A DNA stretch of 64,000 nt from Bacillus sp. ISL-18 (GTDB lineage: Bacteria > Bacillota > Bacilli > Bacillales > Cytobacillaceae), in assembly GCF_018613415.1 (NCBI RefSeq), contig NZ_JAGGQG010000006.1, positions 124,001 to 188,000 of the forward strand, given 5' to 3'. The notes beneath the pieces are model-generated. The model worked only from the letters and a program-made list of their open reading frames with translations. It did no database searches and had not been told where the DNA came from. This document shows positions 1 through 64,000 of this stretch, piece by piece. A program made the position numbers and the translations under genes. How positions within the stretch are numbered: the stretch's first letter is position 1; each line of letters starts with the position of its first letter.

Positions 1-606
1 GTAGAAGAAGGGGAAGATGATGTGGTGGTAGAAATGGTTTCCCGTCTTGGCCGCATGCTTCGTTTTTCCATAAGTAATAAAGAAAAAATGGTTCCAATTG
101 ACCAGGAAGTCCAACATATCAAGGATTATTTAACGATTCAAAAATTTAGATTTGAAGATCGCATTGAATTTTCGATTCATGAAGAAATGGATCCTAAAAA
201 ATATTACACGCCAAAGTTTATATTGCAGCCGATTGTTGAGAATGCCATTAAACATGGACTGGATGAAGAACAGGATTTTAAAATCGACATTTTTATCTCA
301 AGAGTTGGTAACGTTTCAACGAAAAATGAGGAAGTGATTTTTCGCGTGATCGATAACGGTCCTGGAATTCCTGAAAAAGTTGTTTCTGATCTCAAAAGCT
401 ACCTTGAATCGGACCCAATGGCAAGGCGCGACTCCCAATTTGGATTAATTAACGTTCATGGCCGGCTAATAATGATGTTTGGAAAGGGCTATGGGTTGCA
501 AATAAATAGTCAAATGAAAAAAGGCACTGAAGTAATTATTTCTATTCCATTAATGATGCAGGACAATCTGGGAAAGGTTGAAGGAGGCGGGGAGAGTGAA
601 CACTAG
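1..606 (+). CDS. YesM-type sensor histidine kinase, C-terminal part (5' truncated by window)
   Basis: The reading frame is open from base 1, so the start and the sensor and phospho-acceptor parts lie outside the window. What remains is the end of the His_kinase domain (LRFS...EVQHIKDYL), followed by a HATPase_c domain: N-box PIVENAIKHGL, G-boxes VIDNGPGIP and FGLINVHGRL. This layout is that of the YesM/LytS-like kinases that sense extracellular sugars or polysaccharides. It overlaps the YesN-like regulator gene by 11 bases, so the two form a two-component operon. By position it probably controls the rhamnose transporter and rhamnosidase downstream; that is inference from neighbourhood. Confidence 0.9.
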   Translation, partial: VEEGEDDVVVEMVSRLGRMLRFSISNKEKMVPIDQEVQHIKDYLTIQKFRFEDRIEFSIHEEMDPKKYYTPKFILQPIVENAIKHGLDEEQDFKIDIFISRVGNVSTKNEEVIFRVIDNGPGIPEKVVSDLKSYLESDPMARRDSQFGLINVHGRLIMMFGKGYGLQINSQMKKGTEVIISIPLMMQDNLGKVEGGGESEH

Positions 607-2209
607 AAAAATCAAAGCCATTGTGGTAGACGATGAAAATCGAATCAGACGGGGAATTGAAAGGTTAATCCTCTCTTGCGGGGAAGAATTTGAGATTGTT
701 GGGAGCTATAACAGTGGAACTAAATTGATAAATGAATATGAAAAAGAAAACATTTGTTTCGATTTATTGATTACAGATATTAAAATGCCGGGGATGAATG
801 GGCTGGAACTCATAAAAGAAATGAGAAACAGAGCATCTTTTGAAGCGGTAGTAATTAGCGGCTTTAACGACTTTCATTATGTGCAAACAGCCATTCGCGA
901 ACGAGCGCTCGATTATATGGTGAAACCGTTAATTCGAGATGAATTCCGAGAACAGCTTGGGAAAATAAAAGATAGGATTTTAGAAAATTGGGCAAATGAA
1001 AAAAAGGTTGAAATAATCGACACTCAACTCCGTCATGTTAAGCAGACCCAAATGCTAAGCGAACTAATAAGAGGAAATGAAATTGATCTTGCTGAATTGG
1101 AGTGGACAAAAGACTTTCCTATGGGGATATTCTACCTATTACATATTTCCATTGACTTTAATCAAAAGAGAGATTTATACGCACTCCAAAGTGGTGAGCT
1201 TGAAAAGAGGCTTCAGGATGTATTAAAAGGTCTTAATGAAGCAACTAAAAACTTATCTTGGATTTGGAAAGGCGATGAGTCTTCGTTTTGGATTTTAATC
1301 CACAACAAAGAAGCGGACCAATTCCAAGAAATGCTGGCAGCTGAAAGGCTGCAATCTGCCATAAAAGCAGGAACCAATCTGACTTCGACCATCGCACTTA
1401 GCAGAAGTTTTTATGATGTGGCTGTTATTCCCGCCTTAAGAGATCGCCTTTCAGCGCTGCTACAATTCCGCCTGATTTATGGCGGAAATCAAATTTATAC
1501 CCTTTCATTGGTAGAAAATATTCTTAAGGAAAGGGGGAAGATAAAAGAGTCTAAGGAGTTAGAGATTACCATTACGAGAATGGTAGAATCACTTGATCCT
1601 TTAAAGAGGGAAGAACTTTTTCATCATTTAAATCATTACCTTACCGAACTGAAAAAGCTTCCTTCCCCGCGAGATATCGAAAAGAGTATCCAAGTGTTGG
1701 CCATCCAAACAATCAACCGGCTACTTACAAAGTCAGTAGCAAAAGACGAGCTTCATTTAATTCAGGAAGCACTTAAACTGACTAGGAAATCTCTGAACTT
1801 TCTCGAATTAAAGATAAATCTTACGACCTGGATGCATAAAGTACTTAAAATTTTTGAAGAAAAGAATATACATGAATCCATTAATCCTATTGATACGGCA
1901 AAAACATGGATTACTGAGAACTTAGGAAATAATATCACCATTGATAAGATTGCCAAAATTATTCATATGAACCCCACTTATTTCTGTGAATATTTTAAAA
2001 ATCAAACCGGTGAGACGGTATTAGACTTTGTGACGAAAGCTAGAATTGAAAAATCAAAGGATCTGCTTTTATCCACCGATTTAAAGATATATGATATCTC
2101 ACAACTAGTTGGTTACACGGATACGAAGTACTTCAGTAAATTGTTTAGAAAGCATTTTGGGGAAGTTCCGTCAAAATATAAGGAAAAAGCAAATATGAAT
2201 TTGAAATAA
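596..2209 (+). CDS. YesN-type response regulator, REC + AraC helix-turn-helix
   Basis: A 537-residue response regulator. The N-terminal receiver domain shows the acidic pair (VVDDE), the phospho-acceptor Asp in LLITDIKMPG and the Lys in MVKPL. A long linker follows, and the last 100 residues are an AraC-type double helix-turn-helix (NITIDKIAKIIHMNPTYFCEYFK ... DISQLVGYTDTKYFSKLF, each within the usual spacing). I chose GTG 596 because AAGGAGG at 581-587 lies 8 bases upstream; a TTG at 578 is possible but has no ribosome site. It pairs with the kinase just upstream and precedes the rhamnose ABC operon, which it most likely activates. Confidence 0.93.
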   Translation: MNTRKIKAIVVDDENRIRRGIERLILSCGEEFEIVGSYNSGTKLINEYEKENICFDLLITDIKMPGMNGLELIKEMRNRASFEAVVISGFNDFHYVQTAIRERALDYMVKPLIRDEFREQLGKIKDRILENWANEKKVEIIDTQLRHVKQTQMLSELIRGNEIDLAELEWTKDFPMGIFYLLHISIDFNQKRDLYALQSGELEKRLQDVLKGLNEATKNLSWIWKGDESSFWILIHNKEADQFQEMLAAERLQSAIKAGTNLTSTIALSRSFYDVAVIPALRDRLSALLQFRLIYGGNQIYTLSLVENILKERGKIKESKELEITITRMVESLDPLKREELFHHLNHYLTELKKLPSPRDIEKSIQVLAIQTINRLLTKSVAKDELHLIQEALKLTRKSLNFLELKINLTTWMHKVLKIFEEKNIHESINPIDTAKTWITENLGNNITIDKIAKIIHMNPTYFCEYFKNQTGETVLDFVTKARIEKSKDLLLSTDLKIYDISQLVGYTDTKYFSKLFRKHFGEVPSKYKEKANMNLK

Positions 2210-2235
2210 CCTCCGTTCAGGAGGTTATTTTAATT
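2204..2235 (+). terminator. Rho-independent terminator after response regulator
   Basis: Inverted repeat AAATAACCTCC / GGAGGTTATTT with a 5-base loop, followed by TTTAATTTTT. It starts within the stop codon of the regulator gene and separates the two-component operon from the transporter operon. Confidence 0.85.
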
Positions 2236-2312
2236 TTTGGAATATTGCCGAAAATCATCCCCCTAAACCGAAAGATGTCTCCTTTTCTAAGGATGACATA
2301 TAAAGTACCCTA

Positions 2313-2330
2313 TATGTAAGCGGATTCAAT
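2313..2330 (+). promoter_or_regulatory. Catabolite-responsive element (cre) upstream of rhamnose transporter
   Basis: The 18-mer TATGTAAGCGGATTCAAT matches the CcpA consensus WWTGNAARCGNWWWCAWW at every position. It lies 78 bases before the ATP-binding protein start, so glucose repression of the rhamnose operon through CcpA is expected. Confidence 0.82.
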
Positions 2331-2407
2331 AGACGTTTTTCTTCAGCGTATTAATTAGAGGTTCATTGAACCATAAGGTACAAATAGACACACAAGGAGT
2401 TGAAAAA

Positions 2408-3919
2408 ATGTCCGAATATGTACTCGAATTGAGAGGGATTACCAAAATATTTCCGGGTGTGAAAGCCTTGGAACATGTTCATTTTAAGTTAAAACCGGGG
2501 CAAATTCATGCATTAATGGGGGAAAATGGTGCAGGTAAATCCACCTTCATTAAAGTGATAACGGGAGTTCACAAACCGGAGGAAGGAGAAATTTTTTTAA
2601 ATGGTGAAAAAGTCGTATTTAATAACCCAAAAGAGGCTCAGGACAAGGGGATTGCCGCTATTTATCAGCATGTGACTAATTATCCGGATTTAAGTGTGAC
2701 GGAAAATATATTCATGGGACATGAAAAAATTGCAAAAAGGACAAAGCGATTGCTTTGGAAACAAATGCATGAGGAAGCGAAAGGATTATTAAGAAGTTTG
2801 GGTTCAACCATCGATCCAAAGATGGAAATGGGGGCTTTAAGTGTTGCTCAGCAGCAAATTGTGGAAATTGCCAAAGCCATCTCAACCGATGCAAAAATTA
2901 TTATTATGGATGAACCAACAGCGGCCCTTACTGCGAGGGAAAGTGAGGAGTTATATAAGATTACGGAAGGATTAAGAGACCAAGGGGCTTCAATTATCTT
3001 TATATCTCATCGGTTTGAAGATATGTATCGACTAGCAAGCCAGGTCACGGTCTTTCGAGATTCCAGATATATCGGTTCATGGGGAGTAAATGAGATTACA
3101 AATGAAGACCTGATTGTGGCAATGGTGGGGCGAAAGATTACCCAGGTGTTTCCAGAAAAGAAATCGACCATTGGAAGTGAAGTACTTCGAGTTGAGGGAC
3201 TGGGGAAAACTGGATATTTTGCTGATGTTTCATTCACTTTGCATAAAGGAGAGATACTTGGCTTAACAGGGCTGGTTGGAGCAGGAAGAAGTGAGGTTTG
3301 CCAGGCGATTTTTGGCATTAGCCCATTCGATAAAGGAAAAGTCTATTTTAACGGGAAACAGGTAAAACTTCAAAATCCTTTAAAAGCGATGGAAATGGGG
3401 ATCGGCTATTTGCCTGAAGATCGTCAACTACAGGGATTAATACTTGATTGGGATATAGGCAGAAATATCTCATTACCGTCACTTAAAAGATTATCTAAAA
3501 AAGGGTGGCTAAACGTAAAAAGAGAGGCAGAGATAGCTAAGAACCTGGCCGAAAAAGTAAATGTAAAAGCAAATAGTATTTTTGATTTAGCTAGCTCTCT
3601 TTCAGGCGGCAATCAGCAAAAAGTGGCGGTTGCCAAATTATTACCGGCAGATTTGGATGTCATTATTCTCGATGAGCCGACGAAAGGGGTAGATGTGGGA
3701 GCAAAATCAGCGATTTATGAGATTATTAATGACCTAGCCGCACAAGGATATGGGATCATTATGATTTCTTCGGAAATGCCTGAAATTTTAGGGCTAAGTG
3801 ACAATATTGTTGTGATGCGCGAAGGAAGGGTGACAAGAGTCCTAACTAAAATCCAGGCGACACAGGAGTCGATTCTTGAAGCAGCCATGATGGATTTGTC
3901 AAAGCAGATAATCATATAA
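2408..3919 (+). CDS. Rhamnose-type sugar ABC transporter, ATP-binding protein (double nucleotide-binding domain)
   Basis: A 503-residue RbsA/MglA-class ATPase with two tandem nucleotide-binding domains. Domain 1 has Walker A GENGAGKST, signature LSVAQQQ, Walker B IIIMDEPTAAL and the switch His in FISHR. Domain 2 has the degenerate loop GLVGAGRSE typical of this class, signature LSGGNQQKV and Walker B VIILDEPTKG. ATG 2408 is chosen since AAGGAG lies 9-10 bases upstream; the frame also runs back to TTG 2366. It is first in a transporter operon with two permeases and a lipoprotein that resembles rhamnose-binding RhaS, so it should energise rhamnose uptake at the inner face of the membrane. A perfect cre box precedes it. 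Confidence 0.93.
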   Translation: MSEYVLELRGITKIFPGVKALEHVHFKLKPGQIHALMGENGAGKSTFIKVITGVHKPEEGEIFLNGEKVVFNNPKEAQDKGIAAIYQHVTNYPDLSVTENIFMGHEKIAKRTKRLLWKQMHEEAKGLLRSLGSTIDPKMEMGALSVAQQQIVEIAKAISTDAKIIIMDEPTAALTARESEELYKITEGLRDQGASIIFISHRFEDMYRLASQVTVFRDSRYIGSWGVNEITNEDLIVAMVGRKITQVFPEKKSTIGSEVLRVEGLGKTGYFADVSFTLHKGEILGLTGLVGAGRSEVCQAIFGISPFDKGKVYFNGKQVKLQNPLKAMEMGIGYLPEDRQLQGLILDWDIGRNISLPSLKRLSKKGWLNVKREAEIAKNLAEKVNVKANSIFDLASSLSGGNQQKVAVAKLLPADLDVIILDEPTKGVDVGAKSAIYEIINDLAAQGYGIIMISSEMPEILGLSDNIVVMREGRVTRVLTKIQATQESILEAAMMDLSKQIII

Positions 3920-3948
3920 AGGAAGATTAGAAGAAAGAGGTGAGCATC

Positions 3949-4986
3949 ATGCCAGAAGGAGTTCTGGAAAAAGCAAGAAACCCGCGGCAGCAAGTAGAGA
4001 AAGTATCCTTTTCAGCTAAAATCTCTAAATTTAGGGAGCTCGGACTACTCCTATTTATACTCTTGCTTTCGGTTCTTATTCAATTCCGAAGTCCCAGATT
4101 TTTAACAATAGAAAATATTAATGATTTGGTTACCAATACGGCCATTCTAAGCATCCTTGCACTCGGTATGATGGTGGTACTAATTACAAGAGGAATTGAT
4201 TTATCCATCGGAGCTGTTATCGCTATTTCAGGAATGATTACCGCTCAAACGATTAGTTCACACCCAAATTTAAGCCCTTTATTGGCGATCTTACTTGGAA
4301 CTGTTATTGGAATCATTTGCGGAATTATTACTGGATTTTTGGTCGCAAAGATTGGCCTAATGCCCATTATCGCTTCCCTTGCCATGATGAATATCTTCAG
4401 GGGGTTAACGTATACGATTAGCGGTGGTAAATGGGTAAGTTCCTATCAAATGCCTAAAAGCTTTGTTGGAATTGCAACTGGGAAAATTTTAGGGATCAAC
4501 ACGCTTATCTTTATTGCCATTATCATCTACCTTGTTTTCTATTACTTTATTAATCACACCAGAACAGGAAGACAAATTTATGCCGTTGGAAGCAACCCTG
4601 ATTCGGCAAAGGTCAGCGGAATTAACCAAAGGAAGATCTTAATGTTGGTATACACCATTATGGGAGGGCTTTCAGGCTTATCCGGTGTTTTGTGGGTTTC
4701 TAAATATGCTTCAGCACAAGGGGACACCGCGTCTGGATATGAGCTAACCGTGATTGCTGCCTGTATTCTTGGGGGAGTAAGCATTGCCGGGGGAGCAGGC
4801 AAAATTTCCGGTGTCATCCTTGGGTCGGTCCTGCTTGGAGTATTAAATAATGCCTTGCCTCTTTTGAATGTATCTCCGTTTTGGCAATCCAGCATCCAGG
4901 GTGCAATCATCCTCGTAGCTGTTGTCGTTAACACCTTAGTGAAGAGAGGCGTGGATCGAAATAATCTCTTAAGGAGGAAAATCTAA
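3949..4986 (+). CDS. Rhamnose-type ABC transporter permease 1
   Basis: A 345-residue member of the BPD_transp_2 family (RbsC-like permeases), with about nine to ten hydrophobic segments starting near residue 25. The family signature RGIDLSIG occurs before the third segment, and GRQIYAVGSN in the cytoplasmic loop that contacts the ATPase. The ATG at 3949 follows AGAGG by 8 bases and is preferred to GTG 3940. It is the second gene of the transporter operon, 29 bases after the ATPase and 4 bases before the second permease. Two different permeases next to one double ATPase is the arrangement of the rhamnose and AI-2 class of transporters. Confidence 0.92.
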   Translation: MPEGVLEKARNPRQQVEKVSFSAKISKFRELGLLLFILLLSVLIQFRSPRFLTIENINDLVTNTAILSILALGMMVVLITRGIDLSIGAVIAISGMITAQTISSHPNLSPLLAILLGTVIGIICGIITGFLVAKIGLMPIIASLAMMNIFRGLTYTISGGKWVSSYQMPKSFVGIATGKILGINTLIFIAIIIYLVFYYFINHTRTGRQIYAVGSNPDSAKVSGINQRKILMLVYTIMGGLSGLSGVLWVSKYASAQGDTASGYELTVIAACILGGVSIAGGAGKISGVILGSVLLGVLNNALPLLNVSPFWQSSIQGAIILVAVVVNTLVKRGVDRNNLLRRKI

Positions 4987-4990
4987 AACA

Positions 4991-6025
4991 ATGGAGCAGA
5001 AAACGGTTATTCAAGAGGAACATTCCAACCGAAAAATAGTTTCGAAAAAAACATTCTCATTAAAAACTTTTTTTCTTCAGTGGGAATGGATGCTTGTTCT
5101 CATTTTATTAATCGTAATGTTTATCAATACAAGCTTATCACCATATTTCTTAGATTATTCTAATTTAAGGGACGGAACTATGACTTTTTTAGATAAGGCC
5201 TTCATGGTTTTCCCAATGGCCTTGGTTATGATCCTGGGTGACATCGATATATCGGTGGGGTCCACAGTGGCACTATCTTCCGTCATAATGGCTGTTTCTT
5301 ATAATCATTTGGGCCTGCCGATGGGCCTTTCTATTGTGGTCTGTCTGGCTGTTGGATCGCTTTGCGGATTTATCAATGGGCTTTTAATCGTCAAGTTTAA
5401 AGAACTATCCGCTGTTATTGTTACTTTGGGTACGATGATTCTCTACCGGGGAATTGCTTATATTATCCTCCAGGATCAGGCCGCGGGGAATTTCCCGGAT
5501 TGGTATAAACTGCTTGGATGGGGATATGTAAATGGCATACCAATTATTCTTATCGCTTTTATTACTTTCGCTGTTTTCTTTGTTGTATTACTTCATAAAA
5601 CCACTTTTGGCAGACAAATCTATGCTATCGGAAACAACTCAACGGCCAGCAGATTTTCTGGGGTTCAAAACGATAAAATTAAACTGATTGTGTTTACGTT
5701 AATGGGGTTTACAGCCGCCGTTACGGCTTTATTTTTGGCTTCCAGGATGGGAAGTACGAGACCAAATATTGCAACAGGCTATGAATTAGATGTGATTGCC
5801 ATGGCTGCATTAGGCGGGATCAGTACGGCTGGAGGAAAAGGAAAAATGATCGGTACGATGATCGCCATTTTTATTATTGGATATCTTCAATATGGTTTAG
5901 GATTGGTCAATCTATCGTCGCAAACTTTACTAATTATAGTGGGTCTGTTACTCATTTTTGCTGTTGCTGTTCCAAAAATAAAGATAAAACAATTTTTAAA
6001 TGTTAAAAAGCAATCCGGTCATTAG
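4991..6025 (+). CDS. Rhamnose-type ABC transporter permease 2
   Basis: A 344-residue BPD_transp_2 permease, clearly related to its upstream neighbour: ILGDIDISVGS matches the RGIDLSIG signature and GRQIYAIGNN matches the coupling loop. About ten transmembrane segments begin near residue 32 after a basic cytosolic tail. The start codon follows AGGAGG with a long spacing of about 13 bases, and the spacing to permease 1 is only 4 bases, consistent with one transcript. Together the pair should make the membrane channel for rhamnose. The exact sugar is inferred from the binding protein and the rhamnosidase. Confidence 0.92.
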   Translation: MEQKTVIQEEHSNRKIVSKKTFSLKTFFLQWEWMLVLILLIVMFINTSLSPYFLDYSNLRDGTMTFLDKAFMVFPMALVMILGDIDISVGSTVALSSVIMAVSYNHLGLPMGLSIVVCLAVGSLCGFINGLLIVKFKELSAVIVTLGTMILYRGIAYIILQDQAAGNFPDWYKLLGWGYVNGIPIILIAFITFAVFFVVLLHKTTFGRQIYAIGNNSTASRFSGVQNDKIKLIVFTLMGFTAAVTALFLASRMGSTRPNIATGYELDVIAMAALGGISTAGGKGKMIGTMIAIFIIGYLQYGLGLVNLSSQTLLIIVGLLLIFAVAVPKIKIKQFLNVKKQSGH

Positions 6026-6088
6026 GTTACATTACAGTATTAAAACTGTGTGTATATAAAACAAATAAAAATCAAGGGGAGAAAAGGA

Positions 6089-7147
6089 ATGAAAAAATTT
6101 TGGGGATTATGTGTTTCTGTTGTCATGATTTTCTCGATTTTGGCTGCATGCAGCGCGACCACTTCAAAACCAGAATCAAAATCAGATTCAAAAGGTACTA
6201 CTTCTGAGAAAAGCGGACCGAAGAAATATGCCTTTGTGTTTAAAAATACTGGTAACCCTTATGGTGAAAAGATGCAGGAGGGGTTTCAAAATGCGATCAA
6301 AGAAACAGGCGGTGAAGTCATTCTACGATCACCAGATCAACCGACGGCAGAGGGACAAATTCAAATCATTGAGCAATTAATTAATCAAAAGATAGATTCC
6401 ATTACGATTGCAGGTAATGATAACGACGCCCTTCAGCCTGTGCTTGAGAAAGCAATGAATGCAGGAATTAAAGTTTCATCAGTGGATTCAGCCGTAAATG
6501 CAAAAAGCCGAATGGTCCATGTGAACCAGGCCAACCCTGACAGAATTGGCGGAGCGCTAATCGAGGGCGTTTCGCAAATGATTGGCGGCAAAGGGGAAAT
6601 TGCCATCCTTAGTGCAACATCTCAAGCGACAAACCAAAATACATGGATTGAAGTGATGAAAAAAGAACTTCAAAAACCAGAATATAAAGATATTAAACTA
6701 GTAAAAGTAGCATACGGTGACGATTTAAGGGATAAAAGTGTATCTGAAACAGAGGGATTATTACAGTCTTATCCAAATCTGAAAGCGATTATTGCTCCAA
6801 CAACCGTAGGTATAGCTGCTGCTGGAAAAGTTCTGACTGACAAGGGTCTTGTAGGAAAAGTAAAATTAACTGGTTTAGGGCTTCCTAGTGAAATGGCTAC
6901 TTATATTGAAAACGGTGTATGTCCGTGGATGTATTTATGGAATCCAATTGATGTAGGATATGTGGCAGGGTTTACGGCAAATGCTTTAGTAGAGGGAAAA
7001 ATTACTGGAAAAGTGGGCGATAAGTTTACAGCAGGAAACCAGGGTGACCAGACCATTGTAGAAGATGGTGATGGAACACAGGTGATGCTGGGTGATCCAT
7101 TTAAGTTTGATAAGGATAATATCGCTCAATGGAAGAGTGTTTACTAA
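6089..7147 (+). CDS. Rhamnose-binding lipoprotein of ABC transporter
   Basis: A 352-residue periplasmic-binding-protein-like lipoprotein (Peripla_BP_4). The signal peptide ends in a lipobox, ILAAC, so the mature protein is anchored to the outer face of the membrane by Cys near residue 21. A low-complexity Ser/Lys linker follows. The body has FKNTGNPYGEKM near the start and the C-terminal motifs GLGLPSEM and WNPIDVGY, which I recognise from rhamnose-binding RhaS proteins rather than ribose- or galactose-binding ones. ATG 6089 follows AAGGGGAGAAAAGG; an upstream frame from 6050 would destroy the signal peptide. A terminator-like hairpin follows the gene and may lower transcription of the rhamnosidase. 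Confidence 0.92.
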   Translation: MKKFWGLCVSVVMIFSILAACSATTSKPESKSDSKGTTSEKSGPKKYAFVFKNTGNPYGEKMQEGFQNAIKETGGEVILRSPDQPTAEGQIQIIEQLINQKIDSITIAGNDNDALQPVLEKAMNAGIKVSSVDSAVNAKSRMVHVNQANPDRIGGALIEGVSQMIGGKGEIAILSATSQATNQNTWIEVMKKELQKPEYKDIKLVKVAYGDDLRDKSVSETEGLLQSYPNLKAIIAPTTVGIAAAGKVLTDKGLVGKVKLTGLGLPSEMATYIENGVCPWMYLWNPIDVGYVAGFTANALVEGKITGKVGDKFTAGNQGDQTIVEDGDGTQVMLGDPFKFDKDNIAQWKSVY

Positions 7148-7174
7148 TCAATAGAAACAGTTCGTCACGAAAGG

Positions 7175-7218
7175 AAAAGCTTATAGGGTCAGATTTCGTT
7201 TCACCTATAAGCTTTTCT
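7175..7218 (+). terminator. Terminator-like hairpin between binding protein and rhamnosidase
   Basis: A perfect 13-base inverted repeat AAAAGCTTATAGG / CCTATAAGCTTTT with a 16-base loop. The descending arm ends in TTTT. It would end or attenuate transcripts before the rhamnosidase gene, which has its own strong AGGAGG. Confidence 0.75.
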
Positions 7219-7259
7219 AATGTATCAAACAGATAAAAGATTTTTAAGAGGAGGTACAT

Positions 7260-10200
7260 ATGGGCAAAAGTCAAATAAGATCAACAAAGCGGTTGGCTAT
7301 TCATGTTTCCATGGCGATGACTCTGTTCATTCCAACTATCATAAGTACTAGTCTACCTATTCAAAAGGCTGAAGCAGCTGGCTCAAGTGTAGCCGCACAG
7401 GCCATAAATGAGACCAAAGTAGCTGATTTAAGAGTGGAGTATCGAAATAATCCAATCGGAATTGATTTACAAAAACCACGATTTAGTTGGGAAATGCTCT
7501 CAAACCTTCGGGGTCAAAAACAAACAGCCTATCAATTACTTGTTGCCACCAGCCCGAATAAGCTGACACCGGATTCTGTAGATATTTGGAATAGCGGCAA
7601 AGTAAATTCCAGTGAATCTAATGCGGTTGAATATGGAGGTAAAGCTTTTAAAGCTTCCACCCGTTATTATTGGACGGTTAATGTATGGGATAAGGAAGGA
7701 AAAAAATTTGAAACAGCTCCAGCCTATTTTGAAACCGGTCTATTAAGTACAGATGGAGTAGCAGGCTGGGACGGAGCCAAATGGATATCCTTAGACGACT
7801 CGGTGAAGAATGGAGCACCAATGTTACGGAAAGAAACTCCTCTTAAGGGTGAAGTAAAGAGCGCTCGTCTGTACATCTCGTCACTGGGCGTTTTTGATGC
7901 ATTTATTAACGGGAAAAAATTAGGCATCGTGAATGGGGATGGAGGTACAGCTTACGAGCTGCTCGCACCCGGCTGGACCAGTTATGATAAAAACATTAAT
8001 TATATGACCTATGATGTAACAGATTATCTCCAAGGCAAAAACAGTGTCACTTTAGCAGCAGTGCTTGGAAATGGCTGGTACAACAGTAGGATCTCTGATG
8101 GGGCTAACTATTACAATTCAAAGGGAAATGATCTTGGATTGCTGGCTAAAATGCAAGTAACCTACAAAGATGGATCCACCCAAACGATTGTTACCGATAC
8201 GAACGGCTGGAAAGCTACCAATAATGGTCCATATTTGGCAGACGATATATATGACGGTCAGACTTATGATGCAACCAAGGAAATGACCGGATGGAATAAC
8301 AATGGATTTGATGACGCAGAGTGGAAAGGCGTGAAGGAACACCAATACAAACAAGCATTCCCGGCTGCAACAATCACATCTTATAATGGCACACCTGCAC
8401 AAATCGTAGACAGCTTTGACCAAACACCGATTTCAGTAACTACCGCTATCGGTGTCATAAATCAAGAATCAAGTAAAAACGGTAAAGGTGAAATCAAAAT
8501 AGATACTTCTAGATCCGTAAATACTCGTTCCGAAGCGAAGGATTATAAGGTGAATTCAGCAACTGGCGATACAGTAATTTATGACCTTGGACAAAACATG
8601 GTGGGCATCCCACGCATCACAGTAAAGGGGAAAGCCGGAACTCAAATTAAATTGCGGTTCGGCGAAATCCTTAACGACAACAGTGCAGGAGCAGATGGTC
8701 CAAAAGGGTCCATCTATACAGCAAATCTTCGGTCTGCAAAAGCTTCCCTTTTCTACACACTAAAGGGCAGTGAAGAAGGAGAAACTTATCAGCCTTCCTT
8801 AACTTTCTTTGGATTTAGATATGTGGAAATTTCTGTTTTAACACCAGGAGCCACGGTCGAATTAGATAATGTGACTGGTAAGGTTGCGACATCGGCAGTG
8901 GATGTGACAGGTACACTCGAGACTTCCAATCAAGATGTCAACCAATTAATTAGCAACATCAAGTGGGGGCAACGCGGTAACTATTTATGGGTTCCAACGG
9001 ATTGCCCACAAAGGGATGAACGTCTTGGCTGGATGGGGGATGCCCAATTATTTGCTAAGACTGGCATGTATAATATGGATTCCTCCAACTTCTTTGAGAA
9101 TTTTACGGATAATATGGTTAACGCCCAATCTGCCAACGGTTCGTATCCAGTAACAGTACCGGCTAGTTCATTCGGTTTAAGGGCTCCCGCTACCTCGGGG
9201 TGGTCAGATGCTGGGATTATTATTCCGTGGACCCATTGGCAAATGACGGGAGATACGACGTTAATTAATAAGGCATACAACAGCATGGAGAAATACATGG
9301 ATATGATGTATAACCAAACCGGAGAAACCTACCGGGGACCTGGCAGTATTTTCGGTGACTGGTTAGCGTTCCAGGGAACAAATAACATGTTAATGAGCGA
9401 CGCCTACTACGCCTATGATGCCAAGTTAATGGCACAAATGGCTGCCGCCCTTGGCAAGGACAATGATGTAAAGAAATATGAGACACTGTTTAACAATATT
9501 AAGAAAGCCTTTATTAGAAACCATATTAATGTAGATGAAAATGGGAACTTAACAATTCAATCATCGCGTGAAGAAGGTTTTGGAATTGCCTTTTATCCAA
9601 GAGAAGATAATAGTCAAACTTCATTATTATGGGCTTTGAAGCTCGGATTCTATGACAATGAAAATCAAAAACAACAGATGATTAAGCTGCTAGTCGATAA
9701 TATTCGTAATAATGATCAATATAAGGCTGCACATCCTGATAGTTCCCGAGTAAAGTATGCGGAGAATACATTATCTGTAGGATTTCTCGGAGTGAATGTA
9801 CTTGCCCCTGTGCTGACGAACATCGGACAATCTGATTTGGCCTATACGCTGCTATTGCAGGATCAAATGCCATCTTGGCTTTATTCCGTAAAGAATGGTG
9901 CAACAACCATTTGGGAACGCTGGAATTCTTACTCGGTTAAAGATGGATTTGGCGATGTAAGCATGAACTCGTTCAATCACTATTCATACGGTGCTATTGG
10001 TGAATGGATGTATGATGAGATGGCAGGTATCTCCAATGATCCGGACCATCCTGGTTTCAAGCACACGATTCTTCAGCCTACCATTGATAATGATAAGCGA
10101 ATCACCTGGGCGAAAGGCTCGTTCGATTCTGTTTATGGGAAGATTAAAAGTGAATGGGAAGTTAAAAATGGGACGTTGACCTATTATGCGACCGTACCGG

Positions 10201-10385
10201 CTAATACGACTGCGACCCTTTATATTCCTACAAATAATGTGAGTACTGTTAAGGAAAGCGGACAGCTAATTGCTAAGGCAAAGGGAGTTAAGTTTATCGA
10301 GTTTAAAGATGGTAAAGCGGTCTATGAACTTGAATCCGGAAGTTATGAATTCCGATCCATTATCGCTGGCTCTAAACCAGAATAG
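7260..10385 (+). CDS. Secreted GH78 alpha-L-rhamnosidase
   Basis: A 1041-residue enzyme that should remove terminal alpha-L-rhamnose from rhamnosides outside the cell. It begins with a Sec signal peptide (basic start, hydrophobic stretch, AEAAG cleavage region near residue 39). Next come the fibronectin-like N-domain (VEYRNNPIGIDLQKPRFSWEM), a rhamnose-binding/N-terminal beta domain around residues 180-380, a CBM67-like concanavalin domain around 420-540, the (alpha/alpha)6 catalytic barrel and a C-terminal beta domain. The catalytic motif DCPQRDERLGW spans residues 581-591, with Glu587 as likely acid, and Glu886 in WERW as likely base. The start follows AGGAGG by 5 bases. Its location after the rhamnose transporter fits release followed by uptake. 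No LPXTG or SLH anchor is visible, so it is probably free or loosely wall-associated. Confidence 0.95.
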   Translation: MGKSQIRSTKRLAIHVSMAMTLFIPTIISTSLPIQKAEAAGSSVAAQAINETKVADLRVEYRNNPIGIDLQKPRFSWEMLSNLRGQKQTAYQLLVATSPNKLTPDSVDIWNSGKVNSSESNAVEYGGKAFKASTRYYWTVNVWDKEGKKFETAPAYFETGLLSTDGVAGWDGAKWISLDDSVKNGAPMLRKETPLKGEVKSARLYISSLGVFDAFINGKKLGIVNGDGGTAYELLAPGWTSYDKNINYMTYDVTDYLQGKNSVTLAAVLGNGWYNSRISDGANYYNSKGNDLGLLAKMQVTYKDGSTQTIVTDTNGWKATNNGPYLADDIYDGQTYDATKEMTGWNNNGFDDAEWKGVKEHQYKQAFPAATITSYNGTPAQIVDSFDQTPISVTTAIGVINQESSKNGKGEIKIDTSRSVNTRSEAKDYKVNSATGDTVIYDLGQNMVGIPRITVKGKAGTQIKLRFGEILNDNSAGADGPKGSIYTANLRSAKASLFYTLKGSEEGETYQPSLTFFGFRYVEISVLTPGATVELDNVTGKVATSAVDVTGTLETSNQDVNQLISNIKWGQRGNYLWVPTDCPQRDERLGWMGDAQLFAKTGMYNMDSSNFFENFTDNMVNAQSANGSYPVTVPASSFGLRAPATSGWSDAGIIIPWTHWQMTGDTTLINKAYNSMEKYMDMMYNQTGETYRGPGSIFGDWLAFQGTNNMLMSDAYYAYDAKLMAQMAAALGKDNDVKKYETLFNNIKKAFIRNHINVDENGNLTIQSSREEGFGIAFYPREDNSQTSLLWALKLGFYDNENQKQQMIKLLVDNIRNNDQYKAAHPDSSRVKYAENTLSVGFLGVNVLAPVLTNIGQSDLAYTLLLQDQMPSWLYSVKNGATTIWERWNSYSVKDGFGDVSMNSFNHYSYGAIGEWMYDEMAGISNDPDHPGFKHTILQPTIDNDKRITWAKGSFDSVYGKIKSEWEVKNGTLTYYATVPANTTATLYIPTNNVSTVKESGQLIAKAKGVKFIEFKDGKAVYELESGSYEFRSIIAGSKPE

Positions 10386-10405
10386 AAGAATCGATAAAAG
10401 TAGAT

Positions 10406-10445
10406 AAAGCTTGCAGACGATTTGTTAACTGCAAGCTTTTTTCTT
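10406..10445 (+). terminator. Rho-independent terminator after rhamnosidase
   Basis: Inverted repeat AAGCTTGCAG / CTGCAAGCTT with a 12-base loop followed by TTTTTCTTT. It ends the rhamnose operon. Confidence 0.88.
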
Positions 10446-10595
10446 TATGATTTTTTATATGGTATAATGGCAAACTGTATATTGCTCAGTTACAAAGCTT
10501 AAACAAAAATAAACTAAAGCTTTATCCCTGCTTCTCTTGCAAAAGCCAGCCTTTATTTGGGGGCTGTTTGACATAAGATTTGTTCAATTGAATAT

Positions 10596-11252
10596 TCATT
10601 TATTATTTGCTTGGGCACATTTCCAAATAGCTTTGCCCTTTATCCTGAAAATGCCGTTTTCCTTTGATTGGGAGGAATTGATCATAGCTTGAGCCAATAT
10701 TTCTGTCGGCAAAGGTTTTTGCGACCGAAGAATTCCTATTTTATTAAAAAACTGTATGGCTTTCAATCCGGCAACTTCCATTGTTCTATCGCTATTTTTT
10801 CGGATCAACACAGGCGGGTTAAAGATAGACAACTTTGGAAACCCTAAATCCTTTGCGGCTTCTTCTAACTGACCTTTCATCCTTGTATAAAAGAAGAGAG
10901 AATTAGAAGAAGAAAAACCGGAAGATACCAATACAAAATGATTCACATGGTTTTCTTTGGCAAATTTAGCAAACTGGTATTGATAATCGTAGTCAACTTC
11001 CCATTGAGCTTCTTTACTTCCTGCCGCTTTAAGGGTAGTTCCCATACACGAAAACAAAACATCGCCTTTGACTAAATGCTTCCATTGATCTGGTTTAGTA
11101 AAGTCAATCACATGTATCCTTAATTTTTCATGCTGGACATCCAGATCACGCCTAACAAAAATATCTACCTGATGAAAAGAATCGTCTTTTAAGAGTAAAT
11201 CCAGCAAGTCTTTACCTGTGGCTCCCGTTGCTCCTATTAATAATGCCTGCAT
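10596..11252 (-). CDS. NAD(P)-binding oxidoreductase, HTATIP2/NmrA-like
   Basis: A 218-residue atypical short-chain dehydrogenase. The Rossmann motif GATGATGKDL lies at the N-terminus and a VSSGFSSS stretch precedes a YTRMKGQLE segment that corresponds to the YxxxK position. Length and motifs fit the HTATIP2-like family of small NAD(P)-binding proteins; the substrate is unknown. It lies 20 bases downstream of the AdhR-type regulator and shares its orientation, so it is likely co-transcribed. The neighbouring alcohol dehydrogenase suggests a role in aldehyde or electrophile stress, which is inference. Confidence 0.8.
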   Translation of the reverse strand: MQALLIGATGATGKDLLDLLLKDDSFHQVDIFVRRDLDVQHEKLRIHVIDFTKPDQWKHLVKGDVLFSCMGTTLKAAGSKEAQWEVDYDYQYQFAKFAKENHVNHFVLVSSGFSSSNSLFFYTRMKGQLEEAAKDLGFPKLSIFNPPVLIRKNSDRTMEVAGLKAIQFFNKIGILRSQKPLPTEILAQAMINSSQSKENGIFRIKGKAIWKCAQANNK

Positions 11253-11272
11253 TTTCTTCTCCTATCTTTCAG

Positions 11273-11689
11273 TTAATTAGAAATAGAGATTCCTATTTTA
11301 GTATTTTTATGAATATCTTCCGTTTTAGCATCTAATGCAGTCTTGTAATAGAAGCATTTATGATCGATGACTTCCATAGCTTTTTTTAGTTCTTCCATTT
11401 GTGCTTCAACATGGGCTTTGCGGTCTAAAAACATGTCATATCGTTGTTGCAGTGTGGAATCCCCATCAGAACACCAATCGATGAACGTTTTAATTTCCTT
11501 TATAGGCATCCCCGTAGCTTTCAGACATTCAATTACTTTTAAAGCGTCGATATCGGATTCTTTAAACACTCGTGTTCCGCTGGTTGTCCGTTCTACAAAA
11601 GGAATTAGACCTTCTTTGTCATAGTAACGCAAGGTATAAACGGTTAGATTTAATTCTTTTGCAACTTCGCTAATAGAATATGTCTTCAT
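11273..11689 (-). CDS. adhR: MerR-family regulator, AdhR-like aldehyde/electrophile sensor
   Basis: A 138-residue MerR protein: winged helix-turn-helix at residues 1-70 (SISEVAKELNLTVYTLRYYD) and a coiled-coil dimerisation helix at 80-115. Cys55 in IECLKATGMPIKEI aligns with the conserved single Cys of the AdhR/NmlR subfamily, which in B. subtilis AdhR responds to formaldehyde and methylglyoxal. It is divergent from a zinc alcohol dehydrogenase, the same arrangement as adhR-adhA. TAGAGTTAACT operators lie upstream of both genes. A promoter with TTGACA, 17-base spacer and TAAAAT on the minus strand drives it. Assignment as AdhR rests on the Cys, neighbours and operator. Confidence 0.85.
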   Translation of the reverse strand: MKTYSISEVAKELNLTVYTLRYYDKEGLIPFVERTTSGTRVFKESDIDALKVIECLKATGMPIKEIKTFIDWCSDGDSTLQQRYDMFLDRKAHVEAQMEELKKAMEVIDHKCFYYKTALDAKTEDIHKNTKIGISISN

Positions 11690-11718
11690 TATTTTTCCCC
11701 TATTCTCAATGATAGACT

Positions 11719-11772
11719 TAGAGTTAACTCTATGTTTCTGGAGATTTTATCATGGTATTCGCCTAATGTCAA
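11719..11772 (-). promoter_or_regulatory. adhR promoter and palindromic operator
   Basis: On the minus strand, TTGACA (11767-11772) is followed after 17 bases by TAAAAT (11744-11749). Just downstream, the perfect 14-base palindrome TAGAGTTAACTCTA (11719-11732) covers the expected start of transcription, so the regulator probably binds its own promoter. Confidence 0.75.
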
Positions 11773-11847
11773 AGTCACCTTACAGGGAGAGTATAACTTG
11801 GCTTTGTTTTATGGTCAGAGATCTTAAAAGAAATCTAAACAAATCTC

Positions 11848-11878
11848 TTGACCTAGAGTTAACTATAAGGATTAACAT
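11848..11878 (+). promoter_or_regulatory. Alcohol dehydrogenase promoter with MerR-type 19-bp spacer
   Basis: TTGACC (11848-11853) and TAACAT (11873-11878) are 19 bases apart, the over-long spacing that MerR-family activators correct. The spacer holds CTAGAGTTAACTATAAG, a near copy of the palindrome in front of the regulator gene. Confidence 0.78.
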
Positions 11879-11997
11879 GGTTTTGCAAGAGAAAAAGTAA
11901 GAATAGTAGGGAATCAATCGGAATTTTAACCTGATTCTTCATTCATACACTGACAAGCCATTCTCTTGAAACTATAAATTATCGGAGGTTTTTTATT

Positions 11998-13038
11998 ATG
12001 ATAACTGCTAAAGCACGGGCTGTAGACGGCCCAGACAAACCGTTTCGAGCTGCTGAAATTAAAAGACGAGACCTTGATTTGCATGATGTTCTGATTGAAA
12101 TTAAATATGCAGGTATATGCCATTCTGACATCCATACTGCTCATGGCGAATGGGGTCCCGTGAACTATCCACTCGTGCCTGGACATGAGATTGCGGGTAT
12201 TGTCACAGCTGTAGGCGCAGAGGTCACAAAGTACAAGGTCGGTGACCGGGCAGGGGTCGGATGTATGGTTGACTCCTGTGGTGAATGTGAGAATTGCCGT
12301 AAGGGAGAAGAACAATACTGTCTAAATGGAAATATTCCTACCTACGCTGGAGTTGACAAATACGGCGAACCAACCCAAGGTGGCTATTCAACCCACATTG
12401 TGGTAACGGAAGACTTCGCAGTCCGGATTCCTGATAGTATTGAGCTTGATGCTGCAGCACCGTTACTTTGCGCAGGGATTACGACCTATTCTCCATTAAA
12501 CCATTGGGGAGCTGGTCCAGGTAAGAAAGTAGCGGTTGTTGGTTTAGGCGGTCTTGGTCATATGGCTGTCCAAATTGCACATGCCATGGGTGCCGAGGTT
12601 ACCGTTCTGTCACAATCATTGAAGAAAAAAGACGATGGCTTACAATTAGGAGCCGACCATTACTATGCAACAAGCGATCCAGAGACGTTTAAGAAACTGG
12701 CGGGTACGTTTGATCTTATCATTAATACAGTAAGCGCTAAGATTGATATTAGTGCCTACCTTTCGTTACTGGCACTGGATGGTGCATTGGTCAACGTCGG
12801 AGCGCCAGCAGAACCGCTGTCACTAAATGTGTTCTCTCTCATCGGTCATCGCCGCTCATTTGCAGGTTCAATGATTGGAGGCATCCGAGAGACTCAGGAA
12901 ATGTTAAATTTCTGTGCAGAACATAACATAGTTCCTAAGATTGAAGTCATTTCAGCTGACCAAATTGACGAAGCCTATGAACGTGTATTAGCTTCGGATG
13001 TGAAGTACCGATTTGTGATTGACATCAGTACAATGTAA
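11998..13038 (+). CDS. adhA: Zinc-dependent alcohol dehydrogenase, AdhA/CAD-like
   Basis: A 346-residue medium-chain dehydrogenase/reductase. Catalytic zinc ligands are visible: Cys in [14 protein letters not shown], His-Glu in GHEIAG and a Cys before the cofactor domain (CAGITTY). Structural zinc Cys cluster is [15 protein letters not shown]. The Rossmann motif [11 protein letters not shown] lies near residue 183. The features match the YahK/cinnamyl-alcohol-dehydrogenase class, NADP-dependent aldehyde reductases. The ATG follows TCGGAGGTTTT. Its promoter has a MerR-type 19-bp spacer with an AdhR-like operator, so expression under aldehyde stress is expected. Confidence 0.92.
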
Positions 13039-13152
13039 GTATGATTCATTTTAATGTTAAATGGAGTGTGTAAAATCCAAGTAAAGTCACAAGTGCTTGG
13101 TATCAAAAATATCTCCCCATATTGTTAACGATTCTATCATTTTGCAGTTTTG

Positions 13153-13196
13153 AGGCATGAGCCAGGTATCTAATGGACTCATGCCTTTTAATTTTG
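13153..13196 (+). terminator. Rho-independent terminator after alcohol dehydrogenase
   Basis: Inverted repeat AGGCATGAG / CTCATGCCT with a 16-base loop followed by TTTAATTTT. The rest of the 341-base spacer (13039-13379) shows only AT-rich sequence and the possible short leader frame described separately. Confidence 0.82.
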
Positions 13197-13347
13197 TTCC
13201 TTCTCAAGTTTGTTTTGTTAAAAATTTTTTATTGTCATATATTTGGTGAAGTTGGAGAGATTAACTCGTAAGATTGCATTAATTTTACATAAATAAAATG
13301 GGTTTAAAAGGTGAATTAGATTAATTAATTTTAAGGAGGAATCTAAA

Positions 13348-13383
13348 TTGTTTCTTCCTGAAGATACAAAGGGAGATAAATGA
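13348..13383 (+). CDS. Possible 11-residue leader peptide before DUF3231 gene
   Basis: AAGGAGG (13333-13339) is followed at good spacing by TTG 13348 and an 11-codon frame (MFLPEDTKGDK). Its TGA overlaps the ATG of the DUF3231 gene (ATGA), the classic arrangement of translational coupling. The downstream gene also has its own GGGAG at 13371. It may be a real coupling leader or simply a remnant; there is no independent support. Confidence 0.25.
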   Translation: MFLPEDTKGDK

Positions 13384-14433
13384 TGACCACCGAAAAAGAT
13401 CTAAATCCAATGAACGTTATAAAGCCACTAAATATAAGCCCCAAAGATTTAGATGAGTCCCAACCTTTAACTACTTTTGAAATGGGTAAACTTTGGGCTA
13501 CCTATATGGGAAACAGTATGTCCATTCAAATCTTAAGTTATTTTCTTCAACACTGCGAGGATGAAGCGATTAAGGCGCTGTTGGAAAATGGTTTAGCATT
13601 ATCAAAGGATTTCATTGAGAGGATAGAAGAATTTTTTAATAAAGATCATTTCCCTATACCGAATGGATTTACGAAAGATGATGTGAACCTGGGGGCTCCC
13701 CGCTTATACGCAGATGAATTTTACGCTCACTATTTAAAATATGCTGCAAAAGCTGGTATTAGCCTTTATGCAGTCGCAGTCCCATTAATGATGAGAGAAG
13801 ACATAAGGGAGTTTTTTGTTTATTGTAATCAATGTACAACCGTTCTTTTAGGGCAAATTAATAATGTTTTAATGGATAAAAAATTAATTGCAAAACCTCC
13901 AATAATTCCTACACCAGAAGGAATTATCAAGATACAAAAACAAAGTTTCTTAAATGGATTTATGGGAGATGTCCGGCATTTACAGGCATTAGAAATCATA
14001 CATCTTTATGATAACATTGAAAATAACACAACTAGTAAGGCATTATTATTGGGATTTTATCAAATTGTTCAAGATGAGAAGATTAAGACCTTGTTTAAGA
14101 GAGGTTTGGACATGACTGATAAAGCTGTGAAACAGTATATGGAGAAACTTCACCATGAACATATGCAAGCACCATCGTACCTAGACCATTTGGTTACAAA
14201 CAATACCTACCCTCCTTTTTCGGATCGAATCATGCTATTTTCATAAAGTAGACATGTTCGCAATGAAGATTAGGGCATTTGGAAACTCTTTAGCGGTAAC
14301 GGCAAGAAGGGATATAGACATGCTTTATGCAAGAACTCTTATGAACATCGGCTTATTTGTTGACGACGGTACGAATCTCTTAATTGAAAAAGGTTGGTTG
14401 GAATCACCGCCAATTGCGTGCGACAGAGTATAA
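13380..14433 (+). pseudogene. DUF3231 family gene, frameshifted near the C-terminus
   Basis: Residues 1-288 form a DUF3231 protein (duplicated helical halves; NSMSIQILSYFLQ and KIQKQSFLNGFMGDVRHL mark the repeats), ending early at a TAA at 14244-14246 right after DRIMLFS. The missing tail is intact in the +1 frame from 14240 to 14433: FGNSLAVTARRDIDMLYAR ... EKGWLESPPI, which is the usual end of the family. Removing one T from TTTT at 14238-14241 restores DRIMLFHKV and one frame of about 350 residues, the normal family length. It is therefore either a genuine pseudogene, a recent shift in a homopolymer, or a sequencing error. Family function is unknown; members are common in spore-formers. 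Confidence 0.8.
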
Positions 14434-14504
14434 ATATACAAGGACTTTTTTAGTAATTAACGTGATGCTACGAGTATAGAGGTAAACACCTTTAAAAAAG
14501 CTAA

Positions 14505-14541
14505 AAAACGTCTTCAAAATATTCTATTTGAAGGCGTTTTT
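14505..14541 (+). terminator. Terminator after DUF3231 gene
   Basis: AAAACGTCTTCAAA pairs with TTTGAAGGCGTTTTT (one T:G pair) around an 8-base loop, ending in a T tract. Confidence 0.75.
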
Positions 14542-14675
14542 GACGTCCAGCGTTAAAATGCCCTCTAGGCAGGATTACTGATGAATACCGTGGTTCAACC
14601 TGAAAGCTAGGAAAAGTACACATCATAAAGAATTAATGCGAAGAAGGGTGGAGTTAAACCGAGCGTTTTGATTAA

Positions 14676-15476
14676 TTACTTAACGCTGATCGCTGGTATT
14701 GTTTCAAATTGATCAACCCATTGTATTGTTAATAAATTGGGCAGGGTGGACATTTCATGATGAATCTGAATATATTTTTTACACTTTACAGTCGCAACAC
14801 ACTCAATATAAGAATGTTGATCTTCAATCAACACTTTATAACTACCTATATTCGGTAACGAATAATTCGGTAGAATACCATTCTTTTGACAATATTTAAT
14901 TTTATAAAAGCCCCCCAATAAATGGGGGAATTCACTAAGCTTTCGTTCTGATAAGTGTTTCCGAATCAAAGTCGAACTAATTTTTTGATTATTCCACTTT
15001 AGCTCATCGACAACCGTTAAGCCTACTTGCTGTGTATCCGCATAAACTGCCAGTGTTTTAACAGTACCTCTTGCTTTTGCTCCATAGGTGTAGTCGAAAC
15101 CGCAAATAATTTCCTTAGCATTCAACCCAATAATATAATCATCTAAAAAATCGTTCGCTTCTACTTTAGCTAATTCCTTTGTAAATTCTACGATATAAAA
15201 AATATCCACATCAAGCCTTTCTAACTTTTCAATTTTTTGTTCTAATGGCTCTAGATATAAGATTTCTATTTCTGGAAATAACACACTTTTTGGATGCGGA
15301 AAAAAAGAGAGAACCGCTAGTGATAAATTTTGTGCCCTTGCTTTTTCTTTAGCTGTTTGAATAACTTTTTGATGTCCTAAATGCACACCATCAAAATAAC
15401 CGAGCGCCATTGCTGCTTTAGGAGATAATTGTCTAATCTCTTGTAAGTTATTAGCATTCACATAGATTACCTTCAT
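14676..15476 (-). CDS. RibF-like FMN adenylyltransferase (FAD synthetase) lacking a normal flavokinase domain
   Basis: A 266-residue protein related to the N-terminal half of RibF. The nucleotidyltransferase signatures are present: GYFDGVHLGHQ near residue 27 (HxGH) and ISSTLIRKHLSE near 166. The second part (about 190-266) is shorter than in RibF (usual total about 315) and lacks the GxPTAN motif and the C-terminal helix of riboflavin kinase, so it should make FAD from FMN and ATP but not phosphorylate riboflavin. It lies beside a flavin reductase and upstream of flavin-dependent monooxygenase genes, suggesting a dedicated FAD supply. The cell's main ribF is expected elsewhere (truB-rpsO region). 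Not called ribF for that reason. Confidence 0.85.
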   Translation of the reverse strand: MKVIYVNANNLQEIRQLSPKAAMALGYFDGVHLGHQKVIQTAKEKARAQNLSLAVLSFFPHPKSVLFPEIEILYLEPLEQKIEKLERLDVDIFYIVEFTKELAKVEANDFLDDYIIGLNAKEIICGFDYTYGAKARGTVKTLAVYADTQQVGLTVVDELKWNNQKISSTLIRKHLSERKLSEFPHLLGGFYKIKYCQKNGILPNYSLPNIGSYKVLIEDQHSYIECVATVKCKKYIQIHHEMSTLPNLLTIQWVDQFETIPAISVK

Positions 15477-15489
15477 TGCGATTTTCTCC

Positions 15490-15664
15490 TTTTTCCTTTA
15501 TCTTGCTAAATTTTGTGCTACTTCACTACTTCCTTCAACGGTAGCGTTTATCTTTTTTGTAATAGTGATGTTCAAATTCCTGTTTCAAAGGTAACAGCTT
15601 TTGAAAGTGCTTCTGATAAAACAAACATGCCTGGCTTGATAGAAATACCATAGGCAATTTCTCT
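15490..15664 (-). pseudogene. Decayed short gene fragment between FAD synthetase and flavin reductase
   Basis: Immediately after the flavin reductase stop, the minus strand encodes two pieces in different frames: REIAYGISIKPGMFVLSEALS, ending in a stop after FETGI, then NITITKKINATVEGSSEVAQ to a stop. Joined, they look like one short alpha/beta protein, loosely like an HPr-type phosphocarrier fold, but the active-site His is not visible. I treat it as a frameshifted remnant of unknown identity. The AT-rich spacer otherwise shows nothing. Confidence 0.3.
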
Positions 15665-15666
15665 TT

Positions 15667-16140
15667 TTATAACTTAACTGCTTCCACCTCAGTCAATTGA
15701 CGATATTTACCACTGAAGAACAATAACGGATCCTTATCCGCAAGACGTAAATCTACTACTTTACCAATGAATAAGGTATGGTCTCCTTCTACATGTTCTG
15801 ATACGACTTCACAAGCGATTTGAGTAATAGCGCCTTTTAATACCGGCAGATCAGCTAACGTTTCAAATTCTACTAATTCACCAGGCCTCCCAGCGAAATG
15901 ACGTGAATAATGCTCTTGATCTTCCGCTAGAATATTTACTGTATATTTTTTTGATTGTGAAACTTTCTCTAAAAATTTTGCTTTATGTCCTATAGAAATT
16001 AAAACAAGCTTCGGATCCAATGATACTGACATGAAACCGTTTGCTGTCATTCCATGTGTTTCTCCTTCGTTTTCCGTTAAAAGAACTGTCACGCCTGTAG
16101 TAAACTTCCCCATTGCATCTCTAAATAAACGATCATCCAT
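15667..16140 (-). CDS. Flavin reductase, HpaC-like (Flavin_Reduct family)
   Basis: A 157-residue flavin reductase: DRLFRDAMGKFTTGVTVL at the start, GMTANGFMSVSLDPKLVLISI (flavin phosphate-binding region) and a GDHTLFIGKV stretch near residue 120, the standard order in HpaC/HsaB/PheA2 proteins. It should use NAD(P)H to make free FADH2 or FMNH2 for two-component monooxygenases. It is the only flavin reductase seen in the window, while there are two oxygenase components (21037-22206 and 31901-33415), so it may serve both. Start has GGAGGAATTGGG upstream. A TTTCAATAAA box with a CATGAT -10-like hexamer lies ahead of it, matching the hydrolase promoter. Confidence 0.93.
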   Translation of the reverse strand: MDDRLFRDAMGKFTTGVTVLLTENEGETHGMTANGFMSVSLDPKLVLISIGHKAKFLEKVSQSKKYTVNILAEDQEHYSRHFAGRPGELVEFETLADLPVLKGAITQIACEVVSEHVEGDHTLFIGKVVDLRLADKDPLLFFSGKYRQLTEVEAVKL

Positions 16141-16681
16141 CCCAATTCCTCCAATTCTTAATCGAATGATTTAATCATAATTGAGTCTTTGTAAAATTAT
16201 CATGTTATTTTTTATTGAAAATTCAGATAAAAACAATAAATTATACTTGAAATTACAATTAAATTTATTTTCCAGAATTTTAACGAAAATTCAGATTTAT
16301 CAATATATCAAAATGTAAAACTTTCACTTTTTGGAATTTGAATTTTCTTTTGTCCTTGTTCAATCACAAATTTCTTTCAATCTTTTTTTTCTTGTCAATC
16401 TCTTTTTTTTCAAATAGAATTCTTTTCATGGAAGATTCGTAGTCCGAATTTTCCCATCAAAAGCTATTATTTTTTTTATGAAAGGAAAAGTAATAGTGAG
16501 ATTCATGCGTTTCTTACAAAGAAAATGGAGGTGAGAAATTACCCTAACAATTTATTGAAAACGCTAACAACACATTAGAGAAAAACGAGACGTGAAATTA
16601 CCTGGAAATATTTGGGGGAAATTAACAGTAAAATCGTCAAATGATCGGATGGGAAAATACGGGAATACAAGGGGGATTTGC
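16141..16681. other. AT-rich divergent regulatory region between flavin reductase and MFS genes
   Basis: A 541-base spacer with long T and A tracts and no credible gene. It contains a direct repeat GAAAATTCAGAT (16217-16228 and 16285-16296), and two TTTATTGAAA boxes (16211-16220 and 16551-16560), the reverse complement of the TTTCAATAAA boxes at 19999 and 20030. The right end holds the MFS ribosome site AAGGGGG (16669-16675). Confidence 0.55.
16199..16220 (-). promoter_or_regulatory. Candidate activator-dependent promoter of flavin reductase
   Basis: On the minus strand TTTCAATAAA (16220-16211) is followed after exactly 6 bases by CATGAT (16204-16199). The same box, same 6-base spacing and TATGAT occur before the hydrolase gene (20030-20051). 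No good -35 is present in either case, which fits a shared activator. Confidence 0.45.
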
Positions 16682-17977
16682 ATGCGTTGGGTTGTATTAG
16701 GATTTCTATTCTTGATATCTGTTTTAAACTATACGGATAAATCGGTTTTAGGATTAGCCGCAGAACCTATCATGACTGAACTAAATTTATCTTACGATCA
16801 GTTTGGTTTAGTGGGAAGCAGCTTCTTCGCCGCATACGCTGTCGGAAGTATTATTTTAGGTACATTGACGTATCGCTTCAACTCAAAATATTTATTAATG
16901 ATGATTGCGATTGGATGGACACTCTCATTAGCAAGCGCTTATTTTGTAGAAACGTTTACACACTTAATTTTACTACGTGTTGTCTTAGGTTTCTTTGAGG
17001 GTGGGACGCTCGGTTTTTGCCTAGTACACCTTGCACGATGGTTCACTAGTGCCCAACGTGGTACAGCTACAGCTATTATGACTTCTGGTACAACCGTGGG
17101 TACGTATTTAGCGGCACCACTTATCGTTATGGGAATTACAAACTTAGGTTGGCAGCATGCATTCGCTATGTTAGGGGTAGCAAGCTTTGCATGGGCACTC
17201 TTCTTTTTCTTTATGAGAGACGAGCCAAAGCAGCCACTGGTCGAAGATGTAAAATCATTAGATTCTAACAAGGAAGTACCGTTTAAGAATATTGTAAAAA
17301 TATTAATCAACCCGTATGTATTATCCATTTATGTGGTAGGTTTCGTATCAATGTGGATTACCACTTGGGTTCTTACATGGGCACCAACTTACTTAACAAA
17401 AATCGTGGGTCTTCAACCACAAAGTATGAGCTTAATATTCGCTGGAATGGGAATCACAGGTACTCTATTTGCAATTTGTGCAGGTAAATTTACAGACGTC
17501 TTATTCAAGAAAAATAAAAGCCTTATTAAATCTTATGACCGTGTATTAGTTACAGTATTACTTGTTGGTACCGCCTCATACGCAATGACCACCATTGTAT
17601 CTTCACCAGTTTTAGCATGTATTTTCTTAGGGTTAGGCTTGGTCATGAACACAAGCTTATTACCGCTAAATGCCGCGATGACAACGATCGTCATTCCGAA
17701 AAAATTTGTAGGCAGTGTAACAGGTATTTCATTATCTGTTTCAAGTATGGCTGGTATAATTGGTCCATGGATTACTGGTTACTTAATTACACTTGCGGGT
17801 GATGACGTTCGCTCTGGCTTTAACTCAGGGGTGTTAATTATCGTTAGTTTATATGTTGTCACCGCAATCGTGATATTAGCTACACGTAAATTAAAAATTA
17901 CTAGAACTGAAAAAGAAGATGCGATTCGTACTGCTGAAGAAGAGCAAATGAACTTAGAGGTTGCTATTGAGCAATAA
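16682..17977 (+). CDS. MFS transporter, anion:cation symporter (ACS) family
   Basis: About 431 residues with twelve hydrophobic segments. The start region RWVVLGFLFLISVLNYTDKSVLGLAA and the loop between segments 4 and 5 (HLARWFTSAQRGTATA) are typical of ACS transporters for organic acids. ATG 16682 is chosen because AAGGGGG lies 6 bases upstream and the first membrane segment begins at once, as in many relatives; an upstream GTG at 16592 is open but has no ribosome site. Between the flavin reductase and the aromatic regulator it is likely an uptake permease for the aromatic acid or a related substrate; the substrate cannot be read from sequence. Confidence 0.88.
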   Translation: MRWVVLGFLFLISVLNYTDKSVLGLAAEPIMTELNLSYDQFGLVGSSFFAAYAVGSIILGTLTYRFNSKYLLMMIAIGWTLSLASAYFVETFTHLILLRVVLGFFEGGTLGFCLVHLARWFTSAQRGTATAIMTSGTTVGTYLAAPLIVMGITNLGWQHAFAMLGVASFAWALFFFFMRDEPKQPLVEDVKSLDSNKEVPFKNIVKILINPYVLSIYVVGFVSMWITTWVLTWAPTYLTKIVGLQPQSMSLIFAGMGITGTLFAICAGKFTDVLFKKNKSLIKSYDRVLVTVLLVGTASYAMTTIVSSPVLACIFLGLGLVMNTSLLPLNAAMTTIVIPKKFVGSVTGISLSVSSMAGIIGPWITGYLITLAGDDVRSGFNSGVLIIVSLYVVTAIVILATRKLKITRTEKEDAIRTAEEEQMNLEVAIEQ

Positions 17978-18014
17978 AATTCAACGTGGGTTTAGTCCAT
18001 AACAAAATAGATCC

Positions 18015-18062
18015 GACTGTAGACAAACTCAGGAATAGGGAGTTTGTCCACAGTCTTTTTTG
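18015..18062 (+). terminator. Rho-independent terminator after MFS gene
   Basis: GACTGTAGACAAACTC pairs with GAGTTTGTCCACAGTC (one mismatch pair) around a 9-base loop, followed by TTTTTT. It separates the MFS gene from the convergent regulator. Confidence 0.9.
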
Positions 18063-18136
18063 TTTCATAAAAATATCTTCTAAGAAATCGCTTCCGTTTG
18101 GATGAAAGAACCAAACATTTAATTATATTTTGTTTT

Positions 18137-19942
18137 TTATCGCGCAAAATCTTCAAAGTTTAAGCTATCTGACAATATTAGCGCCTGTATAACTAATAGA
18201 GTGTACGCTGCAGTTGATGCGTTTTTTAGTGAAATTTGCAGCTGCTCCTCAATTTGCTTTATCCGATATTGGATACCGCCGATTGATAACGTCAACTCAT
18301 CCATCGTTTCTTTTAAACGCTGGCTATTTAATAAATAGACGTAAAGAGTGTGCAACAATTCCTTTTTACGCGGATCATTGAAATTGTATAAGTCTTTTAA
18401 CGTCTTTTTCGCCATTTCATGCAGCTGTTCATTACTCATGTTCTTTACGATATCCCCAAGCATTCCTAAATCTTCGTAATCTGTTAGCAGCTTTTGGTTA
18501 GGGAAGCGCTGTGCGACACGCGCCTCTTGAAGAGATTGTTCGAAATCTTTAAAGTTGCTAAACGTCCCGCTAAGTCCTACTGAATATTTATAATGGCTAT
18601 TTTGCTTCTCCATTTTTTGGAAAATTTTCGTAATTTTCTTTTGCCAACCTTGTTTATCACTATTTAGTGAGTTGAGGAGAGCAATTTCTTCCCCGAGTAC
18701 GGCAAAAATACAAGGTAAATCCCACTCTCTGGCTAACTTAGACAGCTCTGTTAGCTGGTCATGAATGTCAATAATTTCGTGATTTTTCTTTTTCTTTTTC
18801 ACACTAATAATACCTGTAGAAAACGGCGGCTGAAACTTAAAAGGTAAAAATTTATAGTAAGATTCGATATCTTTAATATTTCGACTATGAATTAAGCGCT
18901 CTAATAGCGAGCTGCGCATACGTTGTTGCTCCTCAAACTGTGCCTCCTCGTATAAAATACATAACGCCACGACTGTCGAAATACGCTCTAAAAATAAGTG
19001 GTCGTTTTCATCCATATGCTTTTCATCAAAGTAAAAAAACGAACAAGTGGCGTAACTTTTTTTATTAATAAGAGCAGGTGCCGTCAGCTTCCAATAATTA
19101 TCGCCTTTATAATGCGAAACGTTGTGTTTATCAACAAAATGAGATAATTTTGCCTTATCTTTTGTTATGACTAGCTGCTGTTCATCTGATAAACCAATTT
19201 GACTTAACGAATTGCCGTGAATATCCTCAATCAAAATCGGGATATTCAACAGCTCATACGCAGCCTGCACAATTTCATCCAGCGAATGCTTATCTGTTAC
19301 TTTTTTCGTAAGTTGACCTTGAAATATTGAAATTTTTTCGAGCATTTGCTTATGACGCAAAAGGGAATCATATGTCATTTCAAGCTCGGATAGAATGTTA
19401 TCATTTTGATAGAGGTTAATAAGATCCTCCTTTTCTTCGAGCCAATCGCGCTCCAAACGCACTCTAAACTCGCAGCATGGATCACCTTTCGCAACACACT
19501 TATACTCAACGGCAATAATAGACTCGCCAAACTCATATGTCAATGCACCACTCGCAAAGCCGCATAACATATGACAAACACATTCATTTGCTAAACCGTA
19601 ATTTTTAAGGTGTAATGCTGCTTCAAATGATTCTACCCATTGTCCCCACGTATCGATACATTCAATTGTACCGTCCGGATGGCGTACAATTTCCCCCATG
19701 AAAATTACATCTTTTACGTGACCTAAACGCGAATGTCTTTTACCGACAGGATTGATTGAGTTTTTATTTTGGAGCAAATTTTTTGCTGATTCCATCCCAA
19801 ACTCTTTACCAAATCGGAATAAAAAGCCTTTCGTTTTATGAGAGCCAATGTTGTTAAATAAATTGTTTTTTAATGTGTGGAAGGCATTTGCCGACATTAA
19901 AATATTGTTCGTTTCACTAGAATCAAATGCAATTTCACTCAT
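18137..19942 (-). CDS. Aromatic-sensing regulator: XylR_N/V4R domain fused to PucR-type helix-turn-helix
   Basis: A 601-residue regulator. Residues about 15-160 form XylR_N plus V4R, the phenolic sensor domain of DmpR/XylR/MopR. Cys123, Glu146, Cys149 and Cys157 repeat exactly the 23-3-8 spacing of the zinc ligands of MopR (Cys155, Glu178, Cys181, Cys189 as I recall). A GAF-like segment (about 230-330), a PucR GGDEF-like middle domain and a C-terminal PucR HTH_30 (LKETMDELTLSIGGIQYRI) follow. There is no AAA+ domain, so it does not act through sigma-54. ATG 19942 is preferred: AAAGGGG lies 11 bases upstream; GTG 19951 is too close to it. It is divergent from the hydrolase gene, which it presumably activates when it binds the aromatic inducer. 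Confidence 0.88.
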   Translation of the reverse strand: MSEIAFDSSETNNILMSANAFHTLKNNLFNNIGSHKTKGFLFRFGKEFGMESAKNLLQNKNSINPVGKRHSRLGHVKDVIFMGEIVRHPDGTIECIDTWGQWVESFEAALHLKNYGLANECVCHMLCGFASGALTYEFGESIIAVEYKCVAKGDPCCEFRVRLERDWLEEKEDLINLYQNDNILSELEMTYDSLLRHKQMLEKISIFQGQLTKKVTDKHSLDEIVQAAYELLNIPILIEDIHGNSLSQIGLSDEQQLVITKDKAKLSHFVDKHNVSHYKGDNYWKLTAPALINKKSYATCSFFYFDEKHMDENDHLFLERISTVVALCILYEEAQFEEQQRMRSSLLERLIHSRNIKDIESYYKFLPFKFQPPFSTGIISVKKKKKNHEIIDIHDQLTELSKLAREWDLPCIFAVLGEEIALLNSLNSDKQGWQKKITKIFQKMEKQNSHYKYSVGLSGTFSNFKDFEQSLQEARVAQRFPNQKLLTDYEDLGMLGDIVKNMSNEQLHEMAKKTLKDLYNFNDPRKKELLHTLYVYLLNSQRLKETMDELTLSIGGIQYRIKQIEEQLQISLKNASTAAYTLLVIQALILSDSLNFEDFAR

Positions 19943-19998
19943 TAAAGTCACATCCCCTTTGAGTTTCTATTTCCCATATTACAAAAACAAAACTAACT

Positions 19999-20051
19999 TT
20001 TCAATAAATTTTAAAGAATATTACTATTCTTTCAATAAAAATTGCTATGAT
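19999..20051 (+). promoter_or_regulatory. Candidate operator and promoter of first aromatic operon
   Basis: The divergent region holds a perfect inverted repeat AAAGAATA-TTAC-TATTCTTT (20013-20032), flanked by two direct TTTCAATAAA boxes (19999-20008 and 20030-20039), 31 bases or three helical turns apart. TATGAT (20046-20051) follows the second box by 6 bases and could be the -10; a -35 is lacking. This is the expected place for the adjacent XylR_N-PucR regulator to bind. Confidence 0.5.
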
Positions 20052-20115
20052 GTTTAACATTTTAAACAGTTATACTCAAAACAGAAAATAACAACCAATA
20101 CAAGGGGGCATATCG

Positions 20116-21012
20116 ATGACAATTTTTGAAGGGTTTTATAATAGTTACGTATTAGCAAACGGAGTACGTACACATTATTCCTGGGCCGGAACAGAGGGAC
20201 CAGCTGTGATTTTACTACATGGTGCAGGACCTGGAGCATGCGGCGCAGCGGGTTGGCGTTTTATGTTACCTGCACTAGCAAAAGCTGGTTTCCGCGCTTA
20301 CGCAGTAGACCAATTATCAATGGGCTTCACAGATGCACGCCCTCACGCATGGCCAGTAAATGGTCATCAAAGCTTAGTGGATCATGTACATGATTTTATT
20401 GAAGCATTATGCCTTGATGAAGTATCACTTGTCGGCAACTCACAAGGTGCATACATTGCAGCTAAATATGCAATTGACCATCCTGAAAAAGTGAATAAGG
20501 TGGTTTATATCGGCAGTAATACCATATATCAAGCAATGCAAGAAGTACCCGAAAGAAAGATGCGTTCTTTCTTAGAAGTGATTGGTTACGACTATACTGA
20601 AGAATCATTACGTAAATTTATGTATCGCAATTCAAGTGAAGACACAGTCATTCCTGAAGAACTAATTCAACTACGTCATCAAGCAGCAACTCGCCCAGGT
20701 ATAAAAGAATCCAATCAAGCTTTCGATGCTTACTTAGCAAGAATGAATGAAGAACCAAAGCTTTGGGATCGTTACTGCATTAAAAATGCTTTCCCAAAAT
20801 TAAAAATACCAGGCTTATTTATTTGGGGTAACCAAGATACTGTTGCACCAGTTGAGACAGGTTATAAGCTTGAGAAGTTATTACCGAATATTCATTTTAA
20901 ATATATCGAAAACTGCGGTCACCAAGCACAAACTGACCAACCAGAAATTGTGAACAAACTTGTCGCCGATTTTTTAGCAGTGGAAAAAGATCAAGCCGTT
21001 ACAGCACAATAA
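20116..21012 (+). CDS. Alpha/beta hydrolase, meta-cleavage product hydrolase type
   Basis: A 298-residue alpha/beta hydrolase with the oxyanion loop LLHGAGPGACG, nucleophile Ser109 in GNSQGA, Asp241 in NQDTVAP and His269 in CGHQAQ. The GPG...G loop and length are those of BphD/HsaD/DmpD enzymes that split the vinylogous 1,5-diketone made by extradiol dioxygenases (C-C bond hydrolase). It starts the operon hydrolase-monooxygenase-dioxygenase, and AAGGGGGC precedes the ATG. The expected products are a carboxylic acid plus 2-hydroxypenta-2,4-dienoate, which the lower pathway at 34485-37210 could finish. Arginine is almost always CGN here, unlike neighbouring regions. Confidence 0.9.
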   Translation: MTIFEGFYNSYVLANGVRTHYSWAGTEGPAVILLHGAGPGACGAAGWRFMLPALAKAGFRAYAVDQLSMGFTDARPHAWPVNGHQSLVDHVHDFIEALCLDEVSLVGNSQGAYIAAKYAIDHPEKVNKVVYIGSNTIYQAMQEVPERKMRSFLEVIGYDYTEESLRKFMYRNSSEDTVIPEELIQLRHQAATRPGIKESNQAFDAYLARMNEEPKLWDRYCIKNAFPKLKIPGLFIWGNQDTVAPVETGYKLEKLLPNIHFKYIENCGHQAQTDQPEIVNKLVADFLAVEKDQAVTAQ

Positions 21013-21036
21013 ACTATTTTTGAAAGGAATGATCAA

Positions 21037-22206
21037 ATGGTAACAGTACTTGAAAATAAAGCGACTTATGAAGAAATTATCCAAAAAGCAAAGCGTATCG
21101 GTGAAGCTGCAGAATCAGAAGCAATCCAAGCGGATCTAAACTCGACCATTTCCCCACGCATCGCGGATATTATCCGCGAGGAGGGAATTCATCGTTTAAT
21201 TTTACCGAAAGAGTTTGGCTATCCACAACTTGATTGGCGCACGTTCGTTGATATGGTAAGTACAGTTGGTTACCACAATTTATCGGCTTCATGGTTAACA
21301 TACTTCTTCTCCGTGCACAATTCTTGGGTATGCTACTATCCAAGGCACATTCGCGATGAAGTCATTAATCAAGGCGGCTTCGTAGCTGACGTATTTGCAC
21401 CAATCGGCAAAGTAGAAGCAGTTGAAGACGGCTATATCGTATCAGGTAAGTACAACTTTGTAAGCGGTATCAATTACTGCGATTGGGTTGGCGTTGGCGC
21501 AATGATGAAATTCGAAGACAGCGACCGACCTGAGCGTGTAGGTATTTTATTAAAAGTATCTGACTTAGAAGTTATGAAAACTTGGAATTCGCTTGGTCTT
21601 CGTGGATCAGGCAGTAATACCTTAATCGTCGATAAAGTTTTCGTTAAACCTGATGCCATATTACGCTTTAACAAAATTATTGAAAAGAGCCAACCACCGT
21701 ATGAAGAGTTTGACCAAGACTACTTATACTACAACACACCATATTACCCTGGCTTCTATGTAGGATTCGCAGCAATGGCTGTTGGTGGTGCAGAACGTGT
21801 ACTTGACGAATTTGAAAAGCATACAGCAGGTCGCGTACGCTTCTCAGGTATAAACGAAAAAGATTCTCCTACGAGCCAGCGCGTGCTTTCGGAGTTAAAG
21901 CTTGAAATGCTTTCTGCTAAAAGCTTATTAAATGAATATATCGCAATGATGGAAGCAGATAAAGGCGGTCCATACGAAGGGGCAAAATATAAAGCAATCC
22001 GTGCAATGATTATCGATAAGTGTACACAAATCGGCGTAAAATCACTTCTTACTTTGGGTGGACACGCATTATTAAAAGGTCACCCAGTAGAGTTATTCAC
22101 TCGTGACTTAATGGCAATTGCAACACACATTACTTCTTTATATGAAGATGGCATTTTAGGTTACGGTAGACATTTATTCGGCGTTAATACAAACATTCAA
22201 GGGTAA
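21037..22206 (+). CDS. Acyl-CoA dehydrogenase-fold flavin-dependent monooxygenase, HsaA-like
   Basis: A 389-residue protein of the acyl-CoA dehydrogenase fold: N-terminal helical domain (RLILPKEFGYPQLDW), beta domain with SGINYCDW and SLGLRGSGS, and C-terminal helical domain. The end (GGHALLKGHPVELFTRD) resembles the group D monooxygenases HsaA, DszC and C2-type p-hydroxyphenylacetate hydroxylase rather than true acyl-CoA dehydrogenases, and the usual catalytic Glu is not evident. Such enzymes take FADH2/FMNH2 from a separate reductase and hydroxylate phenols to catechols. The flavin reductase at 15667-16140 and the dioxygenase just downstream support an ortho-hydroxylation step. It sits 24 bases after the hydrolase gene. 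Confidence 0.85.
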   Translation: MVTVLENKATYEEIIQKAKRIGEAAESEAIQADLNSTISPRIADIIREEGIHRLILPKEFGYPQLDWRTFVDMVSTVGYHNLSASWLTYFFSVHNSWVCYYPRHIRDEVINQGGFVADVFAPIGKVEAVEDGYIVSGKYNFVSGINYCDWVGVGAMMKFEDSDRPERVGILLKVSDLEVMKTWNSLGLRGSGSNTLIVDKVFVKPDAILRFNKIIEKSQPPYEEFDQDYLYYNTPYYPGFYVGFAAMAVGGAERVLDEFEKHTAGRVRFSGINEKDSPTSQRVLSELKLEMLSAKSLLNEYIAMMEADKGGPYEGAKYKAIRAMIIDKCTQIGVKSLLTLGGHALLKGHPVELFTRDLMAIATHITSLYEDGILGYGRHLFGVNTNIQG

Positions 22207-22294
22207 TAGTGGTATTTGAAAATGCTACCAATAAAAGAGTGGATTTCATATGTCCTCTTATATAAAAAAGTAACTAAATATGGGGTGAATATAA

Positions 22295-23275
22295 ATGGAA
22301 AAATTTCTTTACGCACCGGAAATTGCAAAATTAGGACACGTAGCTTTAGTGTCAGCAGATCTTGAAAAATCTTTATGGTTCTTCCACGATACAATCGGCT
22401 TAGAAGAAACAGAAGTTGTAGAGGGTGTACACTACTTACGAGCTTGGGGTGACTTCGAACACCATACTTTATCCATTACAGCTGGTGAAACTTCTTACAT
22501 CGATCACATCGGCTGGCGCACAAAACGGCCGGAGGATATCGTAACTTTCGCAAAATTATTAGAAGATGCAGGTACAGAAGTTCGTTGGATAGAAGCAGGG
22601 GAAGAATTAGCGCAAGGAGAAGCGATTCGCTTCGAATTACCAAGTGGTCACCGCTTCGAACTTTACTACGATATGGAAAAAACACCCGCTGAAGAATCTC
22701 GTAAATCAGTCCTTAAAAACCAAACTTATAAATCTTGGGCGAAAGGTGTATCTCCACGCCGTATCGATCATGTAAACTTACAAACTTCTCACGACAACGC
22801 TGAGATTGTAAAGTTTTTAAAAGAAGCATTAGGCTTCAAGCTACGCGAATATTTCGTAAATCCAGACGATGTACAAGTAGCAAGCTGGTTATCTGTAACA
22901 AACCTAGTACATGACGTAGCAATCATGTCTACATCACGTTCAAAAGAGCCAAACGAAATGCACCATATCGCTTACTGGTTAGACAACTCACAAGACTTAC
23001 TGCGTGCTGCGGATATTTTATGCGAAGCAGATGTACAATTCGTTGGTCCTGGTAAACATGGTATTTCTCAAGCAATGTACATTTACGTAAAAGATCCAGG
23101 AAGCGGATTACGTCTTGAAATCTTTACAAACGGCTACTTAATTTTCGAGCCAGACTGGGAACCAGTGAAATGGACGTATGAAGAATATTTAAAAAATGGT
23201 TCCGCTTATTGGGGTGATCGTCGACGCGATGACGTAGACCGTGAAGCACAAGTAAAAGAATTAGCGAAGTCATAA
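22295..23275 (+). CDS. Extradiol catechol 2,3-dioxygenase, two-domain VOC
   Basis: A 326-residue type I extradiol dioxygenase with two vicinal-oxygen-chelate modules. The C-terminal module carries the Fe(II) ligands His159 (RIDHVNLQT), His223/224 (MHHIAYW) and Glu275 (LRLEIF), plus the HGISQAMYIY stretch with the conserved active-site Tyr. It should open a catechol ring next to the hydroxyls. The ATG follows ATGGGGTGAAT. It shares a module with HsaA-like and hydrolase genes, so its substrate is probably a ring-substituted catechol whose product is cleaved hydrolytically. A terminator follows directly. Confidence 0.93.
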   Translation: MEKFLYAPEIAKLGHVALVSADLEKSLWFFHDTIGLEETEVVEGVHYLRAWGDFEHHTLSITAGETSYIDHIGWRTKRPEDIVTFAKLLEDAGTEVRWIEAGEELAQGEAIRFELPSGHRFELYYDMEKTPAEESRKSVLKNQTYKSWAKGVSPRRIDHVNLQTSHDNAEIVKFLKEALGFKLREYFVNPDDVQVASWLSVTNLVHDVAIMSTSRSKEPNEMHHIAYWLDNSQDLLRAADILCEADVQFVGPGKHGISQAMYIYVKDPGSGLRLEIFTNGYLIFEPDWEPVKWTYEEYLKNGSAYWGDRRRDDVDREAQVKELAKS

Positions 23276-23282
23276 TAACTAG

Positions 23283-23322
23283 ACCACCAGTATTCATGAC
23301 AATGAACGCTGGTGGTTTCTTA
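23283..23322 (+). terminator. Rho-independent terminator after dioxygenase
   Basis: ACCACCAG / CTGGTGGT with further pairing (ATTCAT/ATGAA) in a long stem, then TTTCTT. It ends the hydrolase-monooxygenase-dioxygenase operon. Confidence 0.85.
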
Positions 23323-23366
23323 AGTAATAAATGTTGTTAAAATTATGATAGGAAGGGGTGTTCCTG

Positions 23367-24416
23367 TTGAAGGCAATGTTAAAGGTGTTCGTTTTATCTT
23401 TAATTGGCGGTTATATTTTTAGCCTGCTGCACATCCCTATTCCTTGGATGCTCGGCCCAATTGTTGTCATCATGTTAGCCCAATTTGTTTATAAAGGACC
23501 GCTCAAATGGTCCGGCCAAATGCGTGATTTAGGTGTCGTCATGGTCGGTACCGTGATAGGTGTACAATTTAACATCGATTTATTCGGCATGATGGGCTCA
23601 ATTTTATTTTATATGATAACACTAAACGTGATATTAATTGGTGGCTCAATCGTTATCGCTTACTTAACTAGTAAATGGGCAAAAATCCCAATGAAAGCGG
23701 CGGTACTAGGTGCTATCCCAGGCGGCTTAGGTCAAATTGTCGTATTTGCTGAAGAAGAAAAAGTTGAAGAAATTGGCGTTATTTCTTATTTTCAAGTTAT
23801 TCGGCTGTTACTAGTCGTTGTATTCGTACCGTTTATCGTCGCTGGACAAGTAATAAGTAAGCAGCCAACGGACGCGAAGTTAACGATTAATTTAGTATTA
23901 TTAATTGCACTTGCATGGGGATGCTCACATTTAATGCAGCGCATCCATTTGCCTGTCGCATTTTTCATCACACCCATTATTTTGTTAATTACGTTGCATC
24001 TCACAACACCAATTACAATGCCACAAGTACCTGGCTTTTTCATGGCTATCGCTCAACTGCTAATCGGCGCCCATATTGGCTTAATGCTCAAGCCACATAT
24101 GATTAAGCTTCCAATACGTGTACTTCTAGGCGGCATTTTCAGCGCATTTGCACTGATCGCGCTAACATTCGGCTCAAGCATCCTAATGTCGTTTGCAATG
24201 GACACAACATTCGCTACAAGTTTTCTTAGCACAGCCCCAGGTGGCTTAGATCAAATGGTATTATTAGCTGATGCAGTTAAAGCAGAAGTCTCGCTTGTTT
24301 CAATGTTCCAAACGTTTAGGCTATTGTTCATCTTTATAATAATTATGCCTTTGATGAAAATGTTTTACCGTTGGCGAGAAAAAAAGAGATTGTCTACAAT
24401 CAAGCAAGCAGTATAG
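23367..24416 (+). CDS. AbrB-family membrane protein (duplicated Gneg_AbrB module)
   Basis: About 349 residues with roughly ten membrane segments in two homologous halves. Each half carries a PGGLDQM/PGGLGQI-type signature (AIPGGLGQIVVFAE in the first, TAPGGLDQMVLLAD in the second), the hallmark of the AbrB duplication family once called putative ammonia monooxygenase and now thought to be transporters or regulators. TTG 23367 follows GGAAGGGG by 8 bases; GTG 23358 lies on top of it and ATG 23376 is another option. It follows the dioxygenase operon terminator and shares its codon style, so it is likely part of the same acquired module. Function in aromatic uptake is a guess. Confidence 0.8.
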   Translation: MKAMLKVFVLSLIGGYIFSLLHIPIPWMLGPIVVIMLAQFVYKGPLKWSGQMRDLGVVMVGTVIGVQFNIDLFGMMGSILFYMITLNVILIGGSIVIAYLTSKWAKIPMKAAVLGAIPGGLGQIVVFAEEEKVEEIGVISYFQVIRLLLVVVFVPFIVAGQVISKQPTDAKLTINLVLLIALAWGCSHLMQRIHLPVAFFITPIILLITLHLTTPITMPQVPGFFMAIAQLLIGAHIGLMLKPHMIKLPIRVLLGGIFSAFALIALTFGSSILMSFAMDTTFATSFLSTAPGGLDQMVLLADAVKAEVSLVSMFQTFRLLFIFIIIMPLMKMFYRWREKKRLSTIKQAV

Positions 24417-24476
24417 TAAGTATTATATATAAAAGCGTATGTTAGAAATCTTTATTGATGATCTATAAGTATGAGA

Positions 24477-24517
24477 AACGCCCTGATGATTGAATTTATA
24501 TCAGTGGCGTTTTTTTG
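24477..24517 (+). terminator. Rho-independent terminator after AbrB-family gene
   Basis: AACGCC...TGAT pairs with ATCA...GGCGTT around an AT-rich loop, followed by seven T residues. Confidence 0.8.
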
Positions 24518-24632
24518 ATTGATATTAATGGGTGAAAGTAGTCCATATATAATAGAAGGAATGCAGTATTTTTAATCAAATGAAGAGACTTAGAATATAC
24601 ATTGATAGGTTTGGACTTAAACTGGCCACAGC

Positions 24633-25595
24633 TTATGGGCAGTATAGGGATAATCGCTCTTGTACTACTTCTAAGACTTCTTCTGGTACTTCCCTAATCT
24701 TGATATCCCCACCCAGGAAAAGCAGCCAATTGGTTAATTCGGTCAATTCATCGGAGTTATTTACATTGATAAAAGTCTTTAATACGGCGGTGGTTTGGTA
24801 AGGATTCGTAAAGGAAATCGATACTTTCAAAGGATGGTATTTTTTGAATTGGGCTATCGCTTTTGGACCAAGTTCAAGGACTAGATTAATTTCTTCTTCC
24901 TGCTTACTTAGTTTTTCTAAAATCTTTTTCTTACCTACTCTTTTTTCCGTCGGGCAGGGTTCGATATTGGTGAGAAGGTCGACAGGAAAAATCCGCTTCT
25001 TTTCTTCTTTTAGGTCAAAGCCTTCAATCAGCCAAAGACCTTTTTCATGGTAAAGGTGCAAGAGATAGATAGAATAAGTAGTTATTCCCTTCGCATCATT
25101 TATGGTTAACCATAAATAGCGATCCAAAAGAAGGTTTTGGATAAGTTTCTCTAACATTGGATCAGGGAGGTCTGTAAGATCAAGCAGGTCGGGATTATGA
25201 GGGTTGGTCCCTTCAAAAAGCAAGATTTGATTTAAAAGAACAAGTTCTTCTTGCTGGCTTTCGGAGATGAGGCCTAGTAATTTTTCAGCTAAAGACTGAC
25301 GGCTCCTTAGATAAGGAAGTTGTTGATTTCTTGTTGCCATAAAGGCAATAAAAAGAGCTTTGACCTCATTATCGGTAAAGCGAACAACGGGCAGGACAGA
25401 ATTGCGCATGACAAAATAACCACCATCCCTTCCAACTTCAGCGACAAGTGGCATCCCCATGGCCTCAATTTCTCGGATATCTCTAATAGCTGTCGAACGA
25501 GAGATGTTGAATTCTCGCATGATTTCAGATATGGTGAAGTGAGTGCGATTGTTGATATACCGCATGATGATATTAATCCGTTCAACTTTTTTCAT
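24633..25595 (-). CDS. YafY-family regulator, HTH_11 plus WYL domain
   Basis: A 320-residue regulator. Residues 1-60 form a DeoR-type helix-turn-helix (TISEIMREFNISRSTAIRDIREIEAMG). A WYL domain lies around 140-230 (DAKGITTYSIYLLHLYHEKGLWLIEGF corresponds to the ligand-binding sheet), followed by the WCX extension. WYL proteins bind nucleic acid or small ligands and often control stress or defence genes. It is divergent from a GyrI-like gene and an unknown gene, the set it probably controls. Confidence 0.9.
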   Translation of the reverse strand: MKKVERINIIMRYINNRTHFTISEIMREFNISRSTAIRDIREIEAMGMPLVAEVGRDGGYFVMRNSVLPVVRFTDNEVKALFIAFMATRNQQLPYLRSRQSLAEKLLGLISESQQEELVLLNQILLFEGTNPHNPDLLDLTDLPDPMLEKLIQNLLLDRYLWLTINDAKGITTYSIYLLHLYHEKGLWLIEGFDLKEEKKRIFPVDLLTNIEPCPTEKRVGKKKILEKLSKQEEEINLVLELGPKAIAQFKKYHPLKVSISFTNPYQTTAVLKTFINVNNSDELTELTNWLLFLGGDIKIREVPEEVLEVVQERLSLYCP

Positions 25596-25705
25596 CGGGG
25601 CTCCTAAACAGTATCATTTTTTGACATGATTTAAGGTTATCATATACACATCAGGTGAAGAAAACAAATCATTTGATTAATTTTAAATAGAGGAAGGTAT
25701 TGAAT

Positions 25706-26185
25706 ATGGCAGATTATACCCTAGAAGAAAAAGACAGCTTTACCGTTATCGGGATTGGAACAGAGCTTAAGAGCCATTATACAGACTTTGCTGGCTTAAA
25801 CAAGGAAAAGTCAGACTTTTGGCAGGCCATCAGCCAGGATGGAACGCTTGACACTTTAAAAGCAACAGCCACAAATGACTACGTTTTTGCTGTGAACGAA
25901 GCGGTGAATAATAAGTTGATGCATTATGCTGGCGTCATGACAGAGGCATCGGCACCAGAAGAAGCCAGAGTGATCCAGTTTCCAAAGGGTGAATACCTCG
26001 TTGTAAAAGGGGAAGAGAAGACGGCCGTAGAATTGAATAATAAGCTAGCTGGTATTGCCTTTGGTCAAGTCTTGCCAGAGGCAAAGGATTTTGCCTATGT
26101 TGGCGGGCCCAATACAATGGTTGAGATGGGGCAGCGAAACGGCTTAGTTTTTGGTGAGTTCTGGATTCCTATTGTTAGAAAATAA
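25706..26185 (+). CDS. GyrI-like effector-binding domain protein
   Basis: A 159-residue stand-alone GyrI-like domain, the fold used by AraC/MerR activators and by SbmC/GyrI to bind amphiphilic small molecules. No DNA-binding part is present. The C-terminal signature EMGQRNGLVFGEFWIPI fits this fold, with a Glu typical of the ligand pocket. ATG 25706 follows GAGGAAGG by 8 bases. It is divergent from the WYL regulator and 19 bases ahead of the next gene, so both are probably under WYL control, perhaps in drug or toxin binding. Confidence 0.83.
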   Translation: MADYTLEEKDSFTVIGIGTELKSHYTDFAGLNKEKSDFWQAISQDGTLDTLKATATNDYVFAVNEAVNNKLMHYAGVMTEASAPEEARVIQFPKGEYLVVKGEEKTAVELNNKLAGIAFGQVLPEAKDFAYVGGPNTMVEMGQRNGLVFGEFWIPIVRK

Positions 26186-26204
26186 AGATAAAAGGAGAAT
26201 GGAA

Positions 26205-26669
26205 ATGTCTTATAACGTTGATTTTAAAGATGTGTCTACGCTGGGCTTAGAGTCTTCGCCGGTAGCAGAAGCGCTAGCTGGTTTACGTGCTCATGAAGCT
26301 CGTTACTTTATGAACAAATACAAGCATGAATTTACGGTTGTACCAGCTATCGAAAGCAAGGAGACCCTTGATTATGTGAACACGATTTTGAAAGAAGAAC
26401 GTGGTATTGAGTTTGCGGCCAAACCATTAGAAACGTCGCGTTTTCAAGTGGAAAATATCAATTGGGCCTACGTCTTTTATGAGGATGGACTTGAGGTCAA
26501 TGTTTTGTATACAGTTGATGACCCTAAGAAGCGTGCCGTTGGTTTTAAGCTTTCTGAGGGGATGGAGGTACCAGAGGAGTTAGAAGGAAAGTTTAAGTTT
26601 GCTAGGCAAAAGTCTAAACTAGCTGGAACAATCCGGGGCTCGTATTTTGTAATCAAAGGTGAATATTAA
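26205..26669 (+). CDS. Conserved protein of unknown function
   Basis: A 154-residue soluble protein that I recognise only as a conserved Firmicutes family found near WYL/GyrI-like genes (some records name such proteins phage tail proteins, which nothing here supports). It has no signal peptide or membrane segment. A charged start (GLRAHEARYFMNKYKHEF) and a beta-rich end with PEELEGKFKFARQKSK are visible. ATG 26205 follows AAAGGAG by 7 bases; ATG 26199 is too close to it. Cotranscription with the GyrI-like gene is likely from the 19-base gap. Confidence 0.7.
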   Translation: MSYNVDFKDVSTLGLESSPVAEALAGLRAHEARYFMNKYKHEFTVVPAIESKETLDYVNTILKEERGIEFAAKPLETSRFQVENINWAYVFYEDGLEVNVLYTVDDPKKRAVGFKLSEGMEVPEELEGKFKFARQKSKLAGTIRGSYFVIKGEY

Positions 26670-26831
26670 AGTAAGCAAAAGTGCAAGTGGAGGAATCGAG
26701 TCATATTTGGATTTGGTCATTCTTTTTCTTATTGAAAATTAGTGAAATCTGGTTGCTCTCTATGTAAAAATATAGCTTATCTTAAAATTAAGGGGTTTCC
26801 TTACCTATCTAAACATTAATAATGCAACTTG

Positions 26832-26873
26832 AAATGAGTGCCAATTGTCTTTGAATTTGGCACTCATTTTTTT
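26832..26873 (+). terminator. Rho-independent terminator
   Basis: AAATGAGTGCCAA pairs with TTGGCACTCATTT around a 12-base loop, followed by a run of seven T. Confidence 0.9.
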
Positions 26874-26916
26874 ATGTAAAGTGATTTGTTTTTTTGTTGG
26901 TTCTTTGAATCAACGG

Positions 26917-27639
26917 TTAGTGGTTGTATTTTCTTTTTATCCAAAACGGACTATACAAAATATAAAAACTTAAAATCATCGCCATCTCCATGGAGAGAAG
27001 ATACCAGGGCCACTGTCCGAGGTAATCTAATAGAGAACTCGATTTAGGTTTCTTCATGATATATAGATAATTCGCTCCCAGCCATTTATTGAGAAAAAAG
27101 ACAATGACGGAATAAAGGTTTACAATCAAAATGGTTACCCACATTCCTTGGTGAGTCGGATAGTAATTGTAGACCAAAACCATGAATAGACAAGCAAGCA
27201 CCACCACTCCATGTGACACAAAGAACTCAAAATATTCAAAGTGCGGGAACGAATATCTTCCAAGGTCAGGAGTCAAAATAGCTTGAATCGAACTGCCTAA
27301 CCCTGCAAAGTAGAGGAATTGAAAAAGTTTTTTACTCCAGGTAAATAACATCACAACAGCGAGAATAACAGAAAGATCACTTAGCTGAAGCGGTAAAGAT
27401 TCTTTCAATGACCATGCATGTTCATAGAGAAGCCAAATTTGCTCCAAAGCGGTAGATAAAAGAAGGAGAAAGGCTAACAAGAAACTTAAATATCTTCTTT
27501 TCCTCTTTTCTTTTAGCTTGCTTCTGTAAATAAACAGGAAAGTGCATAGAACTAAAATGATACAAAAAGGTAAAACGTGTTCCACTGAAAAAAGACGAAA
27601 CGAAGGAAGGCTAGAATGAAATTGAAAAGGTGCATGCAT
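26917..27639 (-). CDS. YwaF/TIGR02206-family integral membrane protein
   Basis: A 240-residue protein with seven predicted membrane segments. It begins with a short tail and FSVEHVLPFCIILVLC. The conserved segment LPLQLSDLSVILAVVML and the LTPDLGRYSFPHFEYFEFFVSHG stretch are characteristic of the YwaF/TMEM164-like family, whose Cys/His/Gln residues have been linked to lipid acyl-transfer. Function in Bacillus is not established. It is monocistronic by its own promoter region and lies downstream of the convergent GyrI operon terminator. Confidence 0.82.
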   Translation of the reverse strand: MHAPFQFHSSLPSFRLFSVEHVLPFCIILVLCTFLFIYRSKLKEKRKRRYLSFLLAFLLLLSTALEQIWLLYEHAWSLKESLPLQLSDLSVILAVVMLFTWSKKLFQFLYFAGLGSSIQAILTPDLGRYSFPHFEYFEFFVSHGVVVLACLFMVLVYNYYPTHQGMWVTILIVNLYSVIVFFLNKWLGANYLYIMKKPKSSSLLDYLGQWPWYLLSMEMAMILSFYILYSPFWIKRKYNH

Positions 27640-27829
27640 TTTTTTACCCCACTATTTTGATGATTTCTCATTTCTATTTTAATTATCAACGTAGCTGTTC
27701 TAAACAGGAGGGTGGGTATATTTTTCCATGAAATTAAATCATGGTTTTTGATAGTTTGGGGATTTTGTCCATTTTTCAACCAAAAAATAATATTTAAATA
27801 ATTAAATATCATCAAAAAACCTTAATATT

Positions 27830-27866
27830 AAAATAAAAATGGCATGCGTCAATTTGCATGCCATTT
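27830..27866 (-). terminator. Terminator of L,D-transpeptidase gene
   Basis: On the minus strand AAATGGCATGC / GCATGCCATTT with an 8-base loop is followed by TTATTTTAA. The remaining spacer (27640-27829) is AT-rich and contains only the start region of the YwaF-type gene. Confidence 0.8.
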
Positions 27867-27945
27867 CATGTGCTCATTAGTTCATGTGATTTATTAAATA
27901 TTAACGGATACATATCTTAAATAAATTAATTCGAATAGCTTCTAT

Positions 27946-29388
27946 TTAATAAATAACAACCGGCTCATAGGTGCTGAGATTACTATATACAGTTTTCATA
28001 ACGCTTGGCGGAGTGTTGACACAGCCGTGTGACCCTGCCGAAAGATAGGCTTTACTGCCCCAATTGCCTCGCCAGCTGGCATCGTGGAAACCTTGGCCAT
28101 CATTTGTAAAAGGAGCCCAATAATTAACATCTACCTGATAAGTGATTTTCCCGTTTTCTCTGCCGGTTAGTACGGCAGGTGTCTGCTTATAAAGGATATA
28201 CCAAACTCCTGGTGATGTATCATGATTGGTACTATGTGTGCCAGTAACGACATTCGTTGTGACCACTAATTTCCCGTTTTTATAGATCCAAATTCGCTGC
28301 TCAGCAATGGAAACTTCAGCATACGAATTGCCAATCCCATTGTTTGTAATAGCATCATATCCGTAGCCTTCACCCTTCCAGCCATTTCCATAAATATTAG
28401 AGGCGGAAACCGATTTTTCTCCATTTTCAAGTGCTTGCTTAATACGCGGTACTTCTTTATCAACATTTATGGCCCAGCCATAGCCTTTCCCTTTAACCGA
28501 TATCATCGAACCCGAATGGGTCTTGAAGGTAAAATCTTTATTTAATGTAGATTGGGAATGGTTAATCTCAGTAAGCTTATTTTTAATATCACCATCATCA
28601 TTTAGCGTAATCTTTAAATCTTTATTAATAGAGGCATTTTTAATTAAGTCCCGTGCGGTTAATGAGAAAATTTTATCCTGCACCTTATAATCAACGGTCT
28701 GAGCAAGGAATTCCTCCAGCTTTTTTTTCTCATTTATTACAAACTCGCTGTCTTCTTTAATGGGCTGTATATATATTGGACTTAAATGAATCTCACTAAT
28801 ATATTTGTGCTTATCGTAGTCATTCAAAAGACTGCTGACATCATACTGCTCTCCGCTGATGCTTTTAGATACAACAATTTTGCCTTGTTCCAAACGAACC
28901 ACCGCATCTTGCGGAGCTTTTAAATTTTGATTCATGGCAAGCAGCTTTTCTTCCACCTGTTTTTTCAATGTCTGGTATCGAAACTGATCCTTACTGACCG
29001 GCAGCAATGAATAATTTTTTGCTTTTGAGGAAGGAAAGAATGTCCACTGGCTTTTTAACAATTTTTTGAAGCTGGGCAGATCTTTAGCTGTAAACCTCAT
29101 CTTTGAATCTTTCCCATCTAATATCTGTTGATCACCAATATATACTATATTTGTTAAGGTGGTTGTTTTTAATTTATTTAGTGCCTGCTCAGTCGTCATG
29201 CCACCAACATCGATGCTATTTATCTTGATTTCTGAATTGAAGTGGTTTGCCTGGTAGTAGCTTCCTGCTGCGATGATGAGGGCGATAATAAAGATAATAC
29301 TAAATGCAATAAGTTTCCATCCTCCAAACCACTTAGTTAAGTTTACGCGTTGGTTCTCTAGTTCTTGAATATTTGCTGTGCTTCCCAT
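27946..29388 (-). CDS. Membrane-anchored L,D-transpeptidase (YkuD) with PG-binding domains
   Basis: A 480-residue protein. One membrane segment (about residues 28-50) leaves the rest outside the cell. Two PG_binding_4 modules follow (roughly 60-190 and 220-320), then a YkuD catalytic domain from about 355 to the end with the nucleophile Cys in SHGCVNTP and the preceding His. It should form 3-3 crosslinks or attach proteins to peptidoglycan. ATG 29388 has GGAGGAATT upstream; an in-frame ATG 5 codons earlier lies before that site. It is transcribed alone and ends at a hairpin terminator. Confidence 0.93.
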   Translation of the reverse strand: MGSTANIQELENQRVNLTKWFGGWKLIAFSIIFIIALIIAAGSYYQANHFNSEIKINSIDVGGMTTEQALNKLKTTTLTNIVYIGDQQILDGKDSKMRFTAKDLPSFKKLLKSQWTFFPSSKAKNYSLLPVSKDQFRYQTLKKQVEEKLLAMNQNLKAPQDAVVRLEQGKIVVSKSISGEQYDVSSLLNDYDKHKYISEIHLSPIYIQPIKEDSEFVINEKKKLEEFLAQTVDYKVQDKIFSLTARDLIKNASINKDLKITLNDDGDIKNKLTEINHSQSTLNKDFTFKTHSGSMISVKGKGYGWAINVDKEVPRIKQALENGEKSVSASNIYGNGWKGEGYGYDAITNNGIGNSYAEVSIAEQRIWIYKNGKLVVTTNVVTGTHSTNHDTSPGVWYILYKQTPAVLTGRENGKITYQVDVNYWAPFTNDGQGFHDASWRGNWGSKAYLSAGSHGCVNTPPSVMKTVYSNLSTYEPVVIY

Positions 29389-29753
29389 TATGAATTCCTC
29401 CACTCCAGTACCTAATCATCCTGCTAAAAATATCAATGGCTTTAACAATTGATTACGAGTCTTATGTAAACGATCTTTTATAAAAAGTGGTAAATATATA
29501 CTATTAGTCTACAGAATATCAGAATCGAACATTGTCGTTTTTTGTGTTCTAAAATATTAAATTTTTTTTGCTGGTAAAGGCTATCTAAAATAAGTCTATA
29601 TTCAATTATGAAAGCCTTTTCATCTTTTAAAACCTTCAGTATAATGGAAACTACTAATCATCTAAAATTATAAGTCAATAATCATTCTTTCATTCACTCA
29701 TACGTAAGATTTACCTAGTTCTTAAGTAAATTAGAAATTTAGGGAGCAATGGA
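29389..29753. other. Divergent promoter region between L,D-transpeptidase and second aromatic regulator
   Basis: A 365-base AT-rich spacer with no coding potential. The best promoter seen on the plus strand is TTTTCA (29617-29622), 17-base spacer, TATAAT (29640-29645), about 100 bases before the regulator gene. No clear operator was found. Confidence 0.5.
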
Positions 29754-31634
29754 ATGAAAACTTTAAAACTGAATGAATTATTACATATTCGTCAAGAGAA
29801 TGAATTATGGTTTGCCAACAATGAAAGATCTATTTTTGTTTCGAGCCAGGCTTTTGGGACAATGCAGCGTGATTTAATTGAGAATATTGGGATTAATCGG
29901 ATGAAAACCTTTTTCTTTAAGTATGGCTATCAATTGGGGGTAGAAGATGCAAAAGAGGTGGCAAAAAAAGACTCATTGAGTTTGCTTGAAATGATTGAAT
30001 ATGGTCCGATTATTCATGCTTTAAAAGGACATGCGAAATCTCGCATCACCGAGAAAGATTTTGAATTGGAAGGAAATGAAATTAAATCGTTTCGCTTTAA
30101 AGGAGTGTGGGAAAATTCATATGAAGCGGAACAACATCTTCAAAATTTTGGCATTAGCCAGAGCCCTGTTTGTTATACGTTAACTGGGTATGCCACAGGA
30201 TATATTACAGGTGTGTTGGGAATGGACGTTTTTTTCAAAGAATTGCAATGCCAGGGACAAGGGGCACCGTGTTGCATCTGGGAAGGGCGTCTTGTTTCAG
30301 AATGGAAGGAAGAGGCGGAGGAATTCTTTTCTTATAGTAAAGAACTGCCGATATTAAAGGAATTGGAACAAACAAACGTAAAACTTATGCTGGAAAGAAA
30401 TAATCTCGCACTTGTGTCAAAAACGTATAATGAGATGACCAATGAGCTAATTAAGGGAAATAGCATCGATTCCATCCTCGATATTTTACATAAACAACAT
30501 TATGTTCCCATTATCGTGGAGGATGGTCGTCAAAATGTCATTGCCTGTAAAGGCATCACTCTTGAAGACTATGATTTCATTAGAGAAAAGTTTTCTGAGA
30601 TGGCAGACAAAAAGCAATGCCATTCCAAAGTACGTGTTTTCTCGATGGAAAATGGGACTCGACTGATGTCTCCAATTTTTCTATTAGGTAAGGTTGTCGG
30701 TTATTGTTCTTTTCTGTATGAACGAGAAAGAACCCCTAATTATGAGATCGACTCGATGATTCTTGATCGCTTAGCGTCGATTTGCTCGCTGCTGTTTTTA
30801 AAGGAAAAAACGGAAGTGGAATCGTTGGAACAAGTGAAAGGTCATTTTCTTGAAGAAATTATTAGCGGAAAATATACACAACAAGAAATTATGAGGAAAG
30901 CGGATTTTATTCAGTTAGATCTATCCGATCACTATCATATTGTAGTGTTGACCTACAAGTATTTGAATTCATGTGACGAAAAGGAATTGACGCTTCATAA
31001 AAAAACGTTTGAAAGGGTCTCTGCTTACTTTCGAGAAGAAAAAAACCTCAATGTGTTAATCGGTCAGCAACCTGACAGCTTAATTCTCCTGATGACAGAG
31101 AAACAAGTGCGTCAGCAAAACATGGAGAAAACAATTCGGACTTTAGTCTCCTATTTAAAAAAGAAAATAAAAAATGCTTTGTTCTTAGCGGGAATAAGCT
31201 CCCACTACAGTAACATTCTAGAAGCAGGAGTTGCAATGGAAGAAGCACGTTCAGCAGTGCGACTTTCTTCAAGGAGTGAACCGATCACGCTTTTTAGTGA
31301 GTTAGGCATACTTGGTATCTTAATCAATGACCAAAACGAACAAGTGATCAAGAAAATGATCCGAGATCAACTTGGGGTTCTCTACGAGAATCTAGATAAG
31401 CATAAATTAGAATTGATAGAAACGCTCTACCATTTTCTAGAGCAAGGGGGGAACTTGGATCAAACAGCAGAATCCCTCGTTCTATCTAAAAGCGGACTTC
31501 GTTATCGTCTCAATAAAATTACCGACCTCCTTGATTGTGACTTGCGTGATCCCCAAAGACAATTTCAGTTGATGATGGCGTTAAAAGCATTGAAAATTAT
31601 TGAGCATGAAAGAATTAAAAAAATTCAAGAATAG
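29754..31634 (+). CDS. Second aromatic-sensing regulator: XylR_N/V4R plus PucR-type helix-turn-helix
   Basis: A 626-residue paralogue in architecture of the regulator at 18137-19942. XylR_N/V4R covers residues about 10-180 and Cys140, Glu163, Cys166 and Cys174 again keep the 23-3-8 spacing of the MopR zinc site. A GAF-like region, a PucR middle domain and a C-terminal HTH_30 (LDQTAESLVLSKSGLRYRLNKI) follow. No AAA+ domain is present. AGGGAG lies 7 bases before the ATG. It precedes, in the same direction and after a strong terminator, the phenol/catechol operon and is the likely activator of that operon, comparable to regulators of Bacillus phenol hydroxylase genes. Confidence 0.9.
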   Translation: MKTLKLNELLHIRQENELWFANNERSIFVSSQAFGTMQRDLIENIGINRMKTFFFKYGYQLGVEDAKEVAKKDSLSLLEMIEYGPIIHALKGHAKSRITEKDFELEGNEIKSFRFKGVWENSYEAEQHLQNFGISQSPVCYTLTGYATGYITGVLGMDVFFKELQCQGQGAPCCIWEGRLVSEWKEEAEEFFSYSKELPILKELEQTNVKLMLERNNLALVSKTYNEMTNELIKGNSIDSILDILHKQHYVPIIVEDGRQNVIACKGITLEDYDFIREKFSEMADKKQCHSKVRVFSMENGTRLMSPIFLLGKVVGYCSFLYERERTPNYEIDSMILDRLASICSLLFLKEKTEVESLEQVKGHFLEEIISGKYTQQEIMRKADFIQLDLSDHYHIVVLTYKYLNSCDEKELTLHKKTFERVSAYFREEKNLNVLIGQQPDSLILLMTEKQVRQQNMEKTIRTLVSYLKKKIKNALFLAGISSHYSNILEAGVAMEEARSAVRLSSRSEPITLFSELGILGILINDQNEQVIKKMIRDQLGVLYENLDKHKLELIETLYHFLEQGGNLDQTAESLVLSKSGLRYRLNKITDLLDCDLRDPQRQFQLMMALKALKIIEHERIKKIQE

Positions 31635-31703
31635 TGATGAATTTAATCTACTACAAGAAATCCAGGATATCATGAATTATGAAACCTATTCATCGATCAA
31701 TTT

Positions 31704-31751
31704 GCCAGACAGCCCACAGACACTCTGTTAGTGGGCTGTCTGGCTTTTTTT
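31704..31751 (+). terminator. Strong Rho-independent terminator between regulator and phenol operon
   Basis: A perfect 14-base stem GCCAGACAGCCCAC / GTGGGCTGTCTGGC followed by seven T. It shows the catabolic operon has its own promoter within 31752-31900, where TTATAAT-like sequences occur but no convincing -35. Confidence 0.95.
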
Positions 31752-31900
31752 CGAACAACTGACACAAAGTAGTTGTATTTATAGAGTTTTCTATCATCTT
31801 GTGTTATTGTTTATAATTTTCAGATAATTTAAGATGAAACTAGTGATGGACTAATAGATTTACACTTCAATTAAAAGAGATTAGGAATGGAGTTGAAGGA

Positions 31901-33415
31901 ATGTACACAGGTAAAGAATATTTGGAAAGTCTCAATGACGGCAGGGCAGTGTATTTAAACGGAGAAAAAATTAAAGATGTTACAACCCATCCAGCTTATC
32001 GGAATGCTGCTCGTTCGTATGCGAGAATGTATGATGCTCTTCATGATCCAGCTACACGTGATATTTTAACGACAACAAGTGAATTCGGCGACAGAACACA
32101 TAAATTTTTCAAAACTCCTACTAGTTCTAAGGATTTGTTAGAGGCAAGAGATGCAATTGCTCAGTGGGCAAAGCTAAGCTATGGTTTTATGGGAAGAACC
32201 CCTGATTATAAAGCATCCTTCACTGGGCACCTAAATGCGTTTGGTCATTTTTATGAGGGGTTTGAAGACAACGCAAAGGCATGGTACAAAAAAGCAACAA
32301 AGGAAGTACCATTTATTAATCATACAATTATTAATCCGCAAGTGGATCGTTCAAAACCGTTACATGAGAATAAAGATTCTTTTGTTCGTGCGGTTGCAGA
32401 ACGCGATGACGGCATAATTGTAAGCGGTGCCAAAATGGTTGGGACAGCTTCTGCGTTAACACATTATAATTTTGTTGCTAACTATGGGCCGAAAGATTTA
32501 GGTGGGGGTGATGATAGTCACGCATTGATCTTCTTCGTGCCAATGAATGCTGAAGGAGTTCGTATGATAAGCCGCCAATCCTACGAATTAAACGCATTTA
32601 AAACTGGAACGCCATTTGATTATCCATTATCGAGCCGCTTTGATGAAAATGATGCAGTGATTGTCCTTGATAATGTGTTCATACCTTGGGAAGATGTGCT
32701 GGCTTACCGAAATATTGAAGTATCAAATAATTTCGCAAAAGTAAGCGGTTTCATCCCGCGCTTTACGTTTCATGGCTGTACACGTCTCGCCGTAAAATTG
32801 GATTTTATGACTGGGCTGTTATTGAAAGCAACGGAAGGAGCTGGAACAAAAGATTTCCGTGGAGTTCAGGCGAAGATTGGAGAGGTCATTGCATTACGAA
32901 ATATGTTCTGGGGTCTATCAACCGCAATGGCAACGGATCCTGAAAAAGGGCCCAATGGGTTAGCGATTCCAAACTCTTACTCAAGTGCCGCTTATCGTGC
33001 GTTAGCTCCATTGGCTTGGGTGAAAGTGAAAAATATTTTCGAGCAAGTCGTGGCTGGTGGGTTAATTCAATTACCTTCAAGTTCAAAAGATTTTCTCAAT
33101 GAAGATTTAAAACCTTACCTGGACACATATTATCGCGGAACAGGAATTGGTGCCGAAGAACGTGTGAAATTATTGAAAATGGTTTGGGATACGATTGGCA
33201 CAGAGTTCGGAGGCCGTCATGAATTATATGAAGTAAACTATGCAGGAAACCATGAAAATATCAATATGGAAGCGTTATTCCATTTTGAGGCAACAGGTGC
33301 AGCGGATCAGCAAAAAGCATTCGTCGAATCTGCATTAAACGATTATGACCTTAAGGGTTGGACAAACAAAACATGGGCAGAGGCTGCGGAAATAGAAGCG
33401 GTTATCAAATCATAA
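31901..33415 (+). CDS. HpaB/PheA-type flavin-dependent aromatic hydroxylase, oxygenase component
   Basis: A 504-residue member of the 4-hydroxyphenylacetate 3-hydroxylase family (HpaB N and C domains). Visible family stretches are the N-terminal TGKEYLESLNDGR, FGHFYEGFEDN, and the flavin-binding NHTIINPQVDR and FIPWEDV. These enzymes use free FADH2 supplied by a partner reductase and hydroxylate phenols ortho to the OH group. The location directly before a catechol 2,3-dioxygenase and the whole lower pathway makes phenol 2-hydroxylase (PheA) the best guess. 4-Hydroxyphenylacetate is less likely because the homoprotocatechuate genes are absent. No reductase is encoded in this operon; the one at 15667-16140 could serve it. 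Confidence 0.9.
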   Translation: MYTGKEYLESLNDGRAVYLNGEKIKDVTTHPAYRNAARSYARMYDALHDPATRDILTTTSEFGDRTHKFFKTPTSSKDLLEARDAIAQWAKLSYGFMGRTPDYKASFTGHLNAFGHFYEGFEDNAKAWYKKATKEVPFINHTIINPQVDRSKPLHENKDSFVRAVAERDDGIIVSGAKMVGTASALTHYNFVANYGPKDLGGGDDSHALIFFVPMNAEGVRMISRQSYELNAFKTGTPFDYPLSSRFDENDAVIVLDNVFIPWEDVLAYRNIEVSNNFAKVSGFIPRFTFHGCTRLAVKLDFMTGLLLKATEGAGTKDFRGVQAKIGEVIALRNMFWGLSTAMATDPEKGPNGLAIPNSYSSAAYRALAPLAWVKVKNIFEQVVAGGLIQLPSSSKDFLNEDLKPYLDTYYRGTGIGAEERVKLLKMVWDTIGTEFGGRHELYEVNYAGNHENINMEALFHFEATGAADQQKAFVESALNDYDLKGWTNKTWAEAAEIEAVIKS

Positions 33416-33454
33416 AGCCTTTATTGGAAATCCAAAAATATTAGGAGGATTCAT

Positions 33455-34450
33455 ATGACTTCATACCAAGAACCCATTTTTGATGTAGCACAATTAGCAC
33501 ACGTGGAGCTTTTTTCTCCAAAACTAGAACAATCGGTTGAATTTTTTACAAGATTCCTAGGAATGGAAGTGACAGCTCGTTCCGGAGGTTCCGTGTATCT
33601 TCGTGCTTATGAGGACTTTTACCATAATACATTAAAAATCACGGAGGCAAACCATGCAGGAGTAGGGCATGTTGCGTGGAGGGCAACGTCCCCGCAGGCA
33701 TTAGAGCGACGCGCAGCAGAGATCGAAAAAACAGGATTAGGGAAAGGCTGGATTGAAGGAGATATCGGCCATGGGAAAGCTTATCAATTTACGACACCGG
33801 AAGGTCATTTAATGGAAATCCTGTGGGACGTCGAATATTACAAAGTTCAAGAAAAGCAGCGCTCCAAATTACTAAACCGTCCCTCCAAACGCCCAGACCG
33901 CGGTGTGCCGGTTCGCCGATTGGATCATATCAATTTAATGACCTCCAATCCAGGGGCAGATTCGGACTTTTTAATAGATAAACTTGGTTTCCGATTAAGA
34001 GAGCAAATTCAAGATAATGGTCATGTACTTGGAAGCTGGATGAGCGTGTCCAATCTTGTTCATGAGATTGCCTATATGCAAGAGCCAAATGGCGTCAAGG
34101 GCAAGCTGCATCATCTTTGCTACTGGTATGGCATTCCGCAAAACCTTTATGATGTGGCCGATTTACTTAAAGATCATGATATCAAGATTGAAGTTCCGCC
34201 TAATAAACATGGAGTTTCTCAAGCTTTCTGTATGTATGTAATAGAACCAGGCGGCAACCGGATTGAATTGTTCGGAGATGCAGGCTATATCATTACAGAT
34301 CCAGCTTGGAAACCAGTGGTTTGGGAAATGAAGGACGTTCCAGGCAATGGTGATACTTGGATAGGAACCGAATTCCCTGTATCTTGGTGGACGCAAGGGA
34401 CCCCACTTACAGTTATTGAGGCTGCTGAAGTAGAAGTTGTAAAACCTTAA
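33455..34450 (+). CDS. Catechol 2,3-dioxygenase (type I extradiol, VOC)
   Basis: A 331-residue two-domain extradiol dioxygenase. Fe(II) ligands in the C-terminal module: His158 (RLDHINLM), His219/220 (LHHLCYW) and Glu271 (NRIELFG); the conserved KHGVSQAF stretch lies between. It turns catechol into 2-hydroxymuconic semialdehyde, the substrate of the dehydrogenase at the end of the operon. AGGAGG precedes the ATG by 6 bases. It is related to, but clearly different from, the dioxygenase at 22295-23275. Confidence 0.94.
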
Positions 34451-34484
34451 TTCGTTAAATACTAGAATAGCGGGGTGGAAAGTC

Positions 34485-35396
34485 TTGACGAAAATAAAAA
34501 CAGCGATACTAGGATCGGGAAATATTGGAACAGATCTGATGTATAAAATAGAAAAAAATGATGGAAATATGGACTTAGCCATCGTGACGGGAATTGATCC
34601 AAATTCCGAAGGACTAGCGCGAGCAAGGGAGATAGGAATCGCCACAAGCCATCATGGAATCGATGCAATTTTGGAGGATCCAGAGATTAAGATTGTATTT
34701 GATGCAACAAGTGCAAAAGCCCATAAGCAGAACGCCCCAGCACTAAGAGAACGAGGGAAATTAGCCGTTGATATGACTCCAGCTGCGATTGGACCGTTTG
34801 TCGTCCCAACTGTAAATTTGCATGACCAACTGGAAGCGATGAATGTCAACTTGATTTCTTGCGGCGGACAAGCGACAACCCCACTTGTTCACGCCGTTAA
34901 TCGAATAGTTCCTGTTCATTATGCAGAAGTCATTGCGACAGCGGCCAGTCTATCGATTGGACCAGGAACAAGACAAAATGTCGATGAGTTTGTTCGCACA
35001 ACAGCAAATGCAGTCCAGCAAATTGGCGGAGCGAAAATAGCAAGAGCAATTCCTATTTTTAATCCAGCAGTGCCGCCGATTAATATGACGAATTCCGTTT
35101 ATGCCGTGATAAAGGAAGAATTTGATGAAGCAGCTGTTATTGAATCGGTTCAATCAATTGCAGCTGAAATTACTAGTTATGTGCCAGGCTATCGATTAAA
35201 AGGTACGCCATTTGTCGATTATCGTGAAACTCCTTGGGGCCGTTTGCCAACGGTAGTCATAATGAACGAAGTAATCGGAGCAGGAGATTTCTTCCCTACT
35301 TATGCCGGGAATTTAGATATCATGACTGCTTCTGCTTACCGAGTTGGAGATGTATACGCCGCCCATTTTCTAAGTGGAAAGGAGGTAACACGATGA
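34485..35396 (+). CDS. dmpF: Acetaldehyde dehydrogenase (acylating), DmpF/MhpF
   Basis: A 303-residue enzyme that turns acetaldehyde, NAD and CoA into acetyl-CoA. The Rossmann motif [11 protein letters not shown] lies at the start and the catalytic Cys in [17 protein letters not shown] near residue 127; the family hallmark for channeling with the aldolase partner follows. It starts with TTG behind GGGGTGG and its stop overlaps the ATG of the aldolase gene (ATGA), the usual coupling of this two-subunit complex. Typical length is about 300-315. Confidence 0.95.
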
Positions 35397-36406
35397 AGAT
35401 TCCTAGACTGACAGATACAACACTACGAGATGGTGATCATGCCGTTAGCCACAGTTATACGCCTGAACAGGTCCGAGCTATTGTTCAAGATTTAGATGAA
35501 GCCGGTGTTCCTGTTATTGAAGTGAGTCATGGTTCTGGTTTAAATGGCTCGACGATTCAGCAAGGGTTCTCCATTCACTCAGAATTTAATTTGATTAAAG
35601 TAGCGGTGGAAACCGCAAAAAACGCTAAAATTGCTTCGTTATTCGTGCCGGGGATTGGGACGGGTAAAGAGCTAAGAGATGCAGCGGAACTGGGCATTTC
35701 TGTAATCCGGATTGCCGTTCATTGTACGGAAGCGGATGTTACTGAGCAATACTTCCGTTTAGCAAAAGAATTAGGCCTTGAGGCTGTTGGTTTCTTGATG
35801 ATGTCTCATACTCAGCCTGCCAGCGTTCTTGCGGAGCAGGCGAAGCTGATGGAATCATATGGTGCTGATTGTGTATATGTAGTAGATTCTGCAGGGGCTC
35901 TTGTTCAAAGTGGTGTTCGCGAAAGAGTGATGGCCATAAAAAAAGCATTGTCTATTCAAGTCGGTTTCCACGCTCATAATAACCTTGGCTTGGCAATTGG
36001 AAATACGATCACGGCGCTTGAAGCTGGTGCGGATCAAATTGACGGAACGCTAAGAGGGCTGGGAGCGGGAGCTGGAAATGCGCAAACGGAAGTTCTGGTT
36101 GCGGTTCTTAATAAAATGAACATTAAAACCGGAATCAATCTAGCCATCCTAATGGATGCTGCCGAAGAAAAAGTAGCTCCGCTTATGCAATCTCCGATCG
36201 TGATTGATCGTGGTAACTTATCAAGCGGTTATGCCGGAGTCTATAACAGCTTTTTATTACATGTTAAACACGCAGCGGAAAAGTTTGGTGTCGGGGTATC
36301 TGAAATTATGGAAGAGCTTGGCAAAAGACAAACAGTTGCTGGCCAGGAGGACTGGATTTTAGATGTCGCGCTTGAACTAGCGGAGAAAAAAGGGTTAAAA
36401 GTATAG
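35393..36406 (+). CDS. dmpG: 4-Hydroxy-2-oxovalerate aldolase, DmpG/MhpE
   Basis: A 337-residue HMGL-like aldolase with a C-terminal DmpG communication domain. Metal-site Asp13 lies in [10 protein letters not shown] and the two metal His in [15 protein letters not shown] and [12 protein letters not shown] are also typical. It splits 4-hydroxy-2-oxovalerate into pyruvate and acetaldehyde and channels acetaldehyde to the partner encoded just upstream. The true start is ATG 35393 behind AAGGAGG; the frame is open further upstream within the aldehyde dehydrogenase gene but that is shadow sequence. Confidence 0.95.
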
Positions 36407-36430
36407 TACTTGTGTAAGGAGGGAACAGTT

Positions 36431-37210
36431 GTGTCAATTATTCAAGAAGCGGCCACTTATCTTTTGGAAGCAGAGGAAACCAAGACTGTAATCAAGCCGT
36501 TAACGGTTGCCTATCCGGGAATAACCGTTGATGAGGCTTATTACACGCAGTTAGAAATTATCCGCAGAAAAGTCGCAAATGGCGGAGTCATCGTTGGAAA
36601 GAAAATTGGCGCGACAAGCAAAGCGATTCAAAACATGTTCGGTGTCGACCAGCCGGATTATGGTCATTTATTGGCTGATATGATGTATTTTGAAGGTGAA
36701 GATATTTCACTAGCAGACTATATCCAACCGAAAGTAGAATTTGAGATTGCCTTTATTTTAAATAAGGATTTAAAAGGCCCGAATGTTTCCATCCTAGATG
36801 TTATTGATGCGACAGATTACATTGTTCCGGCCATTGAAGTGATTGATAGTCGGATTGAAGACTGGAAGATTAAGTTTGAAGACACAGTTGCAGACAATGG
36901 ATCCTCAGCTTGTGCGATTATTGGCGGAAAACCGACAAAGTTAGCTGGCTTGGATCTTACTCAAATAGGTATGGTTGCATATCAAAATGGAGAAATGATT
37001 GATTCTGGAGCAGGGGCAGCTGTCCTTGGCAATCCACTGCGGTCCGTGGCTTGGCTGGCTAATTCATTAGGAAAGTACGATGTCTCCCTGAAATCAGGAG
37101 AAATCATTCTGTCAGGTGCCTTAACGAGAGCTGTAGAAGTGAAAGAAAATGATACATTTACGGCGGAGTTTGCCCATATTGGTACGGTTACCGCCAAGTT
37201 TAAAAGATAA
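36431..37210 (+). CDS. dmpE: 2-Oxopent-4-enoate (2-hydroxypenta-2,4-dienoate) hydratase, DmpE/MhpD
   Basis: A 259-residue FAA-hydrolase-fold protein of the hydratase/decarboxylase subfamily. Metal-binding residues occur in KVEFEIAFILNKDLKGP and DSRIEDWKI, and GAGAAVLGNPL closes the site. GTG 36431 follows AAGGAGGG by 7 bases. Two adjacent members of this family occur; I assign this first one to the hydratase because it lies next to the aldolase, and the second to the decarboxylase because it lies next to the tautomerase. The pair form a complex in Pseudomonas, so the assignment could be reversed. Confidence 0.85.
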   Translation: MSIIQEAATYLLEAEETKTVIKPLTVAYPGITVDEAYYTQLEIIRRKVANGGVIVGKKIGATSKAIQNMFGVDQPDYGHLLADMMYFEGEDISLADYIQPKVEFEIAFILNKDLKGPNVSILDVIDATDYIVPAIEVIDSRIEDWKIKFEDTVADNGSSACAIIGGKPTKLAGLDLTQIGMVAYQNGEMIDSGAGAAVLGNPLRSVAWLANSLGKYDVSLKSGEIILSGALTRAVEVKENDTFTAEFAHIGTVTAKFKR

Positions 37211-37283
37211 TGTAAAATCTCGAATAGCTTGGGGCATTCCCCAATAGTGATTGATGGAAGATTAAAGGAAACTAGGTGATAAC

Positions 37284-38075
37284 ATGATTAAAACGGATGT
37301 AATCGATCAAATTTCTGTTGAACTTTTTGAGGCGGAAAAGAAGAAAAAAGCGGTTGGTAAGTTTGTTGACACCTATCCCGAACTGGACGAAGCATTAGCC
37401 TATCAAGTACAGGAACGCTTAATCGCAATGAAATGCAAAGAAGAGAATACGAAAAGAATTGGCCGAAAACTAGGTTTAACGAGCAAAGCAAAACAAGAGA
37501 TGATGGGCGTTCATGAGCCATCTTATGGGGTTTTGCTTGAAAGCATGCAGCTGTTTGAAGGGGAAAAAATTTCGATTGCCCCTTTCATCCATGCAAAGTT
37601 GGAACCAGAGATTGCCTTTATTTTTAATCGAGAATTGAAGGGTCCCCATGTTTCGGTTGCGGACGTGCTCGATGCAACAGAATATATTGCTCCTGCAGTA
37701 GAAATTATAGATAGCCGCTTCCATGGGTTCAGCTTTACCTTACCTGATGCGGTAGCGGATAACTCATCCTCCTCTCGTTTTATCATTGGTGAAAAATTCT
37801 CTTCTCCGAAGGATTTCGATCTGAAATTGATGGGAATGGTCTTTAAACAAAACGGAGAAGTCGTGGCGACTGGTGCGGGTGCAGCTGTAATGGGGCATCC
37901 AGCGAGAGCGATTGCTTGGTTAGCCAATCGGTTGTATAAGGCAGGTCAAAGTATTCAACCTGAAGAAGTCGTGTTAAGCGGCTCCTTATCCGCGGCGATA
38001 AAAATTGAAGCAGGTGACCATTTCTCAGCGGGTTTTGATGGTCTTGGTGTGGTGGAGGCTGTATTCACAGAATAA
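37284..38075 (+). CDS. dmpH: 4-Oxalocrotonate decarboxylase, DmpH
   Basis: A 263-residue paralogue of the preceding hydratase (KLEPEIAFIFNRELKGP, DSRFHGF, GAGAAVMGHPA). It should decarboxylate 2-oxo-3-hexenedioate to 2-hydroxypenta-2,4-dienoate with a Mg ion. It is followed after 26 bases by the tautomerase gene. Order hydratase-decarboxylase-tautomerase-dehydrogenase supports this call over a second hydratase. Confidence 0.85.
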   Translation: MIKTDVIDQISVELFEAEKKKKAVGKFVDTYPELDEALAYQVQERLIAMKCKEENTKRIGRKLGLTSKAKQEMMGVHEPSYGVLLESMQLFEGEKISIAPFIHAKLEPEIAFIFNRELKGPHVSVADVLDATEYIAPAVEIIDSRFHGFSFTLPDAVADNSSSSRFIIGEKFSSPKDFDLKLMGMVFKQNGEVVATGAGAAVMGHPARAIAWLANRLYKAGQSIQPEEVVLSGSLSAAIKIEAGDHFSAGFDGLGVVEAVFTE

Positions 38076-38101
38076 ACTTCAAGACGAGGGGTGACCTGTT
38101 T

Positions 38102-38302
38102 ATGCCATTTATTCAGATTAATATTCTTAAAGGAAGATCACCGGAAAAGAAAGAACGATTGATTCGTGAAGTTACAGATGTCGTTTCGGCGGTACTAGAA
38201 GCACCTGTTCAAAATGTTCGCATTATGATTAATGAACTAGAGCCAGAACATTGGGGGATTGCAGGCGAATCAGTGAAAAAGCGAAAGGAGGTCTCAAAAT
38301 GA
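38102..38302 (+). CDS. dmpI: 4-Oxalocrotonate tautomerase, DmpI
   Basis: A 66-residue tautomerase that isomerises 2-hydroxymuconate to 2-oxo-3-hexenedioate. The catalytic Pro follows Met1 (MPFIQI), and Arg residues in LKGRSPEKK and VQNVRIMI match the substrate-binding positions. GAGGGGTGA precedes the ATG. The stop overlaps the start of the dehydrogenase gene as ATGA, showing translational coupling. Confidence 0.93.
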   Translation: MPFIQINILKGRSPEKKERLIREVTDVVSAVLEAPVQNVRIMINELEPEHWGIAGESVKKRKEVSK

Positions 38303-39771
38303 CAAATGTCCAAACGGTAGTCAGAGAAGTGGGCCTTTATATAAACGGAGAATATGTAAAAGCAAGCGATGGGGCTAGTTTTGAGGTGAAAAACCCTGCT
38401 ACACAGGAGGTGATTGCGAGAGTCAGTGAAGCTACACAAGAGGATGTGGATCGTGCCTGCCATGTCGCACGTAATGCATTTGAAAATGGTCCGTGGAGAA
38501 CAATGACAGTAGCCGAGCGTTGTGCAAAGCTTCGCCGTATGGCTGAGATTATCCTTGAGCGAAAAGAGGAAATAGCGCGTTTAGATGCGACCGATGTAGG
38601 GAAGCCGTTTCAATCGGCCGTACAGCATGAAGTTCCACGCGCTGCCAATAACATCAAATTTTTTGCGGATTTTATGGAGCAGCTAGGCGGTGAAGTGTAT
38701 CCAATGGAAGAAGCGTATTTAAACTACACGCGTTACGAACCAGTTGGAGTAGCTTTACTCATTACCCCTTGGAATGTTCCTTTTATGTTGACCACTTGGA
38801 AGCTTGGTCCTTGTCTTGCTGCAGGCAATACAGCTGTTATTAAACCAGCTGAAATGACTCCGCTTTCTGTTTCGCTCCTTGGAGAAATTGCCAAAGAAGC
38901 AGGAATACCAGATGGCGTTGTGAATGTTGTTCATGGTCAAGGTGGAGTCGTTGGGACGGCTTTGACCACCCATCCTGAAGTAGATCTTGTTTCCTTCACG
39001 GGTTCCACGGCTACCGGAAAGCGAATTTTGAAAAACGGCGCTGATACGTTAAAAAAGGTTTCTTTTGAATTAGGTGGAAAAGCTGCCAATATCGTGTTCG
39101 AAGATGCCAATCTTGATAAAGCGATACCTGTTTCGATTCAGGCGGCGTTCATGAATTCCGGGCAAATTTGTCTTGCAGGATCAAGAATCTTGGTGCATCG
39201 GCCGATATTGGATGAATTTCTTGACCGATTTAAGAAAGCGGCAATGGAACTAAAAGTCGGCGATCCACAAGATGTGGAAACAAAAATGGGACCGGTTGTG
39301 AGTGAAGAGCATTATAAAAAGGTAACAAGCTATCTTGAAATTGCCAAAGAAGAAAATGCTACGTTAATTTGTGGTGGAAAACGACCGGATTTACCGGGAT
39401 ATTTACAAACTGGCTTCTACTTAGAGCCTACGGTTTATATTCAAGAAAATCCTAAGTCAAGAATATGCCAAGAAGAGATCTTTGGTCCAATTGTGACAAT
39501 TATCCCATTTGATACCGAAGAGGAAGCCCTTTGTATTGCCAATGATACGGAATATGGATTAAATAGTGTTGTTTGGACAGAAAACCTCCAACGCGCTCAC
39601 CGAATTTCTCATTCAGTTAGAGCCGGTACGATTTGGGTGAACTGCTGGTTTGTACGTGATCTCCGTGCGCCATTCGGCGGCTTTAAAAAGAGTGGCATCG
39701 GACGTGAAGGTGGCCATCACAGTATGGAATTTTTCACAGAAGCAAAAAATATATGTATTGCCCTAAAATAG
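38299..39771 (+). CDS. dmpC: 2-Hydroxymuconic semialdehyde dehydrogenase, DmpC
   Basis: A 490-residue NAD-dependent aldehyde dehydrogenase. Motifs: TPWNVPFML (Rossmann/Asn region), FTGSTATGK, catalytic Glu in ELGGKAANIVF and catalytic Cys in NSGQICLAGSR. It oxidises 2-hydroxymuconic semialdehyde to 2-hydroxymuconate. The start is ATG 38299, with AAAGGAGG upstream, overlapping the tautomerase stop. It is the last gene of the phenol operon, giving it a full oxalocrotonate branch. Confidence 0.94.
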   Translation: MTNVQTVVREVGLYINGEYVKASDGASFEVKNPATQEVIARVSEATQEDVDRACHVARNAFENGPWRTMTVAERCAKLRRMAEIILERKEEIARLDATDVGKPFQSAVQHEVPRAANNIKFFADFMEQLGGEVYPMEEAYLNYTRYEPVGVALLITPWNVPFMLTTWKLGPCLAAGNTAVIKPAEMTPLSVSLLGEIAKEAGIPDGVVNVVHGQGGVVGTALTTHPEVDLVSFTGSTATGKRILKNGADTLKKVSFELGGKAANIVFEDANLDKAIPVSIQAAFMNSGQICLAGSRILVHRPILDEFLDRFKKAAMELKVGDPQDVETKMGPVVSEEHYKKVTSYLEIAKEENATLICGGKRPDLPGYLQTGFYLEPTVYIQENPKSRICQEEIFGPIVTIIPFDTEEEALCIANDTEYGLNSVVWTENLQRAHRISHSVRAGTIWVNCWFVRDLRAPFGGFKKSGIGREGGHHSMEFFTEAKNICIALK

Positions 39772-39846
39772 TAATGAAAAGATCGAAATACCTATGTAAA
39801 ATTAAGGTCCTTTACACAGACAAGCTTCGTATTTAAATAAAAACAT

Positions 39847-39893
39847 GACACTAACTGCAGACTCTTCAATGAGAGGATCTGCAGTTAATGTCA
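39847..39893. terminator. Long hairpin at end of phenol operon
   Basis: TGACACTAACTGCAGA pairs with TCTGCAGTTAATGTCA (one mismatch in 16) around a 15-base loop. No T tract follows on either strand, so termination by this hairpin is uncertain; it might end transcripts in a factor-dependent way or protect the 3' end. Confidence 0.5.
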
Positions 39894-39944
39894 ATGCTCT
39901 AGCTGTGGATCTAAATAAGCTTTATCAGAAGTGGAAGTGCACTG

Positions 39945-40838
39945 CTAAACAAGTGAACTGGAATTCTGTTTTTTGTAAGCCAATGGGGTCATGTTCATTG
40001 ACTTTCGGAATTTATCTATGAAATAGCTTGTACTGTTAAATCCTACTTGATAAGCAACATCTGTGACATTTGATTCCGGTTGTTGTAGTAAAGTTAAACT
40101 TCTTTGAATTCGATAATCTGTTACATAATTCAGGGGTGTTTTCTTTAAAACTCGTTTGAAATATCGGCAGCACTCGGAACGACTTAATTGACCAGCTCGT
40201 GCTAGATCGTCTAAAAGGATTTTCTCCGCATAATGTAGGTGGATCCAATTTAACATCTGTTTCATTCGATGACTTTTGACCACTTCCATCTGTTCGTACT
40301 CCAATTCAATCCCATTCATAATTAGGTTCTTCCAAATTAAGGTTAAATGCAGGCTGATGTCGATTTCAAAGTATGGTGGATTTTGTTTGATTAGCTGATT
40401 GATTCTCTCCATTGAACTTAAAATGTTATGTGCCCAAGGCTCCTCTGGAACCAAGCGCAAATAAGGAATATTAGTCGCCTGAATATAAGGGCTTACATGG
40501 GTTGTATAAAGTTCTTGGGATAAAACGAAATGAGGGGATACATTTAAACAAATATAGGCACAGCCTGAATTATTTTTATCTTTTGCCATGTGGAGGCAGC
40601 CACTATTTATAAATAACCCCTCACCAGTTTTTATCATGATTGTTTCTTCATTTATTTGAAAAAAGGCTTCTCCTTTTATAACGAGAACAAACTGAAATTC
40701 ATCATGCCAGTGAAGTGGTATATATCCATTTATATTTTGATTAATGGTGGTTTCGTAACATGCAAGCGGTAATACAACTGTTCGATGTACTGTTAGTTCT
40801 TTTAAACTTTGATCCACTTTAAAATCTTTCATTTGCAT
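39945..40838 (-). CDS. AraC-family regulator with N-terminal cupin domain
   Basis: A 297-residue regulator: AraC_binding cupin (residues about 20-150, [18 protein letters not shown]) and a C-terminal double helix-turn-helix ([23 protein letters not shown] ... [22 protein letters not shown]). It is divergent from the EamA transporter gene, so it most likely controls that export or uptake gene in response to a small ligand. It ends 174 bases from the phenol operon in convergent orientation. Nothing ties it to aromatic metabolism beyond position. Confidence 0.9.
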
Positions 40839-40957
40839 TTTACCACCTCAATATACTTATATTTTTTTATTCAATTTGGGTATTATTTCAACGGTTTTCC
40901 CCTTATTATTTAACATATTATATCACTATTTTTATATTTAAAGGTGGAGAATCAAAC

Positions 40958-41887
40958 ATGAATAGACAGAAGGGAATTGTTCTTGTTATTACTGGAGCTG
41001 TATTTTGGGGGATTGGTGGAACTGTTGCAAAAAGGCTTTTTCAACAGTATCAAATCGATGTTGATTGGCTGGTTACCACCCGATTGCTCATAGCTGGTTT
41101 TTTACTCTTAACCGTTCAATTTTTCAGAAAAGACCGTTCCCAAATACTTGGTGTTTGGAAAACTAGAAAGACCGCTATTCCATTACTAATTTTCGGATTA
41201 CTCGGTATGCTTGCGGTTCAATACACGTATATGGCTTCCATTAAACATGGGAATGCAGCGGTTGCCACTCTATTACAATATTTAGCACCTGTGATCATTA
41301 TCGTTTACTTAATTATCCGCAAACAAACGGTTGTATCACGAAATGATTTGTTGACGGTTTCACTAGCTTTAGTGGGATGTTTTTTCTTATTAACAAACGG
41401 CTCCATTTCTCAATTATCTGTACCTACACCTGCCATCGTTTGGGGTGTTCTATCTGGATTCGCTTTAGCCTTTTATACGTTATATGCCATTCCATTACTG
41501 AAACAATACGATTCGCTTGTTATTGTTGGTTGGGCTATGTTGATCGGTGGTCTTGCCTTAAGTTTTATTCATCCACCTTGGCAATTAGACACTAGTAACT
41601 TAACACTAGAAGCTTATTTATATCTGTTCTTCGTTATCATTTTTGGTACGATGATTGCCTTCTGGTTTTATATAGAAAGTTTGCAAAGTCTAGCACCTAA
41701 AGAATCAAGCCTGCTCGGAAGCATAGAGCCACTAGCGGCAGTTTTAACAACAGTCTTTTGGTTAAAAGAATCGTTTGGAATTTTCCAATGGATTGGGACA
41801 GCTTGTATCATAGGAATGATTGTATTGTTGGCTTTGAATAAAGAGTCCGCTTCAAAGTCTAGGAGTAAAGTGAGTATTTCTTATTAA
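40958..41887 (+). CDS. EamA/DMT-family transporter
   Basis: A 309-residue membrane protein with ten predicted segments in two EamA repeats (residues 5-140 and 150-290). The first repeat starts [15 protein letters not shown] and the second [17 protein letters not shown], with the typical EPLAAVL near residue 258. Such proteins export metabolites or amino acids. AAGGTGGAG precedes the ATG. It is divergent from the AraC regulator. Confidence 0.9.
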
Positions 41888-41904
41888 AATAGTACAGATA
41901 GTTA

Positions 41905-41937
41905 AAAACGACACTCACGGAGGAATGTCGTTTTTTT
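41905..41937. terminator. Terminator between convergent EamA and Rrf2 genes
   Basis: AAAACGACA pairs with TGTCGTTTT around a 12-base loop, with T7 on the plus strand and A-rich sequence on the other side, so it can work in both directions. Confidence 0.85.
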
Positions 41938-41939
41938 AA

Positions 41940-42383
41940 TTACTTTATAGTTTTGATTTCCTCTTTTTCAATAATATCTTTCACTACATCCTCAATGGTT
42001 ACATTCCCAAGCGCCTTTTCCAAAGCGGTTTGGGCTAATGTAAACAAAGGTTCAATGGTGCATTGAATATTTCTTCCAACAGGACAATCAGGATTTGGAT
42101 TTTCATGAATGCTAAACAACTCTTTCTCTTGTACAACATTAACTGCTTTATATACGTCCAGTAATGTAATTTCAGATAAATCCTTAGCTAAATCTGCCCC
42201 TGCAATACCTGGCCGCACGGTTATCAACCCTGCTTTTTTAAGCATTCCCATTATTTTTCTGATCACTGCTGGATTTGTATTTACACTTCCTGCTAAAAAT
42301 TCAGATGAGCTGACCCCATCTTTATTAATTTCAATAAGAGATAATATATGAATTCCGACAGCGAATCGGCTGCTGATAGACAT
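41940..42383 (-). CDS. Rrf2-family transcriptional regulator, YwnA-like
   Basis: A 147-residue Rrf2 protein: winged helix-turn-helix at residues 1-70 (SSRFAVGIHILSLIEINKD ... MLKKAGLITVRPG), dimerisation helix after. Two Cys occur in DCPVGRNIQC, fewer and in a different position from the iron-sulfur Cys triad of IscR, so a thiol or ligand switch is more likely. It is divergent from a QorB-like quinone reductase gene, as ywnA-ywnB are paired in B. subtilis. Two 19-base TGTAAT-N7-rTTACA repeats lie in the spacer. Confidence 0.9.
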   Translation of the reverse strand: MSISSRFAVGIHILSLIEINKDGVSSSEFLAGSVNTNPAVIRKIMGMLKKAGLITVRPGIAGADLAKDLSEITLLDVYKAVNVVQEKELFSIHENPNPDCPVGRNIQCTIEPLFTLAQTALEKALGNVTIEDVVKDIIEKEEIKTIK

Positions 42384-42435
42384 GTTTCGTCACCATCCTA
42401 TTAACGATTCTATTATTTAATTTATCTTTTTATCA

Positions 42436-42454
42436 TGTAATTAAATTGATTACA
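42436..42454. promoter_or_regulatory. Rrf2 operator proximal to regulator gene
   Basis: TGTAATTAAATTGATTACA is a 19-base inverted repeat (TGTAAT-N7-ATTACA), 52 bases from the regulator start. A second copy of the same length lies at 42537-42555. Confidence 0.7.
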
Positions 42455-42500
42455 AGTTTATTATACCAAATTAACAACAAAATATAAATAACCTTACCTG

Positions 42501-42555
42501 TTGACAAAACGAATACAGGTAATTAAAATGAAAACATGTAATCAATATTGTTACA
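42501..42555 (+). promoter_or_regulatory. Quinone reductase promoter with overlapping Rrf2 operator
   Basis: TTGACA (42501-42506), 17-base spacer and TAAAAT (42524-42529) form a near-consensus promoter. The operator TGTAATCAATATTGTTACA (42537-42555) covers the expected start of transcription, an ideal position for repression. A further inverted repeat TTACCTGT / ACAGGTAA (42494-42501, 42515-42522) brackets the -35 and spacer. Confidence 0.75.
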
Positions 42556-42579
42556 ACTAAAAATCTGGAGGGAATATAA

Positions 42580-43452
42580 ATGAAACTATTAGTTACAGGA
42601 GCAACAGGGAAATTAGGTACAAAAGTAGTCGATTCATTGTTGAAAGCTATACCTGCAAGTGAGCTGGCAGTGAGTGTTCGAAATCCAGAGAAAGCGGAAG
42701 GACTTCGTGCTCGGGGAGTAGAGGTTCGGCAAGGAGACTTTGACCGACCAGAGACATTAGATCAGGCTTTTACAGGGATTGACCGTTTATTAATTATTTC
42801 TGCGGATGGTGACAATGAAACAAGAATCCGTCAACATACTGACGCTGTTCAAGCAGCGGAGCGTGCAGGGGTAAAATTTATCGCTTACACAAGCTTGGCA
42901 AATGCAACAGATAGTAAAAATTTAATGGCTCCGCCTCATGTTGCAACAGAAGCAGCCATCATTAAGACGGGGATCCCATATTCTTTCTTACGGAACAATT
43001 GGTATTTGGAGAACGAAATTGGAAGCATTCAAGGTGCGCTCGCAGGAGCTCCGTGGGTAACTTCCGCTGGGGAAGGTAAAGTAGGCTGGGCACTGCAACA
43101 AGATTATGCTGATGCAGCAGCAGCGGTTCTTCTTGGAAACGGTCATGAGAATACAGTGTATGAACTTTCTGGCCCCCTTTTGACTCAAGAAGAGTTGGCA
43201 TCTGCTCTTGGTGCGGTATTGGGTAAAGAAATACCTGTACAACATGTTAGTGACGAAAAATATGCAGAGATTATGAAAGGTTTAGGTTTACCTGATTTTG
43301 TAATTCCTATTGTAGTAGGAATTCAAGAAAGCATTCGGAATGGTTCACTTGATGTTGAAAGTAATGATTTTGAGAAAGTTCTTGGTCGTCCAGTTACTCC
43401 AATCAAAGAAGCACTGATTCAACTTGTTAATGCAGTTTCACAAGAAAAATAA
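42580..43452 (+). CDS. NmrA-like NAD(P)H:quinone oxidoreductase, QorB type
   Basis: A 290-residue atypical short-chain dehydrogenase. The cofactor motif GATGKLGTKV lies at the start, ADGDNETRIRQH and YTSLANA follow, and FLRNNWYLEN near residue 140 is typical of QorB/YtfG quinone reductases. It likely reduces quinones or catechol-derived electrophiles with NADPH. Its strong promoter is covered by an Rrf2 operator, so it is probably induced when the divergent repressor is released by electrophiles. CTGGAGGG precedes the ATG. Confidence 0.88.
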   Translation: MKLLVTGATGKLGTKVVDSLLKAIPASELAVSVRNPEKAEGLRARGVEVRQGDFDRPETLDQAFTGIDRLLIISADGDNETRIRQHTDAVQAAERAGVKFIAYTSLANATDSKNLMAPPHVATEAAIIKTGIPYSFLRNNWYLENEIGSIQGALAGAPWVTSAGEGKVGWALQQDYADAAAAVLLGNGHENTVYELSGPLLTQEELASALGAVLGKEIPVQHVSDEKYAEIMKGLGLPDFVIPIVVGIQESIRNGSLDVESNDFEKVLGRPVTPIKEALIQLVNAVSQEK

Positions 43453-43470
43453 AATATTTATGCAAAATAA

Positions 43471-43496
43471 AAAATCTTCCAGAGGGAAGATTTTTT
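43471..43496. terminator. Bidirectional terminator between convergent genes
   Basis: AAAATCTTCC / GGAAGATTTT with a 4-base loop, T-rich on both sides, between the quinone reductase and trmL. Confidence 0.9.
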
Positions 43497-43965
43497 ATTT
43501 TATATTAGGGAATCCTTGCTGACGCAAAGCCTCATACACCAATATAGCTGCAGTATTCGATAGGTTCAGTGATCGAATATGATCATTCATTGGTATTCTT
43601 AAAAAATGATCTTTATTATTTCTAAGTAAATCCTTTGGTAAACCAGTTGTTTCTTTTCCGAACATAAAATAATGTTCTTTTGATCCATCACTGAAATCAA
43701 AAGATGAATGTGGTTTTTCACCAAACGTTTCAATATAGTAAAACTCACCTTGATTTTTTGAAAAAAAGTCATCTAATGAGTCATAGTACGTTATGTTTAC
43801 AAGCTCCCAGAAATCTAAACCAGCTTGTTTTATCATTTTTTCATCTGTTGAAAAGCCAAGTGGCCGGATTAAATGCAGTGCTGTTTCGGTTGCGGCACAA
43901 GTACGTGCAATATTTTCAGTGTTAGCGGGAATTTCTGGTTGATATAGTACAACATGTATTGCCAA
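43495..43965 (-). CDS. trmL: tRNA (cytidine/uridine-34-2'-O)-methyltransferase TrmL
   Basis: A 156-residue SPOUT methyltransferase with the trefoil-knot motifs: PEIPANTENIARTCAA at the start (Asn/Arg), MFGKETTGLP in the middle and IPMNDHIRSLNLSNTAAI at the end. Length and motifs fit TrmL (CspR), which methylates the wobble base of tRNA-Leu. It is transcribed alone, with GAGGTGACC ahead of the start. It is a housekeeping gene among accessory ones. Confidence 0.95.
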   Translation of the reverse strand: MAIHVVLYQPEIPANTENIARTCAATETALHLIRPLGFSTDEKMIKQAGLDFWELVNITYYDSLDDFFSKNQGEFYYIETFGEKPHSSFDFSDGSKEHYFMFGKETTGLPKDLLRNNKDHFLRIPMNDHIRSLNLSNTAAILVYEALRQQGFPNIK

Positions 43966-44070
43966 AACTGGTCACCTCTATCTTAATTTTACCCTCCAAA
44001 TTATAGCATACAGTTTGTAAAGAGTTGTACGTTAACTCCCACAGGTTAATAGGAAAACCTGTTTTTTTCT

Positions 44071-44985
44071 TTATGGCTTTAATTTTTTGGACCAATAAGA
44101 CCTGGCGATCTCTATAAGATCTTTAGCAGGATTACTTAGATAAGCACCTTTCTTATATGATGCACATACTTCCCAAACAGGTTTTTGCTTGATGAAGAAA
44201 TATGAGACGTTCGAGTTTGGTTTAGCATACGCCATTGGGATGATGGAACAGCATATTCCTTCCGCCACCATTTGATACAACGTATGACAGCTCCTAGTTT
44301 CTAACAAGATATAGGGGTTAAAATCTTCGTCGGCAGTAAGATGATCATAAATTTCTCGAAGAGTGGATCCTTTTTGCATAAGAGCAAAAGTATCGTTTTT
44401 AAAAAGCTCTAAGCTTATTTCAGGTAATTTATCACCGAGTTTTCCTCCTAAATGGGCAAGGGGATGCGCATTGGGAACAGCTAAAATAATATCTTCCGAA
44501 CAGATATAGATATATTTATCATTTGTCTTTTGAGAATTTTGCAATGTTAAAAATCCAATATCGAGATTCCCCATTGATAGTTCATGTTGTTGTTGTTTCA
44601 CCGGCAGTTCAATTGGTTCCACTTTTAGATTGGGATACTTTTTGTAAAAAGCAGGGTAGATTGTTGCAAACATTTCAGGACCGCGTTCAGGAGTTAGGCC
44701 AATACTAAGCTTTCCTTTTTTTATATCGATTAAATCATTAATTTGGTTGTAGGTATCTCTTTTAATACGTAGCATTTTTTGGGCATTCTCAATATAAATT
44801 TCCCCTGCTTGTGTGGGATGCCAATTGGTTCTTGAACGAACAAAAAGTTGCGTTCCCAGTTCTTTTTCTAATTTTAAGAGTTGCTGATTTAAGGCTGATT
44901 GAGTGATAAATAGTTTTTCAGCTGCTTTTGTAATATTGTTTTCCTCAGCGATTTTAATCATATATTCCAACTGTTTTAGATCCAT
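44071..44985 (-). CDS. LysR-family regulator, probable regulator of galactarate dehydratase
   Basis: A 304-residue LysR protein: N-terminal helix-turn-helix (NITKAAEKLFITQSALNQQLLKLEKELGTQ) and a periplasmic-binding-like effector domain from about residue 90. It is divergent from the galactarate dehydratase gene with a 124-base spacer, so it most likely activates that gene in response to an aldarate. No T-N11-A motif could be singled out with confidence. Confidence 0.9.
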   Translation of the reverse strand: MDLKQLEYMIKIAEENNITKAAEKLFITQSALNQQLLKLEKELGTQLFVRSRTNWHPTQAGEIYIENAQKMLRIKRDTYNQINDLIDIKKGKLSIGLTPERGPEMFATIYPAFYKKYPNLKVEPIELPVKQQQHELSMGNLDIGFLTLQNSQKTNDKYIYICSEDIILAVPNAHPLAHLGGKLGDKLPEISLELFKNDTFALMQKGSTLREIYDHLTADEDFNPYILLETRSCHTLYQMVAEGICCSIIPMAYAKPNSNVSYFFIKQKPVWEVCASYKKGAYLSNPAKDLIEIARSYWSKKLKP

Positions 44986-45109
44986 TTGAAATTCTCCCCA
45001 GTACTCTTAGTTTTTCTAATAGAATTCTAAAAATAATCACTTTTACTTTAAATATAACCTAAGCGTACAATGGCTTTAAGAATAGAACAAGAGTTTAGGA
45101 GGAAGCAAA

Positions 45110-46624
45110 GTGGAAAATCGTTATATTAAAATCAATGAGAATGATAACGTTGCCATTACAGTAAATGCCATTCCAGCAGGTACCATTATCATGGATGCAA
45201 TTCTAGTAAACCAGGATATTCCACAAGGGCATAAAATTGCCTTATGCCATATCGAAGAAGGCGAACCAATCGTCCGATATGGCGTTATTTTAGGATATGC
45301 CTTACATTCTATTAAAAAGGGCGACTGGATCAATGAACATATGATGAAACTTCCAATACCTCCAGCATTGGATGAGATGGAGTTTGCAACCAATTTGATT
45401 ACAAATCTGCCAGAACCACCAGTTAGAACGTTTATGGGTTATCCTAACAAAAACGGAGGATATGCTGGAACAAGAAATATATTAGGAATTGTTACAACTG
45501 TTCAATGCGTAACAGGTGTTTTAAATAACGCAGTAAAGAGAATAAAACAAGAACTTCTTCCCAAGTATCCAAATATAGATGATGTGGTCGTGATCAATCA
45601 TGCTTATGGATGCGGTGTCGCCATCAATGCCCCAGAAGCAAAAATCCCGATTCGAATGTTGAAAAACATGGTCAAACACCCGAATTTCGGTGGAGAGACA
45701 ATGATTATCTCACTGGGATGCGAAAAACTAACATTAGAAATGCTATTGGATGCGGAATATAACACTTCAGACAATGTAGTAACGTTTCAAAACGAAAAGG
45801 GTCATAAGGCAATTATGGCAGAAATAATGAAAATGGCTGAAAACAAATTAAAAATTTTGAATGAAAGAGTTCGTGTTGAGCTGCCACTTTCTCAATTATC
45901 GATTGGTTTACAATGCGGAGGAAGTGATGCTTTCTCTGGGGTAACAGCCAATCCTTCCGCCGGTTATGCTGCCGATCTGTTAGTCAATGCCGGTGCAACA
46001 GTTATGTTTTCTGAAGTAACCGAGGTTCGTGATGGTGTTCATATCATTGCCGAGCGTTGTGTGAACGAAGAGGTTGGAAAAAAATTAGCTGACGAGATGA
46101 GATGGTATGATCAATACTTGAATAATGGTCAAGTCGACCGTTCAGCAAATCCTACTCCTGGAAATAAAAAGGGGGGGTTATCGAATATTGTTGAAAAAGC
46201 AATGGGTTCGATCGCTAAATCGGGTACTTCTCCGATTGTAGAGGTTCTTTCACCAGGCGAAAGACCAACGAAAAAGGGGCTGATTTTTGCAGCCACTCCA
46301 GCCAGTGACTTTGTATGTGGCTCGTGTCAGTTATCTAGTGGAATCACGCTCCAAGTGTTTATGACAGGACGAGGAACCCCATATGGATTAGCAACTGCAC
46401 CAGTCATTAAAGTATGTTCAAGAAATGATATGAAGGATATGTGGCAAGATTTAATTGATGTAAATGCAGGGCCAATTGCCACAGGTGATGCAACCATTCA
46501 AGATATTGGAACCCAGCTATTCCATGAAATTATCGATGTTGCCAGCGGACGTAAACAGAGTCTTGCAGAAGAATTTGAAATCTATAATGATTTTACTCTA
46601 TTTAATCCAGCCCCAATCACCTGA
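45110..46624 (+). CDS. garD: Galactarate dehydratase, GarD-type (UxaA family)
   Basis: A 504-residue protein of the UxaA/GarD family: N-terminal SAF domain (residues about 5-95), then the two C-terminal UxaA domains. Conserved Cys positions in [28 protein letters not shown] and [11 protein letters not shown] are those of the iron-dependent dehydratases. Length of about 500 with fused SAF is that of single-chain galactarate or altronate dehydratases; B. subtilis GarD is similar. It starts at GTG with TAGGAGGAAG upstream. No other aldarate genes are present; a decayed lactate-racemase-like gene follows. Confidence 0.88.
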
Positions 46625-46690
46625 TTTAAGGATGTATACATTTTGTAATGCGGAGAATCAATGCTTTTTCCTTTGAAAAGAGGTATTGAA

Positions 46691-46854
46691 ATGGAGAAAT
46701 TGTTAAGAGGTATAAATATCCCAAGAATGATTAAAGTCAGACAGCGGTTCCCAAGAAGTTGTTCAGATTGGGGTCTCTAAAAATGGACTCTCGGTCAATA
46801 TCGAAAACTTGCCTATACGAAAGCAGATGTGATAATTTACTTCGGAAATAATTA
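46691..46854 (+). pseudogene. Decayed LarA-like (lactate racemase/DUF2088) gene
   Basis: A start-like piece MEKLLRGINIPRMIKVRQRF (from ATG 46691) is followed, after a frame change, by VVQIGVSKNGLSVNIE and then in yet another frame LAYTKADVIIYFG before a stop at 46852-46854. The segments in order resemble the N-terminus and the G(V/T)..G.PV....A...AD.II stretch of the nickel-dependent lactate racemase family, with most of the gene deleted. It lies 66 bases after garD and was probably part of that operon. The match is by recognition of family patterns only. Confidence 0.5.
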
Positions 46855-46862
46855 AGAGATTT

Positions 46863-46908
46863 CTAGCTTGAGCTGTCCGAACTTGGCTTAATTTCGGGCA
46901 GCCCCGCA
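46863..46908. repeat. Hairpin GCTGTCCGAA / TTTCGGGCAGC
   Basis: A single imperfect hairpin preceding the tandem repeats; its CTGTCC start resembles the stems of the 52-bp units, so it may be a distant member of the same repeat family. Confidence 0.4.
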
Positions 46909-46943
46909 TGATTTCCCGTTTGCGGTTGTCAATAAGAGCCTTT

Positions 46944-47151
46944 GTTTAACTGTCCGATAGAACCTTCCCATAGGACAAAATCATCGGTTCTCCTAGTTAA
47001 ACTGTCTAATAGAACCTTTCTAATAGACAAAATCATCGAATTTCATAGTTAAACTGTCTAATAGAACCTTTCTATTGTACAAAATCATCGGATCTCTTGG
47101 CTAAACTGTCCTTTAGAGCTTCTCTATATGACAATTCTAAAAGATCCAAGA
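46944..47151. repeat. Four tandem 52-bp units with internal hairpins
   Basis: Units begin at 46944, 46996, 47048 and 47100, exactly 52 bases apart, each with GTTAAACTGTC (or a close variant), a short stem-loop and ACAAAATCATCGG. Stems change in a paired fashion: TGTCC/GGACA in unit 1, TGTCT/AGACA in unit 2, TGT/ACA in unit 3 and TGTC/GACA in unit 4. Unit 4 is the most diverged and is followed by a partial TTTTGTCCGTTAG copy. The repeat ends just before the P450 terminator; no coding function is seen. Confidence 0.85.
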
Positions 47152-47203
47152 GAATTTTGTCCGTTAGGCTTCCTTTAAGAACAACCCAGAGCAAGAAAGC
47201 AAA

Positions 47204-47240
47204 CAAAAAAGGGAACAACCCGGAGTGATCAGATGTTCCC
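47204..47240 (-). terminator. Terminator of P450 gene
   Basis: On the minus strand GGGAACA / TGTTCCC with a 16-base loop is followed by TTTTTTG. It ends the cytochrome P450 transcript. Confidence 0.85.
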
Positions 47241-47252
47241 GAACTCAAATCT

Positions 47253-48485
47253 TTACTTATAAACCTTCATTGGTAGGTTAGTTAAAGACTGCCCCGTAGC
47301 AGAAGCAGTTAAATTCTCTTCTAATTGAAACCCTTCTACAGGTTCAATACGAGAAAACTTCTGTAAGAATGCCTCTAGTACAATCTTCATTTCTAATCGT
47401 GCAAGAGGGGCACCCAAACAGATATGTGGACCATTTCCGAAGGTCAAATGCCTTTTATTATTGGAACGATGAATGTTTAAAGAAAATGGGTCATCAAACA
47501 TATCTTCATCCATATTACAAGCACTCATCCACGCAATGACTACATCACCTTTTTTTAATTCAGTGCCTAATAAATTATTGTCTTGTTTAACAGTGCGATC
47601 TCTCCTTGACATTTGAAAACGATATCGGAGCATTTCTTCGACCGCGTTTGGTACTAATTCTATATGATCTCTTAGTTCCCCATATAAAGACTGGTTATCA
47701 TAAAGTAAGGAATAGAAAGAATTGGCAATCGCATGACTTGTTGTTTCAACCCCGGCCCCTAAAAGCAGCATGGTGGTTTGTACAATCTGCTCATCCGTAA
47801 ATCTTTCGCCATCTACCTCGGCACGGATTAAATCGGAGATAATATCTTCAGAAAGGTTCGAACGTTTTTGAACGACAATCGGATAAAGGTATTGAAAATA
47901 TTCTTTTGCAGCCTTTTGTTTTGCCAGTTCAATATCTTCCAGCCTTTCTTTGTCGTAAGGTTGGAAAAGAATATCAACCCATTTTTTGAATTGATGCTGG
48001 TCTTGTACCGGTACGCCAAATAAATCGGTTATGACCATACTAGGCAGCGGCGCAGCCAAGGCTTCAACAATGTTAACCGTCGAGTTTTCTTGTATGGCCT
48101 CCACAAGTTCAGTTGCAATCTGTTGAATACGCGGCTCCCAGTTCTTTAAACTGCGCGGAGTAAAAGCAGCTGCTAACAAGGAACGTGCTTTGCGGTGTTG
48201 AGGAGGGTCTTGAAGGGTAATATTCATTATAGGTGAAGATTTTTCTTGTTTGTCTTTCGCTCCAACAAAGATGGTGGTTCTAGGTCCTTCACTTGAAAAA
48301 TATTCATAGTTACTTAGCACCTGTTTAACATGTTCATATTTAAACACATTCCATGTATTTGTTTTTTCATGATAATAAACAGGGTGATTGTAAAGCATTT
48401 TTTTGTACCAATTAATAGGAAAAAATTCTTCTGAACGTGACTGGAAATTTGTGATTTCATTCATTGGAATGACTTCTTGACTCAT
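47253..48485 (-). CDS. Cytochrome P450, CYP109-like
   Basis: A 410-residue soluble class I P450. I-helix oxygen-binding motif GAGVETTSH, K-helix ExxR in EEMLR and the heme-thiolate motif FGNGPHICLGAPLARLE with its Cys are all intact. Sequence style (DPPQHRKARSLLAAAFTPR and KNWEPRIQ) resembles CYP109 (B. subtilis YjiB), which oxidises fatty acids and terpenoids. No ferredoxin partner is adjacent. GGAGGAAGAAATT precedes the start. It is divergent from a PadR regulator, likely its repressor. Confidence 0.93.
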   Translation of the reverse strand: MSQEVIPMNEITNFQSRSEEFFPINWYKKMLYNHPVYYHEKTNTWNVFKYEHVKQVLSNYEYFSSEGPRTTIFVGAKDKQEKSSPIMNITLQDPPQHRKARSLLAAAFTPRSLKNWEPRIQQIATELVEAIQENSTVNIVEALAAPLPSMVITDLFGVPVQDQHQFKKWVDILFQPYDKERLEDIELAKQKAAKEYFQYLYPIVVQKRSNLSEDIISDLIRAEVDGERFTDEQIVQTTMLLLGAGVETTSHAIANSFYSLLYDNQSLYGELRDHIELVPNAVEEMLRYRFQMSRRDRTVKQDNNLLGTELKKGDVVIAWMSACNMDEDMFDDPFSLNIHRSNNKRHLTFGNGPHICLGAPLARLEMKIVLEAFLQKFSRIEPVEGFQLEENLTASATGQSLTNLPMKVYK

Positions 48486-48725
48486 AATTTCTTCCTCCTT
48501 AATAAATGAATCTTACTTAATTTAAATTACTCTAATCAGAGTAGTTTTTGTAGAGTAAATGGTACTAAATTGTTTATTTTAAATCTTCTGAGAAAACTAG
48601 ATAAATGGGCTTTATTGCACTTGTATGATAAAAAAGGATTCAGAGGATGGGGGGATGGTGGATAATGGCTATTATGATAAAATTAAAATTAGGTTAAGAA
48701 CTAATTAAGAAAGGGGGATTTCTTT

Positions 48726-49274
48726 ATGTCTCTTTCGTTATTTATACTCGGGAGTTTGGCTAATGAAAATAGCAACCCCTATCAACTAAAGAAAGCATTG
48801 CTAGATGTCATTCCCATAACAATAAGCGAAGGGAAATTTTACTATAATTTTGAATCATTACAAAAAAGGGGACTCATCGAAACAGTTGAAACCATTCAGA
48901 TAGTCAATCGTCCCAACAAAACCCTGTACGGGATTACTCCGGATGGAAGACGCTTTCTTGAGCAAGAGATTTATAACAGCTTTAAAAAAGTCTCAAAGAT
49001 AGAAGATTTATATATATCCATCTACCTATTAAAATTCATTGATCCAGTCAAGGCCGCTTTGTTCCTTGAGGAAACGATAAAAAAAGAAAAGATTCAATGG
49101 GATGAATTTAAACGGGCTAAAGATAAAGAAGAATTCAAAGAACGAATGGAATTACTTGATGAAAAACAAATGAGGGCGGTTCAATTTATTAGTGAACATG
49201 CATTTAGCCAATCAGAACATAATATTTATTGGATGGAAAAACTCTTAGCCTTTTTAAAGCGAATTGAAAAATGA
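48726..49274 (+). CDS. PadR-family transcriptional regulator
   Basis: A 182-residue regulator with an N-terminal PadR winged helix (LFILGSLANENSNPYQLKKAL ... LQKRGLIETVE) and a C-terminal Vir_act_alpha-like helical dimerisation domain from about residue 90. AAAGGGGG precedes the ATG. It is divergent from the P450 gene with a 240-base spacer. PadR proteins often repress genes for phenolic-acid or drug detoxification; control of the P450 is inferred from position. Confidence 0.85.
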   Translation: MSLSLFILGSLANENSNPYQLKKALLDVIPITISEGKFYYNFESLQKRGLIETVETIQIVNRPNKTLYGITPDGRRFLEQEIYNSFKKVSKIEDLYISIYLLKFIDPVKAALFLEETIKKEKIQWDEFKRAKDKEEFKERMELLDEKQMRAVQFISEHAFSQSEHNIYWMEKLLAFLKRIEK

Positions 49275-49400
49275 AATAAGAAAAGCAAGCGATAAAAAAA
49301 TAACTTTTTTAGGAAGATGGCTCTGATTAAATGATATGCTCCCGATAAAGTAGACAGATGAAATAATAAAAATCTGTTTTACTTTATTGGGGGTTTTTTT

Positions 49401-49561
49401 ATGGCCAAAAGTGCTTATTCTGCACAAGAAAAACATGAGTTAATTAAATACAGAGAGAAATGAAGCGATTGGAGCGCGACAATGAACGTCTTCGTGCAGA
49501 AAATGCATTCTTAAAAAAGTTGCAGGAACTAGAAAGGAGGCGTTTAAAGAGGCATCAATGA
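49401..49561 (+). pseudogene. IS3 OrfA, internally deleted
   Basis: ATG 49401 starts MAKSAYSAQEKHELI and stops at 49463; the C-terminal leucine-zipper part (MKRLERDNERLRAENAFLKK) follows in another frame from 49460 to 49561. The helix-turn-helix in between is absent, a loss of roughly 60 codons. The slippery A AAA AAG (49513-49519) used for -1 frameshifting into OrfB is preserved. Confidence 0.8.
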
Positions 49562-50439
49562 GCCACATTCGGTTAACAGACAAATATTTAGCTATCCAAG
49601 AGCTTCATGAAACAGAGAATTTATCCATTGTACTCTTATGTGAGATTGCGAGAATCTCACGTTCAGCTTATTATAAGTGGATTAACCGTTCCCCTTCAGA
49701 AAATGAGCGTTTTAATGAAGAAATCCTTAAGGAGATAAAGCTTCTATATAAAAAGGTAGACGGCATATATGGTTATCGTCGAATAACATTGAACCTCAGA
49801 CGTACCTTATCAAAGGATATTAACCATAAGCGGGTGTATAGACTAATGAGGGCTGCAGGCATTCAATCGGTTATCCGACGTAAAAGGAAAAAATATAAGC
49901 CGAGCACGCCACAACATGTAGCCGAGAATATATTGAATAGAGAATTCACCGCTGAGAAGCCAAATGAGAAATGGTTAACTGATGTGACTGAAATGAAATA
50001 TGGGGTCTCGCAGAAGGCTTATTTGAGTGCAATATTAGATTTGTACGACGGATCGATTGTTAGTTATGTATTAGGCACTTCTAATAATAATCCGTTGGTA
50101 TTTAAAACCTTCGATTTAGCGTTGGAGGCTAACCCAGGAGCTAAACCCCTTCTTCACAGTGATCGAGGGTTTCAATACACTTCTCCTACTTTTAAAAAGA
50201 AAATTGATAAAGCAGAGATGGTTCAAAGTATGTCAAGGATCGGAAGATGTATCGATAATGGACCAATGGAGGCTTTTTGGGGAACATTGAAAAGTGAAAA
50301 GTATTATCTGAACAGGTACAACACCTTTGAAGAGTTGAAGAAAGACATTGAGGAGTACATAAAATTTTATAATTATGAACGATTACAAAAAAGACTAAAC
50401 GGCCTTAGTCCCTTAGAATACAGGGCTAACGCCGCTTAG
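49558..50439 (+). CDS. IS3-family transposase OrfB (DDE integrase core)
   Basis: A 293-residue OrfB: HTH_21 region (IYGYRRITLNLRRTL) and rve domain with Asp in LTDVTEMKYG, Asp in LHSDRGFQYTS and Glu in MEAFWGTLKSE, the full DDE triad. It would normally be made as an OrfAB fusion by -1 slippage at 49513-49519 (frame continues KKVAGTRKEAFKEAS into this gene). With orfA deleted, transposition is doubtful although OrfB looks complete. Confidence 0.92.
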   Translation: MSHIRLTDKYLAIQELHETENLSIVLLCEIARISRSAYYKWINRSPSENERFNEEILKEIKLLYKKVDGIYGYRRITLNLRRTLSKDINHKRVYRLMRAAGIQSVIRRKRKKYKPSTPQHVAENILNREFTAEKPNEKWLTDVTEMKYGVSQKAYLSAILDLYDGSIVSYVLGTSNNNPLVFKTFDLALEANPGAKPLLHSDRGFQYTSPTFKKKIDKAEMVQSMSRIGRCIDNGPMEAFWGTLKSEKYYLNRYNTFEELKKDIEEYIKFYNYERLQKRLNGLSPLEYRANAA

Positions 50440-50659
50440 TGTCTTTTATTTATTTCCGCTGTCTACTTGACGGGTGGCACTTCACTTTTCGGGAGTCCAT
50501 TGTATTTTAGTAATTTTTCCTTGGGTTACTGCCTAAAATGTTGAATTAATTGTCTTCGTTTTTTTACAATATTCATACAGGTGTTTCAGAAAGGGCTGAA
50601 ATCAGTCTACTTCAACATCAATTAAATAAAATTTCTATATATTATTGTAATAATGGATT
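50440..50659. other. Spacer between IS3 element and orphan rpoA
   Basis: Apart from the IS right end, no gene, repeat or terminator could be recognised here; the rpoA stop codon lies at 50660 and no hairpin follows it clearly. Confidence 0.4.
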
Positions 50660-51607
50660 TTAATCATCTTTGCGTACGATTATACCCAAACTTTCTAATT
50701 TATCTATGATCTCTTTTAAAGATTTTTGTCCTAAGTTGCGTAATTTTCTTATATCTTCTTCCGACTTATTAGCTAAGTCATCAATAGTATTAATCCCATT
50801 GCGTTTTAAACTGTTAAAAGAACGAACAGAAAGATCTAAATCCTCAATAGTCAGGTTAAGAATGTCTTTTTCTTTTGAAACTTCTTCTCTTTCCAACATA
50901 ATTTGGCTATCTTGTAATTCAGGATTAAGTCCTACTAAAATAGAAAGATGTTCATTAAACATTTTTGCACTTTCAGAAATGGCTTCGCTGGGCCCTAAAC
51001 TCCGATCTGTCCAAAGTTCAAAATATAACCTTTCAAAACTATCCAATTGACCTACACGAGTGTTCTCAACTAAATAACTGGCGCGTGAAACCGGTGTATA
51101 GATTGAATCTATTGGTATGACTCCTTCTTGAAGGTCACCACGTTTGTTTTGCTCTGCAGGAACATAACCATGTCCACGTTTTGCAGTTAGACGCATTCTA
51201 AAATGTACATCTTCTTTAAGGGTAGCAAGATGCAAATCGGGGTTTAAGATCTCTACATCACTATCATGAGAAATATCATCAGCGGTTATTGTACCGGTTC
51301 TATGTACATCGATCATCAATTCTTTCTCATCTTCAGAGAGAATATTCATAGATAATTTTTTTATGTTCAATATGATAGTTGTTACATCTTCTTCTATCCC
51401 ATCAATAGTTGAAAATTCATTCTGCACCCCATCTATTTGTATGGAAGTGACAGCGGCACCGGGGAGTGAAGTTAAAAGGATGCGACGTAATGAGTTGCCC
51501 AGTGTCGTTCCAAATCCTCGCATGAGTGGTTCAACGACAAACTTTCCATACTTGCCATTCTCACTAATCATAACCTTTTCAATTCTTGGTACTTCAATTT
51601 TTAACAT
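50660..51607 (-). CDS. Divergent orphan RNA polymerase alpha subunit (second rpoA)
   Basis: A 315-residue full-length alpha subunit. The N-terminal dimerisation and assembly domain is intact ([66 protein letters not shown]). The C-terminal domain keeps the UP-element contacts: Arg262 and Asn265 in VRSFNSLK and RNLGQKSL. Compared from memory with B. subtilis RpoA it differs at perhaps 35-40 percent of positions, far more than expected for the housekeeping copy in a Bacillaceae. It is not in the ribosomal protein operon (rpsM-rpsK-rpoA-rplQ): neighbours are an IS3 element and decayed sequence. AAAAGGGG lies 12 bases before the ATG. It is therefore most likely a second, paralogous alpha subunit. 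Confidence 0.88.
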
Positions 51608-52128
51608 CGGAATTATACACCCCTTTTACTCATTAACACAAAAACAACCTATTATCTTTAGTTAATATACTCCAAGTACTATGAAGAATGCTAGTTTAAC
51701 GGATAAAAAATGTATTCAACGATAATTTTCTTGGGCAGCAGCAGGAAAGTGGAATTTGTAATTTACGAATTCAGGAGAATCTTTTAAGAATTTCTAAAGG
51801 GTTTGGTTAAAGCATAATGTCCGTACAAACATATCATCATTAGGTAAACCTAATTTTACATATAATAAGCTTCTTTTAAAAAACGTCTAACAATATCCCT
51901 TGCTTCAAGCTAGCGGTCACTCCGTTTCACCCTATGGGATGAGGAAAACTAGAATTTCATGGGCTTTAAAGACTTCAAATCTTTAACTAGAAATAGTAAT
52001 TCCGTTCAAGTTACACTGAACTATAACTTCACCATCTATGGTTGACACCCCTTAATAATCCATAATAAATATAAGGTGAATCTTTGTTTAATAGTAGCCG
52101 CCCGATAAACGAGCTTGAACCTTAAAAG
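51608..52128. other. Non-coding, probably decayed spacer
   Basis: About 520 bases without an open frame of note and with stops in all frames. I see only AT-rich sequence and the rpoA upstream region (TATAAT-like sequences on the minus strand near 51610). No recognisable RNA or repeat. Confidence 0.5.
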
Positions 52129-52453
52129 ATTCGAATTGTAATTGCAGAGGATTTGGAAAAGTTGTTCGAGGAATTAGTTCCCTACTGAATTTGGAAAATG
52201 ATAAGGATGTCGTGGAGCAGATGAGGGATGGAGAAGAGGAACTTACTCTTGTTCACTAATTACAACCGGAAGTTTGTTTCATGGATATAGATATGTCTAA
52301 AAGACGGGGATGCAGAGTAATCATTATATCCCACCTTAGCAAGCACTGGTTATTTTCAACGTGCATTAAAAGATGATGAAAGATATTTATTATTGAAGGA
52401 TAGCCCGGGTGAGGAGTTAGCCTGCTCCATTCGCAGCATTATGCATAGAAGAT
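52129..52453 (+). pseudogene. Decayed DesR-like (NarL family) response regulator
   Basis: Pieces of a receiver domain occur in order with several stops and frame changes: IRIVIAEDL at 52129, CFMDIDMSKRRG (phospho-acceptor region), TGYFQRALKDD and LLLKDSPGEELACSIRSIMH, which correspond to the DesR/YocG phrases for the start, Asp loop, beta-4/alpha-4 and hinge. The C-terminal HTH is lost. The kinase partner is not present. It shows that the region between rpoA and the next operon is a gene graveyard. Confidence 0.75.
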
Positions 52454-53121
52454 CATTGAATACAAACCTGCCGTATTACTTGCTACCAATGCTATTTGGT
52501 AAGTCGTGAATTAACCAAATAAAAATTAATTAAAAATTTCATCTATGTTTTAAAATATGAATTAAAATATATTTCAATTCATATGTCATTATTAAATTAT
52601 ATAGTAACATATAAGTTGTTTTTCTGTAATGTTGAAAAGGCTTTTTATTTCCTCTACTTCCGTTAGCGCTCCAGGTTTGTTAGACCCAATTAACTTTGAC
52701 ACACTTCATTTCCTTCTAGCCGTAATTGCATTAGTATTATACAGCCCCTTAAAACTATTCAGAAACATACTTTTATCAGTAGCCAGAATGATAAAGGGAA
52801 ATGATATTGGAGAGGCAAAAAGAAGGCATAGCTATTCATAGCTCCAGGGACAAACCAAGGTAAGACTAAGAAATACATAGATGTTAAATAGTGAAACTAA
52901 TGTTGTTAAAGACGAATGAAAAATTTAGAGAGTATTAGGGGGAGTAATCATTTATAAATTTAAATTTTGATAGAAGGATAAAAAAAGAATTAAACATTAT
53001 AACGTTATATTGACTGACCTTAAAATAAGTGGTAACCTTATTCTTGTAGAAAAAACAAAGAAGTAGATGTAAACGCATACTAGTACCCATTTTATAAGGT
53101 CTACTGAAAAGGATGAGGGAA
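52454..53121. other. Non-coding spacer before glucosaminate-type operon
   Basis: AT-rich, without a convincing gene. A 70-codon frame at 52629-52841 with one hydrophobic stretch lacks a ribosome site and is not accepted. A cre-like box lies at 53068-53081. Confidence 0.5.
53068..53081 (+). promoter_or_regulatory. cre-like box upstream of amidohydrolase operon
   Basis: TGTAAACGCATACT matches the cre core TGNAARCGNWWWCA at all but the last position and lies 41 bases before the start codon. CcpA control of the sugar-acid operon is plausible. Confidence 0.5.
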
Positions 53122-54225
53122 ATGAAAGATCGTTTCGTACTACAGAATGTAAAGATGGTGGATGGAAATTCTGTAGATATTATTGTAGAAAATAGAAAAA
53201 TTGTAGACATTGTTTCGGCTGGAACTGGATGCGGTGACAAAATAGTCAACTATAAGCATAAGGTATTTGTTTCCAGTGGCTGGATTGATATGCATGTCCA
53301 TGCCTTTCCAGAATTTGATCCATATGGGGATGATGTGGATGAGATTGGCTATAAGACCGGGGTAACAACGATTATTGATGCTGGCAGTACGGGCGCCGAT
53401 CGTTTGCCTGACTTGGTAAGCAGCTGTAAAAAGTCAAAAACAAATGTGTTCGCTTTTGTAAATATCGCACGAATTGGCCTAAGCCGAATTGATGAGTTAT
53501 CCGATCTTTCTTGGCTTGATGAAGATGCACTGAAAAGGGCCATTGCGGAACACAAGGATTTTATCGTTGGACTGAAAGCAAGGATTAGCAAAAGCGTGGT
53601 CGGTTCAAATGGAGTAGAACCATTAAAAATAGCTCGCAAATTTTCTAAGGACACCGATTTACCGCTAATGGTTCATATCGGTTCGGGGCCACCGGATATT
53701 AGCGATGTCCTTGATTTGCTTGAGAAAAAGGACATCATAACTCATTACTTAAATGGGAAAGCCAATAATTTATTTAATGAGAATGGAAAACCTCTTCCTA
53801 AATTTCTGAATGCAATTAAACGGGGAGTCCATTTGGATGTTGGCCACGGGAATGCAAGCTTTTCTTTCCAAACGGCAATACAAGCGAAAAAGTATGGTAT
53901 TCACTTTGATACGATTAGTACGGATATCTATCGTAAAAATCGTTTAAACGGTCCTGTTTATAGTATGGCCAATGTCTTATCAAAATTTTTGTATTTAGGT
54001 TATTCCCTAGAAGAGGTCATTGATGCCGTTACAGTTAATGCAGCAAAGTGGTTGAATAAACCAGCTTTAGGAAGGATCGCGACAGGGGATACAGCGAACC
54101 TCACATTGTTCACTGTTGAGGATGAAGCGATTTCTTTACTGGATTCTGAGGGAGAAGAGCGAAAAACAGATCAAAAGATTGTTGTAAAAGGAGTGGTGAT
54201 TAATGGAGAATACATTGAATGCTAA
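53122..54225 (+). CDS. Amidohydrolase/deacetylase-family metallohydrolase (EF_0837-like)
   Basis: A 367-residue dihydroorotase-like amidohydrolase. Metal ligands: DMHVHAF (HxH), carbamylated Lys in GLKARIS, His in MVHIGSG, His in THYLNG and the catalytic Asp in STDIY; HLDVGHGN is a further family mark. It belongs to the group found with PLP-dependent DgaE-type genes in Enterococcus and others, proposed to remove acyl groups from amino sugar acids. ATG 53122 fits AAGGA at 8 bases; ATG 53113 overlaps that site. Its 3' end overlaps the next gene by 23 bases, so they form one operon. Confidence 0.85.
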   Translation: MKDRFVLQNVKMVDGNSVDIIVENRKIVDIVSAGTGCGDKIVNYKHKVFVSSGWIDMHVHAFPEFDPYGDDVDEIGYKTGVTTIIDAGSTGADRLPDLVSSCKKSKTNVFAFVNIARIGLSRIDELSDLSWLDEDALKRAIAEHKDFIVGLKARISKSVVGSNGVEPLKIARKFSKDTDLPLMVHIGSGPPDISDVLDLLEKKDIITHYLNGKANNLFNENGKPLPKFLNAIKRGVHLDVGHGNASFSFQTAIQAKKYGIHFDTISTDIYRKNRLNGPVYSMANVLSKFLYLGYSLEEVIDAVTVNAAKWLNKPALGRIATGDTANLTLFTVEDEAISLLDSEGEERKTDQKIVVKGVVINGEYIEC

Positions 54226-55312
54226 ATATGGTTTGAAGAGGGTCATCAATGCAAGTGGCAGGATGAGTATACTAGGTGTTTCCGCTCCAACGGACACTGT
54301 TATGGAAGCCATGAAAATTGGCGGGCAAAATTACGTTGAAATCTCTGATTTAGTCGATAAAGCAGGACAACATATTGCTGGATTGCTTCAATCTGAATCG
54401 GCAGTGGTTGTCAACTCGGCATCAAGTGGAATTGCCCTTTCTGTAGCGGCGATTGTTACCGAAGGAAACCGACGAAAAAGCGAACGACTTCACCAAGAAC
54501 TGATTCAAAAAAATGAAATCATTATGCTAAAGGGCCATAACGTACAATACGGAGCACCGGTCGAAACGATGATTTTCCTTGGCGGAGGGAAATTAGTGGA
54601 GGTTGGTTATGCAAATGAGGGGAAAGCGGAACATATTGCTGATGCTATAACCGAGAATACAGCGGCTTTCCTTTACGTCAAATCCCATCATGCTGTTCAA
54701 AAAAATATGATTTCGGTTGAAGAAGCCTGGGAAGTGGCTAAAGCGAATCATGTTCCATTGATAGTCGATGCGGCTGCAGAAGAGGATTTAAAAAAATATG
54801 TACAAGTTTCGGATTTAGCGATTTACAGCGGTTCGAAAGCAATTGAAGGTCCTACTTCTGGTATTGTAGCCGGGAAAGAAAAATATATCGAATGGGTAAA
54901 GGTTCAACTGCACTGTATCGGCAGAAGCATGAAAGTCGGTAAAGAAACAACCTTTGGACTATTGCAGGCGTTAGATGAGTATTTTGTCAAAACTGACAAT
55001 AGTGAAAAGGAAAAAGCAAGTCTGCAAGTTCTCAAATCTCTTGAGTCGATTCACGGTGTAAAAGTACAGATTGTACAAGATGAAGCTGGACGCGCTATTT
55101 TCAGAGCACGTATTCAGATTGATCCTGCTGTTACGAAGACAACAGCGAAGGAAGTAAACGACAAACTAAAAAATGGTGAAATTGCAATTTATACCCGTGA
55201 TTACGGAATTCGACAGGGCTTTTTCGATATTGATCCACGTCCATTGCAAGGCGATGACATCTACGTGATTGAAGCTACATTAAAAGCGATTTTAGGAGGA
55301 AGAGAAATATGA
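54203..55312 (+). CDS. dgaE: DgaE-family PLP-dependent ammonia-lyase (SelA-like)
   Basis: A 369-residue fold-type I PLP enzyme related to SelA. PLP Lys is in IYSGSKAIEGPTSG and the Asp before it in LIVDAAAEEDL. The family member DgaE of Salmonella removes ammonia from D-glucosaminate 6-phosphate to give 2-keto-3-deoxygluconate 6-phosphate. AAAGGAG precedes the ATG by 9 bases. It is coupled by overlap to both the amidohydrolase before and the aldolase after. The actual substrate here may be an unphosphorylated amino acid sugar, as no PTS is present. Confidence 0.85.
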   Translation: MENTLNAKYGLKRVINASGRMSILGVSAPTDTVMEAMKIGGQNYVEISDLVDKAGQHIAGLLQSESAVVVNSASSGIALSVAAIVTEGNRRKSERLHQELIQKNEIIMLKGHNVQYGAPVETMIFLGGGKLVEVGYANEGKAEHIADAITENTAAFLYVKSHHAVQKNMISVEEAWEVAKANHVPLIVDAAAEEDLKKYVQVSDLAIYSGSKAIEGPTSGIVAGKEKYIEWVKVQLHCIGRSMKVGKETTFGLLQALDEYFVKTDNSEKEKASLQVLKSLESIHGVKVQIVQDEAGRAIFRARIQIDPAVTKTTAKEVNDKLKNGEIAIYTRDYGIRQGFFDIDPRPLQGDDIYVIEATLKAILGGREI

Positions 55313-56064
55313 CAATCATAGAAAAACGTTTTTATCAAAATCGTGTCGCATTGAATGTTCTAGCTAATAGCATTGAAAATGCAGTTGAGGTTTTTGAAGC
55401 TGCTGAAGGACATGTATTAGTTGGGATACTTTCAAAGGATTATCCAACTGTAGATGATGCTGTTACAGCCATGAAGGAATATGGGGCAGCGATCGATGAA
55501 GCGGTTTCTATTGGTCTCGGTGCTGGTGATAATAAACAAGCTGCAGTGGTAGCAGAAATCGCAAAATACTACCCAGGAAGCCATATAAATCAGGTGTTTC
55601 CTGCAGTAGGCGCAACACGTGCCAATTTAGGAGAGAAAGATAGCTGGATCAATTCCCTTGTATCACCCACAGGAAAAGAGGGTTACGTAAATATTTCTAC
55701 TGGTCCTGTAAGTGCTGCAGCTAGTGAAACAGCTATTGTTCCAATCAAAGCTGCAATTGCGTTAGTACGAGATATGGGAGGAAATGCATTGAAATACTTC
55801 CCAATGAAAGGCTTAAAGCATGAAGAAGAGTTCCGTGCCGTTGCCAAAGCCTGTGGTGAAGAAGGGTTTGCATTAGAGCCAACTGGAGGCATTGATTTAG
55901 ATAATTTTGAGACTATTTTAGAAATCGCATTGGAAGCAAAAGTGCCTAAAATTATTCCTCACGTTTATTCTTCTATTATTAATAAAGAGACTGGAAAAAC
56001 AAATCCGGATGATGTGAGGACATTATTAGCAATTACCAAAAAATTGGTTGAAAAACATGCCTAA
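55309..56064 (+). CDS. dgaF: KDGP aldolase, DgaF family
   Basis: A 251-residue aldolase of the DgaF/KDGP family, with GGNALKYFPMKGLKHEEEF carrying the Schiff-base Lys and EPTGGIDLDNFETIL at the phosphate end. It should cleave 2-keto-3-deoxy-6-phosphogluconate to pyruvate and glyceraldehyde 3-phosphate. Its ATG overlaps the dgaE stop (ATGA) behind AGGAGGA. The last gene of the lyase-aldolase pair, it matches the Salmonella dga order. Confidence 0.87.
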   Translation: MTIIEKRFYQNRVALNVLANSIENAVEVFEAAEGHVLVGILSKDYPTVDDAVTAMKEYGAAIDEAVSIGLGAGDNKQAAVVAEIAKYYPGSHINQVFPAVGATRANLGEKDSWINSLVSPTGKEGYVNISTGPVSAAASETAIVPIKAAIALVRDMGGNALKYFPMKGLKHEEEFRAVAKACGEEGFALEPTGGIDLDNFETILEIALEAKVPKIIPHVYSSIINKETGKTNPDDVRTLLAITKKLVEKHA

Positions 56065-57070
56065 ACAGATTGTTGCTTTCGGGGAAGTAATGATGCGTAT
56101 GCAGGTGCCGGGTTACGAATTACTTACTCAGGCTAACACATTACAATACTCTTTTTCAGGCACGGGAGTAAATGTTGTTTCTGCGATGAACAAGCTTGGC
56201 TACGATGGATACCTTGTTACTAAATTACCAGAGAATCCTTTAGGTGATGCAGCAGTTGCTTTCTTACAACGATTGGGAATCAATCGGAGTTTCATTACTA
56301 GAGGTGGCAAATATCTAGGATTATATTTTTTAGAAAATGGTTTTGGACAACGGGCAAGTCGCGTGACCTATACTAATCGTCTGGAAAGCTCTTTTAACAC
56401 GTCTTCATTTACGGATTATAATCTGGATTTGATTGCTGAACAAGCAGATATCATTCATTTTTGTGGAATTACTCTTGCAATGACCGATGAGGTCCGCTAT
56501 AGTATGAAGGCACTTGCCAAAAAGGTAAAAGAAAAAGGCGGATTGGTTTGTTTCGATTGTAATTACCGTCCTTCCTTATGGGAGGGAGGTTACGTGCAAG
56601 CAAAACCTCACTATGAAGACATGCTGGCGCTGGCTAACATAGTCATGATGAATGAAAAAGATGCGATGTATATTTTAGAAATGGAGACAGCGGAAGTTAC
56701 ACGAGAGGAACAGCTTAAAGACCTCATTCCTAAGGTTGCAAAACATTTTGATATTCAAACGGTCGCGGGAACGCACCGAGGGATAAACAGAGATAATACC
56801 CATTCCTTACGCGGCTACATGTATAAAGATGGGGAGTTTCACTTCTCAGAAAATATTTCTTTTTCCGTTTATGATAGAATTGGAGCGGGTGATGCCTATA
56901 CTAGCGGGCTCTTGCATGGCGAATTGGCTGGATTTTCACCTGAGAAAACAGTTGGTTTTGCCGCCGCAGCGGGAATGCTTGCTTGTACTATTGTAGGGGA
57001 TACCCCAATGTCGACGGAAGCTGAGATATTATTAGCCATGGCGGGAAGCATTGATGATATAAAGCGATAA
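56057..57070 (+). CDS. PfkB-family sugar kinase, probable 2-keto-3-deoxygluconate kinase
   Basis: A 337-residue ribokinase-fold kinase: N-terminal GEVMMRM, sugar-binding FSGTGVNVVSAMNKLG, and the catalytic/anion-hole motif DRIGAGDAYTSGLLHG near residue 275. It overlaps the aldolase gene by 8 bases. In this operon it should phosphorylate 2-keto-3-deoxygluconate (or the amino sugar acid) so that the aldolase can act. That supplies the phosphate otherwise given by a PTS. TTG 56048 is an alternative start; neither start has a clear ribosome site, which fits coupling. Confidence 0.87.
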   Translation: MPKQIVAFGEVMMRMQVPGYELLTQANTLQYSFSGTGVNVVSAMNKLGYDGYLVTKLPENPLGDAAVAFLQRLGINRSFITRGGKYLGLYFLENGFGQRASRVTYTNRLESSFNTSSFTDYNLDLIAEQADIIHFCGITLAMTDEVRYSMKALAKKVKEKGGLVCFDCNYRPSLWEGGYVQAKPHYEDMLALANIVMMNEKDAMYILEMETAEVTREEQLKDLIPKVAKHFDIQTVAGTHRGINRDNTHSLRGYMYKDGEFHFSENISFSVYDRIGAGDAYTSGLLHGELAGFSPEKTVGFAAAAGMLACTIVGDTPMSTEAEILLAMAGSIDDIKR

Positions 57071-57092
57071 AGATAAAGGTAGGAGATACGGA

Positions 57093-57815
57093 ATGAATAT
57101 GATTCAAAAAAAAGGCCCCTTGTATTTACAAATAAAAGAAATATTAAAGGATCGTATTTTACATGGGGTTTATGCGATTCATACAAACATTCCCTCTGAG
57201 CCTCAGTTAGAAGAAGAATTTAATGTGAGTAAAATTACAATTAGAAATGCCATTAAAGAACTTGTCCAAGAAGGATATCTTGAAAAGAAAAGTGGTAAAG
57301 GAACAAAGGTTATTGCTAATGTTTCGATTACCAAGCTTTCAAAGGGAAAGCGGTTTACGGAAATATTAGTAGAGGAAGGTAACCACATAACTAAAAAGGT
57401 GTTAAGTATTAGGAAGGCGGAATTGTCTCCGGAATCTGAACTCTATTCCTTGTTTGGGGACAATTGTATTCAAATTGAACGAATCTACTTATTAAACAAT
57501 GAGCCGTATATTCATTTCACTCATTATATTTTATTGAACATGAGTGATGGAGAGGTAAAAGATGTTCATATTGGATCTTTGTACCGTTTTTTAGAAGAAA
57601 ATAACATTAGGCTTGAATCATTTCGAGATGAGTTCTCTGTTTCGCTTGCACCGAGTTATGTTAGTGAAAGATTAAATTTAGAGAAAGAAACAACAGTGTT
57701 AAAAAGAATTCGTCGATCCAGTGATGAAGAGGGAAATGTTCTGGAGTATAGCGAAGGTTACTATAATACAGCTAAACAAAACTATATTGTGACCTATAAT
57801 GACTCCAAACAATAA
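57093..57815 (+). CDS. GntR-family regulator with UTRA domain
   Basis: A 240-residue HutC-subfamily GntR protein: winged helix-turn-helix at residues 5-75 (IPSEPQLEEEFNVSKITIRNAIKELVQEGYLEKKSGKGT) and a UTRA ligand domain from about 90. It lies within the operon, between the kinase and permease genes, and probably represses it until the sugar acid or a phosphorylated intermediate binds. AGGTAGGAGA precedes the ATG. Confidence 0.9.
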   Translation: MNMIQKKGPLYLQIKEILKDRILHGVYAIHTNIPSEPQLEEEFNVSKITIRNAIKELVQEGYLEKKSGKGTKVIANVSITKLSKGKRFTEILVEEGNHITKKVLSIRKAELSPESELYSLFGDNCIQIERIYLLNNEPYIHFTHYILLNMSDGEVKDVHIGSLYRFLEENNIRLESFRDEFSVSLAPSYVSERLNLEKETTVLKRIRRSSDEEGNVLEYSEGYYNTAKQNYIVTYNDSKQ

Positions 57816-57833
57816 TACCATTTCTTTGTAAAA

Positions 57834-57851
57834 AATGTAAGCGGATTCTAA
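57834..57851 (+). promoter_or_regulatory. cre-like box before GntP permease gene
   Basis: AATGTAAGCGGATTCTAA matches the CcpA consensus at 17 of 18 positions (CT instead of CA) and shares TGTAAGCGGATTC with the cre box at 2313. It lies only 17 bases before the start codon, a position suited to roadblock of transcription. Confidence 0.6.
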
Positions 57852-57867
57852 GGAGAGGGTGGGAAAA

Positions 57868-59193
57868 ATGAGTTTATATTTAATAGGAATTACCGTTTTA
57901 GCAATTGTTATCGTTATTTTAGGAGTATCGTGGTGGAAATGGCACGCCTTTATCAGTTTAACTGTAGCCGGCCTATTTCTAGCTGTTTTTTCGGGAGTAC
58001 CAATGGACAAGATTGTCGGTGCCTATGAAACCGGCGTTGGTGCTGTCCTCGGACATCTTGTAGGGATTTTAGCTTTGGGTACGATATTAGGTAAGATGAT
58101 GTCTGACTCAGGTGCAGGGATGCAAGTGGCTGATTTCTTTATCAAAAAATTCGGTGTAAATAAACTGCCATGGGCAATGCTCCTTTCCGGATTTATAATT
58201 GGAATTCCTGTATTTTTTGAAGTGGGTCTAGTAATCTTACTGCCTCTGGTTATTTCTATTCGTAAGTCTACTAAACAAAATATCTTATTAATTGGTATTC
58301 CAGTGCTAGCTGGATTATCCATTGTACATGGATTAGTTCCACCTCATCCTGGAGCAATGACGGCGATCGGCATTTATAATGCAAACCTAGGACATGTCCT
58401 TCTTTACTCATTAATTATTGCTTTTCCAACAGCCATTATTGCTGGACCTATATTTTCAAAATGGGTTCAAAAAAGGGTGATACCTGTTGGTGAACCAGAA
58501 TTAATCCGCGTGGTTACAAAGTCAAGCGGATTACCAAGCACTGGGGTTTCATTTTTCATTATTTTACTACCTGTTTTATTAATGTTGTTAACGGTAATCG
58601 CTCCATATCTATCTCTACCTAATGTTATTGGAAAATTCTTAGTACTCATTGGGAGTCCGGTTATTGCCCTATTAATCTCTTGTTTTGCAGCCTATTTTTT
58701 CTTAGGCTACCGCCAGGGAATGGACAAAACTTTAATCAAAAAATTAACAGAAGAATGTTTATTGCCACTAGCTTCGATCATTCTTATTATTGGTGCAGGC
58801 GGAGGGTTTAAGCAGATTCTAATTGAAAGCGGTGTAGGTAACGCTATTGCAACAATGTCAGAGCAAATGTCATTATCCCCAATAGTCCTTGCCTTCCTTG
58901 TAGCAGGCTTAATCCGAATCGCTACTGGTTCAGCAACCGTTGCGTTAACCACCGCAGCTGGTATTGTTTCTCCAGTAGTGGCTCATATGTCTGGTGTTAA
59001 TTTAGAATTATTAGTTATTGCAACTGGAGCAGGTTCATTAATGTTTTCCCATGTGAATGATGCTGGTTTCTGGTTAGTAAAAGAATATCTAGGTTTGACT
59101 GTAAAAGAAACATTCAAAACATGGACAGTTATGGAGACAATTCTTTCCTTTGTAGCATTTGCTTTAACTCTACTATTAGATGTATTTGTTTAA
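57868..59193 (+). CDS. GntP-family gluconate/sugar-acid permease
   Basis: A 441-residue permease with about twelve to thirteen membrane segments. Family marks: LGTILGKMMSDSGAGMQVADF near residue 70, HGLVPPHPGAMTA near 160 and FSHVNDAGFWLVKEY near 395, typical of gluconate permeases. It should bring an unphosphorylated sugar acid into the cell. ATG 57868 fits AAGGAGAG at 10 bases. It replaces the PTS that serves the Salmonella dga operon, which explains the PfkB kinase. Confidence 0.93.
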   Translation: MSLYLIGITVLAIVIVILGVSWWKWHAFISLTVAGLFLAVFSGVPMDKIVGAYETGVGAVLGHLVGILALGTILGKMMSDSGAGMQVADFFIKKFGVNKLPWAMLLSGFIIGIPVFFEVGLVILLPLVISIRKSTKQNILLIGIPVLAGLSIVHGLVPPHPGAMTAIGIYNANLGHVLLYSLIIAFPTAIIAGPIFSKWVQKRVIPVGEPELIRVVTKSSGLPSTGVSFFIILLPVLLMLLTVIAPYLSLPNVIGKFLVLIGSPVIALLISCFAAYFFLGYRQGMDKTLIKKLTEECLLPLASIILIIGAGGGFKQILIESGVGNAIATMSEQMSLSPIVLAFLVAGLIRIATGSATVALTTAAGIVSPVVAHMSGVNLELLVIATGAGSLMFSHVNDAGFWLVKEYLGLTVKETFKTWTVMETILSFVAFALTLLLDVFV

Positions 59194-59601
59194 GGATAGT
59201 ACCATTGACCAAGAGTTGAGCAATAGCTTTGTGAATCACCATTTAAGAGGGTGCCCTAAAGTTGGAGAGTCTATCTTATTATCCACGTGACTTACATTCT
59301 TTAATTTGTGGTTAATAAACAAACCTGTAAAAATAATATGAAAATGGATTAAAGCTTTAATCGTCTTCTAAAATCGGTTTAAATCCTGTGAAATGCTATA
59401 TCTAGAAATATTTTCTGTTGTTGTTCATATTTCAGTTTGTGAAGGTTGTGCCTAAACTAATTGTGAGCATGAGTAAAAAAATGAGATCGCTGAAGAGATC
59501 TTTTTGCTTGTGTTACCATTAAAATCTTTTGTAATTTAGTGAAAAAATAGAATTCTAATTAGTCGTTAGCTCATCGTTTTTAAACCAACTATTACACTAA
59601 A
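59194..59601. other. Non-coding spacer after GntP gene
   Basis: About 400 bases without a gene. A small hairpin GAGATC-GCTGAA-GAGATC followed by T5 near 59483-59507 could act as a terminator; nothing else is seen. Confidence 0.4.
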
Positions 59602-59721
59602 AAACCCATACTGGTCATGAAGGATGGCGACATCATCGAAACAGGTACCCATGAAGAACTGTTGAAACAAAATGATTTCTATGTAGAGTTGTACAACAGT
59701 CAGTTTGAAGAAGCATCCTAA
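59602..59721 (+). pseudogene. C-terminal remnant of an ABC exporter ATPase
   Basis: Forty codons (KPILVMKDGDIIETGTHEEL ... FYVELYNSQFEEAS) end in TAA and match the end of multidrug ABC transporters after the D-loop/H-loop. The first 500-plus residues are missing and no start is present, so it is a fragment left by deletion. A terminator follows. Confidence 0.82.
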
Positions 59722-59756
59722 TCACAAAAGATGTATATATTCTTTTCAATCATAAC

Positions 59757-59798
59757 GCCGAATCTCACTCCAAAGATCTGGATAGAGATTCGGCTTAT
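59757..59798 (+). terminator. Terminator after ABC exporter remnant
   Basis: GCCGAATCTC / GAGATTCGGC with an 18-base loop followed by TTATTCATTTT. Confidence 0.75.
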
Positions 59799-59911
59799 TC
59801 ATTTTACACTATTTTTCTTTCTAAAGTTACTTCTTCCTTTTAGCAATAAACCTAGAAGAATGGTACAAAGGACGAAATCCCTTCGAGTCCCTGCAAATTA
59901 AGAAATATTAA

Positions 59912-61318
59912 TCACCTTAATGATGTTGAAATTCCCCAACATTTCATTAATTGGTGAACCCCTTCTTCAATCTGATCCAATGGAATCCCGCCAAAGCCCA
60001 ATAGAAATGTTGGAAATTTCCATTCAATTGGATTTAATAGATAATCGCTTGCCGGATAAATAGCAATCTTGTTTTTTTCCGCTATCTCTTTTAACTCACC
60101 TTCACTCTTTGCCAGGGGAACAGAAATTAAAATGTGCATTCCGGCTTTGTCACCAGTGATGGAGACAAGCGGATAATACGTTTCAAATACCTCGGTTAAT
60201 TTTTCGTGTTTTTTTCGATAAATTTTCCGCATCCGGTTTAAGTGTTTGGAAAAATAACCATCCCTCATAAAGTCAGCTAAAAGATGTTGATCAAATCTCG
60301 GTACGGTTGCGGAGTAAAAATTGAACGACTGTTTGTACTTTGCTAGCAAGGGCAGTGGCAATACAAAATAAGCAACACGCAGTGAAGGCATTAACGATTT
60401 GGTAAACGTGCTGAGATAAATCACTTTATTATTTTGGTCCATCCCTTGTAGGGCGGGAATGGGTTTCCCTTTATAGCGAAACTCACTATCGTAATCGTCT
60501 TCAATAATATAACGATCTTCACCTTTTGCCGCCCAGTTTAATAGCTGCGTTCTTCTTGTAGCGGATAGAACCGCACCCGTAGGGAATTGGTGGGAGGGTG
60601 TAATGTAAACAATATTGGCATTTGTCCTTTCAAGCTCATCCACCATTAAACCATCATCATCCACCGGAATGGGCAGGGCTCTATTTTCCAATTGGATTCT
60701 TGGGATGGCTGAATAGCCGGGGTTTTCAAGGGCAAATTTTGAATCATCTCCCAGTAATCGGAGGATCATAGGCAGCAGTTGTTCCGTTCCTGAGCCGATG
60801 ACAATCTGTTCTGGCTTGCAGGCAATCCCTCTAGATTGATAGAGATAATTAGAAATTTCCGCTCTTAATGCGAATTCTCCTTGCGCGTCCCCAATTTGCA
60901 ACAACTCTTTTGAACTTTGATCATATAAGTTTTTGGCATATTTTCGCCAGATTGAAAACGGGAATGAATCGGTATCGATTTTTCCTGGATGAAAGTCAAA
61001 TTGATAGGTTTTATTCTTTGCCGTTTCAACAGGTATGGTTAGCGACTCTTTTTCAAGATAAGGTAATTCATCAATCTCTTCAACAAAAAATCCAATCCGG
61101 GGTTTGGAACCAACATAGCCTTCCGCCATCAGCTGTGCATAGGCAATCTCAATGGTGGTTTGGCTGATATTTAAAAAGTCGGCTAATTTTTTTTTTGAAG
61201 GCAATTTAGTCCCGACTTCAATTTGTTTATCGATAATGGCGTCTTTGATTCCGATATAAAGCTGTTCATACAATGGTTTGGCTGTATTTTTATCCAATGT
61301 AAACATCAGCATGTCCAT
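59912..61318 (-). CDS. pdxR: MocR/PdxR-family regulator (GntR HTH + aminotransferase domain)
   Basis: A 468-residue MocR protein: GntR winged helix at residues 1-75 (LPSKKKLADFLNISQTTIEIAYAQL) and a fold-type I aminotransferase domain from about 110. PLP Lys in STFTKSLMPSLRVAY and VYITPSHQFPTG are visible. It is divergent from pdxST with a 105-base spacer, the classic position of PdxR, which activates PLP synthesis when PLP is scarce. ATG 61318 follows GGAGG by 8 bases; an upstream in-frame codon lies before that site. Confidence 0.9.
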   Translation of the reverse strand: MDMLMFTLDKNTAKPLYEQLYIGIKDAIIDKQIEVGTKLPSKKKLADFLNISQTTIEIAYAQLMAEGYVGSKPRIGFFVEEIDELPYLEKESLTIPVETAKNKTYQFDFHPGKIDTDSFPFSIWRKYAKNLYDQSSKELLQIGDAQGEFALRAEISNYLYQSRGIACKPEQIVIGSGTEQLLPMILRLLGDDSKFALENPGYSAIPRIQLENRALPIPVDDDGLMVDELERTNANIVYITPSHQFPTGAVLSATRRTQLLNWAAKGEDRYIIEDDYDSEFRYKGKPIPALQGMDQNNKVIYLSTFTKSLMPSLRVAYFVLPLPLLAKYKQSFNFYSATVPRFDQHLLADFMRDGYFSKHLNRMRKIYRKKHEKLTEVFETYYPLVSITGDKAGMHILISVPLAKSEGELKEIAEKNKIAIYPASDYLLNPIEWKFPTFLLGFGGIPLDQIEEGVHQLMKCWGISTSLR

Positions 61319-61423
61319 CTGTAATTCCTCCAACTGACCACATAAATTTTTAAAAAATTGAACCTTTTCACAAAGTCAATTTCTATTATACTAGTAATCA
61401 TTAAAGGAATGGAGGTTTTTTTG

Positions 61424-62308
61424 ATGAAACAGGTAGGAACGGAAAGAGTAAAACGAGGCATGGCGGAAATGCAAAAAGGCGGCGTGATTATGGACGTCAT
61501 TAATGCCGAGCAGGCAAAAATAGCAGAGGCTGCAGGTGCAGTTGCTGTTATGGCGTTAGAGCGGGTACCATCCGATATTCGAAAAGCTGGTGGTGTAGCT
61601 CGTATGGCAGATCCTCGGATTGTAGAGGAAGTATTGAATGCTGTAACCATTCCAGTAATGGCAAAAGCACGTATTGGTCATATTGTCGAAGCACGTGTTT
61701 TAGAATCAATGGGCGTTGATTATATAGATGAAAGTGAAGTATTAACACCTGCTGATGAGGAATTCCATTTATTAAAAAGCGACTACACCGTACCTTTTGT
61801 CTGTGGATGCCGCGATTTAGGGGAAGCTGCTCGTCGTATTGGAGAAGGAGCTTCCATGTTACGTACGAAAGGTGAACCGGGAACAGGAAATATTGTCGAA
61901 GCTGTTCGTCATATTCGTAAAGTTAATTCACAGGTAAGACGCGTTGTTGGTATGAGCGCAGATGAATTAATGACAGAAGCAAAAATTTTAGGTGCACCAT
62001 TTGAATTATTATTAGAAATCAAAAAATTAGGGCGTTTACCAGTTGTCAATTTTGCTGCTGGTGGGGTGGCAACACCTGCAGATGCCGCTTTAATGATGGA
62101 ACTTGGAGCAGATGGTGTATTTGTTGGATCAGGTATTTTCAAATCTGAGAACCCAGAAAAGTTCGCACGTGCCATTGTAGAAGCAACGACGCACTATCAG
62201 GACTATAAACTAATTGCTGAAATTTCAAAAGAGCTGGGGACACCGATGAAAGGTATTGATATTTCAACGCTAAATGCAAGTGAACGTATGCAGGAACGTG
62301 GTTGGTAA
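61424..62308 (+). CDS. pdxS: Pyridoxal 5'-phosphate synthase subunit PdxS
   Basis: A 294-residue (beta/alpha)8 synthase that builds PLP from ribose 5-phosphate, glyceraldehyde 3-phosphate and ammonia. Lys81 in [10 protein letters not shown] is the Schiff-base residue, and KGEPGTG and the SGIFKS phosphate loop are intact. The ATG follows ATGGAGG by 9 bases; the frame upstream to 61358 is not used. It is divergent from pdxR, so its promoter is PdxR-controlled. Confidence 0.97.
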
Positions 62309-62309
62309 T

Positions 62310-62885
62310 ATGCTGAAAATTGGGATACTTGCATTACAAGGTGCAGTCAGAGAGCACATCAGACAAATTGAAGAACTTGGTTGTGTGGCCATTCCGGTTA
62401 AATCAGTTGAAAATTTAAATGAACTTAATGGACTTGTATTACCTGGCGGGGAAAGTACAACAATGCGTAAACTGCTGGACCGTTATGAAATGCTTGAGCC
62501 CATTCGTGCTTTAGCCCTTAAAGGAATTCCGATGTTTGGAACATGTGCGGGTCTGATTTTATTGGCAAAAGAAATCGCCGGATCTGACACGCCTCATCTG
62601 GGATTAATGGATGTCGTGGTTGAACGGAATTCTTTTGGACGCCAAGTTGATAGTTTTGAAGTAGAACTGTCCACCCGAGAAATAGGGGAAGACATTCCCG
62701 CTGTTTTTATTCGGGCCCCGCATATCGTAGCAACAGGTGAAACTGTTGAAATTCTCGCCAAACATGAAGATCGCATCGTTCTAGCACGCGATGGTCAATT
62801 TTTAGGTTGTTCCTTTCATCCAGAACTAACAGAAGATAACCGGATCATGAAATATTTTATTGAAATGGTACGGGAGCACAATTAA
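62310..62885 (+). CDS. pdxT: Pyridoxal 5'-phosphate synthase glutaminase subunit PdxT
   Basis: A 191-residue class I glutaminase supplying ammonia to Pdx[14 protein letters not shown] start ([10 protein letters not shown]), LPGGESTTM, nucleophile Cys79 in [10 protein letters not shown] and the His/Glu pair in SFHPELTED are all present. It begins one base after the pdxS stop. A strong terminator follows. Confidence 0.97.
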
Positions 62886-62957
62886 AAGCCTTGAATGAAA
62901 TGTAAATAATATTTATTTGATGTTTTTAATTTCTCTTAATATTAATAAAAGAGATAT

Positions 62958-62994
62958 AGGCAGTCTTGGTCAGTGGTACCAAGACTGCCTTTTT
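62958..62994 (+). terminator. Rho-independent terminator after pdxST
   Basis: AGGCAGTCTTGGT / ACCAAGACTGCCT, a perfect 13-base stem with 7-base loop followed by TTTTT. Confidence 0.95.
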
Positions 62995-63167
62995 ATTTCT
63001 AGAAAAGAATAGCAGGATTAAATGCTTTTTTATGTATAAGAAATAATTGCTTCGGCAATCTTTTTTGTATTTGAACTAACTAGAAGACAACTTAAAGAAG
63101 GAAGCTCTTATTTTTGGTCGAATTTTATATATAATGGTAAAAATTCTTTAAGAAAAGGGTGGATATA

Positions 63168-63716
63168 GTGGAACAGAAAGAATTTTGGAGCTTAATAGAA
63201 GAGTCCAGGGAATGTGAAGATCAGGCGGAATGGTTAACCGATGTACTAGCACAAAAAGGATTAGAAGAAGTTTTAGATTTTGAATTTTTATTACAACAAT
63301 TAATGAACGCCAGTTATAAATCTCGTTTATGGGGAGCGGCATTTGTTTTGATGGGAGGCTGTTCTGACGATGCCTTTGATTATTTTCGGGGATGGCTGAT
63401 TGGACAGGGAGAAGAGATATTTAATAAGGTTATGGAAGATCCTGAATTCTTAGCAGCGTACATAAGTGAGGATAACCTTGATGATGAAGGATATCCGCAA
63501 AATGAAGAATTGCTTTCGGTTGGATTAGATGCATATACCCTGATAAAGACGGGTGAAATGGAATGGGATGACAATATATATGATGAGCTATTAGAAGCTC
63601 TTGAGAAAAAAGGGTTGCAGCCTAGCCCTGATATAGAATTTGATTGGGAGGAAGATGATCTAGAAGATTTATTTCCTATTCTATGGGAAAGATTTGGAGA
63701 AGAACCACTAGGTTAA
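63168..63716 (+). CDS. DUF4240 domain protein
   Basis: A 182-residue acidic protein of the DUF4240 family: FWSLIEESRE at the start, LWGAAFVLMGGCSDDAFDYFRGWLIGQG in the middle and a very acidic tail (DIEFDWEEDDLEDLF). Such proteins occur next to toxin immunity genes or alone; function is unknown. GTG 63168 follows AAAGGGTGG; GTG 63159 is inside that site. Confidence 0.85.
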   Translation: MEQKEFWSLIEESRECEDQAEWLTDVLAQKGLEEVLDFEFLLQQLMNASYKSRLWGAAFVLMGGCSDDAFDYFRGWLIGQGEEIFNKVMEDPEFLAAYISEDNLDDEGYPQNEELLSVGLDAYTLIKTGEMEWDDNIYDELLEALEKKGLQPSPDIEFDWEEDDLEDLFPILWERFGEEPLG

Positions 63717-63797
63717 TAGATCGTGGTATGTGAAATGGTTCATTTGTCCTGTTTGAGTAAAGATTAAGGGGTTGAGTAAAACAATGATTTGAAACAA

Positions 63798-64000
63798 ATG
63801 CACATAAAAAATACTTTTGAATTGCCCAAAGAAACAGTTCTAAATGAATTTTATGAACGAATGATTACCATCCCTATTAAAGCAAGAACAAATTTGAAAA
63901 ATGAACTCATTCACATCATTGGCATTGAACGGACAAGGGGTGTCTTTATCCGCTATGGCTGGCATTGTGGGGTGAGCGATGCCGAAAAGGCCATGTCGCT
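63798..64000 (+). CDS. XylR_N-domain aromatic-sensing regulator, N-terminal part (cut by window end)
   Basis: The frame runs off the window. The 67 visible residues (NELIHIIGIERTRGVFIRYGWHCGVSDAEKAM) match the first part of the XylR_N sensor domain, as in the two PucR-type regulators of this window (FFFKYGYQLGVEDAKE). Whether the output is PucR HTH or a sigma-54 AAA+ domain cannot be seen; the wording FIRYGWHCGVSDAEKAM is closer to sigma-54 type proteins I know from bacilli. ATG 63798 lacks a clear ribosome site; TTG 63789 is an alternative. Confidence 0.75.
   Translation, partial: MHIKNTFELPKETVLNEFYERMITIPIKARTNLKNELIHIIGIERTRGVFIRYGWHCGVSDAEKAMS

Follow-up and report, generated by a model that had tools for sequence, protein, structure and literature searches.

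Extra genes for the alpha subunit of RNA polymerase

The alpha subunit starts the assembly of bacterial RNA polymerase and bears a surface that is touched by many activators. Extra alpha genes are already known in a few lineages: a survey of 1,055 genomes (PMC3294249) lists a pair of rpoA genes for Francisella, for three Chloroflexus, and for S. avermitilis, along with two recent duplications. Here we describe a second, orphan rpoA in a bacterium that is placed in the genus Neobacillus ("the genus" in all our genome counts). In our tree, the clade that this genus forms takes in rpoA rows of two named Neobacillus, on which we base the placement. The gene lies in a 64,000-nucleotide stretch of DNA, which we will refer to as the window. 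The orphan resembles the α1/α2 system of Francisella, as presented in PMC3294249, in that there are two non-identical full-length alphas per genome and accelerated evolution. In Francisella, however, both genes are reported from all of the sequenced genomes of the genus and are attributed to a lineage-specific duplication, whereas an extra full-length copy is present in just 3 of 61 genomes of our genus, where it is linked to conjugation genes. Also, α2 of Francisella is described as having glutamine instead of Arg45, which contacts the β subunit, and as forming mainly heterodimers. In contrast, this arginine is present in all 19 of the orphan proteins, as it is in 107/107 housekeeping sequences, and most of the orphan's dimerization residues are kept.

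The extra rpoA genes of Chloroflexus and S. avermitilis (rpoA1/rpoA2) are in other phyla, and the text of PMC3294249 that was available mentions no link to conjugation genes. It does report that the Chloroflexus proteins, like those of our family, have no drastic substitutions in the regions for dimerization or for binding β and β'.

Stand-alone alpha genes are also found on Streptomyces plasmids. Twenty-one Streptomyces plasmid records gave matches, and we looked at two of them, NZ_CP108493 and NZ_CP109461. The alpha genes (L143, NZ_CP108493.1, 5944-6960; L144, NZ_CP109461.1, 5001-6026) encode proteins that are 87% identical to each other, and as in our case, there is no ribosomal cluster in the stretches that we read. 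Unlike our family, these are from Actinomycetota, they are only 42–43% identical to the window's protein, and no gene in the 11–13 kb is named as part of a type IV secretion system (T4SS). Closer to home, pBS32 of B. subtilis is a plasmid from the Bacillaceae with a gene for a subunit of the host's RNA polymerase, but this subunit, SigN (ZpdN), is described as a sigma factor tied to cell death after DNA damage (PMC6751061, PMC10601692) and is not a core subunit. Plasmid-encoded subunits of RNA polymerase are already known, then, in the form of sigma factors (SigN is one), and Streptomyces plasmid records hold alpha genes. Searches of the open-access literature gave no paper on an rpoA of bacilli that is linked to plasmids or conjugation, nor on a divergent one that is under selection and adjoins a conjugation operon. 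Should the orphan be functional, it would be a case of a mobile element swapping a core subunit instead of a sigma factor.

A complete and divergent second rpoA

The window corresponds to G000:C40:124001-188000, where G000 is a 6.24-Mb assembly in 42 contigs and C40 is a contig of 418 kb. The second rpoA is on the minus strand at 50660..51607 and has 315 codons with no internal stops. From the open reading frame, domain profiles, and alignment, its product is a complete alpha subunit of 315 amino acids, with the assembly domain, the linker, and the C-terminal domain (CTD). All three Pfam domains of alpha are present, and the protein exceeds the equivalog cut-offs of two NCBIfam models for RpoA (353.1 bits for TIGR02027, with a cut-off of 227.8, and 450 bits for NF003515, with a cut-off of 406). 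It did not attain the cut-offs of some sibling rpoA models, such as NF003518. An earlier reading of the sequence by itself (the sequence-only reading) had already described the gene as encoding a full-length alpha with an intact assembly domain, and the profiles bear this out.

We found rpoA at four places in this genome. The housekeeping gene (C18:29000-29941) is inside the S13-S11-rpoA-L17 cluster, which is where the sequence-only reading had expected it; that reading had recommended checking for another rpoA in the genome. The housekeeping protein is 66% identical to the window's protein (153 of 228 residues in the N-terminal domain, or NTD, and 45 of 68 in the CTD), so the description of the window's copy as strongly divergent holds. 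By comparison, the genome's housekeeping alpha shares 89% identity with P0063, the housekeeping alpha of a record labelled Bacillus tropicus. The third place is on C39, a plasmid-like contig of 151 kb, which has another intact orphan rpoA that is 90% identical to the window's gene, and the fourth is a 75-amino-acid piece on C15 (81% identical). The window's gene is not, as first thought, a lone orphan. A second divergent alpha is nevertheless rare, and the sequence-only reading had called it unusual in bacilli: we sampled the order evenly for 150 genomes, all at least 95% complete, and at E ≤ 1e-60 rpoA had a single match in 148 of them, none in one, and several only in G000.

As the sequence-only reading had noticed, the gene sits between an IS3 element and decayed DNA. 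The IS3-type element (49327..50488, plus strand), has a transposase reading frame at 49558-50439. Relative to the copies in three other genomes (G002, G006, and G039), it has an internal gap of about 0.5 kb, which is perhaps the loss of the first open reading frame. On the other side of rpoA and divergent from it is a decayed remnant of a response-regulator gene (51858..52450, plus strand), which we recognized by eye from translated fragments. This remnant is decayed in genome G025 too, and related DNA (66–72% identity) is found in other Neobacillus genomes. Between the remnant and rpoA is a conserved leader (51608..51701, minus strand) that is common to the four loci of the family that we read. 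The leader has an AGGAG/AGGGG-type ribosome-binding site and a TATAAT/GATAAT box, which we infer to be a promoter; a scan for the sigma-70 consensus listed no site at the leader. Codon adaptation of the window's rpoA is ordinary (0.47, versus a median of 0.448 for the window) and is below that of the housekeeping rpoA (0.59), so it gives no sign of high expression.

Elsewhere in the window, at 18137-19951 (minus strand) and 29754-31634 (plus strand), are two regulators in which XylR_N and V4R sensor domains are joined to GGDEF-like and PucR-type (HTH_30) output domains, according to Pfam. XylR_N/V4R sensors are better known in sigma-54 activators. By eye, the genes near both regulators look like those for aromatic ring cleavage.

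A family of alpha proteins linked to conjugation

Within the genus, full-length orphan rpoA genes are found in genomes G000, G025, and G057. There is also a relic of 93 bp at 98% identity in G038 (G038:C132:449837-449929), and the fragment on C15 of G000 (28591-28804) is 92% identical over 214 bp. These fragments at other sites suggest repeated arrival and decay of the gene.

On C39 and in G025 and G057, the orphan rpoA is convergent (tail-to-tail) with trbL, which is the last gene of a T4SS operon whose type is known from large plasmids of Bacillaceae. In G057, this operon encodes, by Pfam, TrbL_4, a VirD4-type coupling protein, a lysozyme/NlpC protein, a VirB4-like ATPase, and a TrbC/CagC pilin. 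Besides T4SS genes, C39 has genes for a relaxase (MobA) and for ParA. TrbL of the type linked to the orphan (88–100% identity) is present in 5 of the 61 genomes; a sixth genome had only distant matches (25–29%). At three of these five loci rpoA is beside trbL, and other genes are there in G015 and G053. In G053, the 5 kb beyond trbL are without rpoA, although this assembly is incomplete and has no rpoA anywhere, not even the housekeeping gene.

In the protein database, clade rpoA and TrbL were found on contigs of exactly equal size in N. cucumis (52,331 nucleotides), in a further record (17,822), and in Neobacillus sp. B4I6 (6,315,408), which implies that they are on the same contig, although this does not prove that they are adjacent. 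Among the 10 clade contigs of more than 10 kb, trbL is linked in six. We did not find trbL for the other four (the window's contig and those of 363,708, 6,468,885, and 75,404 nucleotides), but the database gives just the one longest contig per cluster, so that a link can be missed. On the 6,315,408-base contig of B4I6, TrbL is a 343-amino-acid VirD4-TrbL fusion from a decayed operon, and rpoA is full length.

Most of the 56 TrbL relatives in the database share no contig size with clade rpoA. Similarly, the Peribacillus and Mesobacillus plasmids NZ_CP011009, NZ_OY970401, and NZ_CP033045 (which MOB-suite classifies as non-mobilizable) have the same order of transfer genes up to trbL, with a VirD4-like coupling protein of the CD1115 family, but at the trbL end they have hypothetical, PAS-domain, and WD40 genes instead of rpoA. 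Because the T4SS is found without an adjoining rpoA on these plasmids and at two of the five Neobacillus loci, rpoA is dispensable for conjugation. Together with the unlinked TrbL relatives, this makes rpoA an accessory that is confined to one branch of the plasmid family and not part of the transfer machinery. A search of 72,556 plasmid records found no member of the clade; the best match (66.3%) came from a record labelled as a plasmid, where the gene sits in a ribosomal cluster.

The window's copy is different, as it has no T4SS neighbor. It lies in an island (50648..52711) that is homologous to the plasmid-type loci: similarity to G057 stops 12 bp past the stop codon of rpoA, and similarity to G025 extends about 1.1 kb upstream. 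Both outer flanks have relatives elsewhere in the genomes of the genus. The left flank, with genes for a P450 and a PadR-type regulator (47200..49329), is found in G007, G040, G003, and G005, which lack a full-length orphan rpoA. The right flank (52980..54400, plus strand), which is the start of an operon that looks by eye to be amidohydrolase-like, has relatives in G025, G057, G032, G050, and G027 that are distant from their rpoA genes. Because the homology ends just past the stop codon, the flanks are found elsewhere, and no TrbL match in G000 is on C40, the window's rpoA is best read as a chromosomal derivative of a plasmid-type locus. Where the sequence-only reading proposed looking for a conserved context in relatives, then, the family has one, linked to plasmids and conjugation, which that reading had missed; the copy that it described does not share it.

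On balance, we favor the explanation that the plasmid lineage encodes an alpha that builds a hybrid polymerase and that the window's gene is a chromosomal copy of it. In other words, a plasmid may supply a part for the host's transcription machine; the hint of this is that the second alpha of this soil bacterium comes from a family with ties to conjugative plasmids.

Selection on the orphan family

We compared the DNA of four copies (the window, C39, G025, and G057), which are open over 312–317 codons, and we computed dN/dS by NG86 counting. Pairwise values are 0.26–0.37, and all six pairs reject neutrality (p from 9e-4 to 2e-8). The ratio is lower in the CTD (0.07–0.20) than in the NTD (0.31–0.50). 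The orphan family is under purifying selection. Still, the orphan values are about 6–9 times the median for the housekeeping rpoA of the genus (median 0.041 and maximum 0.093, from 28 distinct genes, with 215 of 378 pairs in the usable range of dS).

The flank upstream of the gene has changed far more. In the comparison of the window with G025, 46 of 945 positions in the gene differ, with no indel in the aligned frame, versus 153 of 995 in the distal upstream flank; in the 1.1-kb flank, there are also 13 indel events whose lengths are not divisible by three. The leader, too, has changed little, with 4 differences in 94 aligned bases (p = 0.002 versus the 153/995 farther upstream). Even third codon positions have changed more slowly (23/315) than the distal flank (p = 0.0001). 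Selection on the protein alone leaves this unexplained, so recombination between copies may have occurred, and these contrasts between gene and flank are softer than their p values.

The evidence for selection is less clear for the window's copy by itself. From three-taxon differences, dN/dS on its branch is 0.33–0.35, but its private changes comprise 10 nonsynonymous and 7 synonymous ones (p = 0.06 versus neutral). Neutrality is rejected for the private changes in C39, G025, and G057 (p = 0.001, 0.03, and 8e-5, respectively). Six of the window's 10 private residues are found in no other row of the alignment, although this count is biased against the window's copy, since the alignment also contains close sisters of C39 and G057. 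One private change, G202R, replaces a glycine that is present in all 107 housekeeping rows and in the 18 other orphan rows. Private changes in the other three copies are also more conservative (mean BLOSUM score of 0.82) than the window's (-0.4; p = 0.03). These patterns suggest that the window's copy may be starting to decay. The sequence-only reading had named relaxed selection, with dN/dS near 1, as what would count against a functional orphan: the family's ratios are not near 1, while the private changes of the window's copy are not clearly distinct from neutral and strike conserved positions.

This is why we give some weight, though not the greater part, to the idea that a plasmid lineage picked up rpoA a single time, that the gene has no function that is important now, and that the window's copy is a pseudogene in the making. 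The raised dN/dS of the family, the private changes of the window's copy (including the unique residues such as G202R), its decayed flanks, and the fragments on C15 and in G038, which show that copies do decay, would all fit. Yet the four copies are open, every pair rejects neutrality, gene and leader are far more conserved than the adjoining flank, and, as described below, 25 sites are fixed in a clade-specific way. Also, the 6.3-Mb contig of B4I6 has kept a full-length rpoA while its trbL is just a fused remnant.

A frameshift in the housekeeping rpoA of G025 (L040, on G025:C3, around 9354-10315), where the orphan rpoA is intact, raised another candidate, that the orphan had replaced the housekeeping gene. 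We rejected it: the neighboring genes for an energy-coupling transporter are split as well, so the frameshift is probably an assembly error.

Functional residues

We compared the residues of 19 orphan (clade) rows with 107 housekeeping rows, which include 93 different aligned sequences. We took the roles of the positions for binding β or β' and for dimerization from work on E. coli, as given in PMC3294249. Arg45 and Leu48 (β contacts), Lys86 (β' contact), and Thr38, Ile46, and Ser50 (dimerization) are kept in all 19 clade rows. At other positions there is some variation, most of it conservative: the Phe35 position is phenylalanine in 17 rows and isoleucine in two, the Leu39 position is leucine in 18, and the Lys200 position is arginine in 18 and serine in one. 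The dimerization position Gln227, which is histidine in the housekeeping proteins, varies in 4 of the 19.

In the CTD, the DNA-binding residues Arg265, Asn268, Gly296, Lys298, Ser299, and Glu302 are also kept in 19 of 19 rows. The sequence-only reading had stated that the residues for binding UP elements are intact, and the alignment agrees. The Cys269 position is serine in 13 rows and cysteine in six, and the Lys297 position is glutamine in all of them.

We considered a site to be a fixed difference if at least 94% of the clade had one residue and at least 95% of the 107 housekeeping rows had a different one. There are 25 such sites. Eleven fall among the 68 residues of the CTD and 13 among the 228 of the NTD, so that they are denser in the former (p = 0.01), although this excess is not significant if we consider only the columns that are fixed in both groups (11/43 versus 13/105, p = 0.08). 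One of the fixed differences is at Tyr263, which is tyrosine in 107/107 housekeeping rows and phenylalanine in 19/19 clade rows. According to PMC2801614, this residue contacts Spx and is conserved in Gram-positive bacteria. Y263F is a mild substitution. R293Q (19/19 rows) and E297K (18/19 rows) adjoin DNA-binding residues. All of this is in line with an alpha that is able to assemble and to bind DNA and that meets regulators differently, and the kept residues are consistent with the earlier proposal of heterodimers or a specialized polymerase.

If the plasmid does encode part of a hybrid polymerase, as we prefer to think, then its alpha would be expressed from its own promoter as a minority of the cell's alpha, and it would join the host's β, β', and ω subunits as a homodimer or a heterodimer. 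The hybrid would retain the binding of UP-element DNA and would show an altered C-terminal surface, with phenylalanine instead of Tyr263 at the Spx contact and with Arg293 → Gln and Glu297 → Lys beside the DNA-binding residues. Promoter choice might be shifted, or part of the polymerase might be less responsive to those host regulators that use this surface, and either change would presumably benefit the plasmid. The window's copy persists off the plasmid and may be beginning to decay.

A more specific proposal, which we offer tentatively, is that conjugative plasmids of one family bring along a core subunit of their own: after transfer, this alpha would enter the host's enzyme, and the hybrid polymerase, with its changed CTD, would favor plasmid promoters and be partly blind to Spx-type host regulators. 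The chromosomal copies (in the window and apparently in B4I6) would then have been captured, giving two populations of polymerase. If the orphan is functional, these genes are natural alleles, with Y263F fixed, for testing Spx-type control of the alpha CTD in tractable soil bacilli.

The same substitutions could have another meaning. A plasmid-borne alpha might be a spare that escapes a factor, from a phage, a rival, or a host defense system, that binds or modifies the CTD of the host's alpha. The plasmid-type location of the gene would suit this, as would the fixed changes at CTD sites that face regulators or flank DNA (Y263F, A269N, R293Q, and E297K) in a protein whose assembly positions are kept. 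On the other hand, no candidate for such a factor was conspicuous by eye in our lists of open reading frames, and the arginine that phage T4 enzymes modify, Arg265 in E. coli, is kept in 19 of 19 rows. We consider this explanation to be improbable.

Origin of the orphan family

In the protein database, the clade has 19 members at 77–100% identity to the window's protein, and the next proteins are at 67%, among the best 120 of 7,997 candidates scored (those sharing the most words with the query). Two of the 19 are the window genome's own, and the named sources include Neobacillus sp. B4I6 (two copies), N. cucumis, Bacillus sp. ISL-40, and 'Priestia megaterium' (on a 6.47-Mb contig). No trbL link turned up for the ISL-40 record. 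P0016 (287 amino acids) and P0019 (234 amino acids) were excluded from the tree and from the residue counts. For the tree, full-length open reading frames were obtained from 110 of the 113 loci searched, and the housekeeping genes of the genus are represented by the 28 that have loci.

In the resulting tree of 125 rows, the 19 orphan rows form a single branch (support 100/100; stem 0.51), and each of the 106 housekeeping rows lies outside it. The sequence-only reading had asked for a tree of both kinds of alpha, and they do separate. Because the root was drawn at the midpoint, the tree shows that the clade is separate and not which lineage was its source. Among the matches listed for species representatives of GTDB 220, none exceeded 69% identity over a 134-amino-acid query, although near relatives of the window's genome may be absent from that set.

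Acquisition of a housekeeping rpoA from another genus, which might be imagined from the mere 66% identity to the host's own copy, is very unlikely: the clade is apart from every Bacillota housekeeping row that we sampled, the nearest proteins beyond it have the low similarity given above, and at E ≤ 1e-136 there was no further carrier outside the genus in sets of 193 genomes from the family and 397 from the order (both of which include members of the genus). Least probable of all is an artefact of assembly or contamination, even though markers indicate 8.27% contamination for G000, all three carriers exceed 5%, and 0 of 39 cleaner genomes of the genus have the orphan: the window's copy is on a 418-kb contig whose flanks match other Neobacillus genomes, the G057 assembly has just two contigs, the larger or smaller of which need not be guessed at, since the gene is on a 586-kb piece, and the protein databases hold independent records.

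We also considered and rejected a phage origin. Among 50,697 phage records there was no member of the clade (the best full-length match was 59.7% identical, and one 81-amino-acid piece matched at 74%), and viral contigs had no relative.

Another of the genus's genomes encodes a different protein with a piece of alpha. At L043 (G041:C103), positions 9565-9969 on the plus strand encode a 134-amino-acid protein in which, by Pfam, a Cro/C1-type helix-turn-helix is joined to the C-terminal domain of alpha. By eye, the region resembles a conjugative element, and this may be a second way in which the mobile DNA of the genus uses the alpha CTD.
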